From NCBI GenBank assembly GCA_900215285.1, contig OCMG01000004.1, positions 1,235,501-1,299,500 on the forward strand: a DNA stretch of 64,000 nucleotides. The letters are read 5' to 3'. Below the pieces are notes generated by a model. It did no database searches, had not been told where the DNA came from, and was given only the letters and a program-made list of their open reading frames with translations. Within the stretch, counting starts at the first letter, position 1. Each line of letters opens with the position of its first letter. Position numbers and translations under genes: made by a program. Below, in pieces: positions 1 through 64,000 of this stretch. The stretch is from Ensifer adhaerens. GTDB lineage: Bacteria; Pseudomonadota; Alphaproteobacteria; Rhizobiales; Rhizobiaceae.

Positions 1-144
1 TTCATAGGCCTGAACGCGGGTACGGTTGCCTTCGACAACGCGGACGTTGACGCGGACGGTGTCGCCCGGGGAGAATTCGGGAAGCGTGCGCTTGGCGGCG
101 ATCTTGGCGGCCTGTTCGGCCTCAAGCTGTTCGATGATGTTCAT
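1..144 (-). CDS. rplS: 50S ribosomal protein L19, 5' part only
   Basis: This is the N-terminal 48 residues of ribosomal protein L19, a large-subunit protein at the 30S/50S interface. The gene reads leftward and runs off the window start. The visible protein begins [11 protein letters not shown], followed by [19 protein letters not shown] and the [14 protein letters not shown] stretch typical of L19. The upstream AGAAGG-type ribosome binding site supports the ATG at 144. In related rhizobia rplS directly follows trmD. Here about 2.5 kb with two opposite-strand genes separates them, so rplS must be expressed from its own promoter in 145–473. Confidence 0.95.
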
Positions 145-473
145 TGTCTTCAACCTTCTCTTCTTCTGAAACAGCCAGAGCGCTCACATCATCCCTTGGC
201 ATAAAGCCTTGTGAATGCGCCTCGGAAGAGACGGTAGCGGGTTCGCCAGTTCTTTATTGGTAACGGTTGGGGCCGAGACATGCGCTCAACCCATCAGTTC
301 CGGGCGGGCGTATACACCAGCCAGGAGGCTTTGTCACCCCCTGCGGATGCTGTGATTTATTCCTCAGCGCGCCTTGCATTTCGTCAAAAAGAAGAATCAA
401 TTTGCATTTGCCTAAAATTTAGGCCGATTCCAGGGCTGCCGGGGCGGGCGGCCTTCTGCCAAGGGGGAGTATC
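145..473. other. Divergent intergenic region, rplS / NCS1 permease
   Basis: About 330 bases without a convincing gene lie between two divergently read genes, so both promoters should be here. The permease side is AT-richer (about 355–424) and ends in a strong AAGGGGGAG ribosome binding site just before the ATG at 474. No tRNA or riboswitch was recognised. Confidence 0.6.
410..424. promoter_or_regulatory. 15-bp palindrome, candidate operator
   Basis: The sequence gcctaaaatttaggc is a perfect palindrome around a central A, 50 bases upstream of the NCS1 permease start. Its position suits a repressor or activator site for the permease. No regulator gene is adjacent, so assigning a protein would be a guess. 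Confidence 0.35.
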
Positions 474-1919
474 ATGTCTGTCAACAATCCGTCGCCCTCG
501 CTTTACAACGAGGACCTGGCGCCTGCCGAAACGCGCAACTGGGGCGCATTTTCCATCTTCAACGTCTGGACGTCGGACGTTCACAGCCTCTGGGGCTATT
601 ATCTGGCCGCCAGCCTTTTCCTGCTTTGCGGCAGTTTCATCAATTTCGTGATCGCGATCGGCATCGGTTCGCTGGTCATCTTCGTGCTGATGAGCCTTGT
701 TGGCAATGCGGGCGTCAAAACCGGCGTGCCATTCCCGGTTCTGGCGCGGGCCTCCTTCGGCACGTTCGGGGCCAACCTGCCGGCGCTGGTGCGCGCCATC
801 GTCGCCTGCTTCTGGTATGGCGCGCAGACCTCGGCCGCCTCGGGCGCGATTGTCGCCCTGCTCATCCGCAACGAGAGCATGCTCGCCTTCCACCAGTCGA
901 GCCACATGCTTGGGCATTCGACGCTGGAAGTGATCTGCTACGTCATCATCTGGGCGCTGCAGCTTCTCATCATCCAGCGCGGCATGGAAACGGTGCGCAA
1001 GTTCCAGGACTGGGCGGGGCCGGCGGTCTGGATCATGATGCTGCTTCTGGCGCTTTACCTCATCTACAAGGCGGGCACCTTCTCCTTCGGCGAGAATATC
1101 CCGCAGGACGTTCTGCTCGCCGCGACCAAGGATGCGGGCGTTTCCGGGGCTCCGGGTTCGTTCGGGGCGCTGGCTGCCGTGGCTGCGACCTGGATCACAT
1201 ATTTCGCAGCGCTTTACCTGAACTTCTGCGACTTCTCGCGCTTTGCTCCCGACCAGGCAACGCTGCGTCGCGGCAATCTCTGGGGCCTGCCGGTGAACCT
1301 GCTCGCCTTCTGCCTTGTCGCCGGCATCACCACGACGGCGGCCTATACGGTCTATGGCGAAGTGCTGCTGCATCCGGATGCGATCTCGGCCAAGTTCGAC
1401 AGTTGGTTCTTAGCGGCCCTTGCGGCATTGACCTTCGCGGTCGCCACGCTCGGCATCAATGTCGTGGCCAACTTCGTCTCGCCGGCCTTCGACTTTGCGA
1501 ACGTTTTCCCGCGCCAGATCAATTTCAAACGTGGCGGCTATATCGCGGCCTTCATCGCGCTTGTGCTCTATCCGTTTGCCCCTTGGGAAACGGGTGCGGC
1601 GCATTTCGTCAACTTCATCGGCTCAACGATGGGCCCGGTCTTCGGGATCATGATGGTGGACTACTATCTCATCCGGAAGGGCGTGGTGAATGTCGAGGCG
1701 CTCTACCACGAGAATGGTGAGTTCCGCTTCGAGGGGGGCTGGAACGTCAATGCGCTGATTGCCTTCGTCGCCGGTGCGATCTTCTCGTCGATCCTGCCGA
1801 CCTTCACCACGGTGCTTCCGGCCTGGTGGGGAACCTATGGCTGGTTCTTCGGCGTGGCGGTCGGCGGCCTGAGCTACATGGCGCTCGCCGCCATGCGGCC
1901 GCAGGCGCGCACCGCGTGA
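474..1919 (+). CDS. NCS1-family nucleobase/hydantoin:cation symporter
   Basis: This 481-residue inner-membrane protein has about 12 hydrophobic segments and belongs to the NCS1 family (Mhp1, PucI, CodB relatives), which imports nucleobases, allantoin or hydantoins with Na+ or H+. Near residues 20–40 the family signature RNWGAFSIFNVWTSDVHS is present. The FWYGAQTSAASGAI segment (about residue 105–118) carries the Trp and Gln that contact substrate in Mhp1. LGINVVANFVSPAFD (about 320–335) corresponds to the conserved Asn-containing helix. A GGGGGAG ribosome binding site precedes the ATG. The substrate cannot be fixed from sequence: uracil, allantoin and hydantoin are all possible. It sits with a TauE/SafE gene inside what is normally the trmD–rplS interval. 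Confidence 0.85.
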   Translation: MSVNNPSPSLYNEDLAPAETRNWGAFSIFNVWTSDVHSLWGYYLAASLFLLCGSFINFVIAIGIGSLVIFVLMSLVGNAGVKTGVPFPVLARASFGTFGANLPALVRAIVACFWYGAQTSAASGAIVALLIRNESMLAFHQSSHMLGHSTLEVICYVIIWALQLLIIQRGMETVRKFQDWAGPAVWIMMLLLALYLIYKAGTFSFGENIPQDVLLAATKDAGVSGAPGSFGALAAVAATWITYFAALYLNFCDFSRFAPDQATLRRGNLWGLPVNLLAFCLVAGITTTAAYTVYGEVLLHPDAISAKFDSWFLAALAALTFAVATLGINVVANFVSPAFDFANVFPRQINFKRGGYIAAFIALVLYPFAPWETGAAHFVNFIGSTMGPVFGIMMVDYYLIRKGVVNVEALYHENGEFRFEGGWNVNALIAFVAGAIFSSILPTFTTVLPAWWGTYGWFFGVAVGGLSYMALAAMRPQARTA

Positions 1920-1947
1920 CGTGGCTTTGCAAGCTGGGGCATTCCAT

Positions 1948-1980
1948 GCTAGCCCCCGGTAATGGGACCGGGGGATTAGC
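1948..1980 (+). promoter_or_regulatory. Hairpin abutting the TauE/SafE start codon
   Basis: An imperfect inverted repeat (gctagcccccgg / ccgggggattagc, loop about 8 nt) ends directly at the ATG at 1981. The only G-rich ribosome-binding-like sequence of the next gene lies in its 3' arm. The fold could therefore limit translation, or simply mark the end of the permease message. There is no T-run. Confidence 0.35.
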
Positions 1981-2727
1981 ATGACAATATTGGCTGCAAT
2001 TCTGCTTTTCGTCGCGGGGCTTCTGTCCGGCGCGATCAACGCCGTCGCTGGCGGCGGCACGTTTCTGACCTTCGGCGCGATGACGCTGTTTGGCGTGCCG
2101 CCCATTGCGGCCAATGCTACGTCGTCCATCGTGCAGTTTCCCGGCTACATCACCTCGGCGCTGGCCTATCGCAAGGAAATCGCGCGCGAGTGGAAGCCGA
2201 TCCTGATCCTGTCGGCGATTTCGCTCATCGGGTCGCTCGGCGGTGCGCTGCTGCTGCTGTCGCTCGACAATCCGTCCTTCAAGAAGCTCGTGCCCTGGCT
2301 ACTGCTCGCTGCGACTGCCCTTTTTGCCGCCGGGCCGAAGCTGCGGCCCAAGGTGGAAAAGGAGCATCCGCCAAGTTCGCCCGTCGGCATCGTTTCGCAG
2401 CTTGCCACTTCGATCTATGGCGGGTTTTTCGGTGCCGGCATGGGCATCATGATGCTGGCATCGCTCGGGCTTGCGACCGGCGGCGATTATCACCGGCTGA
2501 ATGCGATCAAGAATTTCCTCTCGATCGTCATTGCCGCCGTCGCCATCGTCGTCTTTACTGCCGGCGGCGCGATCTCGTGGCTACATGCCATCATCATGCT
2601 GCCCGGGGCAGGGATTGGCGGCTATTATGGCGTGTGGCTCGCCAAGCGCGTGCCACAGAAATGGATGCGCTATGCGGTCATCGCGGTGGGCGTTTTCCTG
2701 GCGGGATATTATTTCTTCAAGGCCTGA
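1981..2727 (+). CDS. TauE/SafE-family membrane transporter
   Basis: This 248-residue membrane protein of the TauE/SafE (sulfite/organosulfonate exporter, TSUP) family has about eight hydrophobic helices in two homologous halves. Family marks are the N-terminal [20 protein letters not shown] glycine-rich loop (residues 11–30) and the second-half counterpart [15 protein letters not shown]. Members move small sulfur-containing or organic anions, and the substrate here is unknown. It follows the NCS1 permease by 61 bases on the same strand and may be cotranscribed. Its last 19 bases overlap the 3' end of the convergent trmD gene. Confidence 0.85.
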
Positions 2728-3395
2728 AGGAGGTCGGGCCGGCGCTCGGCGGTCAGTTTCAGCGCCTGCTCATGCCGCCATTTCTCGATCTTCGCATGAT
2801 TGCCCGAGGTTAGGACGTCGGGGATTTCGCGGCCTTCGAAGACGGGCGGGCGGGTATAGTGCGGATGCTCCAGCAGTCCGCTTTCGAAGCTTTCATGCAC
2901 GCCCGACTGCTCGTTGCCCATGACGCCCGGCAAGACACGGATGACGGCGTCGAGCAGGATCATCGCGGCCGGTTCGCCGCCGGAGAGAATGTAATCGCCG
3001 ATCGAGACTTCCTCGAGTTGGCGCGCATCGATGACCCTCTGGTCCACGCCCTCGAAGCGCCCGCAGACGATCACTGCGCCGGGACCTTCCGCGAGTTCGC
3101 GGACACGGGCCTGCGTGAGCGGCTTGCCGCGCGGACTCATGAGAAGGCGCGGGCGATCGTCGTCGCCAACGGAATCGATGGCTTTCGCGAGAATATCGGC
3201 CCGCAGCACCATGCCTGCCCCGCCGCCGGAGGGCGTATCATCGACCGAGCGGTGCTTGTCGGTGGCGAAATCGCGGATCTGCACCGGCTCGATCGCCCAT
3301 GCGCCGCGCTCCAGCGCCTTGCCGGACAGCGATTGTCCGAGAAAGCCCGGAAACATTTCCGGGTAGAGCGTGAGGATGGTGGCGCGGAAGGTCAC
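2709..3395 (-). CDS. trmD: tRNA (guanine-N1-)-methyltransferase
   Basis: TrmD (228 residues) methylates G37 of tRNAs next to the anticodon with S-adenosylmethionine, preventing +1 frameshifting. The SPOUT knot is recognisable from [26 protein letters not shown] and the [20 protein letters not shown] stretch. The C-terminal helical domain contains [20 protein letters not shown], which is diagnostic for TrmD. The start ATG overlaps the rimM stop by four bases, so translation is probably coupled. The 3' end overlaps the convergent TauE/SafE gene by 19 bases. Confidence 0.97.
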
Positions 3396-4000
3396 GTTTC
3401 CGCGTCTCCGTTGCCCTTGTTGCCGCCCTTGGACGGGCTGCGCTTGCGGCTGCCGGGGCCTTTTTCGCCTTCGCCATTGTCGCCGTCATCGATGAGACCA
3501 GCAGCGATCGGGTCGACCAGAATTCGGCCTTCTTCAAGGTCAATTTCCAGAACGGCCGCTTCGGAGAAGGGGATCAGCAGCGGGCGCTTGGCCGGGGCCT
3601 TCAGCTCCAGCAGATCGCCTGCGCCGAAATCGAAAATGCCGCTGACGATACCATAGCTCTTGCCCGTCGCGTCAAAGGCTTCCAGCCCTTCGAGATCGGC
3701 ATAGAAGAACTCGTCGTCCTCCAGCAGATCGCTCGGCAGGTTGTCGCGCTCGATGAAGAGATCGAGCCCGCGCAGGGCTTCCGCCGCATTGCGGTCGTTG
3801 ACGCCCTTGAAGCGGACGACGGCCATGTCCTTCATCTCGCGAATGTCGAGAATTTCAAACACCCGCCCGTCAGCGGCATGCAGGTTGCCGTAATCGCCGA
3901 GCGCCGTCGGCTCGGTCGTATAGGTCTTGGCGCGCACCTCGCCGCGCAGGCCTTGCGCAGCACCAATGGTCGCCATGAGAACGGGGTTCTTGAGGGCCAT
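3392..4000 (-). CDS. rimM: Ribosome maturation factor RimM
   Basis: RimM (202 residues) helps assemble the 30S head around S19. The N-terminal RimM domain ([21 protein letters not shown]) and the C-terminal PRC-barrel with [17 protein letters not shown] are both present. After about residue 170 comes a low-complexity, Gly/Lys/Asp-rich tail of roughly 30 residues that is not part of the folded core and varies among rhizobia. The gene lies between rpsP and trmD, overlapping trmD by four bases. A hairpin with a T-run precedes it, so its expression may be lower than that of rpsP. Confidence 0.96.
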
Positions 4001-4016
4001 GAGCCACCTCCGGATA

Positions 4017-4047
4017 TGAAAACGGGCGGCCCAGTGAAGCCGCCCGT
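4017..4047 (-). terminator. Intrinsic terminator or attenuator between rpsP and rimM
   Basis: Read leftward, a perfect 9-bp stem (acgggcggc / gccgcccgt) with an 8-nt loop is followed by a short T-run. It lies just after rpsP and before the rimM ribosome binding site. It would reduce read-through from the abundant S16 message into rimM–trmD. Confidence 0.65.
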
Positions 4048-4072
4048 CGGATCAAGGTCAAGTCGCTGGAAA

Positions 4073-4429
4073 TTATTCCGCAGCAGCGGCTTCAGCGGCC
4101 TTGGCAGCCTTTTCCTTGGCGCGTTCGACGGCCTTCTTGCCCGGCTGTGCCTTTTCCGGGTTGTTGCGTGCTTCGCGCTTGGCAAGGCCGGCATCGTTCA
4201 GGAAGCGCAGGACGCGGTCGGTCGGCTGTGCGCCGTTGTCGAGCCAATGCTGGATACGCTCGTTGTTCAGAACGATGCGGCCTTCTGCGTTCTTGTCGAG
4301 CATCGGGTTCCAGGAACCGACCTTCTCGAGGAAGCGGCCATCGCGCGGCGAACGGGCGTCGGCAACAACGATCTGGTAGTACGGACGCTTCTTGGAGCCA
4401 CCGCGGGCGAGACGAATCTTCAGTGCCAT
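4073..4429 (-). CDS. rpsP: 30S ribosomal protein S16
   Basis: S16 (118 residues) begins [20 protein letters not shown], the family hallmark, with the [11 protein letters not shown] segment and the [15 protein letters not shown] helix. The C-terminus carries a Lys/Ala/Glu-rich extension of about 35 residues common in alphaproteobacteria. A GGAG-type ribosome binding site precedes the ATG. It lies between the chorismate mutase gene and rimM. Confidence 0.97.
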
Positions 4430-4525
4430 TTCATTTCTCCTTCAGGCATTGATGTGCCGCTTGCAGGCGGCGATTTCGTTAAATGTCTTCTGCAGCGGAA
4501 TGCTGCGTATTCTCTGTTTTTGCCT

Positions 4526-4831
4526 TCACTTGCCGTTATGTTCGGCGGCGATGGCTTCATGATGCCGGATGACTTCCTTGATGATGAAGTTCAGGAACTT
4601 CTCGGCGAAATCCGGGTCCAGATTGGCCTCCTTCGCCAGACGGCGAAGACGTTCGATCTGGTATTCCTCGCGCGCCGGATCAGACGGCGGCAATTCATGC
4701 GTGGCCTTCAAGACGCCGACTTCCTTGGTGCAGCGGAAGCGCTCGGCGAGCATGTGGACAAGAGCTGCGTCGATATTGTCGATCGACTGGCGGTAGCCGG
4801 AAAGCTTGGCCTTGATTTCGGGATCGATCAC
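4526..4831 (-). CDS. AroQ-class chorismate mutase
   Basis: This 101-residue all-helical protein converts chorismate to prephenate, the branch step to phenylalanine and tyrosine. The AroQ pattern is visible: an N-terminal helix with RQSIDNIDAALVHMLAERF, the conserved Lys of CTKEVGVLKA, the DPAREEYQIERLRRLAKE segment, and a C-terminal helix ending IIKEVIRHHEAI. It is a stand-alone domain with no prephenate dehydratase or DAHP synthase fused. It sits 12 bases after ffh in the same leftward unit, a conserved rhizobial arrangement. Confidence 0.92.
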   Translation of the reverse strand: MIDPEIKAKLSGYRQSIDNIDAALVHMLAERFRCTKEVGVLKATHELPPSDPAREEYQIERLRRLAKEANLDPDFAEKFLNFIIKEVIRHHEAIAAEHNGK

Positions 4832-4843
4832 GCGGTGCTCTCC

Positions 4844-6409
4844 TTACTTCTTCTTCGGCAGGCCGGGCAGGCCCGGAAGTCCGCCGAGACCCGGCAGTTT
4901 CGCGCCGCCCAGACCGGGAAGACCACCCGGCAAGCCACCGGGCATGCCGCCCATGCCCTTGGTGAGGCCCGCGGCCTCGGCCTGCTTGGCAAGCGCCTCG
5001 AGCTGCTTGGGGTCCATGCTGGACAGGTCGGGCATGCCGCCGCCCATCATGCCGCCTAGGCCCATCTTGTTGGCGAGGCCACCCATCATCTGCTTCATCA
5101 TGCCGCCCTTCTTGCCGCCCATCATTTTCATCATGTCGGCCATCTGGCGGTGCATTTTCAAAAGCTTGTTGATGTCGGCGGCATCCGTGCCGGAGCCGGC
5201 AGCGATGCGCTTCTTGCGGGAATGCTTCAAGATATCGGGATTGGCGCGCTCGGCCTTGGTCATCGAGGAGATGATGGCGAGCTGGCGCTTGAAGATATTG
5301 TCGTTGAGGCCGGCTGCGGACATCTTGTCCTTCATGCCGGCCATTCCAGGCATCATGCCCATGATGCCGCCCATGCCGCCGAGCTTTTCCATCTGGCGGA
5401 TCTGGTCGGCCATGTCGTTCAGGTCGAACTTGCCCTTGGCCATGCGGGCCGCCATGGCGGCAGCCTTTTCGGCATCAATGGATTCCGCTGCGCGTTCGAC
5501 CAGCGAGACGATGTCGCCCATGCCGAGAATGCGGTCGGCGATGCGGCGGGGATGGAACTCGTCGAGTTCATCCATCTTTTCGCCGACGCCGATCAGCTTG
5601 ACCGGCTTGCCGGTAACGGCGCGCATCGAAAGGGCGGCGCCACCACGGCCGTCGCCGTCCATGCGGGTGAGCACGAGGCCTGTGATGCCGACGCGTTCAT
5701 CGAAATTGCGGGCGAGGTTGACGGCGTCCTGACCGGTCAGCGCATCGGCGACCAGCAGGATTTCATGCGGATTGGCCTTTTTCTTGATGTCGGCCATTTC
5801 CACCATCAACGGCTCGTCGATGTGGGTGCGGCCGGCGGTGTCGAGGATGACGACGTCATGGCCGCCGAGCTTGGCCGCCTGCACGGCGCGGGCCGCGATA
5901 TCGACGGGCGACTGGCCTTCGATGATCGGCAGCGTGTCGACGCCGGTCTGGACGCCCAGCTGCCGCAGCTGTTCCTGGGCGGCCGGGCGGCGCGTATCGA
6001 GCGAGGCCATCAGGACCTTCTTGCGGTCCCGCGTCGTCAGCCGCTTGGCGATCTTGGCAGACGTCGTCGTCTTGCCCGAGCCCTGGAGACCGACCATCAT
6101 GATGACGACCGGGGCGGCGGCGTTGAGGCTGATGCCCTCGCCATCCGTTCCGAGCATCTCGACCAGCTCGTCATGGACGATCTTGACGACCATCTGGCCC
6201 GGCTTGATCGACTTCAGGATTTCGGCGCCGACAGCCTTTTCGCGGACACGGTCGGTAAAGCCGCGGACGACTTCGAGCGCCACGTCGGCTTCGAGAAGCG
6301 CGCGACGCACCTCGCGCAGCGCCGCGGAAACGTCAGCTTCCGAAAGCGCGCCACGTCCGGTCAGCCCATTGAGAATGGAGCCAAGACGTTCCTGGAGGTT
6401 GTCAAACAT
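4844..6409 (-). CDS. ffh: Signal recognition particle protein Ffh
   Basis: Ffh (521 residues) is the SRP GTPase that binds 4.5S RNA and hydrophobic signal sequences and delivers ribosomes to FtsY. The N domain begins MFDNLQERLGSILNGLTGRG. The G domain contains the P-loop GLQGSGKTTTSAKIAK, DTRRPAAQEQLRQLG, DTAGRTHIDE and TRMDGDGRGG. The methionine-rich M domain follows, and a Gly/Met/Leu/Pro-rich tail of about 60 residues closes the protein. The ATG at 6409 is preferred over in-frame codons upstream because AAAGGA stands in front of it and family homology begins there. Its partner ftsY is in the same window. Confidence 0.97.
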   Translation of the reverse strand: MFDNLQERLGSILNGLTGRGALSEADVSAALREVRRALLEADVALEVVRGFTDRVREKAVGAEILKSIKPGQMVVKIVHDELVEMLGTDGEGISLNAAAPVVIMMVGLQGSGKTTTSAKIAKRLTTRDRKKVLMASLDTRRPAAQEQLRQLGVQTGVDTLPIIEGQSPVDIAARAVQAAKLGGHDVVILDTAGRTHIDEPLMVEMADIKKKANPHEILLVADALTGQDAVNLARNFDERVGITGLVLTRMDGDGRGGAALSMRAVTGKPVKLIGVGEKMDELDEFHPRRIADRILGMGDIVSLVERAAESIDAEKAAAMAARMAKGKFDLNDMADQIRQMEKLGGMGGIMGMMPGMAGMKDKMSAAGLNDNIFKRQLAIISSMTKAERANPDILKHSRKKRIAAGSGTDAADINKLLKMHRQMADMMKMMGGKKGGMMKQMMGGLANKMGLGGMMGGGMPDLSSMDPKQLEALAKQAEAAGLTKGMGGMPGGLPGGLPGLGGAKLPGLGGLPGLPGLPKKK

Positions 6410-6729
6410 CGTGTCGTCCTTTTCGTTTCGGGATGTCCGAAACGTCGGTATTGTCCATCGCAAATGCAAGCGCAATTCACATCAGCACAAAGCAGTGTGG
6501 CATCCGGGGGCGCATCGCGCTGCCGGATGTTGACCTCCGGGATCGAAGCCCCGGTCAGTGGCTCAAGCTTGCCTTGAGACGGATTTTGCGGGGCTTAAAC
6601 AGGAAGATCGGCGGAAAGTCAAGGCTGGCCGGATACATCGACAATCGACACCGTGCTTTTCTCGTTCATCAGGCTCGCAGGTTGCGTTTTTCCGCGCGCG
6701 GGAATGGGCGGGCGTGCGTTCGCTCTACA
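6410..6729. other. Intergenic region upstream of ffh
   Basis: These 320 bases lie between the ffh start and the stop of the next leftward gene. I see no coding sequence with a plausible start and family. The ffh promoter must lie here, but no convincing -35/-10 pair was picked. Confidence 0.5.
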
Positions 6730-8847
6730 TCACCCCGCCGCCAGCAGGTCGCCCGGGCGTTCCGACACAAAAGTGTGCGGGATAAGACCATGCAGTGTTT
6801 CGACGTTTCTGTCGGCGATGGAATCCATGATACCGAAGCCGGCCAGGATTTCCGCAAGTGGCGCAGGACGACCCATGAGATAGCCTTGCATGGAGTCGCA
6901 CCCCTCTTGGCGCAGGATTTCAAGCTGGCGTCTCGTTTCCACGCCTTCGGCAAGCACAGGAATGTCCAGGCTCTTACCGATGGCCAGGACGGCGCGGACA
7001 ATGGCGCGCGCCTGCCTGCTGTTTTCGATCTCATTCATGAAGGACCGGTCCAGCTTGATCTTGTCGAACGGGAACGTGCGCAGTGTTTCCAGTGACGAAT
7101 AGCCGGTTCCGAAATCATCGAGCGCGATGGTCACGCCCAGGGCCTTGATTTGCGAAAGTAGCGCGAGCGTGCGCTCGCGGTTCTCGATGATGGACGATTC
7201 CGTCAGTTCCAGTTCAAGGCGGTGCGCGGCGAGCCCGGTCTGGGCCAGCGTCCTGCAGACAAGGCCTGGCAGCTTGGGGTCGCTGAGCTGGATAGGGGAC
7301 AGGTTGACCGCAATGCGCAGATCGTTCGGCCAGGCGGCGGCCTGCGTGCAGGCAGTCTGGAGAACCCAGCGGCCTATGTCGAGAATGAGCCCGCTTTCTT
7401 CAGCGATGGGAATGAACTCCATCGGCGAGATCATGCCGCGCGTGGGGTGGCGCCAGCGCAGCAAAACCTCGAATCCGGTCACCTCTTCCGTGTCGACAGA
7501 ATTTTGTGGCTGGTAGAAGAGTTCAAGTTCTCCGTTGTTCACGGCGTTCTTCAGGTCTGCGGCGAGAGCCTTGCGCTGCCGGACAACCTCGTCCATTTCC
7601 GAATCATAAAAGCATATCGAAGTTATGGGACTTGCCTTGGCGCGATACATGGCAAAGTCGGCGCGGCTGACCAGTTCCTGCGCGTCTGGAGCGTCGGTCG
7701 GATAGAAGGCGGCTCCGAGGCTGACACCGATGCTGACCTCAGTCCCGTTGTCGAGCATGATCGGCTGCAGGAGTGAGGTCTTGATATGCATCATGTCCTC
7801 AAAGACAATCTTGTTGTGCTGGCTACGGCAGATCACGGCAAATTCATCGCCGCCCAGCCTTGCGGCGAACAAACGCTCCGATTTCAGCGCTCCCAGTCGC
7901 TCGCCGATTTCCGCGAGAACCGTGTCACCGGCCGAATGCCCCCAGATGTCGTTAATCTCCTTGAAGCGGTCGAGGTCCATGCCGATAAAGGCGAAGCCGT
8001 TGCCGCTTTCATCCGCTTCCCGAATACGGGCAAGAAGTTTTTCGGAGAAGTTCTGCCGGTTGGGCAAGCCCGTGAGCCCATCATAAAGCGCCATCTGATT
8101 CAGCTTCCGATCCGAATCGCTGCGAAGGCGCTGATCGATGAGGAAGGAGGTCAGCCCGGTTCCTGCAATTACAACGCAGGCCAGAGCGATCGCCAGCGCC
8201 ATAACCGTGTAGGAGCCCTGATAGACTACTGTACCGCGAAGCACCAGGGGCGTCACTTTCAGAGCGGCCATGCCGGTGAAGTGGAGTCCGACAATCCCGA
8301 GCGCAAAGAGCCCGGCCGCCTTTTCCGGCCTTGCCCGAACGCCCTGTCGTTTCATGAGTTCGAATGCAATCGTCGCGGCGATCACAATCACCATGACCGA
8401 GGTCGCGATGCGGCTCCTGTCCCAATTGACCAGCCCATCTATGTGATAGGCGCTCATCCCGACATAGTGCATGGATGCAACGCCAAGGCCGGCGATCACG
8501 CCCCCCGTTGCGGTGCTCAATGAAAGGATGGGCAGGATCGAGACCGAAAGTCCGACAAAGACGCTGCCAATGACGATGAGCAGCGAGACAATTGTCAGCA
8601 CCGGATCAAAGGTGACAGGTGCGCCGCTCTTGAAGGCCAGCATGGATATAAAATGGGTCGACCACACGGACGAGCCGGCCGTTGTTGCGGCGAGAAAATT
8701 CCAGCCGAAGCTGGTCAGACTCCTGTCCTGCAGGCCGCGGTCGAACAGACGGAAAGACAGCCAGCTTCCGAGAATGCAAATGATGGCTGCAAGCGCCACG
8801 AGTTTGAGGTCATGCTCTACGGTGATACAGGAAATAACGTCGAGCAT
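6730..8847 (-). CDS. MHYT–GGDEF–EAL membrane signalling protein
   Basis: This 705-residue protein probably makes and/or degrades cyclic di-GMP. The N-terminal membrane part (residues 1–250) is an MHYT sensor with the three characteristic motifs WSTHFISM, ASMHYVGM and VGLHFTGM, proposed to bind copper and sense O2, CO or NO. A GGDEF domain follows with an intact RLGGDEFAVI active site, so diguanylate cyclase activity is possible. The C-terminal EAL domain has the opening motif as EVL (FEVLLRWRHP) but keeps the catalytic Glu, DDFGTGYSSL, KLDRSF and AEGVET, so it may still be a phosphodiesterase. It is inserted between ffh and dapF. Confidence 0.93.
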   Translation of the reverse strand: MLDVISCITVEHDLKLVALAAIICILGSWLSFRLFDRGLQDRSLTSFGWNFLAATTAGSSVWSTHFISMLAFKSGAPVTFDPVLTIVSLLIVIGSVFVGLSVSILPILSLSTATGGVIAGLGVASMHYVGMSAYHIDGLVNWDRSRIATSVMVIVIAATIAFELMKRQGVRARPEKAAGLFALGIVGLHFTGMAALKVTPLVLRGTVVYQGSYTVMALAIALACVVIAGTGLTSFLIDQRLRSDSDRKLNQMALYDGLTGLPNRQNFSEKLLARIREADESGNGFAFIGMDLDRFKEINDIWGHSAGDTVLAEIGERLGALKSERLFAARLGGDEFAVICRSQHNKIVFEDMMHIKTSLLQPIMLDNGTEVSIGVSLGAAFYPTDAPDAQELVSRADFAMYRAKASPITSICFYDSEMDEVVRQRKALAADLKNAVNNGELELFYQPQNSVDTEEVTGFEVLLRWRHPTRGMISPMEFIPIAEESGLILDIGRWVLQTACTQAAAWPNDLRIAVNLSPIQLSDPKLPGLVCRTLAQTGLAAHRLELELTESSIIENRERTLALLSQIKALGVTIALDDFGTGYSSLETLRTFPFDKIKLDRSFMNEIENSRQARAIVRAVLAIGKSLDIPVLAEGVETRRQLEILRQEGCDSMQGYLMGRPAPLAEILAGFGIMDSIADRNVETLHGLIPHTFVSERPGDLLAAG

Positions 8848-8956
8848 ATAAATTCTCGCGACAATGGATGAGCGTTCATTGCAGGTACAGCTTAAGATTC
8901 ATCTAATTCCCTTATAAATTAGGGGTTTAATTGCCGGTTTTTCTGGTTAGGCAGGC

Positions 8957-8973
8957 TTGGCACTTTAAATGCA
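8957..8973 (+). promoter_or_regulatory. Candidate sigma54 (RpoN) promoter
   Basis: TTGGCACTTTAAATGCA has the -24 GG and -12 GC elements separated by exactly ten bases and the full TTGGCAC left half. It lies about 60 bases upstream of the metallo-beta-lactamase-fold gene in the correct orientation. The right half is ATGCA instead of TTGCA. Confidence 0.45.
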
Positions 8974-9033
8974 ACCTGAAGGTTCCCAATTGCGTTAAGA
9001 GGGTTTGTTCCGAGGAATAGGCGAAGCTGTAGT

Positions 9034-10041
9034 ATGGCATTCAAAGCGAGTGGAAATTCCTATTATAAGGGCCCTGTGACAGATCATTTTGACGGCAACC
9101 GATTTTACAACCCGGCCGGTGTCGAGCCCGGCGGATTGTCCAAGGTTCTGCAATGGCGGTTTCGCGAAAAGCCGCAGCCCTGGCCCCCCGCCGTCGACTC
9201 CCCGTTCCCCAAGGCGAAGCCCGAAATTCGTCTGGAAGGACACCGTCTGCGGCTCACCATGGTTGGCCATGCGTCGATGCTGATCCAGACTCATGGCTTT
9301 TCGATCCTCACCGATCCTGTCTGGTCGGAACGCGTGAGCCCCTTCACTTTTGCGGGGCCGAAGCGCGCCAACGAGCCAGGCATCCGGTTCGAAGATCTTC
9401 CCCCGATCGATGTCGTCATCGTCTCGCACAATCATTATGACCATCTGGATATTGCGACGCTGAAGCGGCTGGTGCGCGTCCATAATCCGTTGATCGTCAC
9501 GCCGCTTGGCAACGACACGATTATTCGGCGTTCGATCGCCGATGCCCGCATCCGGACAATGGACTGGGGCGATCGGTTCGACTTCGGCCACGGCCTCGTC
9601 TTCCATTGCGAGCCCGCGCACCACTGGTCGGCGCGCGGTGTGAACGATCGTCGCTTTGCATTGTGGGCCGCCTTCGTCCTTGAGACGCCTGGCGGGCTGA
9701 TCTACCATATCGGCGATACCGGCTTTCACGATGGCATCAACTATCGGGCGGCGGGCGAGAAATACGGCCGATTCAGGCTCGCCATCCTGCCCATCGGGGC
9801 CTATGAACCGCGCTGGTTCATGAAGGCCCAGCACCAGAATCCGGAAGAAGCGGTGGAGGGCATGAGGCTCTGCAACGCCGCCTATGCGGCGGGTCACCAC
9901 TGGTTCACGTTTCAACTCACGAACGAGAATATCTATCATCCCGAGCGGGAGCTTCATGCCGCGCTTCATGCCGCCGGCATCTCGCGGGAGCGATTTCCGG
10001 CACTGCAGCCGGGCGCGGTTTTCGACGTGCCGCAGGTGTGA
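9034..10041 (+). CDS. Metallo-beta-lactamase-fold hydrolase (NAPE-PLD/RomA-like)
   Basis: This 335-residue zinc hydrolase has the metal-binding HxHxDH motif in SHNHYDHLD (about residue 130–138), preceded by the family strand VGHASMLIQTHGFSILTDPV. Downstream ligands are in HWSAR, IGDTGFHDG and AYEPRWFM. The overall pattern (long N-terminal lead with KGPVTDHFDGNRFYNP, then WRFREKPQPWP) is that of the NAPE-PLD/RomA/YbfF-like L-ascorbate-lactonase-type group. Substrates in bacteria are mostly unknown, and phospholipid or lactone hydrolysis has been proposed. A sigma54-like promoter lies upstream, and the MHYT protein is divergent. Confidence 0.85.
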   Translation: MAFKASGNSYYKGPVTDHFDGNRFYNPAGVEPGGLSKVLQWRFREKPQPWPPAVDSPFPKAKPEIRLEGHRLRLTMVGHASMLIQTHGFSILTDPVWSERVSPFTFAGPKRANEPGIRFEDLPPIDVVIVSHNHYDHLDIATLKRLVRVHNPLIVTPLGNDTIIRRSIADARIRTMDWGDRFDFGHGLVFHCEPAHHWSARGVNDRRFALWAAFVLETPGGLIYHIGDTGFHDGINYRAAGEKYGRFRLAILPIGAYEPRWFMKAQHQNPEEAVEGMRLCNAAYAAGHHWFTFQLTNENIYHPERELHAALHAAGISRERFPALQPGAVFDVPQV

Positions 10042-10131
10042 TACCTTCTCCTCTGGAAATTACCGGGTTTTTCCGCCATATAAGCGGGAAATGCGGGCGC
10101 TGGCCCGAACGGTCGAGAAGAAAGCGAAATC

Positions 10132-11025
10132 ATGTCTGAACGCGTCCCCTTTGCGAAGATGAACGGGCTTGGCAACAAGATCCTCGTCATCGACATGCGC
10201 GGCCGCAAGGACAGGGTGACGCCGGCGGCTGCGATCGCGCTCGACGGCGGCCCGGCGACCAAGTTCGATCAGATCATGGCGATCCACGATCCGAAGCTCG
10301 ACGGCACGGATGCCTATATCGACATTCTCAACTGCGACGGCACCCGCGCGCAGGCCTGCGGCAACGGTACGCGCTGCGTGGTGCAGGCGCTGGCGGCCGA
10401 GACTGGCAAGCAGACCTTCACCTTCCAGACGATCGCCGGCATTCTCAATGCCAAGGAACATGAGAATGGGCTGATTTCGGTCGATATGGGCGAGCCCGTT
10501 TTCGACTGGGACCGCATTCCGTTGGCTGAAGAGTTTCACGACACAAGCCGGATCGAACTGCAGATCGGGCCGATCGACAATCCGGTCCTGCATTCGCCCT
10601 CCGTCATGTCGATGGGCAATCCGCATGCGGTGTTCTGGGTCGAGAACGATGTCTGGTCATACGATCTCGAAAAGTTTGGCCCTCTGCTTGAGAACCATCC
10701 GATCTTTCCCGAGCGCTGCAACATCACCATCGCGCAGGTGACCTCGCCGACGTCGATGACGACGCGCACCTGGGAGCGCGGCGCTGGCCTGACGCTGGCC
10801 TGTGGGTCCGCCGCCTGCTCGGCTGCAGTGAGCGGCGCGCGCACGGGCCGCACCGGCCGCAAGGTGACGATCAATGTCGCGAGCGCTATCCCGCCCGGTT
10901 CGCTGGAACTGGAGTGGCGGCTCGACAACCATGTCGTCATGACCGGCCCCGCCACGTGGGAATGGTCCGGCACGGTCGATCCGGTGACCGGTGAATGGCA
11001 GGCCGACGAGGCGGTTGCGGTTTGA
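10132..11025 (+). CDS. dapF: Diaminopimelate epimerase
   Basis: DapF (297 residues) interconverts LL- and meso-diaminopimelate for lysine and peptidoglycan synthesis. Both catalytic cysteines are visible, in ACGNGTRC (about residue 80) and in [10 protein letters not shown] (about residue 225). The opening [15 protein letters not shown] and [11 protein letters not shown] are also typical. It begins a rightward series dapF–mtaB–ftsY. Its stop overlaps the probable TTG start of mtaB, implying translational coupling. Confidence 0.96.
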
Positions 11026-12293
11026 GCAGCGTCGAGGTCATAACCTTCGGCTGCCGTCTCAATATCTACGAATCCGAAGTCATGAAGGCCGAGGCTGCCA
11101 AAGCCGGGCTGACGGATGCCATTCTCGTCAACACCTGCGCCGTGACGGCTGAGGCTGTCCGGCAGGCCCGGCAGGCAATCCGCCGTGCGCGGCGTGAGAA
11201 CCCTTCCACCCGCATCGTCGTCACCGGCTGCGCCGCACAGGTGGCCGCGCATGATTTTGCCGCCATGCCGGAAGTCGATGCGGTGATCGGCAATGACGAC
11301 AAGCTGAAAGCGGAGGCTTACCGAGCATTGCCCGATTTCGGCGTGTCGGCGCAGGAAAAGGCCCGCGTCAACGACATCATGAGCGTGACAGAGACTGCGC
11401 CGCAGATGGTGCGGCTGATCGACGGGCATGTGCGCGCCTTTGTGCAGGTCCAAAACGGCTGCGACCATCGCTGCACCTTCTGCATCATCCCCTATGGCCG
11501 CGGCAATTCGCGCTCGGTGCCGATGGGCGCGGTGGTCGATCAGGTGCGCGAGCTTGCGGCGTCCGGCTACCGGGAAGTGGTGCTGACCGGCGTGGATGCG
11601 ACCTCCTACGGAAGCGACCTGCCGGGTGCGCCGACGCTGGGCCTGCTGGCAAAGACAATCCTGAAGCAGGTTCCGGAAATCCGGCGATTGCGGCTGTCCT
11701 CCATCGACTCCATCGAGGCGGACCGGCACCTGATGGACCTGATTGCCGACGAGCCGCGCTTCATGCCGCATCTGCATCTGTCCCTGCAGCATGGCGACGA
11801 TCTGATCCTGAAGCGCATGAAGCGTCGGCACGCACGCGCCGATGCGCTGGCCTTCTGCGCCGATGTGCGCCGGCTGCGGCCGGACATGGCCTTTGGGGCC
11901 GATATCATCGCCGGCTTTCCGACGGAGACGGAAGAGGCTTTTGGCAATTCGCTCGCACTTGCGGAAGAGATCGGCATTGCGCACCTGCACGTCTTCCCCT
12001 TCAGCCCGCGCGAGGGAACGCCCGCCGCTCGGATGCCGCAGCTTGACCGGCGTCTTGTGAAGGAGCGGGCCGCGCGGCTGCGGGAACTCGGCGAACGGCT
12101 CGCTCAGGCGCATCTTGCCGCCATGGCCGGCACGCGCCAGATCGTGCTTGCCGAACGCGGCGGCTTGGCGCATACCGAAAACTTCACGAGCGTCAGGACG
12201 CCGGACATGGCACCGGGAACCTTTGCCGAGGTCACGATTTCCGGTCATGATGGCAAGCATCTGATTTACGCAAACGCCGCCCACGCGGCCTGA
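11022..12293 (+). CDS. mtaB: tRNA N6-threonylcarbamoyladenosine(37) methylthiotransferase
   Basis: MtaB is a radical-SAM enzyme that adds a methylthio group to t6A37 of ANN-decoding tRNAs. The N-terminal UPF0004 domain has the cluster cysteines in [15 protein letters not shown] and TGCAAQ. The radical-SAM cluster motif is CDHRCTFC (about residue 145), and a TRAM domain closes the protein. The start is uncertain. Family homology ([13 protein letters not shown]) begins right at TTG 11022, which overlaps the dapF stop (TTGA). The upstream ATG at 10995 would add nine unrelated residues. I prefer TTG. Confidence 0.93.
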
Positions 12294-12310
12294 ACCCAGA
12301 CGGACGAGAA

Positions 12311-13909
<1,599 letters not shown>

Positions 13910-13914
13910 TCGTT

Positions 13915-13953
13915 AGAGCATTTGGGTGTTTCGCTGATACGCCCAAATGCTCT
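13915..13953. terminator. 14-bp inverted repeat after ftsY
   Basis: The arms agagcatttgggtg and cgcccaaatgctct pair over 14 positions (one G·T pair) around an 11-nt loop, six bases after the ftsY stop. A weak T-rich tract follows. It may end the ftsY transcript or be a mobile palindrome, since a related half-site (gttagagcacc) occurs before pncA. Confidence 0.5.
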
Positions 13954-13961
13954 ATCTCTTT

Positions 13962-14012
13962 GTTTACGCAATTCCGGACGCGAAACCGGTTTCCACTTTC
14001 GCTGGAATTGCT
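13962..14012. repeat. Rhizobial intergenic palindrome upstream of yciB
   Basis: A stretch runs from ttacgcaattccggacgc to ctggaattgctc, with gcaattcc / ggaattgc arms and an internal gaaaccggttt core. This pattern is a familiar intergenic repeat of Hyphomicrobiales. It ends about 25 bases before the yciB start. Confidence 0.55.
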
Positions 14013-14036
14013 CAAGATTTTGAAGGAAGCTCGTCA

Positions 14037-14696
14037 ATGACTGACGAAAGCCTGAACCATAAGACTGCCGCCCTTGCCAAGCCGCGCGAGAATGCCGGGC
14101 TGAAGCTGGCACTGGAACTCGGGCCCATTCTGGTCTTCTTCTTTGCCAATCTGCGTGGCGAATGGCTGGTGAAGCATTTTCCGGTGCTGGAAAAGCTGGG
14201 TGGGCCGCTTTTCGTGGCGACCGCCTTCTTCATGGTGGCGACGGTTGTTTCGCTCATCGTCTCGAAGATCGTCGTCAAGCACCTGCCGCTCATGCCCTTC
14301 GTGTCCGGTGCCATCGTGCTCGTCTTCGGCGGCCTCGGCATCTATCTGCAGAACGAACTCTTCATCAAGATGAAGCCGACGATCATCAATACGCTCTTCG
14401 GCGTTGTGCTGCTCGGCGGTCTCTTCTTCGGCAAGTCCCTGCTCGGCTATGTCTTCAACGCCGCCTTCCGGCTGGACGACGAGGGCTGGCGCAAGCTCAC
14501 CTTCCGCTGGGGCCTGTTCTTCCTGTTTCTCGCCGTGCTGAACGAAGTCGTCTGGCGCAATTTCTCCGACGATGCCTGGATCACCTTCAAGGTCTGGGGC
14601 ACCATGCCGATCACCATCCTCTTCACCATGTCGCAAATGCCGCTGATCATGAAGCATTCGCTGGAGGAGGAGGGGGACAAGGAGAGCCAGCCGTGA
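14037..14696 (+). CDS. yciB: Septation protein A family (YciB/IspZ)
   Basis: This 219-residue inner-membrane protein of the YciB/IspZ family affects envelope integrity and septation. Family features are [23 protein letters not shown] near the N-terminus, five or more hydrophobic helices, [29 protein letters not shown], and [20 protein letters not shown] near the end. The ATG at 14037 follows an AAGGA ribosome binding site. An in-frame ATG 90 bases upstream lies in the palindromic repeat and is unlikely. The stop overlaps the next start (GTGA). Confidence 0.92.
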
Positions 14697-15286
14697 CGGC
14701 TGCGATCGGTCAGCGGCCTGATGCCTTGCGGTCTTCCGCGATCTGGCTGGGCGTTGCTCTGGCTATCCTGGCCATCCAGATCGTCACCGAGCATTTCATG
14801 GGCCGGCTCTGGATCTGCTCCTGCGGTGACATCAAGCTCTTCGAACCCTCGGTGCATTCTTCAGGCAATTCCCAGCACATTTCAGACTGGTACACCCCGT
14901 CCCATATCATTCACGGTTTCATCTTCTACGGCATCGGGTTTCTTCTGCTCCGGCGCTATCCGGTGGCATTGCGCCTCGCATTTGCGACCCTGATCGAAGC
15001 CGGGTGGGAGATTCTGGAAAACTCGCCCATCATCATCGAGCGGTATCGTTCGGTGACGGTCTCTTACGGCTATGAAGGGGACAGTATCCTGAATTCGGCG
15101 ATGGACACCGTGGCCATGGCGGTCGGCTTTTTCTTCGCGGCGAGGGCACCCGTCTGGCTGACGATTGTCATCGCCGTCTGCTTCGAGATCGCCACCGCCA
15201 TCATCATCCGCGACAACCTTGCGCTCAACATCATCATGCTGATCTGGCCGATCGATGCGATCCGGCAATGGCAATCGGCGCTTTAG
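14693..15286 (+). CDS. DUF2585 (UPF0314) membrane protein
   Basis: This membrane protein of about 197 residues belongs to an uncharacterised alphaproteobacterial family (DUF2585/UPF0314). Recognisable stretches are [50 protein letters not shown] and [14 protein letters not shown]. The likely start is GTG at 14693, which overlaps the yciB stop by four bases and has AAGGAGA upstream. No ATG begins the conserved region. Its position directly after yciB, which is conserved in rhizobia, hints at an envelope role. The function is unknown. Confidence 0.85.
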
Positions 15287-15293
15287 GCCCGCG

Positions 15294-15890
15294 TCAGGAC
15301 TTGCCCGCCAGCGCCTTCTCCACCGCGGGCATCAGCTCCTTCTCGATGCTTGCCGGATCAAACGGGCCGACCTTCTTGTAGACGATCTTGCCGGTCTGAT
15401 CGACGAGATAGCTTTCCGGGATGCCGTAGACGCCCCAGTCTATGGCGGCGGCGCCGTTCGGGTCGGTGCCGATGGCGGCGAAGGGGTTGCCGAAATCGCC
15501 GAGGAAGGCGAGCGCGTTGTCGGTCTTGTCCTTGTAGTTGATGCCGACGACATTGATGCGCGGGTCCTTGGAAATCGCCATGATTTCCGGCGCTTCGTCG
15601 CGGCAGGGAATGCACCACGAGGCCCAGACATTGACGAGTGTCAGCTTGCCCTTGACCTGCGCGTCAATGAGGGCGGGGCGGTTGGAACCTTCCAGCGCGT
15701 TGAGATTCAACGAGGGGGCTTGTCGGCCGATGAGCGCCGAGGGCAGCGTTGCCGGATTGCCGCCGCTGGTCAGCTGTTTCCAGAAAATGCCGGCCAGCGC
15801 CAGAAAAGTGACGATGGGCAGGAAGGCGATGATGACGCCGACGCGCGAAAGCTTCGGGCGGATGGGCTCTTCCGTGGGCTGATCTGTCAT
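15294..15890 (-). CDS. ccmG: Thiol:disulfide interchange protein CcmG (DsbE/CycY)
   Basis: CcmG (198 residues) is a membrane-anchored periplasmic thioredoxin-like protein that keeps apocytochrome c haem-binding cysteines reduced. One N-terminal transmembrane helix (about residues 17–37) is followed by the thioredoxin fold with the WASWCIPCRDE active site. The cis-Pro region is YGIPESYLVD. The start overlaps the ccmD stop by four bases, and the gene ends the leftward ccm unit. It meets the DUF2585 gene tail to tail with only seven bases between. Confidence 0.95.
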   Translation of the reverse strand: MTDQPTEEPIRPKLSRVGVIIAFLPIVTFLALAGIFWKQLTSGGNPATLPSALIGRQAPSLNLNALEGSNRPALIDAQVKGKLTLVNVWASWCIPCRDEAPEIMAISKDPRINVVGINYKDKTDNALAFLGDFGNPFAAIGTDPNGAAAIDWGVYGIPESYLVDQTGKIVYKKVGPFDPASIEKELMPAVEKALAGKS

Positions 15891-16093
15891 GCGTCGATTG
15901 TCTTTTCTGTTGCGGGCTCGCCGGTGGTCGCCTGGCGGGCCGAACGGCGGCGGATGCCGGTCTCTTCCAGGCGCTTCAGTTCGCGCTGGCGGCCACGGCT
16001 GTCGAGCAGCACCCAGCCGATGATGACGATCATCGCGACGAGCGTGATGGCATAGGAGGCGAGCACATAGCCTTCGTTATGGGCGAGTTCCAT
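15887..16093 (-). CDS. ccmD: Haem exporter protein CcmD
   Basis: CcmD (68 residues) is a small single-span membrane protein needed to release holo-CcmE from the CcmABC complex. One transmembrane helix (ASYAITLVAMIVIIGWVLLD) is followed by a basic coil with RGRQRELKRLEETGIRRRS, the usual CcmD layout. It lies four bases after ccmC and overlaps ccmG by four bases. Confidence 0.92.
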   Translation of the reverse strand: MELAHNEGYVLASYAITLVAMIVIIGWVLLDSRGRQRELKRLEETGIRRRSARQATTGEPATEKTIDA

Positions 16094-16097
16094 TCTC

Positions 16098-16865
16098 TCA
16101 ACCCTCCTGGCCGCGGGCGGCCGAACGGGCGGCGATGCGGCGCATGGCGGCGACGCGGCGACGCCAGATTTCGGTGCGCATGGCCATCATGTGCAGCGTG
16201 AAGAAGAGCATGGTGAAGGCAATCGCCATGATGAGAAGCGGCCGCAGGAATTCCGGGTCCACCGCGGGCCCGCCCATGCGCACGACGGAGGCCGGCTGGT
16301 GCAGCGTGTTGAACCAGTCGACCGAGAACTTGATGATCGGGATATTGACGAAGCCGATCAGGATCATGACGGCCGAAACGCGCGCCGCGCGCGACGGGTC
16401 GTCCATGGCGCGGTTGAAGGCGATGAGGCCGAGATACATGAGGAAGAGGATGAAGACGGAGGTCAGTCGCGCATCCCAGACCCACCACGTTCCCCACATC
16501 GGCTTGCCCCAGAGCGAGCCGGTGACGAGGGCCACGAAGGTGAAGGCCGCGCCCAGCGGGGCCGCGACGCGCGCGGACACATCGGCCAGCGGATGGCGCC
16601 AGACCAGCGTGCCGACGGCGGACGCCGCCATGATCGTGTAGCACATCATCGAAAGCCAGGCGGCCGGCACGTGGATATACATGATGCGGACGGTCTCGCC
16701 CTGCTGGTAATCGCCGTCGGTGGTGAAACAGAGCCAGAGGCCGACCGCGAAAAGCACCGCCGTCATGCCAGCCATCCACGGAATGAGCTTGCCCGCCAGG
16801 GCAATGAACTTGGCCGGGTTGGCGAGGTCTGAAAAGCTTCTGATCGCAAGGCTCGTGTCTGTCAT
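16098..16865 (-). CDS. ccmC: Haem ABC transporter permease CcmC
   Basis: CcmC (255 residues, six transmembrane helices) presents haem to CcmE. The tryptophan-rich haem-handling motif is clear in GTWWVWDARLTS (about residues 125–137). The flanking histidines lie in MYIHVPAAW and in NTLHQPAS. The gene is read leftward after ccmB, with 64 bases between. Confidence 0.96.
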   Translation of the reverse strand: MTDTSLAIRSFSDLANPAKFIALAGKLIPWMAGMTAVLFAVGLWLCFTTDGDYQQGETVRIMYIHVPAAWLSMMCYTIMAASAVGTLVWRHPLADVSARVAAPLGAAFTFVALVTGSLWGKPMWGTWWVWDARLTSVFILFLMYLGLIAFNRAMDDPSRAARVSAVMILIGFVNIPIIKFSVDWFNTLHQPASVVRMGGPAVDPEFLRPLLIMAIAFTMLFFTLHMMAMRTEIWRRRVAAMRRIAARSAARGQEG

Positions 16866-16929
16866 GGCGCCCTTTTACCGTCTGGCCCGGCAAGCTGCAA
16901 TTGATCTTGGTCAACTCAAGAAGTTTTGA

Positions 16930-17589
16930 TCAGTCCGAGGAGGCCCGAAGCGCCAGCGCCGCGGCCAGTGGGCCGATGACGGCGAAGACGAGGGTGAGCG
17001 CGATGAGATAGAGAAAAGGCTGCAGGAAGGGCGAGGGGTCCTGTGTCGCCGCATAGGCCGCGCCTGCGCCAAAGATCAGCACGGGGATGGTCAGCGGCAG
17101 GACGAGGATCGAGACCAGCAGCCCGCCGCGCGGTAGCGAGACGGCCACCGCCGCACCCGCCGCGCCGATGAAGGTGATGGCGGGCGTCCCGACCAACAGC
17201 GTCAACGCGGTCGCCCCCACCGACAGTGCGTCCATGTTCATGAAGAGCGCGAGCAGCGGCGAGGCGATGACGAGCGGCAGGCTGTGCGACAGCCAATGCG
17301 CCAGGCATTTCACGAAGACAGTCAGAACCAGCGGCGTCTCCTGCATCAGCATCAAATCCAGCGACCCGTCCTCGCGGTCGGCCTGGAACAGCCGGTCGAG
17401 GCCGAGCAGCGAGGCGAGCAGCGCGCCGATCCAGAGGATGGGCGGGCCGATGCGGGACAAGAGGTTCAGATCCGGCCCGACGCCAAAGGGAATGACGGCC
17501 ACGACCGCCATGAAGAAGAGTACCCCGATGAGCGCACCGCCTCCGGCGCGGATGGAGAGACGAAGATCGCGGAGGAGGAGGGCGGTCAT
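16930..17589 (-). CDS. ccmB: Haem exporter protein CcmB
   Basis: CcmB (219 residues, six transmembrane helices) is the permease partner of the CcmA ATPase. FQADREDGSLDLMLMQ and CLAHWLSHSLPLVIASPL are family motifs. The ATG at 17589 matches the family N-terminus (MTALLLRDLRLSIRAGG). An in-frame extension of 33 residues upstream is merely the translation of a palindromic repeat. In most rhizobia ccmB follows ccmA almost directly. Here 231 bases of repeats lie between them. Confidence 0.94.
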   Translation of the reverse strand: MTALLLRDLRLSIRAGGGALIGVLFFMAVVAVIPFGVGPDLNLLSRIGPPILWIGALLASLLGLDRLFQADREDGSLDLMLMQETPLVLTVFVKCLAHWLSHSLPLVIASPLLALFMNMDALSVGATALTLLVGTPAITFIGAAGAAVAVSLPRGGLLVSILVLPLTIPVLIFGAGAAYAATQDPSPFLQPFLYLIALTLVFAVIGPLAAALALRASSD

Positions 17590-17619
17590 GGGTGGGGGCT
17601 CCTCGGGTTTCCGGCTGCG

Positions 17620-17668
17620 CACCCCCCTCTGCCCTGCCGGGCATCTCCCCCGCAAGGGGGGAGATTGG
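17620..17668. repeat. Palindromic repeat family A between ccmB and ccmA
   Basis: The unit reads cccctctgccctgccgggca followed by a ctcccccgcaagggggg-type hairpin and agattgg. It is the inverted counterpart of the copy in ftsY at 12410–12459, and is just upstream of the ccmB ribosome binding site. Confidence 0.85.
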
Positions 17669-17698
17669 ATGTGTCGCGCGCCTGCCACCCTCTCCAGC

Positions 17699-17807
17699 CG
17701 TCATCCTCGGGCTTGTCCCGAGGATCTGCTGTGCGGGCAGCGTGTTTCGGCGGTGCTGAATGTTTGGCGACGTGGTCAGATCCTCGGGACAGGCCCGAGG
17801 ATGACGG
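17699..17807. repeat. Long inverted repeat family B, copy 1
   Basis: Two arms of about 30 bases (gtcatcctcgggcttgtccc… and …gggacaggcccgaggatgac) face each other across about 45 bases. Each arm is itself a hairpin (cctcggg / cccgagg). The element lies in the ccmA–ccmB gap, so the transcript could fold into a long structured spacer. Confidence 0.8.
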
Positions 17808-17820
17808 CCTCATCTGGAGC

Positions 17821-18447
17821 TCACTCCCCATACTCAAACCCCTTCATCACCAGCGTCTTCACATCCTCAATCCCCAGCGGCTGATGCGTCGCGGCCACAA
17901 GCATGCCGCCCTTCGCCAGATGCGCCTGACACAGCCCCGCAAACATTGCGTCCGCCTTCACGTCCAGCGCCGCCGTCGGCTCGTCCAATATCCAGACCGG
18001 GCGCTTTGCCACCAGCAGCTTGGCCATGGCCATGCGGCGCTGCTGGCCGGCGGAGAGGTAGCCGAAGGGGAGGTGGGTGATGCCGGCGAGGCCGACCGCT
18101 TCGGCGGCTTCGTCGATGTCGAGGCCGGGTGCGGCGCCCTCCTTGGCCATGAACTGGGCCCAGAAGGTGAGGTTTTCTTCCACCGTCAGTTCCCGCTTCA
18201 TGGCGTTGCGGTGGCCGAGATAGTGGCAGGCTTCGCGGGCGGGGCGGTCTTCACCACCGTCCACGAATCGCACCGTGCCCGCTTCCTGCGGCAGGAGACC
18301 GGCGAGCACGCGCAGCAGCGTCGACTTGCCCGACCCGTTCGGCCCGGTCACGACCAGCGCCTCGCCATCCGAAAGCGTGAAGGAAATGTCGCGGAAGAGG
18401 AGGTCTTCGCCCCGCCTTGCCGATAGCGCTTGCGCCTCGAACCGCAT
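17821..18447 (-). CDS. ccmA: Haem exporter ATPase CcmA
   Basis: CcmA (208 residues) is the ABC ATPase of the CcmABCD haem-handling complex. Walker A GPNGSGKSTLLR, signature YLSAGQQRRMAMAKLL, Walker B VWILDEPTAALD and the switch histidine in ATHQPL are all present. The ATG at 18447 fits the family start (MRFEAQALSARRGEDLLF). A GTG at 18477 would add ten residues. It is the first gene of the leftward ccm unit and is divergent from acnA. Confidence 0.93.
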   Translation of the reverse strand: MRFEAQALSARRGEDLLFRDISFTLSDGEALVVTGPNGSGKSTLLRVLAGLLPQEAGTVRFVDGGEDRPAREACHYLGHRNAMKRELTVEENLTFWAQFMAKEGAAPGLDIDEAAEAVGLAGITHLPFGYLSAGQQRRMAMAKLLVAKRPVWILDEPTAALDVKADAMFAGLCQAHLAKGGMLVAATHQPLGIEDVKTLVMKGFEYGE

Positions 18448-18724
18448 GTCCCACCGCCTCAACCGCAAGTGCTTCACCGCACTGCAAAAAAATTACACAC
18501 TTGGACCTTCGCAGGTCTGGAACCTTCTTTAGAAAACATCTATAACGCCCGCAACACGCCAGCGGCCGGCGTGATCATTATCCTTGCGCCGAACGTGAAT
18601 TCTTGAGGAAGACTTCTCGTGCGGACAGCGGAAATGGCCGTACCCGCATCCCATTTGCGCGAATTTCAAGCGCTCGGGCGTCCGCACGTCAAATTTGGCG
18701 AACAGACGAAACGGGGTTCTATCC

Positions 18725-21412
18725 GTGGCTACATCTCTTGACAGTTTCAAATGCCGCTCGACGCTGACCGTCAACGGCAAGGACTATGTCTACTACAGCC
18801 TTCCCACCGCCGAGAAGAACGGTCTCGCCGGCATTTCCAAGCTGCCCTATTCGATGAAGGTCGTGCTGGAAAACCTGCTGCGCAACGAAGACGGCCGCTC
18901 CGTCACCAAGGCCGATATCGAAGCCTGCGCCGCATGGCTCGTCAACAAGGGCAAGGAAGAGGCTGAAATCGCCTATCGCCCGGCCCGCGTTCTCATGCAG
19001 GACTTCACCGGCGTTCCCGCCGTCGTCGACCTGGCCGCCATGCGTGACGGCATCAAGGCGCTCGGTGGCGATCCGGAAAAGATCAACCCGCTGGTTCCCG
19101 TCGATCTCGTCATCGACCACTCGGTCATCGTCGACGAATTCGGCACGCCGCGCGCTTTCGCCCGCAACGTCGAGCTCGAATATGAGCGCAACGAAGAGCG
19201 CTACAAGTTCCTCAAGTGGGGCCAGCAGGCGTTCAAGAACTTCCGCGTGGTTCCGCCCGGCACCGGCATCTGTCATCAGGTGAACCTGGAATATCTGGGC
19301 CAGACCGTCTGGACCAAGGAAGAAGGCGGCGAAACGATCGCCTATCCCGACACCTGCGTCGGCACCGACTCGCATACCACCATGATCAACGGTCTCGGCG
19401 TTCTCGGCTGGGGCGTGGGCGGTATCGAAGCTGAAGCCGCCATGCTCGGCCAGCCGGTTTCCATGCTGCTGCCGGAAGTCATCGGCTTCAAGCTGACCGG
19501 CAAGCTCAAGGAAGGCGTCACCGCGACCGACCTCGTTCTCACCGTCGTGCAGATGCTGCGCAAGAAGGGCGTTGTTTCCAAGTTCGTCGAATTCTTCGGC
19601 CCCGGCCTCGACGCCATGTCGCTCGCCGACCGTGCGACGATCGGCAACATGGGCCCGGAATATGGCGCGACCTGCGGCTTCTTCCCGGTTGACGGCGAAA
19701 CCATCAACTACCTGACCATGTCCGGCCGCGAAACCGACCGCATCGCGCTCGTTGAAGCCTATTCGAAGGCTCAAGACATGTGGCGCAATGGCGACGGTTC
19801 CGACCTCGTCTTCACCGACACGCTGGAACTCGATCTCGGCGACGTCGTCCCCTCCATGGCAGGCCCGAAGCGTCCGGAAGGCCGCCTGCCGCTCGAAACG
19901 ATCGCGCCGAACTTCGCTGCCGCGCTCGAAAACGACTACAAGAAGCCCGGCCAGCTTTCCAACCGTTACGCGGTTGAAGGCACGGATTACGATCTCGGCC
20001 ATGGCGACGTGGCGATTGCCGCCATCACGTCCTGCACCAACACGTCCAACCCGTCCGTGCTGATTGCCGCCGGCCTGCTCGCCCGCAACGCGGTCGCCAA
20101 GGGCCTGAAGACGAAGCCGTGGGTGAAGACGTCGCTTGCCCCCGGATCGCAGGTGGTTGCCGAGTATCTGAACAATTCGGGTCTCCAGAAGGATCTCGAT
20201 GCGCTGGGCTTCAACCTTGTCGGCTTCGGCTGCACGACCTGCATCGGCAACTCGGGTCCGCTGCCGGCCCCGATCTCCAAGACGATCAACGACAAGGGCC
20301 TGATTGCCGCCGGCGTTCTCTCCGGCAACCGCAACTTCGAAGGCCGCGTGTCGCCCGACGTCCAGGCGAACTACCTCGCCTCGCCGCCGCTCGTCGTCGC
20401 CTACGCTCTGGCCGGTTCGGTCCAGAAGGACCTGACGACGGAGCCGATCGGCGAAGGCAAGGATGGCCCGGTTTACCTGAAGGACATCTGGCCCTCGACC
20501 AAGGAGATCCAGGAATACATCATGAAATACGTCACCCGCGAAATCTACGCGGCGAAGTATGCCGATGTGTTCAAGGGCGACGCCAACTGGCAGGCCGTTC
20601 AGGCCCCGACCGGTCAGACCTATGCCTGGGACGACAATTCGACCTATGTCCAGAACCCGCCTTACTTCGTCGGCATGGGCATGAAGCTGTCGGGCATTTC
20701 CGACATCAAGGGCGCCCGCGTGCTCGGTCTCTTCGGCGACAAGATCACCACCGACCATATCTCCCCGGCCGGCTCCATCAAGGCGGCTTCGCCGGCCGGC
20801 GCCTACCTGACGGGCCATGGCGTGGCGGTTGCCGACTTCAACCAGTACGGCACGCGCCGCGGCAACCATGAAGTCATGATGCGCGGCACGTTCGCCAATA
20901 TCCGCATCCGCAACCACATGCTCGGACCGAACGGCAAGGAAGGTGGCTACACCATCCACTATCCGTCCAAGGAAGAGATGTCGATCTATGATGCGGCCAT
21001 GCAGTACAAGGCAGAGGGCGTTCCGCTCGTCATCTTCGCCGGCGTCGAATATGGCAACGGCTCGTCGCGTGACTGGGCTGCCAAGGGCACCAACCTGCTC
21101 GGCGTCAAGGCTGTGATCGCCCAGTCGTTCGAGCGCATCCACCGCTCCAACCTCGTCGGCATGGGCATCGTGCCCTTCGTCTTCGAGGACGGCACGAGCT
21201 GGGAGAGCCTCGGCCTCAAGGGCGACGAACTCGTCACGATCGAAGGCCTCGCCGACGTCAAGCCGCGCGAGAAGAAGATCGCCAAGGTCACCTATGGCGA
21301 CGGCACGGTGAAGGACATCCCGATCATCTGCCGCATCGATACGCTCGACGAAGTCACCTACATGAACAACGGCGGCATCCTTCAGACGGTGCTGCGCCAG
21401 TTGGCTGCGTGA
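18725..21412 (+). CDS. acnA: Aconitate hydratase A
   Basis: This aconitase (about 895 residues) isomerises citrate and isocitrate in the TCA cycle. The [4Fe-4S] ligands are the Cys in [12 protein letters not shown] and the two in [12 protein letters not shown]. Substrate-site motifs [17 protein letters not shown] and [13 protein letters not shown] are intact. The swivel domain at the C-terminus includes [13 protein letters not shown]. Family homology begins at GTG 18725 ([16 protein letters not shown]), with a cgggg element upstream. An in-frame TTG at 18695 is less likely. The gene stands alone, followed by a strong terminator. Confidence 0.96.
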
Positions 21413-21444
21413 GGTTTGTCCTCTCCCGCTTTAAGGGAGAGGAA

Positions 21445-21488
21445 GCGATTTCAACATCTTAGCTAAAGGCTAAGTGTTAGAAATCGCA
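21445..21488. repeat. Palindromic repeat family D, copy 1
   Basis: The unit gcgatttcaacatcttagc…gctaagtgttagaaatcgc is a near-perfect palindrome of about 44 bases whose outer arms are gcgattt / aaatcgc and inner arms ttagc / gctaa. It starts just after the acnA stop. Confidence 0.75.
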
Positions 21489-21521
21489 GGTGAGGGGGCT
21501 ATAAGGCTCCAAGAGTTTGAG

Positions 21522-21554
21522 CCGCCGGATGAGAGATCGTCCGGCGGTTTTTTT
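21522..21554 (+). terminator. Rho-independent terminator downstream of acnA
   Basis: An 8-bp GC-rich stem (ccgccgga / tccggcgg) with a 10-nt loop is followed by seven consecutive T. It lies 110 bases after acnA. Confidence 0.85.
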
Positions 21555-21618
21555 GTTGGCTTGCGCTTACGTTTCTCTTCGGCGTGCGGAGATTTGGGAA
21601 CGTATTGCTACCCTCTCC

Positions 21619-21726
21619 GCCGTCATCCTCGGGCCTGTCCCGAGGATCTGCAACGGAGGAAATTCTGCTGCACCGTCAATTGCTTGGCTTCGTCAGCAGA
21701 TGGTCGGGACAGGCCCGACCATGACG
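21619..21726. repeat. Long inverted repeat family B, copy 2
   Basis: The left half carries tcctcgggcctgtcccgagga and the right half tggtcgggacaggcccgacca. The outer three bases differ between halves, but each half keeps its own pairing, so the changes are compensatory. Spacing between halves resembles copy 1 in the ccm operon. Confidence 0.8.
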
Positions 21727-21762
21727 CAAAGTGTGGTTGCGCCGAGGTGCCCAACCCCCTCT

Positions 21763-21838
21763 CTTGCGATTTCTGATGTTTAGCCTTCGGCTAATCCATC
21801 GAAATCGCTTTCTCCCCCACAAGGGGGGAGATTGGAGG
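21763..21838. repeat. Family D copy 2 plus family A hairpin
   Basis: A family-D palindrome (gcgatttctgatgtttagc…ggctaa…gaaatcgc) is immediately followed by a ctcccccacaaggggggag hairpin of family A. Confidence 0.7.
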
Positions 21839-21858
21839 ATGACGCGGCCGCTTGCTCC

Positions 21859-21926
21859 CATCTCCCCCTTGGTGGGGGAGAACGGAATTTCAGCATCTTA
21901 GCGGAACGCTAAGTGCTAGAAATTCC
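21859..21926. repeat. Family A hairpin plus family D copy 3
   Basis: A catctcccccttggtggggga hairpin is followed by ggaatttcagcatcttagc…gctaagtgctagaaattcc. Outer arms changed from gcgattt/aaatcgc to ggaattt/aaattcc, again with both sides changed together. Confidence 0.7.
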
Positions 21927-22649
21927 AAGAGAGGGGGTCTCTCCGGTGAAATTTCATCCCCCAATTTCCCCGCTCCGCAAACCTCCTTCATACTTGCCTC
22001 GTCCCATCACGGATACACCGCAGGGCGCTGCGGCGAGGTGGGGCCGGTTCCGGGTTCGAGGGTCAGACGCAAGCCTTCGGATATGCGCCCCCGCAAGGGC
22101 GGTGGATGAGCGTTCGGTTGTGAGATCGGACACTTGCCGGCGCGTGACGAGAGACGGTGACCCGGAGGGCAAGCGGAGGCAGGCCGCACCCGAAGCGCTG
22201 GCCTGGCCAGCATAAGCAATCGCGGTCCACTGCCAGTAGCCTCGCATTCCGGGATGGTTTGCGAAGGACGGACCGGGCGTTGAGATCCAAGTTCGTCACG
22301 TGAAAAGGACTGAAACGGGGCGTCTGGGACGCCATATTACTTATTTACTTACGAGGTGTTGCAGACGCCCCGGCCGGTTACTCGCGAAGAGTAATCATGA
22401 GAATGTCGCATAACCCGGAGGCCATGGCCTGCCGGGGTTTTGGTGCGCGCGGCAAAGGCCCCCTTTGCCACAAGGGTGAGACGGATAGAGGCGAGCACGC
22501 TGCCTCGTCTGGATGAAGCGGGTGCCGCGAATGTAGCAGTGATTGAGGCGATGCGGGAGCGGCCGGGTTAGCTCTCCCCCTTGTGTGAGGGTTGGGAGGA
22601 TCTTTTCGGAAGGGCTGCGTTGATTTGTCCGCGCAAACCATCCTCCCCG

Positions 22650-22765
22650 CCGTTTGCAACCATCACCCCATTCATGACATATGAAATCGAGGCAAAGCGT
22701 GTGACCCGACCGGAAATCGAGAAACTTCATTCAGTTGATGGCGAAGGTGCTGGGGTCGCGTGCGC
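22650..22765 (+). pseudogene. Decayed duplicate of the recR 5' end
   Basis: This stretch aligns with about 110 bases covering the recR upstream region and first codons (23240–23345). Shared blocks include gcaaagcgtgt, gaccggaaatcgagaaac, tcattcagttg and tggcgaaggtgc. The start codon is lost (atcgaggca instead of gccatggca). An extra T after gaaac shifts the frame, and bases are missing beyond the ggtgctgggg block. Similarity ends there. It cannot make RecR. It is a partial duplication or a scar of the rearrangement that separated recR from its usual upstream neighbours. Confidence 0.75.
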
Positions 22766-22851
22766 CTGGATGATCTCTGAGCAGCCTGTTCTTGCTCGGG
22801 ACCGAGATTGCGACAGATCGTGTCGAGCCGCAGAAAGAAAAGTCTAAAATC

Positions 22852-23085
22852 ATGGATTTGGTTCCCTTGTCGTTGATGGCTTTCAAGGTCATCGTTTTGG
22901 TCGGTGGAATGTTGTATTCCATCAAGTGGCATTACGATAAAGATAAGTCGTCGCAGCCTGTGAATGTATCCCGGCTTATTCTGGAATTTTCTTTATATGC
23001 TGCGGCCATGGTTGCCGTTCTCGCTTCGATGTATTTTATTTTCCATTATCTGCATTTGCTTCCTGTTGGCACGGATTTTATCTGA
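22852..23085 (+). CDS. Small two-helix membrane protein of unknown function
   Basis: This 77-residue ORF starts MDLVPLSLMAFKVIVLVGG. It has two hydrophobic segments, about residues 4–22 and 42–66, separated by a polar linker HYDKDKSSQPVN that fits a cytoplasmic or periplasmic loop. Base composition is more AT-rich than its neighbours. The ribosome binding site (agaaag) is weak. It lies between the broken recR fragment and recR, in an area that looks rearranged, and could be recently acquired. No family recognised. Expression is uncertain. Confidence 0.5.
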   Translation: MDLVPLSLMAFKVIVLVGGMLYSIKWHYDKDKSSQPVNVSRLILEFSLYAAAMVAVLASMYFIFHYLHLLPVGTDFI

Positions 23086-23277
23086 TACGGGAGTAGATGC
23101 GCTGAACCAACGGCCTGCAGGGCCCCGTCCATCGTCTCCCCGCTGACGCGGACCTTCGGCGGTCTCCTCTCCTGCCTTTGGGGGGGGAAGAGGAGACCCG
23201 CACAATCCCCCGAAATGTCTGATCGAAACCCGGCCCCGCTGTTTGCAAGTGCCACCCCATCCACTACATACGAAGCC

Positions 23278-23883
23278 ATGGCAAAGCGTGTAACCGGACC
23301 GGAAATCGAGAAACTCATTCAGTTGCTGGCGAAGGTGCCGGGGCTGGGGCCGCGCTCGGCGCGCCGCGCGGCACTGCATCTCGTCAAGAAGAAGGACCAG
23401 TTGATGGCGCCGCTGGCGCATGCCATGGGCGAGGCGGTGGTCAAGGTCGGCGTCTGCTCGCGTTGTGGCAATGTCGATACGTCCGACCCCTGCACCGTCT
23501 GCACCGACCCGACGCGCGACCACTCCGTCATTATCGTGGTGGAAGACGTCGCCGATCTCTGGGCGCTGGAGCGGGCGGGCGCGATGAATGCGGCCTATCA
23601 TGTGCTCGGCGGAACGCTCTCGCCGCTCGATGGCGTCGGGCCGGACGATCTCAACATCCGTGCGCTGGTCGACCGTGTGGCCGAGGGCGGCGTGCGCGAG
23701 GTGATCATCGCCGTCAACGCCACCGTCGAGGGCCAGACCACGGCGCATTACATCACCGATCGTTTGGCCGGGCTTGAGGTCAAGATCAGCCGACTGGCCC
23801 ATGGCGTGCCGGTGGGCGGCGAACTCGACTATCTCGACGAGGGCACGCTGACGGCAGCGCTCCGGGCGCGGACGGCGATTTGA
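23278..23883 (+). CDS. recR: Recombination mediator protein RecR
   Basis: RecR (201 residues) forms a DNA clamp with RecO/RecF to load RecA on gaps. The helix-hairpin-helix region has [19 protein letters not shown]. The zinc site has [16 protein letters not shown]. The Toprim domain shows [14 protein letters not shown], and the C-terminal Walker-like part [19 protein letters not shown] sequence appears as [15 protein letters not shown]. The ATG at 23278 gives the usual length. An in-frame extension to 23215 comes from repeat-like DNA. The usual rhizobial neighbours dnaX and ybaB are missing upstream. Confidence 0.96.
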
Positions 23884-23896
23884 GGGAAAGAGGGAG

Positions 23897-25282
23897 ATGA
23901 GCCTGATGATGAGCGTTTTCATTCGTGGCAAGAACCCCTCCCCAACCCTCCCCACAAGGGGGAGGGAGAGCGACGGCGGTGCCACGGGTCGTCTCCCCCC
24001 TTGTGGGGGAGATGGCCGGCAGGCCAGAGGGGGACTTTTCTCCCGCACACTCATCGTCTTAGGAATCCTTTCCTCCCTCTTCCTCGCCCAACCCGCGCTT
24101 GCCCTCGACAAGCCCGCCGTCGAATCCCAATTCCGCGCCTGGCTGGAAAAAACCGTTTGGCCGGAGGCGGAGAAAAACAAGGTGCCGCGCGAGACGTTCG
24201 AGGCGGCCTTCAAGGGCGTGACGCTCAACTGGTCGCTGCCCGATCTCGTGCCGCCCGGCGAAAAGCCGCCGCCGGAGCAGAAGCAGAGCCAGGCGGAATT
24301 TTCGACGCCGGCGCCCTATTTCGACGACAAGAAGATGGCGGCGCTGGCGTTGAAGGGCCAGCAGATCAAGGCGCAGCGGATGAGCCTGCTGGCGCGACTG
24401 GAGAAGACCTATGGCGTGCCGGGCGACATCGTGCTGGCGCTCTGGGGTCGTGAGACGGCCTTCGGCGTGGGCTCGTCGCCCTATCCGGCCATGCAGGTTC
24501 TGGCCACCAAGGCCTTCATGTCCACCCGCAAGGACCTGTTTCTGAAGGAGCTGATCGCGGCGCTGCAGATTTCGGCGGTCGACAAGATCGATCCGAAAAC
24601 GATGAAAAGCTCCTGGGCGGGCGCGATGGGCCAGCCGCAATTCATGCCCTCCAGCTTCCTGCAATATGCCGTGGATTTCGATGGCGACAAGAAGGTCGAT
24701 ATCTGGAATTCCGTGCCCGATGCGCTCGCCTCGATTGCCAATTACATGGCGCAGAAGGGCTGGCAGCGCGGGCGCGGCTGGGGCGTCGAGGTCGTGGTTC
24801 CCGACAGCGTGTCATGCGCCCAGGAAGGGCCGGACATGGCGAAGCCCATTTCCAAATGGGTGGCCGAGGGGATCAAACGGGTCGATGGCAAGCCGTTTTC
24901 AGCCGTCGAGCTCAAGGCCGACGGCCTGATGATGATGCCGGCCGGACGCTTCGGCCCCGCCTTCATCGTCACGCCGAATTTCTACGTGCTGAAGGAATAT
25001 AACAATTCCGACCTTTACGCGCTTTACGTCGGCAATCTCGCCGACCGCATCGCCAATCCCCGCGTCGGCGCCTTTGCCGGCAAATGGGGCGATGTCGGCA
25101 AGATGTTGCGCTCGGACGTGCAGGCCATGCAGGAGGCATTGGTGAAAAAGGGGTACGATGTCGGCAAGGTGGACGGGCTGCCCGGCTACAAGACGCGGCG
25201 TTCCATCGGCGATTTCGAGGCGAAGAACGGGCTGAAGCAGACCTGCTATCCCGATGCCGACCTGAAGGCGAAGATCAAATAG
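23897..25282 (+). CDS. Lytic murein transglycosylase (MltB-type) with repeat-derived leader
   Basis: This 461-residue SLT_2/MltB-family enzyme cleaves peptidoglycan to 1,6-anhydromuropeptides. The catalytic Glu is in LWGRETAFGVG (about residue 185). GAMGQPQFMPSSFLQYAVDFDGD is the family core, and a C-terminal peptidoglycan-binding domain spans about residues 395–461. Residues 11–48 are translated from two palindromic repeats. The real signal-peptide core, RTLIVLGILSSLFLAQPALA, follows at about 50–69, and no ATG, GTG or TTG lies between repeat and core. So translation must start before the repeats, giving an unusually long n-region. Confidence 0.9.
   Translation: MSLMMSVFIRGKNPSPTLPTRGRESDGGATGRLPPCGGDGRQARGGLFSRTLIVLGILSSLFLAQPALALDKPAVESQFRAWLEKTVWPEAEKNKVPRETFEAAFKGVTLNWSLPDLVPPGEKPPPEQKQSQAEFSTPAPYFDDKKMAALALKGQQIKAQRMSLLARLEKTYGVPGDIVLALWGRETAFGVGSSPYPAMQVLATKAFMSTRKDLFLKELIAALQISAVDKIDPKTMKSSWAGAMGQPQFMPSSFLQYAVDFDGDKKVDIWNSVPDALASIANYMAQKGWQRGRGWGVEVVVPDSVSCAQEGPDMAKPISKWVAEGIKRVDGKPFSAVELKADGLMMMPAGRFGPAFIVTPNFYVLKEYNNSDLYALYVGNLADRIANPRVGAFAGKWGDVGKMLRSDVQAMQEALVKKGYDVGKVDGLPGYKTRRSIGDFEAKNGLKQTCYPDADLKAKIK
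23934..24037. repeat. Families C and A repeats inside the transglycosylase gene
   Basis: A family-C unit (cctccccaaccctccccac followed by aagggggaggg) is followed about 20 bases later by a family-A unit (tctccccccttgtggggga, then gatggccggcaggccagagg). Both also occur between genes at 42301–42480 and 52558–52740. Here they are translated in frame at the N-terminus. Confidence 0.85.
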
Positions 25283-25294
25283 TTCTATAGAAAA

Positions 25295-25732
25295 TTAGCT
25301 CGTCCGCAGCTCGTCGGCGCGGTCTTCGATCGCCTGCATGTCGTCATCCGACAGGCCGAAATGATGGCCGATTTCGTGGATCAGCACATGGGTGATGATG
25401 TCGCCCAGCGTCTCCTCGTTCTCGGCCCAGTAGTCGAGGATCGGGCGGCGATAGAGCAGGATCTTGTTCGGCATGTCGCCGCTTTCGACCGAGAATCGCT
25501 CCGTCAGACCACGGCCCTCGAAGAGACCCAGCAGGTCGAAGGGCGTTTCCAGCGCCATGTCCTCGAAGACGTCGTCGTCGGGAAACTCGGCCAGCTCGAT
25601 GATCAGGTTGCCGGTGAGCATGCGGAATTCCTCCGGCAGATGGCTGAACGCCTCCTGAGCGAGTGATTCCATTGCTTCCATGGAGGGCGAGTAGCGATCA
25701 CGCCAGTCGTCCGACCTGTCGATATTGGCCAT
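25295..25732 (-). CDS. Zincin-like metallopeptidase (minimal MMP-like, DUF1025)
   Basis: This 145-residue protein has a C-terminal zinc-protease motif, HEIGHHFGLSDDDM (HExxHxxG), near residue 125. The fold is the small zincin family PF06262, found in many actinobacteria and alphaproteobacteria, whose substrates are unknown. LAEFPDDDVFEDMA and DMPNKILLYRRPIL are family stretches. The ATG at 25732 with AAAGGGAA upstream is preferred over one 39 bases earlier. It converges on the transglycosylase gene with a 12-base gap. Confidence 0.88.
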   Translation of the reverse strand: MANIDRSDDWRDRYSPSMEAMESLAQEAFSHLPEEFRMLTGNLIIELAEFPDDDVFEDMALETPFDLLGLFEGRGLTERFSVESGDMPNKILLYRRPILDYWAENEETLGDIITHVLIHEIGHHFGLSDDDMQAIEDRADELRTS

Positions 25733-25864
25733 GAGTTCCCTTTCTTCGTCCCATATAGAGATTCGTGACACGTATTTCGAGGTGTTTCTCGCGTCAGGGT
25801 TAAATCAGGAATAAATTCTTAGAAGTCACCCGTTGACTCTTGCGTGAAGCTCTGGAATCCATAG

Positions 25865-25879
25865 GAACATAACAGGAAC
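25865..25879 (+). promoter_or_regulatory. LexA box upstream of imuA-imuB-dnaE2
   Basis: GAAC-N7-GAAC, the alphaproteobacterial SOS operator (direct-repeat form), occurs exactly once in the space before imuA, 18 bases before the ATG. A TTGACT -35-like hexamer sits about 30 bases upstream at 25833, so bound LexA would cover the promoter. Control of this cassette by LexA is established in related bacteria. Confidence 0.85.
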
Positions 25880-25896
25880 AATTTGGAGTGAACGCC

Positions 25897-26808
25897 ATGG
25901 CCAATGCCGCTTTGGCGAAAGCGAACCTGCATGCCTTGCGTCAGGTCGTCGCCGCGATTGAAGAAGGGCGCCAGCATACCGGCAAGCTGGAAGAGATGTC
26001 TCCCCGCGACGAGGCGGCGGGGCGGCTGGCGCTGGGGGTCGAGGCCTTCGATTCCCGGCTGGAAGGCGGTCTGCCGGTCTCCGGGCTTTGTGAATTGCGC
26101 GCGGCGCTGACGATGGATGCGGGTGCTGCCACCGGCTTTGCGCTGGCGCTCTCCTCGCTTGTGCAGGAGCGCTTGCGGCCTGAGCGGCCGATCCTCTGGA
26201 TTTCCGAGCGGGAGGCGGGCCGAGAGGCGGGGCTTGCCCATGCCGCCGGGCTCGTCAGCTTCGGCATTGCGCCTTCGCGCCTCATCACCGCCCATCCGCG
26301 CCGCATCGAGGAGGCGTTGTGGGTGGCGGAATCCGCGCTGCAGACGGAAGCCTTTTCGGCGGTCGTGCTGGAAGTGCGCGGCAACCCGGCGAAGTTCGGG
26401 CTGACCGAAAGCCGGCGGCTGCATCTGAAGGCGCGGGAGGCGCGCCTGCCGCTCCTGCTGCTGCGCCAGGCAGGGGAGGAGGAGGCGAGCTCCGCCCAGC
26501 TTCGCTTTCTCGTGGAAGCCGCCCCCGCGGGCCTTCGCCGCATCGGCCGCTATTCGGCCCCCGGTACGATCGGCCACCCCGCCTTTCGCATCACCGTCGA
26601 AAAGAGCCGTAATCCCGCACCCTTTGCCTTCGTCATGGAGTGGAACGCCGATGACCGTCAATTTTACGAAGCCGGACAAGACGCTGTTCACGCATCTGGG
26701 TCAGCGCATCCTCACCGTTCTCCTGCCGCGCCTGCCAACGGATCGGATCGCGCGGATCAGATGGGGCGCATCCTGGCGTTTAATGGGGCGTTCAGCCGGG
26801 CGTCCTGA
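25897..26808 (+). CDS. imuA: Mutagenesis protein ImuA
   Basis: ImuA (about 303 residues) is a RecA/SulA-like accessory factor of the ImuB–DnaE2 translesion mutasome. GVEAFDSRLEGGLPVSGLCELRA near residue 47 and PILWISEREAGREAGLAHAAGL are family stretches. The last 50 residues lie in DNA that also encodes the start of imuB. The ATG at 25897 is preceded by GGAG. A GTG nine bases earlier is possible. It is the first gene after the LexA box. Confidence 0.9.
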   Translation: MANAALAKANLHALRQVVAAIEEGRQHTGKLEEMSPRDEAAGRLALGVEAFDSRLEGGLPVSGLCELRAALTMDAGAATGFALALSSLVQERLRPERPILWISEREAGREAGLAHAAGLVSFGIAPSRLITAHPRRIEEALWVAESALQTEAFSAVVLEVRGNPAKFGLTESRRLHLKAREARLPLLLLRQAGEEEASSAQLRFLVEAAPAGLRRIGRYSAPGTIGHPAFRITVEKSRNPAPFAFVMEWNADDRQFYEAGQDAVHASGSAHPHRSPAAPANGSDRADQMGRILAFNGAFSRAS

Positions 26809-28255
26809 GCATCCGCCCGTCGTCATCTCGGCGCGCATCCGCAACGCCATGCGGATCGCAGCGCTCGATGAACCGGCCGAGCGCGTCGGCTTGCGCGTCG
26901 GCCAGGGCATCGCCGAGGCGCGGGCCTGCCTGCCGGATCTCGATGTCATCGAGGCGGAGCCGGCAGCGGATGCGCGGCTGCTCGCCAGCCTTGCCGACTG
27001 GTGCGGGCGCTATACGCCGCTGGTCGCGCTCCACGGCGACAACGCGCTCTTTCTCGACGTGACCGGCTGCTGTCATCTCTTCGGCGGCGAGCGGGCGCTG
27101 TTCGACGATCTGGCCGCAAGGCTCTTCCACATGGGTTTCGAAGCGCGACTTGCGTTATCGGCGACGCCCGGTCTCTCCTATGCCATGGCGCTCGCCGGCC
27201 GCCAGCAGATTTTGCCGACAGGCGAGGAGGCCGCCATGCTGCGCGGGTTGCCGCTTTCGTCACTGCGACTTGAAGCCGTCACGCTCGATGGTCTCGCGCA
27301 GGCCGGGCTGAGACAGGCGGGCGATATCATGGATCTGCCGCGTGCCCCTCTTGCCCGCCGTTTCGGGCCGGATGTTCTGACCCGGCTCGATCAGGCGCTG
27401 GGGCGTGAGGGGGAGCCTGTGTCGCCGCGCCTGCCGGTCGCCGCCCTTTCCGCCGAGCGGCAACTGGCCGAGCCGGTGACGGGCGAGGAGGATATCCTGA
27501 CGCTGGCCCAGCATCTCGGCGGCAATCTGGAAGAGACGCTGGCGCAGCGCGGTCTGGGCGGCCTCAGTTTCGCGCTGACGCTCTACCGGGTGGATGGCAA
27601 GGTCTTGTCGATTGCCGTCCGTGCGCCGGCGCCGTTGAAGGCCGCCGCGCGCATTGCCGGGCTCTTCCGCGAGCGCCTCGCCGCCATTCACGACGATTTC
27701 GATGCCGGCTACGGGTTCGAGACGGTGCGGCTCTCGGTTCTGGCAACCGGCCCGCTTGATCCGGTGCAGCCGGATTTCGCCAGTGCCGGACGCTCCGACC
27801 TGTCGCTCGATGATTTCGTCGGCAAGGTCGAGGCGCGGCTTGGCAGCGGCGTGGTCCGCGTCCCGGTTCTCCATGAGAGCCACGTTCCGGAACGCGCCTC
27901 GGCGCTTGCCCCTTTCAGCTGCGATCTGATGAATGGCCCGCAGGAGAAAAATTGGCCCGCGCGATTGCGCCCCATGCGGCTCTTTGCCCATCCCGAGCCG
28001 GTGGAGGCCATCGCCGAAGTGCCGGAAGGGCCGCCGATCACCTTTCGTTGGCGGCGCACCTTCCACCGTGTCAGCCGCGCCGAAGGGCCGGAGCGGATCG
28101 AGGCGGAATGGTGGATCGACGGCGAGGCGGCAAGCCCGCGCGACTATTTCCGCATCGAGGATCAGGGCGGCCGGCGCTTCTGGCTCTATCGCGAAGGGCT
28201 TTATGGGGTGGGAGCATTGCCGCCGCGCTGGTTCATGCATGGGGTCTTCGCATGA
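26651..28255 (+). CDS. imuB: Y-family polymerase-like mutagenesis protein ImuB
   Basis: ImuB (about 534 residues) is an inactive Y-family (DinB-like) polymerase that links DnaE2 to the beta clamp. The N-terminal part has [16 protein letters not shown], then palm-like sequence with [16 protein letters not shown], where catalytic acidic residues of true DinB enzymes are not all kept. [14 protein letters not shown] and the helix-hairpin-helix region follow. The start ATG at 26651 has GGAG upstream. The gene overlaps imuA by 158 bases in a different frame, and its stop overlaps the dnaE2 start (ATGA). Confidence 0.92.
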
Positions 28256-31200
28256 GCGAGGTTTTCATCTTCCCCGAGCTTGGCGCGCGCAGCAATTTCT
28301 CCTTTCTGGAAGGCGCGTCCCATCCGGAGGAGATGGTGGATGCCGCGAAGGCAGCAGGTCTGTCGGGCCTTGGCCTTGCCGACCGCAACACGGTGGCGGG
28401 TGTCGTCAGGGCGCATCTGACCGCCAAGGAACGCGGTTTTCCCTACAAGCCCGGCGCGCGGCTCGTCTTCAGCGACGCAACGCCGGATATTCTCGCCTAT
28501 CCGGTCGATCGCGCCGCCTGGGGCCGGCTGTGCCGGATGCTGAGTGCGGGAAACATGCGGGCCGAAAAGGGAACTTGCCAGCTTTTCGAAGCCGATCTTA
28601 TGGAATGGGGCGATGGGCTGCTTCTGATCGCCCTGCCGCCGGTTGATCAGGAGAGCGATCCGCTGGCAGCCCTTCTTGAGCGTCTCAAAACTCGTTTCGG
28701 CGATGCCGTCCATCTTGGCCTCTCGGCGCGCTATGACGGAAATGACCGGCTGACTTTCGGCTGGCTGTCTGCGCTGGCTGAAAGCTGTGGCATCGCCCCC
28801 ATTGCACTCAACGAGCCATTCTATCATGACGTGGTCCGTCGCCCGCTCGCCGATATCGTGGCGGCGATCCGTCATCGGGTGAAGGTGGCGGATGCCGGGT
28901 TCCTGCTGGCGGCCAATGCCGAGCGGCACCTGAAGGGGCCGGCGGAGATGACGCGTATCTTCCGCGACTATCCTCAAGCCATCGAGAATGCGCACATGTT
29001 CTTCGCGCGTCTCCGCTTCTCGTTGGACGAGCTGCAATATCAATATCCGGACGAATCCTTCCCCGGCGAAACACCGGCCGAGACGCTGCGACGGCTGGCC
29101 TGGGAGGGGGCGGCTGACCGATACCCCGAGGGCGTGCCGGAAAAGGTCGCGGGGCAGATTGAGCACGAACTGGCGGTCATTTCAGAGCTTCGGTACGAGC
29201 CCTATTTTCTCACCGTGCGTAATCTGGTGACTTTTGCGCGCTCGAAGAAAATCCTCTGCCAGGGGCGCGGCTCGGCGGCCAATTCCACCGTCTGTTTCTG
29301 CATCGGCATCACCGAGGTCAATCCCAACCTGACGGACCTTCTCTTCGAGCGCTTCATCTCGCCGGAGCGGCGCGAGCCGCCGGATATTGATGTCGATTTC
29401 GAACATGCGCGGCGCAATGAGGTGATCGAATATATCTATGAGCGCTATGGCCGCGATCATGCTGGGCTGGCAGCGGCCGTGACGACCTATCGGGCGCGTT
29501 CGGCGGGGCGGGAGACGGCGAAGGTGCTGGGTCTGTCCGAGGATGTGCAGTCGGCGCTGTCGGGTGCGATCTGGGGCTGGTCGACAAAGGAGCTGAGCGA
29601 GCGTGAGGCGCGCGCCGCCGGTCTCGACATCCGCGATCCTCTGACGCGGCGGGTGCTGGATCACGCCTCGACGCTGATGGGTTTCCCGCGCCATCTGACG
29701 CAGCATTCCGGCGGCTTCGTCATTACCCGCGACCGGCTCGACGAGGTGGTGCCGATCATGCCGACCGCGATGGACGCGCGCACCATGGTCGAATGGGACA
29801 AGGACGATCTCGACGCGCTGGGCATTCTCAAGATCGACGTGCTGGCGCTGGGCATGCTCACCTGCATCGCCAAGGCCTTCAAGCTGCTGGAAGACCATTA
29901 CCAACGACCGATGACGCTTGCCTCCATGCCGAAGGAAGAGGACTTTGTCTATGACATGGCATGCCGTGCCGACACGATCGGCGTCTTCCAGATCGAGAGC
30001 CGGGCTCAGATGTCGATGTTGCCGCGGCTGAGGCCAAGGGAATTCTATGATCTTGTGATCGAAGTGGCCATCGTGCGGCCCGGTCCCATCCAGGGCGGCA
30101 TGGTGCATCCCTATCTCAAGCGCCGGCAGGGGCTGGAGAAAGTCACCTATCCGAAGGAGGAGCTGCGCGCAGTTCTGGGGCGGACGAAGGGCGTGCCGCT
30201 TTTCCAGGAGCAGGCGATGAAGATCGCCATTGTCGCGGCCGGTTTCACGCCTGCCGAGGCCGACAAGCTACGTCGCGCGATGGCGACATTTCGGAGGCTC
30301 GGCACGATCCACGAGTTCCGTGACAAGATGGTGGCCGGCATGGTGGCGAATGGCTACGAGGCGGAGTTCGCGCTGCGCTGCTTCCAGCAGATCGAGGGGT
30401 TCGGGGATTACGGTTTTCCGGAAAGCCATGCGGCGTCCTTCGCGCTGCTCGTCTATGCGTCCTGCTGGCTGAAGGCGAAATATCCGGATGTATTCTGTGC
30501 CGCCCTTCTCAATTCCCAGCCTATGGGCTTTTACGCGCCGGGCCAGCTTGTCCGCGATGCGCGCGAACATGGCGTCGAGGTGCGTCCGGTCGATGTGAAC
30601 CTGTCCGACTGGGATTCGACGCTGGAAGAGACGGTTTTCGATCCGCGCCGGATCGCCGGGCCGCACCGGTCCATGGTGGGTGTCATCGAGACGAAACGGG
30701 CGGTCCGGCTCGGTTTCCATCAGGTCAAGGGTTTAGGCGAAGACGATATGAAGAAGCTCGTGGCCATGCGCGGGTCGGGCTATCCGTCGATCCGGGCATT
30801 GTGGCTGCGCTCTGGTCTTACCCGAAGTGTCATCGAGCGGCTGGCGGATGCAGATTGCTTCCGTTCCATGGGGCTCGACCGGCGGCAGGCGCTGTGGGAA
30901 GCCCGCGCGCTCGATCAGAAATCGGCGGCGGAGGCCATGCCGCTTTTCGAGGCGGCGAAGCGGAAGGCCGATGCCTTGTCCGTGACCATGCCCATGTCCG
31001 AGACAGTCTCCGACCCCATGGATGGCATTCAGGCCGAGCCGCAGGTTCTGCTCCCGAAGATGCGCGACAGCGAACATGTCGTACAGGATTATCGCTATCT
31101 GACGCTTTCCCTGAAAGCGCATCCCCTTTCCTTCCTGCGCGATCAGCTTTCCGCCATGGGGATAGGCACTTCCGAGCGGATCAAGACTTCGCCGAATGGA

Positions 31201-31680
31201 CGTCGCCTGACGGGGGCCGGTCTCGTGCTCGTGCGCCAGCGGCCGGGGACCGCCAAGGGGGTGATCTTCATGACGCTGGAGGATGAGACCGGGGTGCTGA
31301 ACGTCATCGTCTGGCCGAAGGTGTTCGAGCGGTTCCGTCCGGTCGTCATGGGCGCGCGGCTTGTCAATGTGCGTGGTCAATTACAGAGTGCGGAGGGCGT
31401 GACGCATCTCGTGGCCGAACATATCGAGGATATATCGCCCATGCTCGGTCTCCTGGAGGTGCAGGGAGCTGATCTGGAGAGCCTGGCGCGTGCGGATGAG
31501 GTGCGCCGTCCGGGTGTTGATCAGCGTGAAAAGCGGAGCGAGGATTATTGGCGACGTGGCGGTTCGGCGGATTCTGTGCTTGCCGTGGGGCCGGGATCTG
31601 GATCTCCCATGCCGCCTGCATTGGTGCCGCGCCACATTCCGGCAGCGGAGGTCATGCCGAAGGGGCGGAATTTTCATTGA
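28252..31680 (+). CDS. dnaE2: Error-prone DNA polymerase DnaE2
   Basis: DnaE2 (1142 residues) is the C-family polymerase of SOS-induced mutagenesis. The N-terminal PHP domain starts [18 protein letters not shown], with [13 protein letters not shown]. The catalytic Asp pair is in [16 protein letters not shown] at about residue 377. [17 protein letters not shown] and [18 protein letters not shown] are DnaE-type motifs, and a C-terminal OB-fold covers about residues 985–1065. The ATG overlaps the imuB stop (ATGA). It completes the LexA-controlled unit. Confidence 0.96.
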
Positions 31681-31800
31681 ACGCGGCTTGTGGCGAAAGG
31701 CGAACTGTGATTTCCCTTCGATACGCAAATTCAAAATGTTAGAGCACCTTGGTGTATCCGCAAGGATTTTGAGGCGCTCGAGATGCCAATGGAGAGTGGC

Positions 31801-32400
31801 ATGAGCGGCAAGGCGTTGATCGTCATCGACGTGCAAAACGATTTCTGCCCGGGCGGCAAGCTCGCCGTGGCAGATGGGGACGCGATCTTGCCGGCGGTCA
31901 ACCGGCTGATCGGTGAATTCGACCATGTCGTGCTGACACAGGACTGGCATCCGGCCGGACATTCCAGCTTTGCCTCGACGCATCCCGGCAAGGCGCCGTT
32001 CGAAGATATCGACATGCCTTATGGGCGGCAGACGCTCTGGCCCGACCATTGTGTGCAGGGGACGGAGGGCGCAGCATTTCACCCGGCGCTTGTCTGGACC
32101 AAGGCTCAGCTTGTGATCCGTAAAGGCTTCCGGGTCGGTATCGACAGCTATTCGGCCTTTTTCGAAAACGATCACAAGACGCCAACGGGTCTTGGCGGCT
32201 ATCTGAAGGAGCGCGGCATCGATACAGTGACGCTGTGCGGACTGGCGACAGACTATTGTGTGGCCTATTCTGCGCTTGATGCCGTCTCGCTCGGCTTCAA
32301 GGCGGATGTCCGGCTGGAGGCCTGCCGGGGTATCGATCTTGGCGGCTCGGTCGCCACGATGATCAGCCGCATGCGCGAGGCCGGCGTCACCATCGCCTGA
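31801..32400 (+). CDS. pncA: Nicotinamidase
   Basis: PncA (199 residues) deamidates nicotinamide to nicotinate for NAD salvage. The catalytic triad is visible: Asp in [12 protein letters not shown], Lys in VIRKGFR and Cys in [10 protein letters not shown]. Metal ligands are in [10 protein letters not shown]. The ATG at 31801 has GGAG at the right spacing. An in-frame ATG 18 bases upstream is less well placed. pncB, the next enzyme, follows after 20 bases. Confidence 0.95.
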
Positions 32401-32420
32401 TTGCGGCCGGGGAGGCCATC

Positions 32421-33725
32421 ATGACCAAGACCGACCTGGCGCGCCGCGTCTATAACCACGCCTGGAAGCTGGACCCGATCATCCGCAGTCTGCTCGACAC
32501 GGATTTCTACAAGCTGCTGATGCAGCAGATGATCTGGCAACAATATGCGGACGTGAATGTCGAGTTTTCGCTGATCAACCGGACGAAGACGGTGCGGCTT
32601 GCCGACGTGATCGACGAGGGTGAATTGCGCGAGCAGCTCGACCATGCCCGCACGTTGCGTTTCTCCAAGAAGGAAATGATCTGGCTGGCGGGTAACACGT
32701 TTTATGGCCGCAAGCAGATTTTTTCACCGGATTTCCTGCAATGGCTGACGGATTTCCGCCTGCCGGACTATCAGCTGGAAAAGCGCGATGGTCAGTATGA
32801 ACTTACGTTCTCCGGTCCGTGGGCCGAAACAACCATGTGGGAAATTCCGGCTCTCGCCATCATCAACGAGCTGCGCTCCCGCGCGGCGTTGAAGGGCTTT
32901 GGCCGCTTCGAACTCGACGTGCTCTATGCCCGCGCCAAGGCGCGGATGTGGACGAAGGTCGAGGCGCTGAAGCAATATCCGGCGCTGCGCATTTCCGATT
33001 TCGGCACGCGGCGGCGGCATTCATTCCTGTGGCAGCGCTGGTGCGTCGAAGCGCTGAAGGAAGGAATCGGAGCAGGCTTTTCGGGCACGTCCAATGTGCT
33101 GCTTGCCATGGACACCGATCTTGAGGCGCTGGGGACGAATGCGCATGAATTGCCGATGGTCGCGGCGGCGCTTTCGCAGACGGATGCGGAGCTCACCTAT
33201 GCGCCCTACAAGGTTCTGGAGGACTGGCGCCAGCTTTATGGCGGCAACCTCCTGATCGTGCTGCCGGATGCTTTCGGCACCGCCTCCTTCCTGCGCAATG
33301 CGCCGGACTGGGTTGCCGACTGGACCGGCTTTCGCCCTGATAGCGCGCCACCGATCGAGGGTGGTGAAAAGATCATCGAATGGTGGGAGAAGAAGGGGCG
33401 GGATCCGCGCGGCAAGCTGCTGGTCTTTTCCGACGGACTCGATGTCGAGACCATCATCAAGACCTATCGGCATTTCGAGGGCCGCGTTCGGATGAGCTTT
33501 GGCTGGGGCACCAATCTGACGAATGATTTCGCCGATTGCGCCCCGCGGGACACGCCCGGCCTTTTGCCGATCTCCATTGTCTGCAAGGTGTCGCATGCGA
33601 ATGGTCGTCCGGCCGTGAAGCTCTCCGACAATCCGCGCAAGGCGACGGGGGAGCCGGCGGAGGTGGAGCGCTACAAGCGGTTTTTCGGCACCGAAGATTT
33701 CGCAGAGCTTGAACTCAAGGTCTAG
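32421..33725 (+). CDS. pncB: Nicotinate phosphoribosyltransferase
   Basis: PncB (434 residues) makes nicotinate mononucleotide from nicotinate and PRPP with [20 protein letters not shown] near the N-terminus, [12 protein letters not shown], and [12 protein letters not shown] are family marks, as is [15 protein letters not shown] in the barrel. GGGGAGG precedes the ATG. It works downstream of pncA. The next step (NadD) is encoded in this window at 42516–43142. Confidence 0.96.
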
Positions 33726-33806
33726 CCCTCAATGGGCCCGTTTCCTGCTTTCACCTCGCCGAACGCAGCGTTTACAAAAGGTCGCAGATTCGGCGCTTGA
33801 TCTATC

Positions 33807-33835
33807 TTGACAACCAGTCTCCGGTTTTGATTAAA
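33807..33835 (+). promoter_or_regulatory. Candidate sigma70 promoter of bfd
   Basis: TTGACA (33807–33812) and an AT-rich attaaa hexamer (33830–33835) are separated by 17 bases, 37 bases before the bfd start. The -35 is perfect and the -10 weak, suggesting activator or iron-dependent control, but no Fur, Irr or RirA box was recognised. Confidence 0.45.
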
Positions 33836-33871
33836 GTGGAGCCTGGAAGATAGGTTTAGAGAACGGTCGCC

Positions 33872-34177
33872 ATGCTGGTCTGTAGCTGCAATTTTATCAC
33901 CGACGCCGAGATCCGTGAGGTCATCAACGGTTTTCTCGAAGAGGACTGCTGGCAGCTCATCGTTCCGGGCAAGGTCTATCACGCCATGCAGAAGCGCGGG
34001 CGATGCTGCGGCTGTTTCCCGAACGTCGTCGATATCATCGTCTCCGCGACCGAAGAGTTTCATCGCAAGCGCAATTTCACGGATGAGAAGGTCGTCGATT
34101 TCATGGAGCGGCTTCGCCGTTTCGAAGAAGAGCAGAAGACTGCACTGCGCGAGCGCCGCAATCCGCGTGTGGCCTGA
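33872..34177 (+). CDS. bfd: Bacterioferritin-associated ferredoxin
   Basis: Bfd (101 residues) is a [2Fe-2S] BFD-like ferredoxin that passes electrons to bacterioferritin to release stored iron. The four cluster cysteines are visible as CSC near residue 4–6 and CCGC near residue 45–48 (GRCCGCFPNVVDI). A charged helical tail of about 35 residues follows, as in other rhizobial members. bfr is 100 bases downstream on the same strand. Confidence 0.93.
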   Translation: MLVCSCNFITDAEIREVINGFLEEDCWQLIVPGKVYHAMQKRGRCCGCFPNVVDIIVSATEEFHRKRNFTDEKVVDFMERLRRFEEEQKTALRERRNPRVA

Positions 34178-34277
34178 TTTTCTGCCGCAAGATTTCCTCA
34201 AATAACTTGATAATCATCGAGCTGGCCGCTTAAGTGGGGTCGGGGCGGAAATATCTTTAAATCTTAAGGAGATGCTT

Positions 34278-34763
34278 ATGAAGGGCGACAAGAAAGTGAT
34301 CGAACGGCTGAACGAGGCGCTGTTCCTCGAGCTCGGCGCAGTCAACCAATACTGGCTGCATTATCGCCTTCTGGAGGACTGGGGTTACCAGAAGCTCGCC
34401 AAGAAGGAACGCGCGGAATCGATCGAAGAGATGCAGCATGCCGACAAGATCGTCGCGCGCATCATCTTCCTCGAAGGTCATCCGAACCTTCAGACCGTCG
34501 CGCCGCTGCGTATCGGCCAGAACGTGAAGGAAGTGCTCAAGGCCGATCTCGCCGGCGAATATGACGCCCGCACGTCCTACAAGAAGTCTCGCGAAATCTG
34601 TTATGAAGCCGGTGACTATGTCACGATGCAGCTTTTCGAGGGCCTTCTCAGCGACGAGGAAGGTCATATCGACTTCCTCGAAACGCAGCTTGAGCTTCTC
34701 GATAAGATTGGCGAAGAGCGTTATGGCCTCTTGAATGCCGCTTCCGCCGACGAAGCGGAATAA
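34278..34763 (+). CDS. bfr: Bacterioferritin
   Basis: Bfr (161 residues) forms a 24-mer haem-containing iron store. Ferroxidase ligands fit: Glu in [12 protein letters not shown], Glu and His of EEMQHADKI (also the haem ligand Met52), Glu in [11 protein letters not shown], and EEGHIDFLE near residue 127. The ATG at 34278 is correctly spaced from AAGGAG. The ATG at 34272 directly touches that site and is unlikely. A terminator follows. Confidence 0.97.
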
Positions 34764-34784
34764 GCGTCGCACCTTCGATGATTG

Positions 34785-34820
34785 GGAGCCTCTTCATGCG
34801 CGCATGGGGAGGCTTTTTCG
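34785..34820 (+). terminator. Rho-independent terminator after bfr
   Basis: An agcctc / gaggct stem with a 16-nt loop (itself containing atgcgcgcat) is followed by five T. It lies 22 bases after the bfr stop, where bfr and rppH converge. Confidence 0.75.
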
Positions 34821-34829
34821 TGGCCACCT

Positions 34830-35351
34830 TTACACGCCAAGATGGCGGAATGCCTCAACGACCTTCAGGTAGACGTTGCGCTTGAAGGGGACGATGAGCT
34901 CGGGCAGCTCTTCCATCCTCTTCCATTCCCAGGCGTCGAATTCCGCGGCGTGACCGCCCGGCGGCGGATTGATGGCGATCTCGTCTTCGGAGCCTTCGAA
35001 ACGGAAGGCGAACCAGCGCTGGGTCTGGCCGCGATACTTGCCCTTCAACCCGATGCCGATCAGTTGCGCAGGCAGGTCGTAATTGATCCAGTCCGGCGCT
35101 TCGGCCAGAAGGCTTGCCGTCTTTATGCCGGTTTCCTCGTAGAGCTCGCGCCAGGCCGCTTCCAGCGGTTCCTCGCCCTTGTCGATGCCGCCTTGCGGCA
35201 TCTGCCAGAGCTGCGGCGAGCCGTCATATTCGGAATTCTCTTCCGGAATCCGGCGTCCGGCCCAGACGAGGCCGTCACCATTGATCACCATGACGCCCAC
35301 GCAGGGGCGATAGGGCAGGTCTTCCGCCCGGACAATCTTGTGCTCTTTCAT
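34830..35351 (-). CDS. rppH: RNA pyrophosphohydrolase
   Basis: RppH (173 residues; also called NudH/IalA) removes pyrophosphate from 5'-triphosphate RNA ends, starting mRNA decay. The Nudix box is complete in [20 protein letters not shown], ending [15 protein letters not shown] at the N-terminus and LWQMPQ before the box are family features. It is the last gene of the leftward block, nine bases after the deacetylase-like gene. Confidence 0.95.
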
Positions 35352-35360
35352 GGGGCTGGC

Positions 35361-36551
35361 TCAGTTCTTCGCAGGGGTGTCGGCAAGCGCGGATACGCCG
35401 ACAATTTCTATCCCGCGGCCCTGCGCTGCGTCTACCCATTTCTTGATGGCTGCGATGCTTTCATCAAAGCCGGCGGCAACGCCGATCGCATAGCCGTTTC
35501 GATCAGCCATCCGCTCCAAATCGTCCAGCTTCTTCAAGATGGCCGTCTGATTGACATCGGTGTCGAGGGTGAGGCTGGCGAAGGCATGCGGCATGGACAA
35601 TGCGCCGGCAAGCTGGCCGCTGAGCGACTGCGCCGTCGAGCCGTCGTCCAGAAACATCAGCCCGCGTCCTGCAATGTCGCGCATGACCGGCTCCAGAGCG
35701 TCCGGATCGGCCAGGAACTTGCCGCCCAAATAGTTCATGACGCCCGTGTAGCTGTCCATCCGCGCCATATCCTGATGCAGGTTGGCGAGATTGGCCGCCG
35801 CACCCTTGGAGGTAACCAGCGTTCCCGGCCCGGGATTGTTGTCCGGATAGTCGAAGGGCTCCATCGGCACCTGCAACAGCACTTCGTGTCCATTGCGGCG
35901 TGCCTCCGGTACCCAGCGCGAAAGGCTGTTGCCGTTGGCGGCAAATGCCAGCGTCACTTCCTCCGGAAGATCGCGCACCGCGCGCATCGTTCCCGTCTGG
36001 CTGATGCCAAGCCCCGAAACGACAATGGCAATGCGGGTTCCGCGGGCGCCGGACCAGGGGCGCGCATAGTAGTCGAAGGGACGCAGGCCATCGGGTCCGA
36101 TCTTGGGCAGCTTGCCCTCCGGCGTATCCTCGATCAGATCAAGATTGGGAAGACCTGCGAGCCGTCTGTCCTGCGTTTTGCCGGCGCTGATCATGACGGG
36201 ACCGGAGCCGTCGCGCGGCTTCGGCGAATAGGTTGTGACGACGGACCCGTCTTCCATCGTTTGCCTGACGACATTGGCGCCGTCCTGGCCGCTGCCCTTG
36301 GACAGGCCGCTGACATTGGCGCCGGGATTGCCGCCTGGATTGGCCGGCTTTGCTGCCGCCTCCTTGGGTGGGGCGGGCATGTGGGCTGCCGTCAGCTTGT
36401 CGCCATAGACCGTGGGCCAGACGGAAATCCCGCCGATGACGACGAGGCCGGCAAGCCAGGTCGCGCCGGTCAGAATGGCGCGAAAGGGGATACCGCCCTT
36501 CGGCGTCCCCTTTCGATTCTGTCCAAGCGGCGCATGAAGGTCGCTATTCAC
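35361..36551 (-). CDS. Divergent polysaccharide deacetylase family protein
   Basis: This protein of about 396 residues belongs to the divergent polysaccharide deacetylase family (Polysacc_deac_2), often next to ctpA and envC and presumed to act on the cell wall. One membrane anchor (ILTGATWLAGLVVIGGISVW) is followed by a Pro/Gly-rich linker of about 110 residues, then the catalytic-like domain with IAIVVSGLGIS, VLLQVPMEPFDYPDNNPGP and GLMFLDDGST. Family homology suggests the GTG at 36551 (VNSDLHAPLGQNR). A GTG at 36599 would add 16 residues. Confidence 0.88.
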   Translation of the reverse strand: MNSDLHAPLGQNRKGTPKGGIPFRAILTGATWLAGLVVIGGISVWPTVYGDKLTAAHMPAPPKEAAAKPANPGGNPGANVSGLSKGSGQDGANVVRQTMEDGSVVTTYSPKPRDGSGPVMISAGKTQDRRLAGLPNLDLIEDTPEGKLPKIGPDGLRPFDYYARPWSGARGTRIAIVVSGLGISQTGTMRAVRDLPEEVTLAFAANGNSLSRWVPEARRNGHEVLLQVPMEPFDYPDNNPGPGTLVTSKGAAANLANLHQDMARMDSYTGVMNYLGGKFLADPDALEPVMRDIAGRGLMFLDDGSTAQSLSGQLAGALSMPHAFASLTLDTDVNQTAILKKLDDLERMADRNGYAIGVAAGFDESIAAIKKWVDAAQGRGIEIVGVSALADTPAKN

Positions 36552-36620
36552 GGAAAATCTTGCCTGGCTGAAAGCTTGGCCCGGATGCACCGCAATCACA
36601 GCGCATCCGGGCCAGGCACA

Positions 36621-37943
36621 TTACTTGGCCATCGTGACCTTGGTCGGGTCCGGCGGGAAGGCTGGGTCTGTCTTCACGCCGCGCAGCAGGTCGAGCGCGT
36701 AGTGCAGCTGAACGTCGTCCTTCGGATCCGGCGGCACATAGGCGATGGAGCCGGAGCCTTCCTTGGTCTCGCTCTGGCCCTTGATGTGGCCGGAGAGGCT
36801 CGATTCGCCCTCGACCTCGACCTTGCCCTTCAGGTCATCCGGAACGGGTTCCTCGACCTTGATGTCCGGGGTGATGCCCGTGCCCTGGATGGAGCGGCCA
36901 GACGGCGTGTAGTAGAGCGCCGTCGTCAGGCGCAGCGCACCGCTGTCGCCGAGCTGGATGATCGTCTGGACCGAACCCTTGCCGAACGAACGCGTGCCGA
37001 GAATGGTCGCGCGCTTCAGATCCTGCAGGGCGCCGGACACGATTTCCGAGGCCGAGGCCGTGCCACCGTTGATGAGAACGATGATCGGCTTGCCATGGGA
37101 CAGGTCGCCTTCGGTGGCGTCGAAGCGGCGGGTTTCGCTCGGATCACGGCCACGAGTGGAGACGATCTCGCCCTTGTTCAGGAAGGCGTCCGACACATCG
37201 ATGGCCTGGTCGAGCAGACCGCCGGGGTTCAGGCGAAGGTCAAGCACATAGCCCTTCAACTTGTCGTCCGGCACCTGCGCCTGGATCTTGTCGATCGCCT
37301 TCTTCAGGTCATCGAAGGTCTTCTCGGTGAAGGAGATGATGCGCAGATAACCGACATCCCCCTCGACGCGATACTTGACTGCCTGGACGGCGATGATGTC
37401 GCGCTTGACGGTGAATTCCAGCGGCTTGTCGGCGCCCTGGCGGATGACTTCGAGCTTGATCGGTTCGCCGACCTTGCCGCGCATCTTCTCGACCGCCTGG
37501 TTGAGCGTCAGACCACGAACGTCGGTGCCGTCGATCTTGGAAATGTAGTCGCCGGAGAGAATGCCGGCCTTGGCGGCGGGCGTATCCTCGATCGGGGTGA
37601 CGACCTTGACGAGGTCCTTGTCCATCGTCACTTCGATGCCGAGACCGCCGAATTCGCCCTTGGTCTGGGTGCGCATGTCGGCCGCCTGCTCGGCGTTCAT
37701 GTAGCTCGAATGCGGATCAAGCGAGGAGAGCATGCCGTTGATGGCCGCTTCGATCAGCTTCTTCTCATCCGGCGGCGTTACATATTGCGCCCGAACCCGT
37801 TCGAACACGTCGCCGAAAACCGACAGTTCCTTATAGGTGGAGTTGCCGGCGGCCGAGGCGGGAACGCCTGCCGCGTAGATGACACTCATCGCCGTCGCGC
37901 CGAGAAGCGCACCCGCGACAAGAAGTGAAGCCTTACGTATCAT
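36621..37943 (-). CDS. ctpA: C-terminal processing protease CtpA (S41)
   Basis: CtpA (440 residues) is a periplasmic serine protease acting on envelope proteins. A signal peptide or anchor (residues 1–30), a PDZ domain with GGLGIEVTMDKDLVKVV, and the S41 catalytic domain follow in order. The catalytic Ser is in GGTASASEIVSGAL and the Lys in SFGKGSVQTI. The ATG at 37943 has GGAAAGG upstream, and a longer ORF upstream belongs to envC. Overlap with the envC 3' end is 11 bases. Confidence 0.95.
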   Translation of the reverse strand: MIRKASLLVAGALLGATAMSVIYAAGVPASAAGNSTYKELSVFGDVFERVRAQYVTPPDEKKLIEAAINGMLSSLDPHSSYMNAEQAADMRTQTKGEFGGLGIEVTMDKDLVKVVTPIEDTPAAKAGILSGDYISKIDGTDVRGLTLNQAVEKMRGKVGEPIKLEVIRQGADKPLEFTVKRDIIAVQAVKYRVEGDVGYLRIISFTEKTFDDLKKAIDKIQAQVPDDKLKGYVLDLRLNPGGLLDQAIDVSDAFLNKGEIVSTRGRDPSETRRFDATEGDLSHGKPIIVLINGGTASASEIVSGALQDLKRATILGTRSFGKGSVQTIIQLGDSGALRLTTALYYTPSGRSIQGTGITPDIKVEEPVPDDLKGKVEVEGESSLSGHIKGQSETKEGSGSIAYVPPDPKDDVQLHYALDLLRGVKTDPAFPPDPTKVTMAK

Positions 37944-39339
37944 TGCGAGCCTTTCCAATCTGAGGAGCGGTCCACCAGGGACGGGAATCAACCGGTTTGC
38001 CGTTCTGTCTGAATTCAATGTAAATGCTTGGCCTGTCCGTGACCAGCGCCAATGCAGCAGCACTGGCCACTCTTTTTTCACCCATGACCGCCAGGGGCTC
38101 GCCTGCCACCACGAACTGTCCCGGCCGGACGGAAACACGCCCCATGCCCGACATCACGACGTGATAGCCGTCGCCGGGATTGAGGATGACCATCTGGCCG
38201 TAGCTGCGGAAGGGCCCGGCATAAACAACCCAGCCATCCGCCGGCGCGGTGACGACGGCGCCCGGAGCGGTTGCCAGCGTCATGCCCAATGCGACGTGTC
38301 CGGTTCCGTCCGGATCGCCGAAATTGCGCACCACGTCGCCCGCCGCCGGAAGCACCAGTTTGCCGGTCAACTTGGCAAAGGCATATGCGGGCGCAATGCG
38401 GTTTTTATCGGGCGGAAGCTGGCCTGGGGCCGCGCCCGCATTGGCCTGCGCCTTGGCGGCCTGCGCCGCATCCCGCACCGAGCCGATTTGGTCTTCCAGC
38501 GAGCCGATGAGATCCTGCAGGCTGGCCGCCTTCTTTGCGAGTTCTTCCGATTTCGCCCGCTCCTGTGCCAATTGCTGTTCGGTCTGCGCGGCGTTCTTGT
38601 CGTTCTCGGCGATCAGCAGGTTCATGCGCCGCTCTTCCTCAAGGTTCGAGGTCATGAGAGAGGTCAGCGATGCTCGCTCGTCATCGATCTTCTTGCGGGT
38701 ATCGGCAAGCCTCGAGAGATCTGCGACCAGCTTGTCGGTCTCGTGGCGGATGCCGGGAACGACGGCGCCCAGAAGAATGGCGCTGCGCACGGAGGACAAG
38801 GCATCCTCCGGCGTGACGAGAAGCGCGGGCGGCGGGTTGCGACCCATGCGCTGCAATGCGGCGAGAACTTCCGCCAGCAATCCGCGCCGGTCGTGCAAGG
38901 AGGCCTTGGTCTCCGTTTCTTCGGCACGAAGATCGGTCAGCGATTTCTCGCCTTCGGCAATCTTTGCCTCCAGTTCCTTGCGGCGCGTGGCTGAAACGAC
39001 AAGGGCGTCGCGAATGTCGGCCGTGTTCTGCTTCAGATCGGCGATGCCCTTTTTCAACGTCTCGACGCGTTCGTCCGACAGGTTGATCGTCTTGGACAGC
39101 GTCTCGAGCTCCTGGCGCGTCGCCTCCCGGCGTGCGGCAAGGTCTGCGGTCGGGTCGGCCGGCGTCGCGCCCGCCGGATTGTCGGCGGCCGCGCGGTCCT
39201 GCTTCGGCGCGGTCGTTGCGTCCTGCGCACCGGATGTGTGGATGTCGACGGGTGCGAGAACCAGAGCCGGGAGGAGGACAAGCGGCCATGCGGCGCGGCG
39301 CGCCGACCTTTCGCTTCCTCGTACCAGTTTCAACGTCAT
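37933..39339 (-). CDS. envC: Murein hydrolase activator EnvC
   Basis: This 468-residue periplasmic protein activates amidases during septum splitting. A signal peptide (to about residue 39) is followed by a long coiled coil (about 65–300, rich in Glu/Lys/Leu) and a C-terminal LytM domain. The LytM domain is degenerate: the metal-binding HxxxD and HxH residues are replaced (GHVALGMT, PSIYIEFRQNG). As in E. coli EnvC, it should be an activator, not an enzyme. The downstream ctpA pairing is conserved. Confidence 0.93.
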   Translation of the reverse strand: MTLKLVRGSERSARRAAWPLVLLPALVLAPVDIHTSGAQDATTAPKQDRAAADNPAGATPADPTADLAARREATRQELETLSKTINLSDERVETLKKGIADLKQNTADIRDALVVSATRRKELEAKIAEGEKSLTDLRAEETETKASLHDRRGLLAEVLAALQRMGRNPPPALLVTPEDALSSVRSAILLGAVVPGIRHETDKLVADLSRLADTRKKIDDERASLTSLMTSNLEEERRMNLLIAENDKNAAQTEQQLAQERAKSEELAKKAASLQDLIGSLEDQIGSVRDAAQAAKAQANAGAAPGQLPPDKNRIAPAYAFAKLTGKLVLPAAGDVVRNFGDPDGTGHVALGMTLATAPGAVVTAPADGWVVYAGPFRSYGQMVILNPGDGYHVVMSGMGRVSVRPGQFVVAGEPLAVMGEKRVASAAALALVTDRPSIYIEFRQNGKPVDSRPWWTAPQIGKARNDT

Positions 39340-39438
39340 GCGGGCTTCTGTGCTCCGGCGGCTCTCATCCTGAAGCTGCGTAGCTTAAAGAACCAACCCT
39401 TCGGCAAGCTTGTGCGGGGAGATTGTGACAGAAGTCGG

Positions 39439-39921
39439 TCACGCCCGGTGATAGGGATGTCCGGAAAGAATGGTGACGGCGCGATAGAGCTGTTCGGCGG
39501 CCATGATGCGCACCAGCTGGTGCGGCCAGGTCATCTTACCGAAGCAGATCTGCGCGTCGGCCCGCGCCACCAAATCGGGATCGAGCCCGTCCGCGCCGCC
39601 GATGGCAATCATCATGTCGCGCTTGCCGTCGTCGCGATAGCGGCCGATGAGGCTGGCGAAATCCTCCGAGCCCAGCGCCTTGCCGCGCTCGTCGAGCAGA
39701 ATGAGGACAGCGCCGTCCGGCAATGCCTTGTCGAGCATGCCGGCTTCTTCGCGCTTGCGGCCTTCCGGCTGCGGCAGGCGGCTTTCCTGGACTTCGACTA
39801 CGCGGGAGAATTCAAGGCCGATGGCTGGTCCGGCCTTTGCGAAACGGTCGAGATAACGCGCCGCAAGATCCTTCTCCGGTCCGGCTTTCAGCCGTCCCAC
39901 AGCGAAAAGTCCAACCCGCAT
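39439..39921 (-). CDS. rlmH: 23S rRNA pseudouridine-1915 N3-methyltransferase
   Basis: RlmH (160 residues) methylates pseudouridine 1915 of 23S rRNA in 70S ribosomes. It is a small SPOUT methyltransferase. LLDERGKALGSEDFA, IAIGGADGLDP and the C-terminal KMTWPHQLVRIMAAEQLYRA with HPYHRA are diagnostic. It is 59 bases after rsfS and read leftward towards envC. Confidence 0.97.
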   Translation of the reverse strand: MRVGLFAVGRLKAGPEKDLAARYLDRFAKAGPAIGLEFSRVVEVQESRLPQPEGRKREEAGMLDKALPDGAVLILLDERGKALGSEDFASLIGRYRDDGKRDMMIAIGGADGLDPDLVARADAQICFGKMTWPHQLVRIMAAEQLYRAVTILSGHPYHRA

Positions 39922-39980
39922 GCGCTCACCTCACGTCATCGTCGCACGACTACCCATAAGTGAGCGCGATCCGCGCCGAC

Positions 39981-40394
39981 CTAGTGCAGCCTGCCGTCTT
40001 CCATATCCGGAGCCTGCCACATCTTTTCGATGTTGTAGAACTCGCGGATTTCCGGACGGAACACATGCACGATAATGTCGCCCGTGTCGATCAGGACCCA
40101 ATCGCCCGTCTCGAGACCTTCGACCCGGGGAGACCCGAAGCCTTCGTCCTTGAGATCGGTGATGAGGTGATCGGCGATGGCGCTGACATGGCGGTTCGAT
40201 CGCCCGGAGACGACTACCATGTAGTCTCCCAGCGCCGATTTCCCGGCAATGTCGATGGTGACGATATCTTCAGCCTTGGAGTCTTCGAGACTGCCAAGCA
40301 CCAGTTGAAGAGCGCGGGCCGCGGCTTCGACGCCAGTGTCCTTGCTCCGTGGGAGGCTGCGGGGGGCAGATCCCTTGATATGTACTGTTGTCAG
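39981..40394 (-). CDS. rsfS: Ribosomal silencing factor RsfS, probable CTG start
   Basis: RsfS binds L14 and blocks subunit joining in poor conditions. The core DSKAEDIVTIDIAGKSALGD and GDWVLIDTGDIIVHVF are unmistakable. The start is odd. The first ATG/GTG/TTG in frame is GTG 40301, which would cut about 30 residues. Between an in-frame TAG and that GTG the frame is coding-like (TTVHIKGS, then EAAARALQLVL). It begins at CTG 40394, seven bases after AGAAAGG. I infer a CTG start and 137 residues. A sequencing or annotation alternative is GTG. Confidence 0.85.
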   Translation of the reverse strand: MTTVHIKGSAPRSLPRSKDTGVEAAARALQLVLGSLEDSKAEDIVTIDIAGKSALGDYMVVVSGRSNRHVSAIADHLITDLKDEGFGSPRVEGLETGDWVLIDTGDIIVHVFRPEIREFYNIEKMWQAPDMEDGRLH

Positions 40395-40540
40395 AGGTTT
40401 GCCTTTCTATCCAAAAACACAGCACGTCACGTTGCGATTCACGATCGCAACAGGATGATACGCACCAAATTGCGAAGCTTTCAAGAAGTCAGTTCTGCGG
40501 ATACAGAACTTGGCCTGTGCCGTTTTTGTTCCTTGGGCTC

Positions 40541-42154
40541 TCAATTAAGCCTGGGACTGAGCTTTTCAAGGGAAATCCGCCGTGTGACGCCGATCCTGTT
40601 CAGAAATTCCGCGTCATGGCTGACGGCGAGGAAGGCGCCTCGATAGGCCTTCAACGCATCCTCCACCGCCTCGACCGATTCGATGTCGAGATGGTTGACC
40701 GGCTCGTCCAGCAGAAGCAGACCGGCGGCGTCTTCGCCGCCAATGGCGCAGGCCAGTGCTGCGCGCAGCCGCTCGCCGCCGGAGAGCGTCGCGGGCGTCA
40801 GCTTCGCCGCCTCGTTGCGGAAGTGGAAGCGGGCCAGCGCCGCATAGGCTGCGTTGTCTGTTGCACTGGGATTGAGGCGGCGGAAATTCTCGATGAGGCT
40901 CCTGCCGAAATCCAGAATCGCCGCCCGCTGGTCAAGATAGGCGAGGCGGACCGGGCAGCGGATGAGTCCTGATGCCGGCTGAAGCTGGCCGGCGATGAGG
41001 CGCAGCAGCGTCGTCTTGCCGGCGCCGTTCGGGCCCTCCAAGGCGATGCGTTCGGCACCTGTGACGGTGAGCGAGAGGCCTTCGATGACCCGAGGATTTT
41101 GCGGCGGGCCGCCGGTCAGATCTTCGATGGTGAGCACGATCTTGCCCGCGGGAAGCTCTGTTCCGCTGACATGAAAGTCGAGCTTGCGGGCGCGCTCGAC
41201 GGCCTCTTTGGCCGATGTCAGACGATCCTCAGCCTCGGCCTGCTGGCGCAGTGTCAGGCGGCCCAGCCCACCGGCGGAGCCTTCGGCGCGTTCCTTGGCG
41301 GCATCCAGCAGGATTTTCGGCTGGCCGGCGCTGGAGCGGTTCTTCTTGCCGGCGGCATCGCGCTTTTCCTTGCGCTGGCGGGCGGCTTCGATGTCGCGGG
41401 CGGTGCGGTCGGCATGCTGGCGGGCTGAGGCGAGTTCGCTCATCGCGCGTTCTGTCAGGCGGGCCTTCTCAGCGCGGTAGAAACTGTAATTGCCGCCCCA
41501 GACGGTGAAGCCGAGCGTGGTGATTTCGACGATGCGGTCCATGCGTTCCAGGAGTTCCCGGTCATGGCTGACGATGAGGAGGCCGCCTTTGAAACCCTGC
41601 ACGATATCGGCGATAAAGGCGCGGCCGGCGCGGTCGAGATGGTTGGTCGGCTCGTCCATCAGAAGGAAGTCCGGCTTTTGAACGAGAAGGCCAGCGAGCC
41701 GGGCGCGGGTCTGCTCGCCACCGCTTAACGCGCCGAACGGGCGATCCGGGTCAAGGCCGGCGAGGCCGAGGCGGGCTAGGGCTGCCTCCATATCGGCCTC
41801 TATGGCCCAGTCGATCTTTTCCAGTTCGTCTGGCAGGGCTTCTCCCGAGAGACCCCTGCGAAAGAGGGTGAGCCGGTCGGCAAGGCCGATGGCTTGCGCG
41901 ATGGTGGCGTTTTTCGGAATGTCGGGCCATTGGCGCAGATAGCCGATCGTGCCGCGTCGCTGGATGGCCCCGGTGAGCGGTTCGCGAAGGCCGGCGATCA
42001 GTTCCAGCAGCGTTGTCTTGCCAGTGCCGTTGCGGCCCACAAGGCCGGTGCGTTCCGGGCCAAAGCTGAGATCGAGGTTGTTGAAGAGGGTGCGGCCGTC
42101 AGGCGCGGCGGCGGAAAGGCTGGTGAGCGTGATGGCCGGGGAGCGTGTAGACAT
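40541..42154 (-). CDS. ABC-F family ATPase
   Basis: This protein of about 537 residues has two ABC domains in one chain and no membrane part, which is the ABC-F layout (ribosome-associated translation factors). Walker A sites are GRNGTGKTTLLE and GPNGAGKTTLLR. Signatures are LSGGEQTRARLAGLL and LSGGERLRAALACAI, and Walker B LLMDEPTNHLD and LLLDEPVNHLD. The linker has the basic coil RQRKEKRDAAGKKNRSS. It interrupts the usual nadD–rsfS adjacency. A translational or antibiotic-protection role is inferred from the family. The start at ATG 42154 is preferred over TTG 42178. Confidence 0.9.
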   Translation of the reverse strand: MSTRSPAITLTSLSAAAPDGRTLFNNLDLSFGPERTGLVGRNGTGKTTLLELIAGLREPLTGAIQRRGTIGYLRQWPDIPKNATIAQAIGLADRLTLFRRGLSGEALPDELEKIDWAIEADMEAALARLGLAGLDPDRPFGALSGGEQTRARLAGLLVQKPDFLLMDEPTNHLDRAGRAFIADIVQGFKGGLLIVSHDRELLERMDRIVEITTLGFTVWGGNYSFYRAEKARLTERAMSELASARQHADRTARDIEAARQRKEKRDAAGKKNRSSAGQPKILLDAAKERAEGSAGGLGRLTLRQQAEAEDRLTSAKEAVERARKLDFHVSGTELPAGKIVLTIEDLTGGPPQNPRVIEGLSLTVTGAERIALEGPNGAGKTTLLRLIAGQLQPASGLIRCPVRLAYLDQRAAILDFGRSLIENFRRLNPSATDNAAYAALARFHFRNEAAKLTPATLSGGERLRAALACAIGGEDAAGLLLLDEPVNHLDIESVEAVEDALKAYRGAFLAVSHDAEFLNRIGVTRRISLEKLSPRLN

Positions 42155-42300
42155 GATGAACCTGCGAGGATGCTGCAAAGACGGGCGAAAGCGGGGTCTT
42201 CAGCATCGTGTTCATCGGTCTGGCTCCTGTTTTGGACAGTGGTAAGATAGGGGGTGAATTGGGGTGGGGCAAGGGTGGGGAGTCTTGCGGGTGGGGCGAA

Positions 42301-42345
42301 GACCCCCTCTGGCTGCCGCCATCTCCCCCACAAGGGGGGAGATGG
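42301..42345. repeat. Palindromic repeat family A
   Basis: gaccccctctggctgccgcc is followed by an atctcccccacaagggggg hairpin. The order is reversed relative to the transglycosylase copy, so it is the inverted orientation. Confidence 0.8.
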
Positions 42346-42440
42346 ATGTGGCGCTGTTGCCGGGCTTCCATGGCCTCTGCAGCGGCCTCTGTCTCTCTGA
42401 TTGGATCAGGTGAGACGGATGGGCGGCGGGTCGCAGCGGT

Positions 42441-42480
42441 CACTCTCCCTCCCCCTTGTGGGGAGGGTTGGGGAGGGGTC
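42441..42480. repeat. Palindromic repeat family C
   Basis: cactctccctcccccttgtg and gggagggttggggaggggtc form the inverse of the units at 23934 and 52701. The longest shared block is about 30 bases. Confidence 0.8.
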
Positions 42481-42515
42481 TTTGCCATATCCGCGATGGG
42501 GCAGAAAAGAGCGCC

Positions 42516-43142
42516 TTACTTCCCGTTCTTCGCCCGGATCGACGTCGAGCTTAGCGTCGACCGCGGCCCATGGATAAACGTCCAGGCGGGGGCCTTGCGG
42601 AAGGGCAGCGCGCGGGCTTCCTGCTCGTCCACGCGGGCATAGTCGAAGGTCTTGGCCATCTTGGAGGAGAGATAGGCGAGCGTCGAGCCAGGGCGATCGA
42701 TGACGGCGATGGGGTAGGTGGCGGCGATCTCCTGCCATTTCTGCCAGCGGTGGAAATTCTTCAGATTGTCCGCACCCATGATCCAGACGAAATGGCAATC
42801 CGGGTTGCGCGCCTTCACGGCGGCAAGCGTCTCGGCCGTGTAGCTGTTGTTCATCCGCTTCTCAAAAGCGGTGACCTGAATGCGCGGGTCGCTCGCCATG
42901 GCCTCGCAAGCGGCGATGCGCTCGGCAAGCGGCGCAAGGCCGCTATGGCTTTTCAGCGGGTTTCCGGGCGTCACCATCCACCAGAGCCGGTCTAGCCTCA
43001 AGCGTTTCAGCGCGATTTCGGCGACGAGCTTGTGGCCCTCATGCGGCGGATTGAAAGACCCGCCGAACAGGCCGATGACCATGCCGCGCTCGGTGTGCGG
43101 CATGGTGAGATAGCGATCGGAGAGAGCCGCTTCCGTCTCCAC
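42516..43142 (-). CDS. nadD: Nicotinate-nucleotide adenylyltransferase
   Basis: NadD (208 residues) adenylates nicotinate mononucleotide, joining salvage (pncA/pncB here) and de novo NAD synthesis. The nucleotidyltransferase motifs are GLFGGSFNPPHEGHKL (HxGH type) and LSSTSIR at the end. FVWIMGADNLKNFHRWQKW is typical. Rhizobial homologues also carry the N-terminal DRYLTMPHTERGM extension, so the start at 43142 is kept. It follows proA by three bases. Confidence 0.95.
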   Translation of the reverse strand: METEAALSDRYLTMPHTERGMVIGLFGGSFNPPHEGHKLVAEIALKRLRLDRLWWMVTPGNPLKSHSGLAPLAERIAACEAMASDPRIQVTAFEKRMNNSYTAETLAAVKARNPDCHFVWIMGADNLKNFHRWQKWQEIAATYPIAVIDRPGSTLAYLSSKMAKTFDYARVDEQEARALPFRKAPAWTFIHGPRSTLSSTSIRAKNGK

Positions 43143-43145
43143 GCG

Positions 43146-44432
43146 TCAGCCGGGCCTTACCTGGCCGTTGCCGCGCACCCGGTATTTGAACGAGGTGAGC
43201 TGCTCGACGCCGACCGGGCCGCGGGCATGCATCTTGCCGGTGGCGATGCCGATTTCCGCCCCCATGCCGAATTCGCCGCCATCGGCGAACTGCGTCGAGG
43301 CATTGTGGAGCAGAATAGCGCTGTCGATCTCGTTGAAGAAACGTTCGACGGCGCCTGCATCTTCCGCGACGATGGCTTCCGTGTGGTTCGACGAATAGCG
43401 GGCGATGTGGTCGATGGCGCCACCGATGCCGTCCACGAGGGCGACCGAGATGATCGCATCGAGGTATTCGGTCGACCAGTCTTCTTCCGTCGCGGCTTTC
43501 AGGTTCGGCACGAGCGCCATGACCTCTTGCGAGGCACGGATTTCGCAGCCCTTGGCGGCCAGCGCCTCCAGGATCGGCTTCAGGTGTGTCGCGGCGCAGG
43601 CGCGGTCGACGAGCAGCGTTTCTGCGGCTCCGCAAATGCCGGTGCGGCGCATCTTGGCATTAACGGCAATCTCGACCGCCATGTCGAGCTTGGCCGACTT
43701 GTCGATATAGAGATGGCAGATGCCTTCCAGATGCGCGAAGACCGGCACGCGGGCTTCCGACTGGACGCGCGCCACGAGGCTCTTGCCGCCACGCGGCACG
43801 ATGACATCGAGATTGCCGCCGAGACCGGCCAGCATTGCGCCGACGGCGGCGCGGTCTGTGGTCGGCACCATCTGGATTGCCGCTTCCGGCAGGCCTGCAT
43901 CTTTCAATCCGCGCACGAGGCAGGCATGGATGGCTTGCGAAGAGTTGATCGAATCCGACCCGCCGCGGAGAATCACGGCATTGCCGGCCGCAAGGCAGAG
44001 CGCGCCGGCGTCTGCCGTCACGTTCGGGCGGCTTTCATAGATCACGCCGATGACGCCGAGCGGCGTGCGGACGCGCTCGATGTGGAGGCCGTTCGGCCGA
44101 TCCCATTCGGCGATGACTTCGCCGACGGGGTCCTTCAGGTCGGCAATGGCGCGGATGCCGTTCGCCATGTCGCGGATGCGGGTTTCGCTCAGCGTCAGGC
44201 GGTCGACCATGGAGGCGGCCATTTGTGCTTCGCGCGCATTTTCCAGATCCAGCGCGTTGGCAGCGAGAATCTTGTCCATGTCCGCAACGATATAGGTCGC
44301 CATGGCGACAAGAGCGGCATGTTTGCGCTCGGCGGAAGCGATGCTCAACGGTCGGGCGGCGGCACGGGCTTTGCGCCCGATTTCGAGCATCAGCGTCTCG
44401 ACAGCGGCCTTGTCCTTCGTTCCGTCCAACAT
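43146..44432 (-). CDS. proA: Gamma-glutamyl phosphate reductase
   Basis: ProA (428 residues) reduces gamma-glutamyl phosphate to the semialdehyde in proline synthesis. The catalytic Cys is in [32 protein letters not shown] and [16 protein letters not shown] form the cofactor region, and [15 protein letters not shown] lies near the C-terminus. It is in the leftward unit proB–proA–nadD. Confidence 0.97.
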
Positions 44433-44462
44433 CGTCTCATCCTTTCGCTTGAAGATGTCGTC

Positions 44463-45602
44463 TCAAGCCTTTTCCCGCGCTGCGGTCATCACGAGATCGT
44501 CGCGATGGACCATGGCAGAGCGGCCTGCATAGCCGAGAATCTCGGCGATTTCACTGCTTTTCTTGCCGAGGATCTGGCGTGCCTCGTCCGCGTCATAGGC
44601 AGACAGACCGCGCGCGATCTCGGTTCCGGAAAGGGTTACGATCGCCACCGTGTCGCCACGGCTGAAATCGCCTTCCAGTGCCTTGACGCCGGCGGGAAGC
44701 AGGCTCTTGCCGGAGAAGAGCGCCTTTTCGGCGCCCTCGTCCACCCGAATCCTGCCGGCGGGTTGCAGCTTGCCGGCAATCCAGGTCTTGCGCGCCGTGG
44801 ACGGGTTGCCAGACGCGGTGAACCAGGAATGACGCCCGCCGGCCTCGATGAGGGCGAGCGGATGGTCGGGTTTGCCGGAAGCAATGATCATGGCGCAGCC
44901 GGCGGAGGTCGCGATCTTGCCGGCATCGATCTTGGTGCGCATTCCGCCACGCGACAGTTCAGACGCCGGACCACCCGCCATGGCGTCGATCTCGGGTGTG
45001 ATCGCCGGGATTTCCTCGATCAGCTTTGCGTCCGGGTCGAGATGCGGCGGGGCGGTGTAGAGACCATCGATATCCGAGAGCAGGATCAGCAGGTCGGCGC
45101 CGACCATGGTGGCGACGCGGGCGGCGAGGCGGTCGTTGTCGCCATAGCGGATTTCGGTCGTCGCGACCGTGTCGTTCTCGTTGATGATCGGGACGGCGCC
45201 AAGCTTGAGCAGCTGGTTCATCGTCTCGCGGCCGTTCAAGTAGCGGCGGCGCTCTTCCGTATCGCCCAACGTCAGCAGGATCTGGCCGGCGACGATGGAA
45301 TGAAAGGAGAGGCTTTCGCTCCAGGCACGCGCCAACGCGATCTGGCCGACGGCAGCGGCGGCCTGGCTTTCCTCGAGCTTCAGGATGCCGGAGGGCAGGT
45401 CGAGCACCGTGCGGCCCATGGCAATCGCGCCCGAGGAGACGACGAGAACCTCGACGCCGGCCTTGCGGAGCGCCGCGATATCCTCGCAGACCGTGTCAAG
45501 CCAGGCTTTCTTAAGTCCCGACTTACGATCTACCAGCAGCGCCGAGCCGATCTTGATGACGATGCGTTTGCAGGCGGAGGGTTTCTTGCGCTTTACGGGC
45601 AT
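44463..45602 (-). CDS. proB: Glutamate 5-kinase
   Basis: ProB (379 residues) phosphorylates glutamate, the proline-feedback-controlled first step. The amino-acid kinase domain has [24 protein letters not shown] and [22 protein letters not shown]-terminal PUA domain (about residues 290–379) starts near [13 protein letters not shown]. It is read after obgE with a three-base gap and before proA. Confidence 0.97.
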
Positions 45603-45605
45603 GGC

Positions 45606-48577
<2,972 letters not shown>

Positions 48578-48598
48578 TTTGTAGACCCGTTTCCGAGC

Positions 48599-48632
48599 GA
48601 AGCACCGCTGCGTTTATTCGTGGCGGTGCTTC
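48599..48632 (+). promoter_or_regulatory. Intra-operon hairpin between dppA and dppB
   Basis: A perfect 10-bp stem (gaagcaccgc / gcggtgcttc) with a 14-nt loop lies 21 bases after dppA. There is no T-run, so it is more likely a block to 3' decay that raises dppA mRNA than a terminator. Confidence 0.6.
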
Positions 48633-48670
48633 AGACGGTTGCTGTTTGCAGTCACTCGACGGGGTTTCTC

Positions 48671-49675
48671 ATGTTCGGCTTTTTCCTAAGACGGCTCGGC
48701 CTTCTGATCCCGACCTTCATCGGCGTCACATTCGTTTCGTTTCTCTTCATCCGGCTGCTTCCGGGCGACCCGATCATCGCGATGGCCGGGGAACGTGGCG
48801 TTACGGCGGCACGGTATCAGGAGCTTGTCCACCAGTTCGGCTTTGATAAGCCGATGCTGCTGCAATATCTCGATTATCTGCGCGGCGTGCTTCACGGCGA
48901 TCTCGGCACGTCGATCACCACCAAGAGGCCGGTCCTCACGGAGTTTCGCAATCTCTTTCCGGCCACGCTGGAATTGTCCATCTGTGCGATCATCCTTGCC
49001 GTTGCTCTGGGTATTCCCGCCGGTGTGGTGGCTGCTGTCAGGCGCGGTTCGTGGATCGACCAGACACTGATGGGAACGGCACTCGTTGGCTATTCGATGC
49101 CGATTTTCTGGTGGGGGTTGCTGCTCATCATCTTTTTCTCCGGCTATCTCGGCTGGACACCCGTTTCAGGCCGCATTTCCCTGATGTATTTCTTCCCGCC
49201 GGTGACGGGCTTCATGCTGATCGACAGCCTCCTTTCCGGACAGCAAGGGGCGTTTTCATCCGCGGTGAGCCACCTGATCCTCCCCTCCATCGTTCTGGCG
49301 ACGATTCCGCTGGCGGTGATTGCGCGTCAGACGCGCTCGGCCATGCTTGAAGTCCTCGGCGAGGATTATGTGCGTACGGCACGTTCCAAGGGCCTCGGAC
49401 CCTTCAGGGTCATCGGCATTCATGCGCTTCGAAACGCGTTGATCCCGGTCGTCACGACGATCGGTCTGCAGATTGGCGTTCTGATGGCGGGTGCCATCCT
49501 GACGGAAACGATCTTTTCCTGGCCCGGTGTGGGGAAATGGATGGTGGATGCGGTGTTCAAGCGCGACTATCCTGTTGTTCAAGGTGGGCTGCTGCTGATT
49601 GCGGGCATTATCATGATCGTCAACCTTCTGGTCGACGTGGCTTACGGGTTCATCAATCCGCGCGTGCGGAAGTAG
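48671..49675 (+). CDS. dppB: Dipeptide ABC transporter permease DppB
   Basis: DppB (334 residues, six transmembrane helices) is one of two permeases. FFLRRLGLLIPTFIGVTFVSF at the N-terminus and FIRLLPGDPI are DppB/OppB marks. The EAA loop that docks the ATPases is visible in EDYVRTARSKGLGPFRVIGIHALRNALIP. The ATG at 48671 is chosen because family homology starts there. Confidence 0.94.
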   Translation: MFGFFLRRLGLLIPTFIGVTFVSFLFIRLLPGDPIIAMAGERGVTAARYQELVHQFGFDKPMLLQYLDYLRGVLHGDLGTSITTKRPVLTEFRNLFPATLELSICAIILAVALGIPAGVVAAVRRGSWIDQTLMGTALVGYSMPIFWWGLLLIIFFSGYLGWTPVSGRISLMYFFPPVTGFMLIDSLLSGQQGAFSSAVSHLILPSIVLATIPLAVIARQTRSAMLEVLGEDYVRTARSKGLGPFRVIGIHALRNALIPVVTTIGLQIGVLMAGAILTETIFSWPGVGKWMVDAVFKRDYPVVQGGLLLIAGIIMIVNLLVDVAYGFINPRVRK

Positions 49676-49684
49676 GAGGGGCGG

Positions 49685-50578
49685 ATGACCGATGCAGCCG
49701 ACATCACTCTCAAGCGCCAGTCCGCAATGGCGGAATTCTGGTACTATTTCACGCGTTCGAAAGGGGCCGTGATCGGGCTTCTTGTTTTCGCGCTGGTCGT
49801 TTTCACGGCCATTTTCGCACCGCTGATCTCGCCTCATCTGCCTGACGTGCAGAATCAGTCGATGATCTTGCTGCCGCCGGCCTGGATGAGCGGGGGAACC
49901 AGCTCCTTCCTGCTGGGGACTGACGCGGTCGGACGAGACATCCTCTCCCGTCTCATTTACGGATCGCGTTACTCGCTGTTCATCGGCATTGTCGTCGTAT
50001 CGATTGCCGTCGTATCCGGCGTGCTCGTCGGGCTGATCGCCGGCTATCTGGGTGGTTGGGTCGACTCTGCGATCATGCGAGTCATGGATGTCATCCTGGC
50101 CTTTCCTTCGCTTCTCCTGGCGTTGGTGCTCGTGGCGATCCTCGGCCCCGGCCTCATGAATGCGATGATCGCCATTGCACTTGTCGATCTGCCGCATTTC
50201 GTTCGGTTGACGCGCGCGGCGGTGATGACGGAAAAAAACAAGGATTATGTCGTCGGCTCCCGCGTGGCCGGTGCCGGGTGGCTGCGCCTGATGTTCATCA
50301 CCATCCTGCCGAACTGTCTCGCCCCGCTCATTGTGCAGGCGACGCTCGCCTTTTCGGCCGCGATCCTTGATGCGGCAGCGCTTGGCTTTCTTGGCATGGG
50401 CGCGCAGCCACCGACGCCGGAATGGGGGACGATGCTGGCGGAAGCCCGCGAGTTCATCCAGCGCGCCTGGTGGGTCGTCACCTTTCCGGGTCTTGCGATC
50501 CTCATCACGGTGCTGGCGATCAACCTCATGGGGGACGGCCTGCGCGATGCGCTCGATCCCAAGCTGAAGAGGTCGTGA
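49685..50578 (+). CDS. dppC: Dipeptide ABC transporter permease DppC
   Basis: DppC (297 residues) is the second permease. An N-terminal cytoplasmic stretch with FWYYFTRSKGAVIGL is followed by the first helix, then FLLGTDAVGRDILSRLIYGSR, typical of DppC/OppC. The EAA loop is NKDYVVGSRVAGAGWLRLMF. It starts nine bases after dppB and ends one base before dppD. Confidence 0.94.
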   Translation: MTDAADITLKRQSAMAEFWYYFTRSKGAVIGLLVFALVVFTAIFAPLISPHLPDVQNQSMILLPPAWMSGGTSSFLLGTDAVGRDILSRLIYGSRYSLFIGIVVVSIAVVSGVLVGLIAGYLGGWVDSAIMRVMDVILAFPSLLLALVLVAILGPGLMNAMIAIALVDLPHFVRLTRAAVMTEKNKDYVVGSRVAGAGWLRLMFITILPNCLAPLIVQATLAFSAAILDAAALGFLGMGAQPPTPEWGTMLAEAREFIQRAWWVVTFPGLAILITVLAINLMGDGLRDALDPKLKRS

Positions 50579-50579
50579 C

Positions 50580-51580
50580 ATGGTAGGTCGTGATAAGGCG
50601 CTTCTTGAAATCTCCAACCTCACGGTGGAATTCCAGACGGCAAGCGGGGTGTTCCGCGCGGTCGACGGCGTTTCGCTGACCTGCGACAAGGGCGAGATCC
50701 TCGCCATTGTCGGCGAATCCGGTTCGGGCAAGTCGGTCGCGATGCTGGCCGTCATGGGTTTGCTCCCCTGGACGGCAAAGATCACCGCCGACCGCATGGC
50801 CTTCGACGGCAAGGACCTGGCGAGGATGAGCGCCCGCGAGCGCCGCAAGATCATCGGCAAGGACATTGCCATGATCTTCCAGGAGCCGATGTCGAGCCTC
50901 AATCCGTGCTTCACGGTGGGCTATCAGCTGGGCGAGACGCTCAGGCTCCACATGGGCCTCAACCGGACCGAACGCCGGGCGCGGTCGATCGAGCTTCTGA
51001 AGCTCGTCGGCATTCCCGCGCCCGAAGACCGGCTCTCCAACTTCCCTCACCAGATGTCGGGTGGCATGAGCCAGCGCGTCATGATCGCCATGGCGCTCGC
51101 CTGCAATCCCAAGCTCTTGATCGCCGACGAGCCGACGACGGCGCTGGACGTGACGATCCAGGCGCAGATCCTCGAACTGCTGGTGCGCCTGCAGCGCGAG
51201 AACGGCATGGCCCTGGTGTTGATCACCCATGACATGGGTGTGGTGGCCGAAACCGCTGAGCGCGTTCAGGTGCAATATGCGGGGCAGAAGGTGGAGGAGC
51301 AGCCGGTGAAGGCGCTGTTTGCCGATCCGCATCACCCCTATACCGCGGGCCTGCTGGCCTCGCTGCCGGAGCGCGCCATCGACGGGCAGCGACTGCCGTC
51401 GATCCCGGGCGTTGTCCCCGGCCAGTTCGACCGGCCGCCGGGCTGTCTCTTCGCGCCGCGCTGCAGCTTTGCGGATGCGGCCTGTCAGACGAAACCGCCG
51501 CGGCAGGGCCCGGCATTGGGCAATGCGCTCTGTTTCTATCCGCTGTTGAATGGCGAGCCGCAACGTCTGGGAGGTGCGGC

Positions 51581-51584
<4 letters not shown>
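50580..51584 (+). CDS. dppD: Dipeptide ABC transporter ATPase DppD
   Basis: DppD (334 residues) is one of two ATPases. Walker [18 protein letters not shown]-loop [10 protein letters not shown], signature [15 protein letters not shown] and Walker [13 protein letters not shown] are intact. The C-terminal oligopeptide-transporter zone contains [15 protein letters not shown], whose cysteines in related ATPases bind an iron–sulfur cluster. It overlaps dppF (ATGA). Confidence 0.95.
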
Positions 51585-52534
<950 letters not shown>

Positions 52535-52557
52535 GGGTGTCGCCCTAGTTCGAGGCA

Positions 52558-52604
52558 CCTCCCTCTGTCCTGCCGGACATCTCCCCCGCAAGTGGGGAGA
52601 TTGA
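52558..52604. repeat. Palindromic repeat family A downstream of dppF
   Basis: The unit cctccctctgtcctgccgga, then catctcccccgcaagtgggg, agattgac, is in the inverted orientation relative to the ftsY copy and 24 bases after dppF. It could serve as a 3' mRNA end structure. Confidence 0.8.
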
Positions 52605-52623
52605 CTCGCGGCGCTGCTCCATC

Positions 52624-52668
52624 CGTCTCCCCCCTTGTGGGGGAGATGGCGGCAGCCAGAGGGGGACT
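52624..52668. repeat. Palindromic repeat family A, second copy downstream of dppF
   Basis: cgtctccccccttgtggggg, then agatggcggcagccagaggg. It faces the preceding unit, so the two form a head-to-head pair. Confidence 0.8.
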
Positions 52669-52700
52669 TTGAGGCGAATGCTGAGCAAGCCTGAAGAAAG

Positions 52701-52740
52701 ACCCCCTCCCCAACCCTCCCCACAAGGGGGAGGGAGGGTG
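52701..52740. repeat. Palindromic repeat family C between convergent genes
   Basis: accccctccccaaccctccc and cacaagggggagggagggtg together nearly match the unit inside the transglycosylase gene (23934). It ends 16 bases from the stop of the ABC exporter gene. Confidence 0.8.
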
Positions 52741-52756
52741 ACCCGCAGCTCCAGCC

Positions 52757-54589
52757 TCACCCTTCCGGGTCCAGGAACCCGCCCGACTGCCGGTCCCAGA
52801 GCCGGGCATAATGCCCGCCCAACGCGAGCAATTCATGATGCGTGCCCTGTTCGACGATCTGACCGCGCTCCAGCACGACAAGGCGGTCCATCGCCGCAAT
52901 CGTCGAGAGGCGGTGGGCGATGGCGATCACCGTGCGATCCTGCATCAGGTTTTCGAGGCTCGACTGGATGGCGGATTCGACTTCGGAGTCGAGGGCGCTT
53001 GTCGCCTCGTCAAGGATCAGGATGGGCGCGTTCTTGAGGATCACGCGGGCAATGGCAATGCGCTGGCGCTGTCCGCCGGAGAGCTTGACGCCGCGTTCGC
53101 CGACATGGGCGTCGAAGCCAGTGAGCCCGTTCCAGTCGGTCAGGTGCTCGATGAACTCCAGGGCGTGGGCCTGTTCGGCAGCCGCGATCACCTCGGCGCG
53201 GGTCGCATTGCTGCGGCCATAGGCGATGTTCTCGTGGATGGTGCGGTGGAGGAGCGAGGTGTCCTGCGTGACCACCGAGACATGGCGGCGAATGCTTTCC
53301 TGCGTCGCATCGGCGATGTTCTGGCCGTCAATGAGGATGCGGCCCGATTCCAGATCGTAGAAGCGCAAGAGCAGGTTGACGAGCGTCGACTTGCCGGCGC
53401 CCGAGCGCCCGACAAGGCCGATGCGCTCGCCCGGCTTGATGTCGAGTGTCAGGTTCTCGATGATCCCGCCCTTGCGACCGTAGTGGAACGAGATGTCGTC
53501 GAAGCGAATGCCGCCCTGCTTGACCACAAGCGGCTTGGCATTCGGTTTGTCGGTGAGGCCGATCGGCTGGGCGATGGTCTCCATGCTCTCATGCACGGTG
53601 CCGAGCTGTTCGAAGATGGTCGAGATTTCGAGCGCTACACGCGACGAGATGCTGGAAATCTGCAGGGTCATCGGCAGCACGATGGCGACGATGTCGATGC
53701 CGACCTTGCCGTTCGACCAGAGCCAGATTGCCATGGAGGCCGTGCCGGCAATCAGCAGACCCGAGAGCAGTGAAAGGCCGATGCCGAAGAGCGAGAGCCA
53801 GCGATGCTGGGTCGTCATGCGGCCGGTGTGCACATCGACCGATTCGCGCACGAAAGCATCCTCGTCCTCTGCGCGGGCGAAGAGCTTGACCGTCATGATA
53901 TTCGTGTAGCTGTCGACGATGCGGCCGACCATATCCGAGCGCGCATAGGCAATGTTGCGCGAGCCGCGGCGAATCTTCGGCACGATGAAGGCGAGGAAGC
54001 CGATATAGGCCAGCGTCCAGCCGAGAACGGGCAAGACCAGCCAGAGGCTGGCGGTCGCGAGAAAGAGCGATCCTATCAGCCCCAGCGCTGCCAGATACCA
54101 GACGACGGAAATGACCGAGACGGCGGAGTTGCGCAGCGCAAAGCCCACTTCCAGCACGCGCGAGCCGATGCGTCCGGCGAAATCGTTCTGGAAGAAGGAG
54201 AGGTTCTGGCGGATGACGTGCCAGTGGCTCTGCCAGCGGACCAGGTTGGTCATGCCCGGCGCAATCGCCTGGTTCAGCACCAGCGCCTGGAAGGCCATGA
54301 CCAGCGGCTTGACGGCGAGTACGAGGATGACGAGGCTGAAGACCAGATGCTGGCTGTTGCCGATCACCAGTTCCGGCGCGCTCGTCGTCAGCGCCTTGAC
54401 TAGCCGGCCCATGAAGATCGGGATCGCCGCATCCGTGACGGCGACCAGAAAGCTCGCCACCAGCAGCATGATGAAGAGGCCCTTCGCCTGGCGGATAAAG
54501 AACCAATAGAAGCTGAGAATCCCTTCGGGCGGATTGCCGGGGGTCTCCTTAGCGGTCGGGATGATGAGGTTTTCGAAATAGCGGAGCAT
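52757..54589 (-). CDS. ABC-type exporter, fused permease and ATPase
   Basis: This 610-residue half-transporter has six transmembrane helices (about residues 30–330) and a C-terminal ATPase. Walker A GRSGAGKSTLVNLLLRFY, signature LSGGQRQRIAIARVI, Walker B ILILDEATSALD and AHRLSTIAAMDRLVV are intact. It resembles MsbA/multidrug-type (ABCB) exporters. The substrate cannot be deduced and could be lipid, drug or peptide. No partner gene is adjacent, so it probably works as a homodimer. It converges on dppF across repeats. Confidence 0.9.
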   Translation of the reverse strand: MLRYFENLIIPTAKETPGNPPEGILSFYWFFIRQAKGLFIMLLVASFLVAVTDAAIPIFMGRLVKALTTSAPELVIGNSQHLVFSLVILVLAVKPLVMAFQALVLNQAIAPGMTNLVRWQSHWHVIRQNLSFFQNDFAGRIGSRVLEVGFALRNSAVSVISVVWYLAALGLIGSLFLATASLWLVLPVLGWTLAYIGFLAFIVPKIRRGSRNIAYARSDMVGRIVDSYTNIMTVKLFARAEDEDAFVRESVDVHTGRMTTQHRWLSLFGIGLSLLSGLLIAGTASMAIWLWSNGKVGIDIVAIVLPMTLQISSISSRVALEISTIFEQLGTVHESMETIAQPIGLTDKPNAKPLVVKQGGIRFDDISFHYGRKGGIIENLTLDIKPGERIGLVGRSGAGKSTLVNLLLRFYDLESGRILIDGQNIADATQESIRRHVSVVTQDTSLLHRTIHENIAYGRSNATRAEVIAAAEQAHALEFIEHLTDWNGLTGFDAHVGERGVKLSGGQRQRIAIARVILKNAPILILDEATSALDSEVESAIQSSLENLMQDRTVIAIAHRLSTIAAMDRLVVLERGQIVEQGTHHELLALGGHYARLWDRQSGGFLDPEG

Positions 54590-55027
54590 GGGGCGGGGTC
54601 CTGAAGCATGTCGCCGACGTCGCGTGGTGTCGCGGCGAGGACATGCTAAAAAGTAAGGGCATGCAACTTTTCAAATCGCGCTTTTGGTGCACCCCGAATG
54701 TGGTGCAATGAAGGTCAGCGGCGACTATCGGATTGCTGCCATTCAGCGCTCGTTCGCTGAGTCGAACAACCCCGAACGCGTCATGTGGGCTTCAGGAATT
54801 TTGATGGGTGGGGCTCCCACGCTGCCGTCATCCTCGCCCTTGTGGCGAGGATCTACGACGCTGCACCATTCGCTCCGTGAACGGTATTGACGCCGCGTTT
54901 GCTTCCGTCGTTTGCATGTCTGCTGAACCGCTGAATCTGCAGTGTCTTCAGCAGATCCTCGCCACAGGGGCGAGGATGACGGATGGAAATAGGGGCGTGA
55001 CGAGACCAGGCAGGGGCTCCGGCAGGT
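54590..55027. other. Repeat-bearing gap between ABC exporter and antitoxin
   Basis: These 438 bases hold no supportable gene. Near the exporter start an inverted repeat agcatgtc (54605–54612) / gacatgct (54640–54647) may form a leader hairpin. The rest contains the family-B element at 54823–54982. No toxin gene was found here. Confidence 0.6.
54823..54982. repeat. Long inverted repeat family B, copy 3
   Basis: The left arm gccgtcatcctcgcccttgt and the right arm acaggggcgaggatgacgg face each other across about 95 bases. Each arm folds on itself through cctcgc / gcgagg. The core differs from copies 1 and 2 (cgccc instead of cgggc), but pairing is kept. Confidence 0.75.
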
Positions 55028-55282
55028 TCAGTCAGATACGGTACCCCGTTTGGCCGCCTTGAGGTCAGCGAGCATGTCGTCGTCGAATTCCTTGAACGCG
55101 ACGACTTCCCGCTCGTTTTTCTTGAGACGGCGATAGTTTTCGAGTTCCTTGGCGCTGAGGTAGCCGCCGATCACGCGGTCATGCGACGTCACTTCAATAA
55201 TGCCGGCGGAATGCGCCTCATCCTGATAATGCGCGAAGCTGCGCGAAAACTTGGTCGCCGGGACTCGCAAGGCATCTGCCAT
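55028..55282 (-). CDS. Orphan Phd/YefM-family antitoxin
   Basis: This 84-residue protein has the Phd/YefM N-terminal DNA-binding fold (ALRVPATKFSRSFAHYQDEA, then IEVTSHDRVIGGYLSAKELENY) and a charged, probably unstructured C-terminus. Such proteins repress their own operon and neutralise RelE/Doc-type toxins. No toxin gene follows on this strand: the downstream DNA is a palindromic repeat and then the ABC exporter promoter region. AAGGAG precedes the start, and a palindromic operator lies upstream. It may be a remnant or may act in trans. Confidence 0.85.
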   Translation of the reverse strand: MADALRVPATKFSRSFAHYQDEAHSAGIIEVTSHDRVIGGYLSAKELENYRRLKKNEREVVAFKEFDDDMLADLKAAKRGTVSD

Positions 55283-55301
55283 GGCGCACTCTCCTTCTTT
55301 T

Positions 55302-55323
55302 GCGTAAAATGTGTATTTTACGC
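55302..55323. promoter_or_regulatory. Palindromic operator upstream of the antitoxin
   Basis: Two perfect 9-base arms (gcgtaaaat and attttacgc) are separated by gtgt. It lies 20 bases upstream of the antitoxin start. Position and symmetry are as expected for a self-repression site of a Phd/YefM dimer. Confidence 0.7.
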
Positions 55324-55361
55324 GTTTATGTCAAGAAGGCGGGCCTCCGGGCTTGGGCTCT

Positions 55362-56984
55362 TCAGCTCCGCAACCCCGGCGCTTCCTGTCCGGTGCGCTC
55401 GACATATTCCGTATAGCCGCCGTCATAGCGATGTACTCCGTCCGGCGTCAGTTCCAGCACGCGGTTGGACAGCGCCGCCAGGAAGTGGCGGTCGTGGGAG
55501 ACGAAGAGCATGGTTCCTTCATAAGACTGCAGCGCCTTGATCAGCATTTCCTTGGTGTCTAGGTCGAGGTGGTTGGTCGGCTCGTCGAGGACAAGGAAGT
55601 TCGGCGGGTCGAAGAGCATGGCGGCCATGACGAGGCGGGCCTTTTCGCCGCCGGAAAGCACGCGGCATTTCTTTTCGACATCGTCGCCCGTGAAGCCAAA
55701 AGCGCCCGATAGCGCACGCAGCGGCGCCTGACCGGCCTTGGGGAAGCGCTCTTCCAGCCATTGCAGGATTGTCAGGTCGCCGGTCAGCACGTCCATGGCA
55801 TGCTGGGCGAAATAGCCGAGCTTGACGCTCGCGCCGATCGTGACTGTTCCCGAATCCGGCTTAGTATCGCTGGCGATGAGTTTCAGCAGCGTCGATTTTC
55901 CGGCACCGTTGACGCCCATGATGCACCACCGCTCGCGGCGCTTGATCATGAAATCGAAGCCGTCATAGATGATTTTCGAGCCATATTGCTTGTGCACGCC
56001 CTTGATGTTGACGACATCGTCGCCGGAGCGCGGGGCGGGCAGAAAGTCGAAGGCGACCGTCTGGCGGCGGCGCGGCGGCTCGACGCGCTCGATCTTGTCG
56101 AGTTTCTTGACCCGGCTCTGGACCTGCGCCGCATGCGATGCGCGTGCCTTGAAGCGCTCGATGAATTTCAGTTCCTTGGCGAGCATGGCCTGCTGGCGCT
56201 CGAACTGCGCCTGCTGCTGCTTCTCGTTTTGGGCGCGCTGGCCCTCATAGAATTCATAGTCGCCCGAATAGGAGGTGAGCGAGCCGGCATCGATCTCGAT
56301 GATCTTGTTGACGATGCGGTTCATGAATTCGCGGTCGTGCGAGGTCATGAGCAGCGCGCCGTCATAACCTTTCAGGAAGTTTTCGAGCCAGATCAGGCTT
56401 TCCAGATCAAGGTGGTTCGACGGTTCGTCGAGCAGCATGACATCGGGGCGCATGAGCAGGATGCGGGCGAGCGCGACGCGCATCTTCCAGCCGCCCGAGA
56501 GCTTGCCGACATCGCCATCCATCATCTCCTGCGAAAAGGAAAGACCGGCCAGCACTTCGCGGGCACGGCTTTCGAGCCCGTAGCCGTCGAGCTCCTCGTA
56601 GCGGCCCTGCACCTCGCCATAGCGTTCGATGATTTCGTCCATCTCGTCCAGCCGGTCCGGATCGACCATGGCAGCCTCCAGCGCGTGGAGTTCGGCGGCG
56701 ATCTCGCTCACGGGGCCTGCGCCCGCCATGACCTCCTCGACCGCCGAGCGGCCGGACATTTCGCCGACATCCTGGTCGAAATAGCCGACGGTCACGCCTT
56801 TTTCCGTCGAGATCTGGCCTTCGTCGGGCTGTTCCTCGCCGGTTATCATGCGGAAAAGTGTTGTCTTGCCCGCTCCGTTGGGGCCGACCAGGCCGATCTT
56901 TTCGCCGCGGTTCAGGGCTGCGGAAGCCTCGATATAGAGGATGCGGTTGCTGTTCGACTTGCTGACATTTTCGATGCGAATCAT
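55362..56984 (-). CDS. ABC-F family ATPase (YbiT/Uup-like)
   Basis: This is the second ABC-F protein of the window (540 residues). Walker A GPNGAGKTTLFRMI and GVNGAGKSTLLKLI, signatures KLSGGWKMRVALARIL and LSGGEKARLVMAAML, and Walker B LLDEPSNHLD and VLDEPTNHLD mark the two domains. The linker is charged and helical (QRAQNEKQQQAQFERQQAML). ABC-F proteins act on ribosomes, for instance on stalled translation. The ATG at 56984 matches family length, and an upstream in-frame extension of 33 residues is unlikely. Confidence 0.92.
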   Translation of the reverse strand: MIRIENVSKSNSNRILYIEASAALNRGEKIGLVGPNGAGKTTLFRMITGEEQPDEGQISTEKGVTVGYFDQDVGEMSGRSAVEEVMAGAGPVSEIAAELHALEAAMVDPDRLDEMDEIIERYGEVQGRYEELDGYGLESRAREVLAGLSFSQEMMDGDVGKLSGGWKMRVALARILLMRPDVMLLDEPSNHLDLESLIWLENFLKGYDGALLMTSHDREFMNRIVNKIIEIDAGSLTSYSGDYEFYEGQRAQNEKQQQAQFERQQAMLAKELKFIERFKARASHAAQVQSRVKKLDKIERVEPPRRRQTVAFDFLPAPRSGDDVVNIKGVHKQYGSKIIYDGFDFMIKRRERWCIMGVNGAGKSTLLKLIASDTKPDSGTVTIGASVKLGYFAQHAMDVLTGDLTILQWLEERFPKAGQAPLRALSGAFGFTGDDVEKKCRVLSGGEKARLVMAAMLFDPPNFLVLDEPTNHLDLDTKEMLIKALQSYEGTMLFVSHDRHFLAALSNRVLELTPDGVHRYDGGYTEYVERTGQEAPGLRS

Positions 56985-57212
56985 GAGGGCGGTCCGGTGT
57001 GGCAGTCCGAAACGTCGAGTGATCTCGGGCGGATCTGCGCTGCAAGATAAGTTGCCGCCCCTATGCCACGGCGCGGGGCGCATGTCACGCGAGGAGAAAA
57101 TCTCCGATGCACATCAACCTGAATGGAGCGTTCAGCCACGGTTCAGGTGGACAGACCTAGATTGCGTCTCAACACGGCAAATCACTTCGGCCGGTTTCGA
57201 AAGGAAAAGCAA

Positions 57213-57614
57213 ATGCGTACGTTTCTGAAGGTTCTTGCGGTTTCGAGTGCCCTCCTGGTTGCGGCGCAGGCAGTCCCGGCATCTGCCGGCGATTGGGGCC
57301 ATCGCAACAATGGCGATGATATGCTGGCGGCCGGTGTTGCCGGTCTTGCCGCGGGCGTGATTGCCGGCGCCATCGTCTCGGGATCGCAGGGGCCGCGCGA
57401 AGTGCAGACCTATGAGGACGTCCCGCAGTATCGCCAGCGGCCGGTTTACGATAATGGCGGAGATTACGGCTATCGTCCCGCCCGTTACAATCGTATCCAG
57501 CCCTGGACGCGCGACTGGTATCAGCTCTGCGAAGATCGCTATGACAGCTTCGACCCGCAGAGCGGCACCTATATCGACGGCTACGGCAACGAGCGCTTCT
57601 GCAAGATCCGCTGA
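57213..57614 (+). CDS. BA14K-family secreted protein
   Basis: This 133-residue protein has a signal peptide (RTFLKVLAVSSALLVAAQAV, cleavage after ASA, about residue 25). A hydrophobic Ala/Gly stretch (LAAGVAGLAAGVIAGAIVSG) follows, and at the C-terminus the BA14K motif WYQLCEDRYDSFDPQSGTYI ending GNERFCKIR. The family is named after a Brucella immunoreactive protein with lectin-like behaviour and is abundant in rhizobia. Its function is not settled. AAAGGA precedes the ATG at 57213. The gene is monocistronic by spacing. Confidence 0.88.
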   Translation: MRTFLKVLAVSSALLVAAQAVPASAGDWGHRNNGDDMLAAGVAGLAAGVIAGAIVSGSQGPREVQTYEDVPQYRQRPVYDNGGDYGYRPARYNRIQPWTRDWYQLCEDRYDSFDPQSGTYIDGYGNERFCKIR

Positions 57615-57751
57615 TCGGATACTCGGATAACCAGCATCGACCGGGGACGTCCTGTCTCCGGTTGATTTGTTTGTGAAATCCGGCATTCTCGCTTGCGGAG
57701 TGACATGTGCTCACCCTGCTAGGCGATCGGATTTCCTGCGGATTGACAGAC

Positions 57752-58516
57752 ATGGCGAAGTTTTCAGCCAATCTTGGCCTTCTTTGGCGGGAGCTTTCGC
57801 TGCCGATGGCAATCAGGGCCGCCGGACGCGCCGGTTTTGATGCGGTGGAATGTCACTGGCCCTATGATGCGCCGATCGGGGATGTCCGTTCGGCGCTTCT
57901 CGATTCGGGCCTCCCCATGGTCAGTCTCAATACGGGGCGAGGGCGCCCGGATCGGAATGAAACCGGGCTGGCGGCATTGGCTGGTCGCGAGGACGAGGCG
58001 CGGGCGGCTATCGATCAGGCACTTGACTATGCGGTCGCGATCGGCGCGCGAAACATTCATGTCATGGCGGGGAATGCCGAAGGCGAGGCGGCGAAGCGCG
58101 CATTCGTATCCACGCTGACTTATGCCGGAAATCGTGCAGCCGCTCATGGGATCGTCATTCTCATCGAACCACTGAACCGGTTCGACTGGCCGGATTATTT
58201 CCTGCGAACCACAAGCCAGGCGGTTGACGTGATCGATTCGGTCGCTTTGTCCAACCTGAAGCTCATGTTCGACTGTTACCATGTGCAGATCACCGAGGGC
58301 GATCTGACGCGCAGGCTTCGATCGCTGATGCCGGTCATCGGCCATGTCCAGATCGCCGAGGTCCCTGACAGGGGGCCGCCCGATCGCGGTGAGGTCAATT
58401 ATCGCCATATCATCGATGTGCTTGAAGAACTGGGTTACCAGGAGCCGATCGGCGCCGAGTACAGGCCCTGCGGCGTCACGGAGGCCGATCTCGGATGGCT
58501 GGAAAAGCTCAGGTGA
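57752..58516 (+). CDS. Hydroxypyruvate isomerase family sugar isomerase
   Basis: This 254-residue TIM-barrel protein of the Hyi/xylose-isomerase-like family interconverts hydroxypyruvate and tartronate semialdehyde or a related 2-keto sugar. Metal and catalytic residues are in VILIEPLNRFDWPDY (Glu), LMFDCYHVQ (Asp and His), GHVQIAEVPDRG and PIGAEYRP. The N-terminus FSANLGLLWRELSLPMAI is typical. In glyoxylate-using operons hyi is beside gcl and glxR, but here it stands alone, so the substrate is less certain. The ATG at 57752 is chosen by family homology. Confidence 0.85.
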   Translation: MAKFSANLGLLWRELSLPMAIRAAGRAGFDAVECHWPYDAPIGDVRSALLDSGLPMVSLNTGRGRPDRNETGLAALAGREDEARAAIDQALDYAVAIGARNIHVMAGNAEGEAAKRAFVSTLTYAGNRAAAHGIVILIEPLNRFDWPDYFLRTTSQAVDVIDSVALSNLKLMFDCYHVQITEGDLTRRLRSLMPVIGHVQIAEVPDRGPPDRGEVNYRHIIDVLEELGYQEPIGAEYRPCGVTEADLGWLEKLR

Positions 58517-59419
58517 GAGGCGGACGTTCGCCGATCTGACGAGACTTGTGCATGTGTGGTGAAAACCGGATCACCTGAAATCCACGGCCTGTCAGTCTTT
58601 GCACAGTCCGGCGGATGTCCGGTGGAGGCGCCAGCGAGGACTAGCGTTCCTGGCGGATCAAACTTTCAGCGACCAAGAGAGCAGGTGCGGCGCCCTGATG
58701 CGCGGGACCGGAGCATGGTCTCCGTGCCGCGATGCTTTTCGTCTCGGCGTTACTTGATGGATTCCTCTCTCCAAGAATCCGATTCGCCTGTTTTCGGCGA
58801 AATTCTTTCTATAAAGAGTAGAAATTTGTCGCTCCGAAAGGAAGATTCCGCATTATTTCGAGAATTTCATTCGTAATCCTCCTTTCTAATATAAAAAATT
58901 TCCCGGGACTCTGTTTTAGCCTGCCATCGAATCACCCTGTTTTATAGACGCGCGCTTTAGCGCATGGAGCATGAAAATCCCTTCCGGAAACCTTCAGGCA
59001 AGTCTCGGCATCTAGAGAAGAGTCGGGGACGGTTAACATTTTTAGTGGGATCACGAGGGATGGTTACTGGTTGTAAATAGAAAATTAACCGCTATGGTCT
59101 CATTTCTATAAGTGGGTCGCATCGAGTTTTTTGCGCTGGTCTTGGATCACGCATTTCCACCCCTGATCAGGGTGTGATCGAGCGATGACATTTGGGGCGG
59201 GGAATTGGTGTCGACTGACACCACTGCATGATGCGCGTCACCCCCAGGCTTTCAGAGCCATGTTTCTGTGAAATCCGACCGTGCCTGTGCTTGTTCATCC
59301 GTGTTCGTTGAACTGGTCCGGCGCGCTGGATCTTCGACTCTCCCGCTTGCTTCGCTGTCAGGATCAGCGATCCGGTCGGGGGCGTGGGCAAATGGGCAAT
59401 TTGGAAAGCGACGGCGCTG
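58517..59419. other. AT-rich leader region upstream of the giant repeat gene
   Basis: About 900 bases contain no supportable gene. The part 58780–59110 is clearly more AT-rich than the rest of the window. Palindromes cluster at 59145–59222: gatcac…gtgatc, the 12-bp palindrome ccctgatcaggg at 59161–59172, and ggtgtc-gact-gacacc at 59207–59222. Long, AT-rich, palindrome-bearing leaders are common before regulated surface-protein genes. No -35/-10 pair is proposed with confidence. Confidence 0.55.
59161..59222. promoter_or_regulatory. Palindrome cluster before the giant repeat gene
   Basis: Two perfect palindromes, ccctgatcaggg and ggtgtcgactgacacc (4-nt spacer), lie 35 bases apart, about 200 and 250 bases upstream of the start codon. 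They may be binding sites of dimeric regulators. No regulator gene is near. Confidence 0.35.
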
Positions 59420-62400
59420 ATGACCTCGATCATTTCTACTCTGACGACAACACAGATCAAAAACCTCTCCACGAGCACGATCGCCGCGCTTAACACCGGG
59501 GATGTTGCGGCATTCAGCACAGCTCAGGTCGCCGCGCTGTCGTCACGACAGATTTCCGCGTTCCAGACGGCCGGAATTGCCGCCTTCACGACAGCCCAGA
59601 TGGATGCGGTCAGCACCACGGCCGTCACCGGTCTGACCCTGACCCAGCTGGCTGTCGTTTCCACCGGCACGATCGCCGCGCTCACGAGTGCGCAGGTCGG
59701 AAGCCTGACCAGCACCCAGGTTGCCGGATTGACATCCGCGCAGGCGGCGGCGCTGACCGCTGGCCAGATTGGCTCCATGGGCTCGGCCGCCATCGGCGCC
59801 CTGACGACGGATGATATTGCAACCTTCACCACCGCCGAAGTCGCCTCCATCACGCCGAAGGCGATTGCCGGGATGACCACGGCGGGTGTTGCCGCGCTTT
59901 CGACCGATCAGGTCGCTGCGATGACCTCGGGTCAGTTTGCAGGTCTGAAAGCAACTCAGGTTGCCGTGCTTTCCACTGCTCAGCTTGGTGTCATGACCAC
60001 CGCGCAGGCTTCGGCGCTTACCTCCAGCCAGGTCGCGGCCATGACCACGACCCAGGTCGCAGCGCTGTCGAGTTCGCAGTTCGCGGCACTCTCTTCCGCA
60101 GCGATTTCCGGTCTGTCCTCCGCCCAGGTCGGCGTTCTGACCACGGGGCAGGTCGCCGCTCTGACCACCGGCCAGGCCAGTGCGCTCACCTCCACGCAGA
60201 TGGCCGCGATCTCGTCTGCCAACCTCGCGGTTCTCACGACGGGCAATGTCGCGGCCCTCAGCACCAAGGCCGTTGCCGGTCTTTCGTCCACCAACTTCGC
60301 TACGCTGTCCACCGGCCAGGTCGCAGCCCTCACCGCTACGCAGGTCGGCGCTCTGACCACGGGTCAGGTCGGCGCTCTGACGACGGCGCAGCTTGCCGTG
60401 GTCACCACGACGCAGATGGGTGCGCTCTCGTCGACGCAGCTCGCCGCCATGACCACGACGGATGTCGCGGCTCTGACCACGACACAGCTCGCCGCGGTCA
60501 AGTCCACGGCCATTGCGGGCCTCACGACCGCGCAGGTCGGCGCTCTGACCACGGGTCAGGTGGCTGCCCTGACGACGGGCCAGGCCGGTGCGCTGACCTC
60601 GACGCAGATGGCGGCGATCTCGTCGGCCAACCTTGCCGTCCTCACGACGGGCAATGTCGCGGCGCTCAGCTCGAAGGCGATCGCCGGTCTTTCGTCGACC
60701 AACTTTGCGACCCTGTCCACCGGCCAGGTCGCAGCTCTGACCGCCACCCAGGTCGGCGCTCTGACGACGGGCCAGGTTGGCGCGCTGACGACGGCGCAGC
60801 TCGCTGTCGTGACCACGACGCAGATCGGTGCGCTCTCGTCGACGCAGCTCGCCGCCATGACCACGACGGATGTCGCGGCTCTGACCACGACGCAGCTCGC
60901 CGCGGTCAAGTCCACGGCCATTGCAGGCCTCACCTCTGCCCAGGTCGGCGCGCTCACCACGGGGCAGGTCGCTGCCCTGACGACGGGCCAGGCCAGCGCG
61001 CTCACCTCGACGCAGATGGCGGCGATCTCGTCGGCCAACCTTGCCGTCCTCACGACGGGCAATGTCGCGGCGCTCAGCTCGAAGGCGATCGCCGGTCTTT
61101 CGTCGACCAACTTCGCGACCCTGTCCACCGGTCAGGTCGCAGCCCTCACCGCCACGCAGGTCGGCGGGCTGACGACCGGTCAGGTCAGCGCGCTGACGAC
61201 GGCACAGCTGGCCGTGGTCACGACCGGCCAGATGGCGGCGTTGACCTCCACGCAGCTTGCCGCGATGACCACCACGGATGTGGCCGCGCTGACGACCGGT
61301 CAGGTCGCCGCGATCAGCTCGAACGCAATTGCCGGGCTGACCTCCACGCAGGTCGGCGCTCTGACCACAGGTCAGGTTGCTGCTCTGACGACGGGTCAGG
61401 CCGGTGCGCTCACCTCCACGCAAATGGCGGCGATCTCGTCTGCTAACCTCGCCGTTCTCACGACCGGCAATGTCGCGGCGCTGACCACCAAGGCCGTTGC
61501 CGGTCTTTCGTCGACCAACTTCGCCGCGCTGTCGACCGGTCAGGTCGCAGCCCTCACCGCCACGCAGGTCGGCGCTCTGACGACGGGTCAGGTCGGCGCT
61601 CTGACGACGGCGCAGTTGGCTGTGGTCACCACGACGCAGATCGCGGCACTGAACTCGACGCAGCTCGCTGCAATGACCACGACGGATGTCGCGGCTTTGA
61701 CCACGACGCAGCTCGCCGCGGTCAAGTCCACCGCCATTGCAGGCCTCACCTCCGCCCAGGTCGGCGCTCTGACCACGGGTCAGGTGGCTGCCCTGACGAC
61801 AGGCCAGGCCAGCGCGCTCACCTCCACGCAGATGGCGGCGATCTCGTCGGCCAACCTTGCGGTTCTCACGACGGGCAATGTCGCGGCGCTGAGCACCAAG
61901 GCGATTGCCGGTCTTTCGTCCACCAACTTCGCCACGCTGTCCACCGGCCAGGTCGCGGCTCTGACCTCCACGCAGGTCGGCGCTCTGACGACGGGCCAGG
62001 TCTCCTCTCTGACGACGGCACAGCTTGCCGTGGTCACGACCGGCCAGATGGCGGCGTTGACCTCCACCCAGCTTGCCGCGATGACCACCACGGATGTGGC
62101 CGCGCTCACCACGGGCCAGCTGGCCGCAATCAGCACGACGGCGATCGGCGGCATGACCACCGCGCAGATCGGTGCTCTGACGACGACGCAGGTGGCCGCC
62201 CTGTCGACGGTTTCGGTCGGAGCCCTCAGCTCGGCCCAGATCGGCGCGATGAACTCCGCCGATCTCGCCGCCATGACCACGGGTGACGTTGCCGCGATCA
62301 GCACGAAGGCGATTACCGGCATCTCCACGACGAACTTCGCGACGCTGTCGACGGCTCAGGTGGCTGCGTTGACCACGGCGCAGATGGGGGCCCTGACGAC

Positions 62401-64000
62401 GGGTCAGGTTGCCGCGCTGACGACGGCGCAGCTGGCTGTGGTCACCACGGCACAGATGGGTGCGCTCTCGTCGACCCAGCTCGCCGCCATGACCACGACG
62501 GATGTCGCGGCTCTGACCACGACACAGCTCGCCGCGGTCAAGTCCACCGCCATTGCAGGCCTCACCTCCGCCCAGGTCGGCGCGCTCACCACGGGTCAGG
62601 TGGCTGCCCTGACCACCAGTCAGGCCAGCGCACTCACCTCTACGCAGATGGCCGCGATCTCCTCCGCAAACCTCGCCGTCCTCACCACCGGCAACGTCGC
62701 GGCATTGAGCACGAAGGCTGTTGCCGCTGTCTCTACCGCCAATTTTGCCACGCTCTCCACCGGCCAGGTCGCAGCCCTTACAGCGGCCCAGGTCGGTGCA
62801 CTCACGACCGGCCAGGTCGGGGCCCTCACGACGGCGCAGCTCGCTGTCGTGACCACAACGCAGATCGGCGCACTCTCTTCGACGCAGCTGGCCGCGATGA
62901 CCACCACGGATGTGGCAGCTCTGTCGACCACGCAGTTTGCAGCGGTCAAGTCGACCGCCATTGCGGGCCTCACCTCTGCCCAGGTCGGTGCTCTGACCAC
63001 GGGCCAGGTCGCCGCGTTGACGACGGGTCAGGCCAGCGCTCTGACGTCGCCGCAATTGGCGGCCATCTCGTCCGCCAACCTCGCGGTCATGACGACGGGT
63101 AATGTGGCAGCCCTCAGCACCAAGGCAATTGCCGGTCTTTCGTCGACCAACTTCGCGACCCTGTCCACCAGTCTGATCGCAGCGCTCACCTCGTCGCAGG
63201 TCGGCGCCCTGACGACAGCTCAGGTCGGCGCGCTGACGACGGCGCAGCTTGCCGTGGTCACGACCGGCCAGATGGCGGCCCTGACTTCTTCGCAACTTGC
63301 CGCCATGAACACCGCAAATGTCGCGGCGCTCACGACAGGACAGGCCGCCGCGATCAGCTCCAACGCCATTGCCGGCCTCACCTCTGCCCAGGTCGGCGCT
63401 CTGACCACGGGTCAGGTGGCTGCCCTGACGACGGGCCAGGCCGGTGCGCTGACCTCGACGCAGATGGCGGCGATCTCGTCGGCCAACCTTGCCGTCCTCA
63501 CGACGGGCAATGTCGCGGCGCTCAGCTCGAAGGCGATCGCCGGTCTTTCGTCGACCAACTTTGCGACCCTGTCCACCGGCCAGGTCGCAGCTCTGACCGC
63601 CACCCAGGTCGGCGCTCTGACGACGGGCCAGGTTGGCGCGCTGACGACGGCGCAGCTCGCTGTCGTGACCACGACGCAGATCGGTGCGCTCTCGTCGACG
63701 CAGCTCGCCGCCATGACCACGACGGATGTCGCGGCTCTGACCACGACGCAGCTCGCCGCGGTCAAGTCCACGGCCATTGCAGGCCTCACCTCTGCCCAGG
63801 TCGGCGCGCTCACCACGGGGCAGGTCGCTGCCCTGACGACGGGCCAGGCCAGCGCGCTCACCTCGACGCAGATGGCGGCGATCTCGTCGGCCAACCTTGC
63901 CGTCCTCACGACGGGCAATGTCGCGGCGCTCAGCTCGAAGGCGATCGCCGGTCTTTCGTCGACCAACTTCGCGACCCTGTCCACCGGTCAGGTCGCAGCC
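59420..64000 (+). CDS. Giant octapeptide-repeat protein, 5' part only
   Basis: The frame from ATG 59420 stays open to the last base (1527 codons), so the gene continues beyond the window. After a 15-residue opening (MTSIISTLTTTQIKN) the protein is wholly octads of consensus [LMIV]-[TS]-[TS]-x-Q-[VLMI]-[AG]-[AV]: 189 are visible. They form a strict 17-octad, 136-residue super-repeat. Each unit has one octad with STNF (Phe), one TTTDV-type (Asp), one with KSTAIAG and one with SSKAIAG. No Cys or Trp was seen, and charged residues are rare. No signal peptide is apparent, so export by a C-terminal (type I) signal is possible but not visible. Family unassigned; adhesin or surface layer are guesses. 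The start could also be GTG 59384. Confidence 0.88.
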   Translation, partial: MTSIISTLTTTQIKNLSTSTIAALNTGDVAAFSTAQVAALSSRQISAFQTAGIAAFTTAQMDAVSTTAVTGLTLTQLAVVSTGTIAALTSAQVGSLTSTQVAGLTSAQAAALTAGQIGSMGSAAIGALTTDDIATFTTAEVASITPKAIAGMTTAGVAALSTDQVAAMTSGQFAGLKATQVAVLSTAQLGVMTTAQASALTSSQVAAMTTTQVAALSSSQFAALSSAAISGLSSAQVGVLTTGQVAALTTGQASALTSTQMAAISSANLAVLTTGNVAALSTKAVAGLSSTNFATLSTGQVAALTATQVGALTTGQVGALTTAQLAVVTTTQMGALSSTQLAAMTTTDVAALTTTQLAAVKSTAIAGLTTAQVGALTTGQVAALTTGQAGALTSTQMAAISSANLAVLTTGNVAALSSKAIAGLSSTNFATLSTGQVAALTATQVGALTTGQVGALTTAQLAVVTTTQIGALSSTQLAAMTTTDVAALTTTQLAAVKSTAIAGLTSAQVGALTTGQVAALTTGQASALTSTQMAAISSANLAVLTTGNVAALSSKAIAGLSSTNFATLSTGQVAALTATQVGGLTTGQVSALTTAQLAVVTTGQMAALTSTQLAAMTTTDVAALTTGQVAAISSNAIAGLTSTQVGALTTGQVAALTTGQAGALTSTQMAAISSANLAVLTTGNVAALTTKAVAGLSSTNFAALSTGQVAALTATQVGALTTGQVGALTTAQLAVVTTTQIAALNSTQLAAMTTTDVAALTTTQLAAVKSTAIAGLTSAQVGALTTGQVAALTTGQASALTSTQMAAISSANLAVLTTGNVAALSTKAIAGLSSTNFATLSTGQVAALTSTQVGALTTGQVSSLTTAQLAVVTTGQMAALTSTQLAAMTTTDVAALTTGQLAAISTTAIGGMTTAQIGALTTTQVAALSTVSVGALSSAQIGAMNSADLAAMTTGDVAAISTKAITGISTTNFATLSTAQVAALTTAQMGALTTGQVAALTTAQLAVVTTAQMGALSSTQLAAMTTTDVAALTTTQLAAVKSTAIAGLTSAQVGALTTGQVAALTTSQASALTSTQMAAISSANLAVLTTGNVAALSTKAVAAVSTANFATLSTGQVAALTAAQVGALTTGQVGALTTAQLAVVTTTQIGALSSTQLAAMTTTDVAALSTTQFAAVKSTAIAGLTSAQVGALTTGQVAALTTGQASALTSPQLAAISSANLAVMTTGNVAALSTKAIAGLSSTNFATLSTSLIAALTSSQVGALTTAQVGALTTAQLAVVTTGQMAALTSSQLAAMNTANVAALTTGQAAAISSNAIAGLTSAQVGALTTGQVAALTTGQAGALTSTQMAAISSANLAVLTTGNVAALSSKAIAGLSSTNFATLSTGQVAALTATQVGALTTGQVGALTTAQLAVVTTTQIGALSSTQLAAMTTTDVAALTTTQLAAVKSTAIAGLTSAQVGALTTGQVAALTTGQASALTSTQMAAISSANLAVLTTGNVAALSSKAIAGLSSTNFATLSTGQVAA
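59465..64000 (+). repeat. Tandem array of 408-bp super-repeats
   Basis: The marker codons for G-L-S-S-T-N-F recur with exact 408-base spacing at 60281, 60689, 61097, 61505, 61913, 62321, 62729, 63137, 63545 and 63953. Equivalent but diverged positions lie at 59465 and 59873. Each 408-bp unit is 17 × 24 bp. The first two units are the most diverged. Units around 60530–61150 and 63390–64000 are identical to each other over 612 bases. Confidence 0.95.

Follow-up and report, generated by a model that had tools for sequence, protein, structure and literature searches.

A giant ALTTAQ octapeptide array of Ensifer adhaerens, its GT41 glycosyltransferase neighbour and a hidden period of about 3.4 octads

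The stretch of Ensifer adhaerens DNA that we analysed (64,000 nucleotides, hereafter the window) ends inside a giant gene that codes for octapeptides of the ALTTAQ family. These octads are ordered in exact units of 17, their order hides a period of about 3.4 octads, and the gene is followed by a glycosyltransferase gene of a GT41 subfamily that, in all the samples used here, occurs only in genomes with ALTTAQ arrays. We lean, with somewhat more than even confidence, towards the reading that the protein is a helical surface coil that would be glycosylated by this GT41 enzyme and exported, with UDP-galactofuranose provided through UDP-galactopyranose mutase (GLF) and with 17 octads serving as a growth unit of five turns. 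The features of the array in the window are as follows.

59403..59408, + strand: GGAAAG, ribosome-binding-like, 11 bp before the ATG at 59420, as read in the sequence
59420..64000, + strand: window part of the ALTTAQ octad array protein; full length 2,367 aa, stop at window-equivalent 66523
59420..60112, + strand: N-terminal octads outside the regular super-repeats; homologues have a MTSII.SLT-like start
60113..64000, + strand: 17-octad (408-bp) super-repeats in register, units 0 to 9, the last of them truncated where the window ends
60113..60928, + strand: 34 octads (two super-repeats) folded by AlphaFold2; 34 short helices predicted, pLDDT 96.8, pTM 0.86
60533..62694, + strand: first copy of a third-level duplication; 2,085 bp identical to the copy 2,856 bp on
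63389..64000, + strand: start of the second copy of this duplication, which continues to window-equivalent 65550

The window covers positions 1235501-1299500 of one contig (C4) of a 5.19-Mb genome in six contigs. An earlier sequence-only reading of this DNA had described a frame of at least 1,527 residues at the window end. The window does hold 1,527 codons, and with the next 34 kb of the contig included the frame that opens at the ATG at 59420 reaches its stop 2,523 bp beyond the window end, after a total of 2,367 codons, or 2,379 if counted from an alternative GTG at 59384 that would add 12 residues. A stop or frameshift just past the window was looked for and is absent, the frame running 2.5 kb further. 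We prefer the ATG because MTSIIxSLT opens the homologues at two other loci (L046 and L048), with variants in others, and because GGAAAG lies upstream. The encoded protein (226 kDa) contains 716 Ser/Thr, 63 charged residues, three Pro and no Cys or Trp, and by eye no signal-peptide-like N-terminus is evident. The profile search that had been proposed for the protein assigns it to Pfam PF20080 (ALTTAQ repeat; 1,438.5 bits against a cut-off of 26.4, over 85 stretches) and to no other Pfam family at E <= 0.001. Its function had been called unknown, which is still true as to proof, although a named family and a conserved partner enzyme can now be given.

That partner is a gene for a 702-residue TPR plus GT41 protein (PF13844, E 1.8e-73), which lies on the same strand 137 bp 3' of the array, measured to its earliest start. 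Profile relatives include O-GlcNAc transferases and SPINDLY, and a TPR N-terminal part and a GT41 C-terminal part are both present, as in FlmG-like enzymes. The gene is 92-94% identical to genes of Rhizobium sp. C4 and of two Rhizobiales isolates, and the host genome has four further GT41s. Counted from its earliest start, the third gene overlaps the end of the GT41 gene; it encodes GLF, with a narrow pass for TIGR00031 (304.3 bits against a cut-off of 303.75) and an E of 2.1e-78 for PF03275.

The association between array and enzyme extends well beyond this genome. An alignment of eight GT41s was used to search named genomes for the subfamily, and the best 80 of 251 loci were kept, a set that is nearly all Rhizobiaceae, mostly one family, and overlaps our sample of relatives; some of its members are closely related, and L088 and L138 are contigs of a single genome. 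At 70 of these best 80 of 251 loci an array lies in the fetched flank (at most 10 kb a side), and the distance from the GT41 gene to the nearest array has a median of 378 bp and never exceeds 2,202 bp. Of the ten array-less flanks, four have a contig end within 2.8 kb, and all ten genomes have ALTTAQ matches elsewhere (E <= 1e-7). Among 121 genomes (the host and 120 relatives), PF20080 occurs in 11 of 11 that have the GT41 subfamily (called at 622 bits or more, the next match scoring 334) and in four of the 110 that lack it (Fisher 1.1e-12, kinship ignored). One of these four (G039) has merely six PF20080 matches, in an unlike protein; G024, G035 and G066 have arrays yet no PF13844 match in the genome. 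A class-wide draw of 289 genomes gives arrays (E <= 1e-9) in three of three genomes with the subfamily (at least 582 bits; next match 339), our own genome not being among the three, and in one of 285 without it (Fisher 1.0e-6, kinship again ignored). Both sets overlap the 80 loci in their genomes. No arrays were found at 19 loci of other GT41 genes, for which 95.5 kb in total was covered with flanks of about 1-2 kb. In a tree of 45 rows (19 labelled array-linked, with L048_1 also array-linked), the array-linked GT41s of five families fall into one clade of 24 (support 97/94), which stands apart from the four other GT41s of the host and includes four rows of the same subfamily whose flanks hold no array (L070, L093, L101 and L171).

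Other neighbours are less constant than the array among the best 80 of 251 loci: GLF is in the flank at 54 and missing from it at 26, and a GalE-like protein is present at ten, one of which was tested and matches TIGR01179 (411 bits, cut-off 262). A 417-residue protein, found at 19 of these 80 loci, is a putative transferase judging from a DDD motif seen by eye and a weak PF12248 match; no relative with a solved structure was found. Six loci (L102, L106, L112, L116, L119 and L133) have arrays on both sides of one GT41 gene, which suggests that one enzyme may serve several arrays.

If the reading that we favour is correct, the array would be a giant coil with one short helix per octad and about 3.4 octads (27 residues) per turn, a minimal ARM- or mesothelin-like solenoid that would present rows of Ser/Thr. 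The TPR part of the GT41 protein would hold the coil, or the unfolded chain, as the TPR part of FlmG holds flagellin, and the GT domain would add a sugar to the Ser/Thr of this dedicated substrate in the cytoplasm. GLF, along with GalE or the second putative transferase in some relatives, would supply UDP-galactofuranose, which would serve directly as the donor or be used by another transferase to extend the glycan. The glycosylated coil would then leave the cell, with a type I system as the likeliest route, to act as an adhesive or protective surface fibre, and lengthening by units of 17 octads, a whole-number five turns, would keep the facing of the coil.

Precedents exist for the central steps. 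Passages of a study of FlmG (PMC7591256) describe a TPR plus GT-B O-glycosyltransferase, the make-up of the array-adjacent GT41, whose TPR part binds flagellin for cytoplasmic O-glycosylation; it differs in its substrate, flagellin, and in its sugar, pseudaminic acid. In passages of another report (PMC3983070), HMW1C glycosylates its adhesin HMW1 in the cytoplasm, before export, and this pairing of a large exoprotein with a GT41-related cytoplasmic glycosyltransferase is matched by the GT41 gene beside the array. However, HMW1C has an AAD domain rather than TPR and N-glycosylates, and HMW1 uses two-partner secretion.

The composition of the arrays offers a mixed view of glycosylation. Near GT41 genes, arrays have a mean of 2.06 Ser/Thr per octad (sd 0.17, one below 1.71; 72 arrays from the best 80 of 251 loci), compared with 1.63, 1.46 and 1.70 in the GT41-less genomes G066, G035 and G024, which are three phylogenetically confounded cases. 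This difference is consistent with glycosylation, whereas a second ALTTAQ array of the host genome (contig C2, 2,577 aa, L041:7872-15605) does not fit: it has 2.12 Ser/Thr per octad, not below average, and no GT41 was found in the 20 kb around it. This array adjoins PutA on one side and a HWE-type kinase on the other.

It is appropriate to ask whether the array is a substrate at all. The array might instead be a cytoplasmic or surface scaffold, or a lectin-like coil, that binds the enzyme or its product while GT41 modifies another protein such as flagellin, a proposal that we judge unlikely although it deserves to be weighed. The persistence of arrays in the three genomes without a PF13844 match is in its favour, as is the equal Ser/Thr richness of the second array without an adjacent GT41, and mesothelin-type coils have been proposed as lectins in passages of PMC2628672. 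Flagellar genes are also occasional neighbours, with fliF at five of the best 80 of 251 loci and flagellins at one plasmid locus. Such neighbours are rare, however, and the array is the constant partner, near the enzyme at 70 of these 80 loci and elsewhere in the other ten genomes; the higher Ser/Thr content beside GT41 also argues for a substrate, subject to the same confounding by phylogeny.

We also rejected a role as a flagellar sheath, given that fliF is at only five of these best 80 of 251 loci and flagellins at one plasmid locus. The cassette is located by fliF at L048, L081, L084, L089, L090 and L097 (Agrobacterium rosae, A. larrymoorei, Rhizobium skierniewicense and relatives), and at L048 it lies between cheB and fliF/visN/visR. 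On plasmid 5 of Pseudorhizobium flavum (L195), two flagellin genes and flgE are followed by an array, a GT41 gene, a gene for a 428-residue hypothetical protein and glf.

Returning to the proposal of a glycosylated coil, its proposed growth unit is seen as a repeat in the DNA. Division of the array into 408-bp pieces that begin at 60113 leaves units 0 to 13 (four of them wholly past the window) in register, and therefore no octad has been gained or lost there, which bears out the exact spacing claimed earlier from the window alone. Tandem Repeats Finder likewise reports a period of 408 bp with 9.5 copies, 80% matches and 0% indels. Self-identity of the protein is 75% at a shift of 136 residues, 78-80% at 272 and 952, and 42% at 8. 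The residues encoded before 60113 also form octads, but no regular super-repeats. A third repeat level is present in that a block recurs seven units (2,856 bp) later with one exact run of 2,085 bp, which indicates a recent exchange of whole units. Unit exchange has clearly happened, and the unit sizes that we observe follow one underlying period.

To reveal this period, arrays were parsed into octads and the power spectrum of residue identity against octad number was calculated, with shuffled octad order as the control. The window array and ten others (a set that includes two orthologues) all peak at 3.36-3.43 octads, higher than any of 20 shuffles each, although this is not always the tallest peak. 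Likewise, 66 of 72 arrays of at least 700 aa from the best 80 of 251 GT41 loci exceed their shuffles (five each) in the band of 3.34-3.47 octads. The period of about 3.39 octads corresponds to 27 residues, or 0.295 per octad, and aliased harmonics of this frequency would account for extra peaks near 8.7, 2.44 and 5.55 octads. Its whole-number approximants are 2/7, 3/10, 5/17 and 8/27, and the best self-shift in the 72 arrays (best 80 of 251 loci) is 17 octads in 38, 27 in eight, 10 in seven, 34 in six, 61 in five and other values in eight. From the period in octad order we infer a coil pitch of 3.4 octads (27 residues) per turn, so that 17 octads would make five turns. We had also considered that A/G at position 5 might share a facing with G at position 8. 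Their phases are within 54 degrees of each other in 11 of 11 same-order arrays and in L167, but the agreement fails in L164 (two arrays), L165 and L166, and the idea was rejected.

Selection acts on the units as well. In thirteen units compared pairwise, most differences are silent in the sense frame, with a median dN/dS of 0.14 over the 73 of 78 pairs with dS > 0.05; the pairs are not independent because units 8-12 copy units 1-5. Thus, the array units evolve under purifying selection. The second array of the genome has counterparts in four genomes of the same genus (L042, L051, L058 and L059), each exactly 2,577 aa long, and the five orthologues align without gaps at 71-84% identity, with dS of 0.85-1.19 and dN/dS of 0.105-0.200 in ten of ten pairs. 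Some 320 octads without net gain or loss at a dS of about 1 are strong evidence that the length and register of the octad array matter. Both the purifying selection and the commonest best self-shift support the view that the 17-octad order exceeds chance.

It could be countered that this order is a mere relic of unequal exchange, in which whatever 17-octad unit came first was multiplied and its size has no bearing on structure. The recent block duplication is certain, and ALTTAQ proteins from distant sources have other periods, often of 2 octads: among 21 with unbroken runs of at least 50 octads (99 of the 120 listed were dropped for shorter runs), only three have a 3.4-octad period above shuffles, and a period universal to ALTTAQ proteins is ruled out. 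Two arrays of Rhodospirillales (G294 and G390) also have their tallest peak at 2.0 rather than 3.4. Nevertheless, these two and three arrays of G322, all from other orders and with units of 24 octads (seven turns) or 31/62 octads (62 making 18 turns), have a peak at 3.41-3.44 in five of five cases (ten shuffles each), and the peak also appears in arrays of weak self-similarity. An array of the same family (L170) peaks at 3.39, and that of L168 marginally at 3.45 (2.1, the highest shuffle reaching 1.9). Given these recurrences, together with the absence of indels from the five orthologues at their divergence, a mere relic seems improbable to us. The sequence-only reading had posed selection and unequal exchange as an either/or; an exclusive choice is not needed, for the 2,085-bp identity makes whole-unit exchange clear while the unit sizes observed follow one underlying period.

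We consider it very improbable that a shorter gene was lengthened to this array by misassembly. The 2,085-bp exact repeat would lend itself to such an error, and the draft contigs of three relatives (L061, L062 and L063) end within the array, but long arrays are also present on complete plasmids: one of 2,303 aa in Rhizobium daejeonense, which adjoins a GT41 gene and is recorded as a hypothetical protein, and one of about 1,980 aa in Niveispirillum. The number of units does depend on the assembly, and an error could alter that count, not the nature of the protein.

The AlphaFold2 model of 34 octads places one short helix in each octad and has no strand, at a mean pLDDT of 96.8, and thus predicts with high confidence a solenoid of short helices, which had been one of two folds suggested earlier; the other, beta-structure, had been thought equally plausible and is not favoured by the model. 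A beta-helix or RTX-like adhesin is thereby rendered most improbable by an all-helical model and the absence of RTX, even though some other proteins combine ALTTAQ repeats with RTX, filamentous-haemagglutinin, VCBS or Ig-like domains. The top Foldseek rows for the model are mesothelin, which passages of PMC10035497 describe as short helices in a right-handed solenoid whose repeats have 27-37 residues; we infer the hand of the array coil. Z values against mesothelin and ARM structures are at a level common for helical repeats, and these solenoids differ from the array, whose units are strictly of eight residues and for which sequence kinship is not shown. Aligned with importin-alpha, which has ten ARM repeats, the 34 octads cover about ten repeats, a weak agreement with 3.4 octads per turn, and matches to importin and engineered ARM structures were not taken as evidence of family. 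A sequence match was found to HeliScrew4 (PDB 9zem; E 1e-16 over 104 residues), which has LTPEQIAA-like octads and, judging by its name, is a designed helix screw. It differs in having only 120 residues and is absent from the structure matches listed for the array model, and a search of the open-access literature for HeliScrew4 returned no paper.

How the coil might leave the cell can be approached through its relatives. The array protein lacks the RTX nonapeptide domain PF00353, which also has no matches in the host genome, and the two-partner secretion domain PF05860 (E <= 0.001 for both). The check proposed earlier for HlyB/HlyD genes beside the array gave a negative result in the host: no type I secretion genes were found adjacent, and its single HlyD (TIGR01843, E <= 1e-40; C4:2762782) is 1.46 Mb away, while the array genomes G004 and G008 have none at this threshold. 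Adjacent type I secretion is also rejected as a general feature of the cassette, since HlyD is beside it at one of the best 80 of 251 loci in a tblastn search whose single query, a Niveispirillum HlyD, may overlook distant homologues. In three Rhodospirillales, namely Niveispirillum cyanobacteriorum (G294), a member of its family (G390) and Pseudoroseomonas cervicalis, the array is separated from the GT41 genes by genes for HlyD and an HlyB-like exporter. In G294, HlyD scores 292 bits (cut-off 209) and HlyB 606, below its cut-off of 726; the HlyBs of G294 and G390 have a weak C39-like domain. On plasmid pL11-A of P. cervicalis (L192), the array, split over several frames, adjoins an ABC exporter, HlyD, UDP-glucuronate decarboxylase, GT41 and a further TPR protein.

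ALTTAQ stretches elsewhere, with the same octad repeat as the window array, co-occur in proteins with RTX (PF00353), PF05860, Ig-like, VCBS and protease domains, PF05860 being filamentous haemagglutinin in the naming of some sources. Many of the 120 listed relatives carry such other domains (at least ten with PF00353 and at least ten with PF05860), whereas the window array is the whole protein and has a GT41 partner and the 3.4-octad period. By analogy with these proteins and with the HlyB/HlyD genes of the Rhodospirillales, an extracellular life is likely and a type I route plausible. The secreted adhesin or surface component proposed from the window alone is thus plausible, its weak points being the lack of RTX and the distance of the host HlyD. 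A C-terminal pattern, xQVxAVIxAYxx, occurs in 38 of 67 complete array ends from the best 80 of 251 loci (one loose pattern) and could be an export signal.

A broader proposal, which we offer tentatively, is that of a glyco-solenoid system in which the GT41 subfamily puts O-glycans that contain galactofuranose on one or more faces of an alpha-coil with 27 residues per turn, giving a sugar-studded alphaproteobacterial surface fibre that would grow mainly by units that keep the facing (7, 10, 17 and 27 octads). The ALTTAQ repeat was already known as a family by name and occurs in many bacteria (120 listed relatives); our search of the open-access literature found no partner, period or mechanism for it, no paper naming the motif and no pairing with a glycosyltransferase, and the seven papers in which the accession PF20080 occurs are unrelated to judge by their titles. 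New here are the pairing of GT41 with a putative all-helical exoprotein substrate, the octad period and the fold model. The conserved GT41 beside the array has in it a directly testable substrate candidate, and the 3.4-octad period offers a reason for strict 17-octad order in so simple a repeat. If the proposal is true, plant-associated bacteria would have an all-helical counterpart of the GT41-glycosylated HMW1 adhesin, and the arrays would be a natural template for designed octad coils.

Several further observations concern the window and related loci. An MsbA/HlyB-like ABC exporter is encoded at 52757-54589 on the - strand, about 5 kb upstream of the array (MsbA 350 and HlyB 304 bits, both below cut-off), and is a possible candidate for its export. 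In a 2-Mb genome (G260), one protein (L169:7567-10986) combines ALTTAQ repeats with VCBS/cadherin-like domains, and a tricorn-like protease is adjacent. An Rfam scan of 58500-64000 gave no match. About 870 bp without a clear gene (58517-59383) lie 5' of the array and include stretches that by eye are AT-rich; this region could hold a promoter. Finally, an antisense frame of 2,341 aa lies opposite the array (window 59543-64000, - strand; L001:1543-8568) and is probably a by-product of GC-rich repeats.
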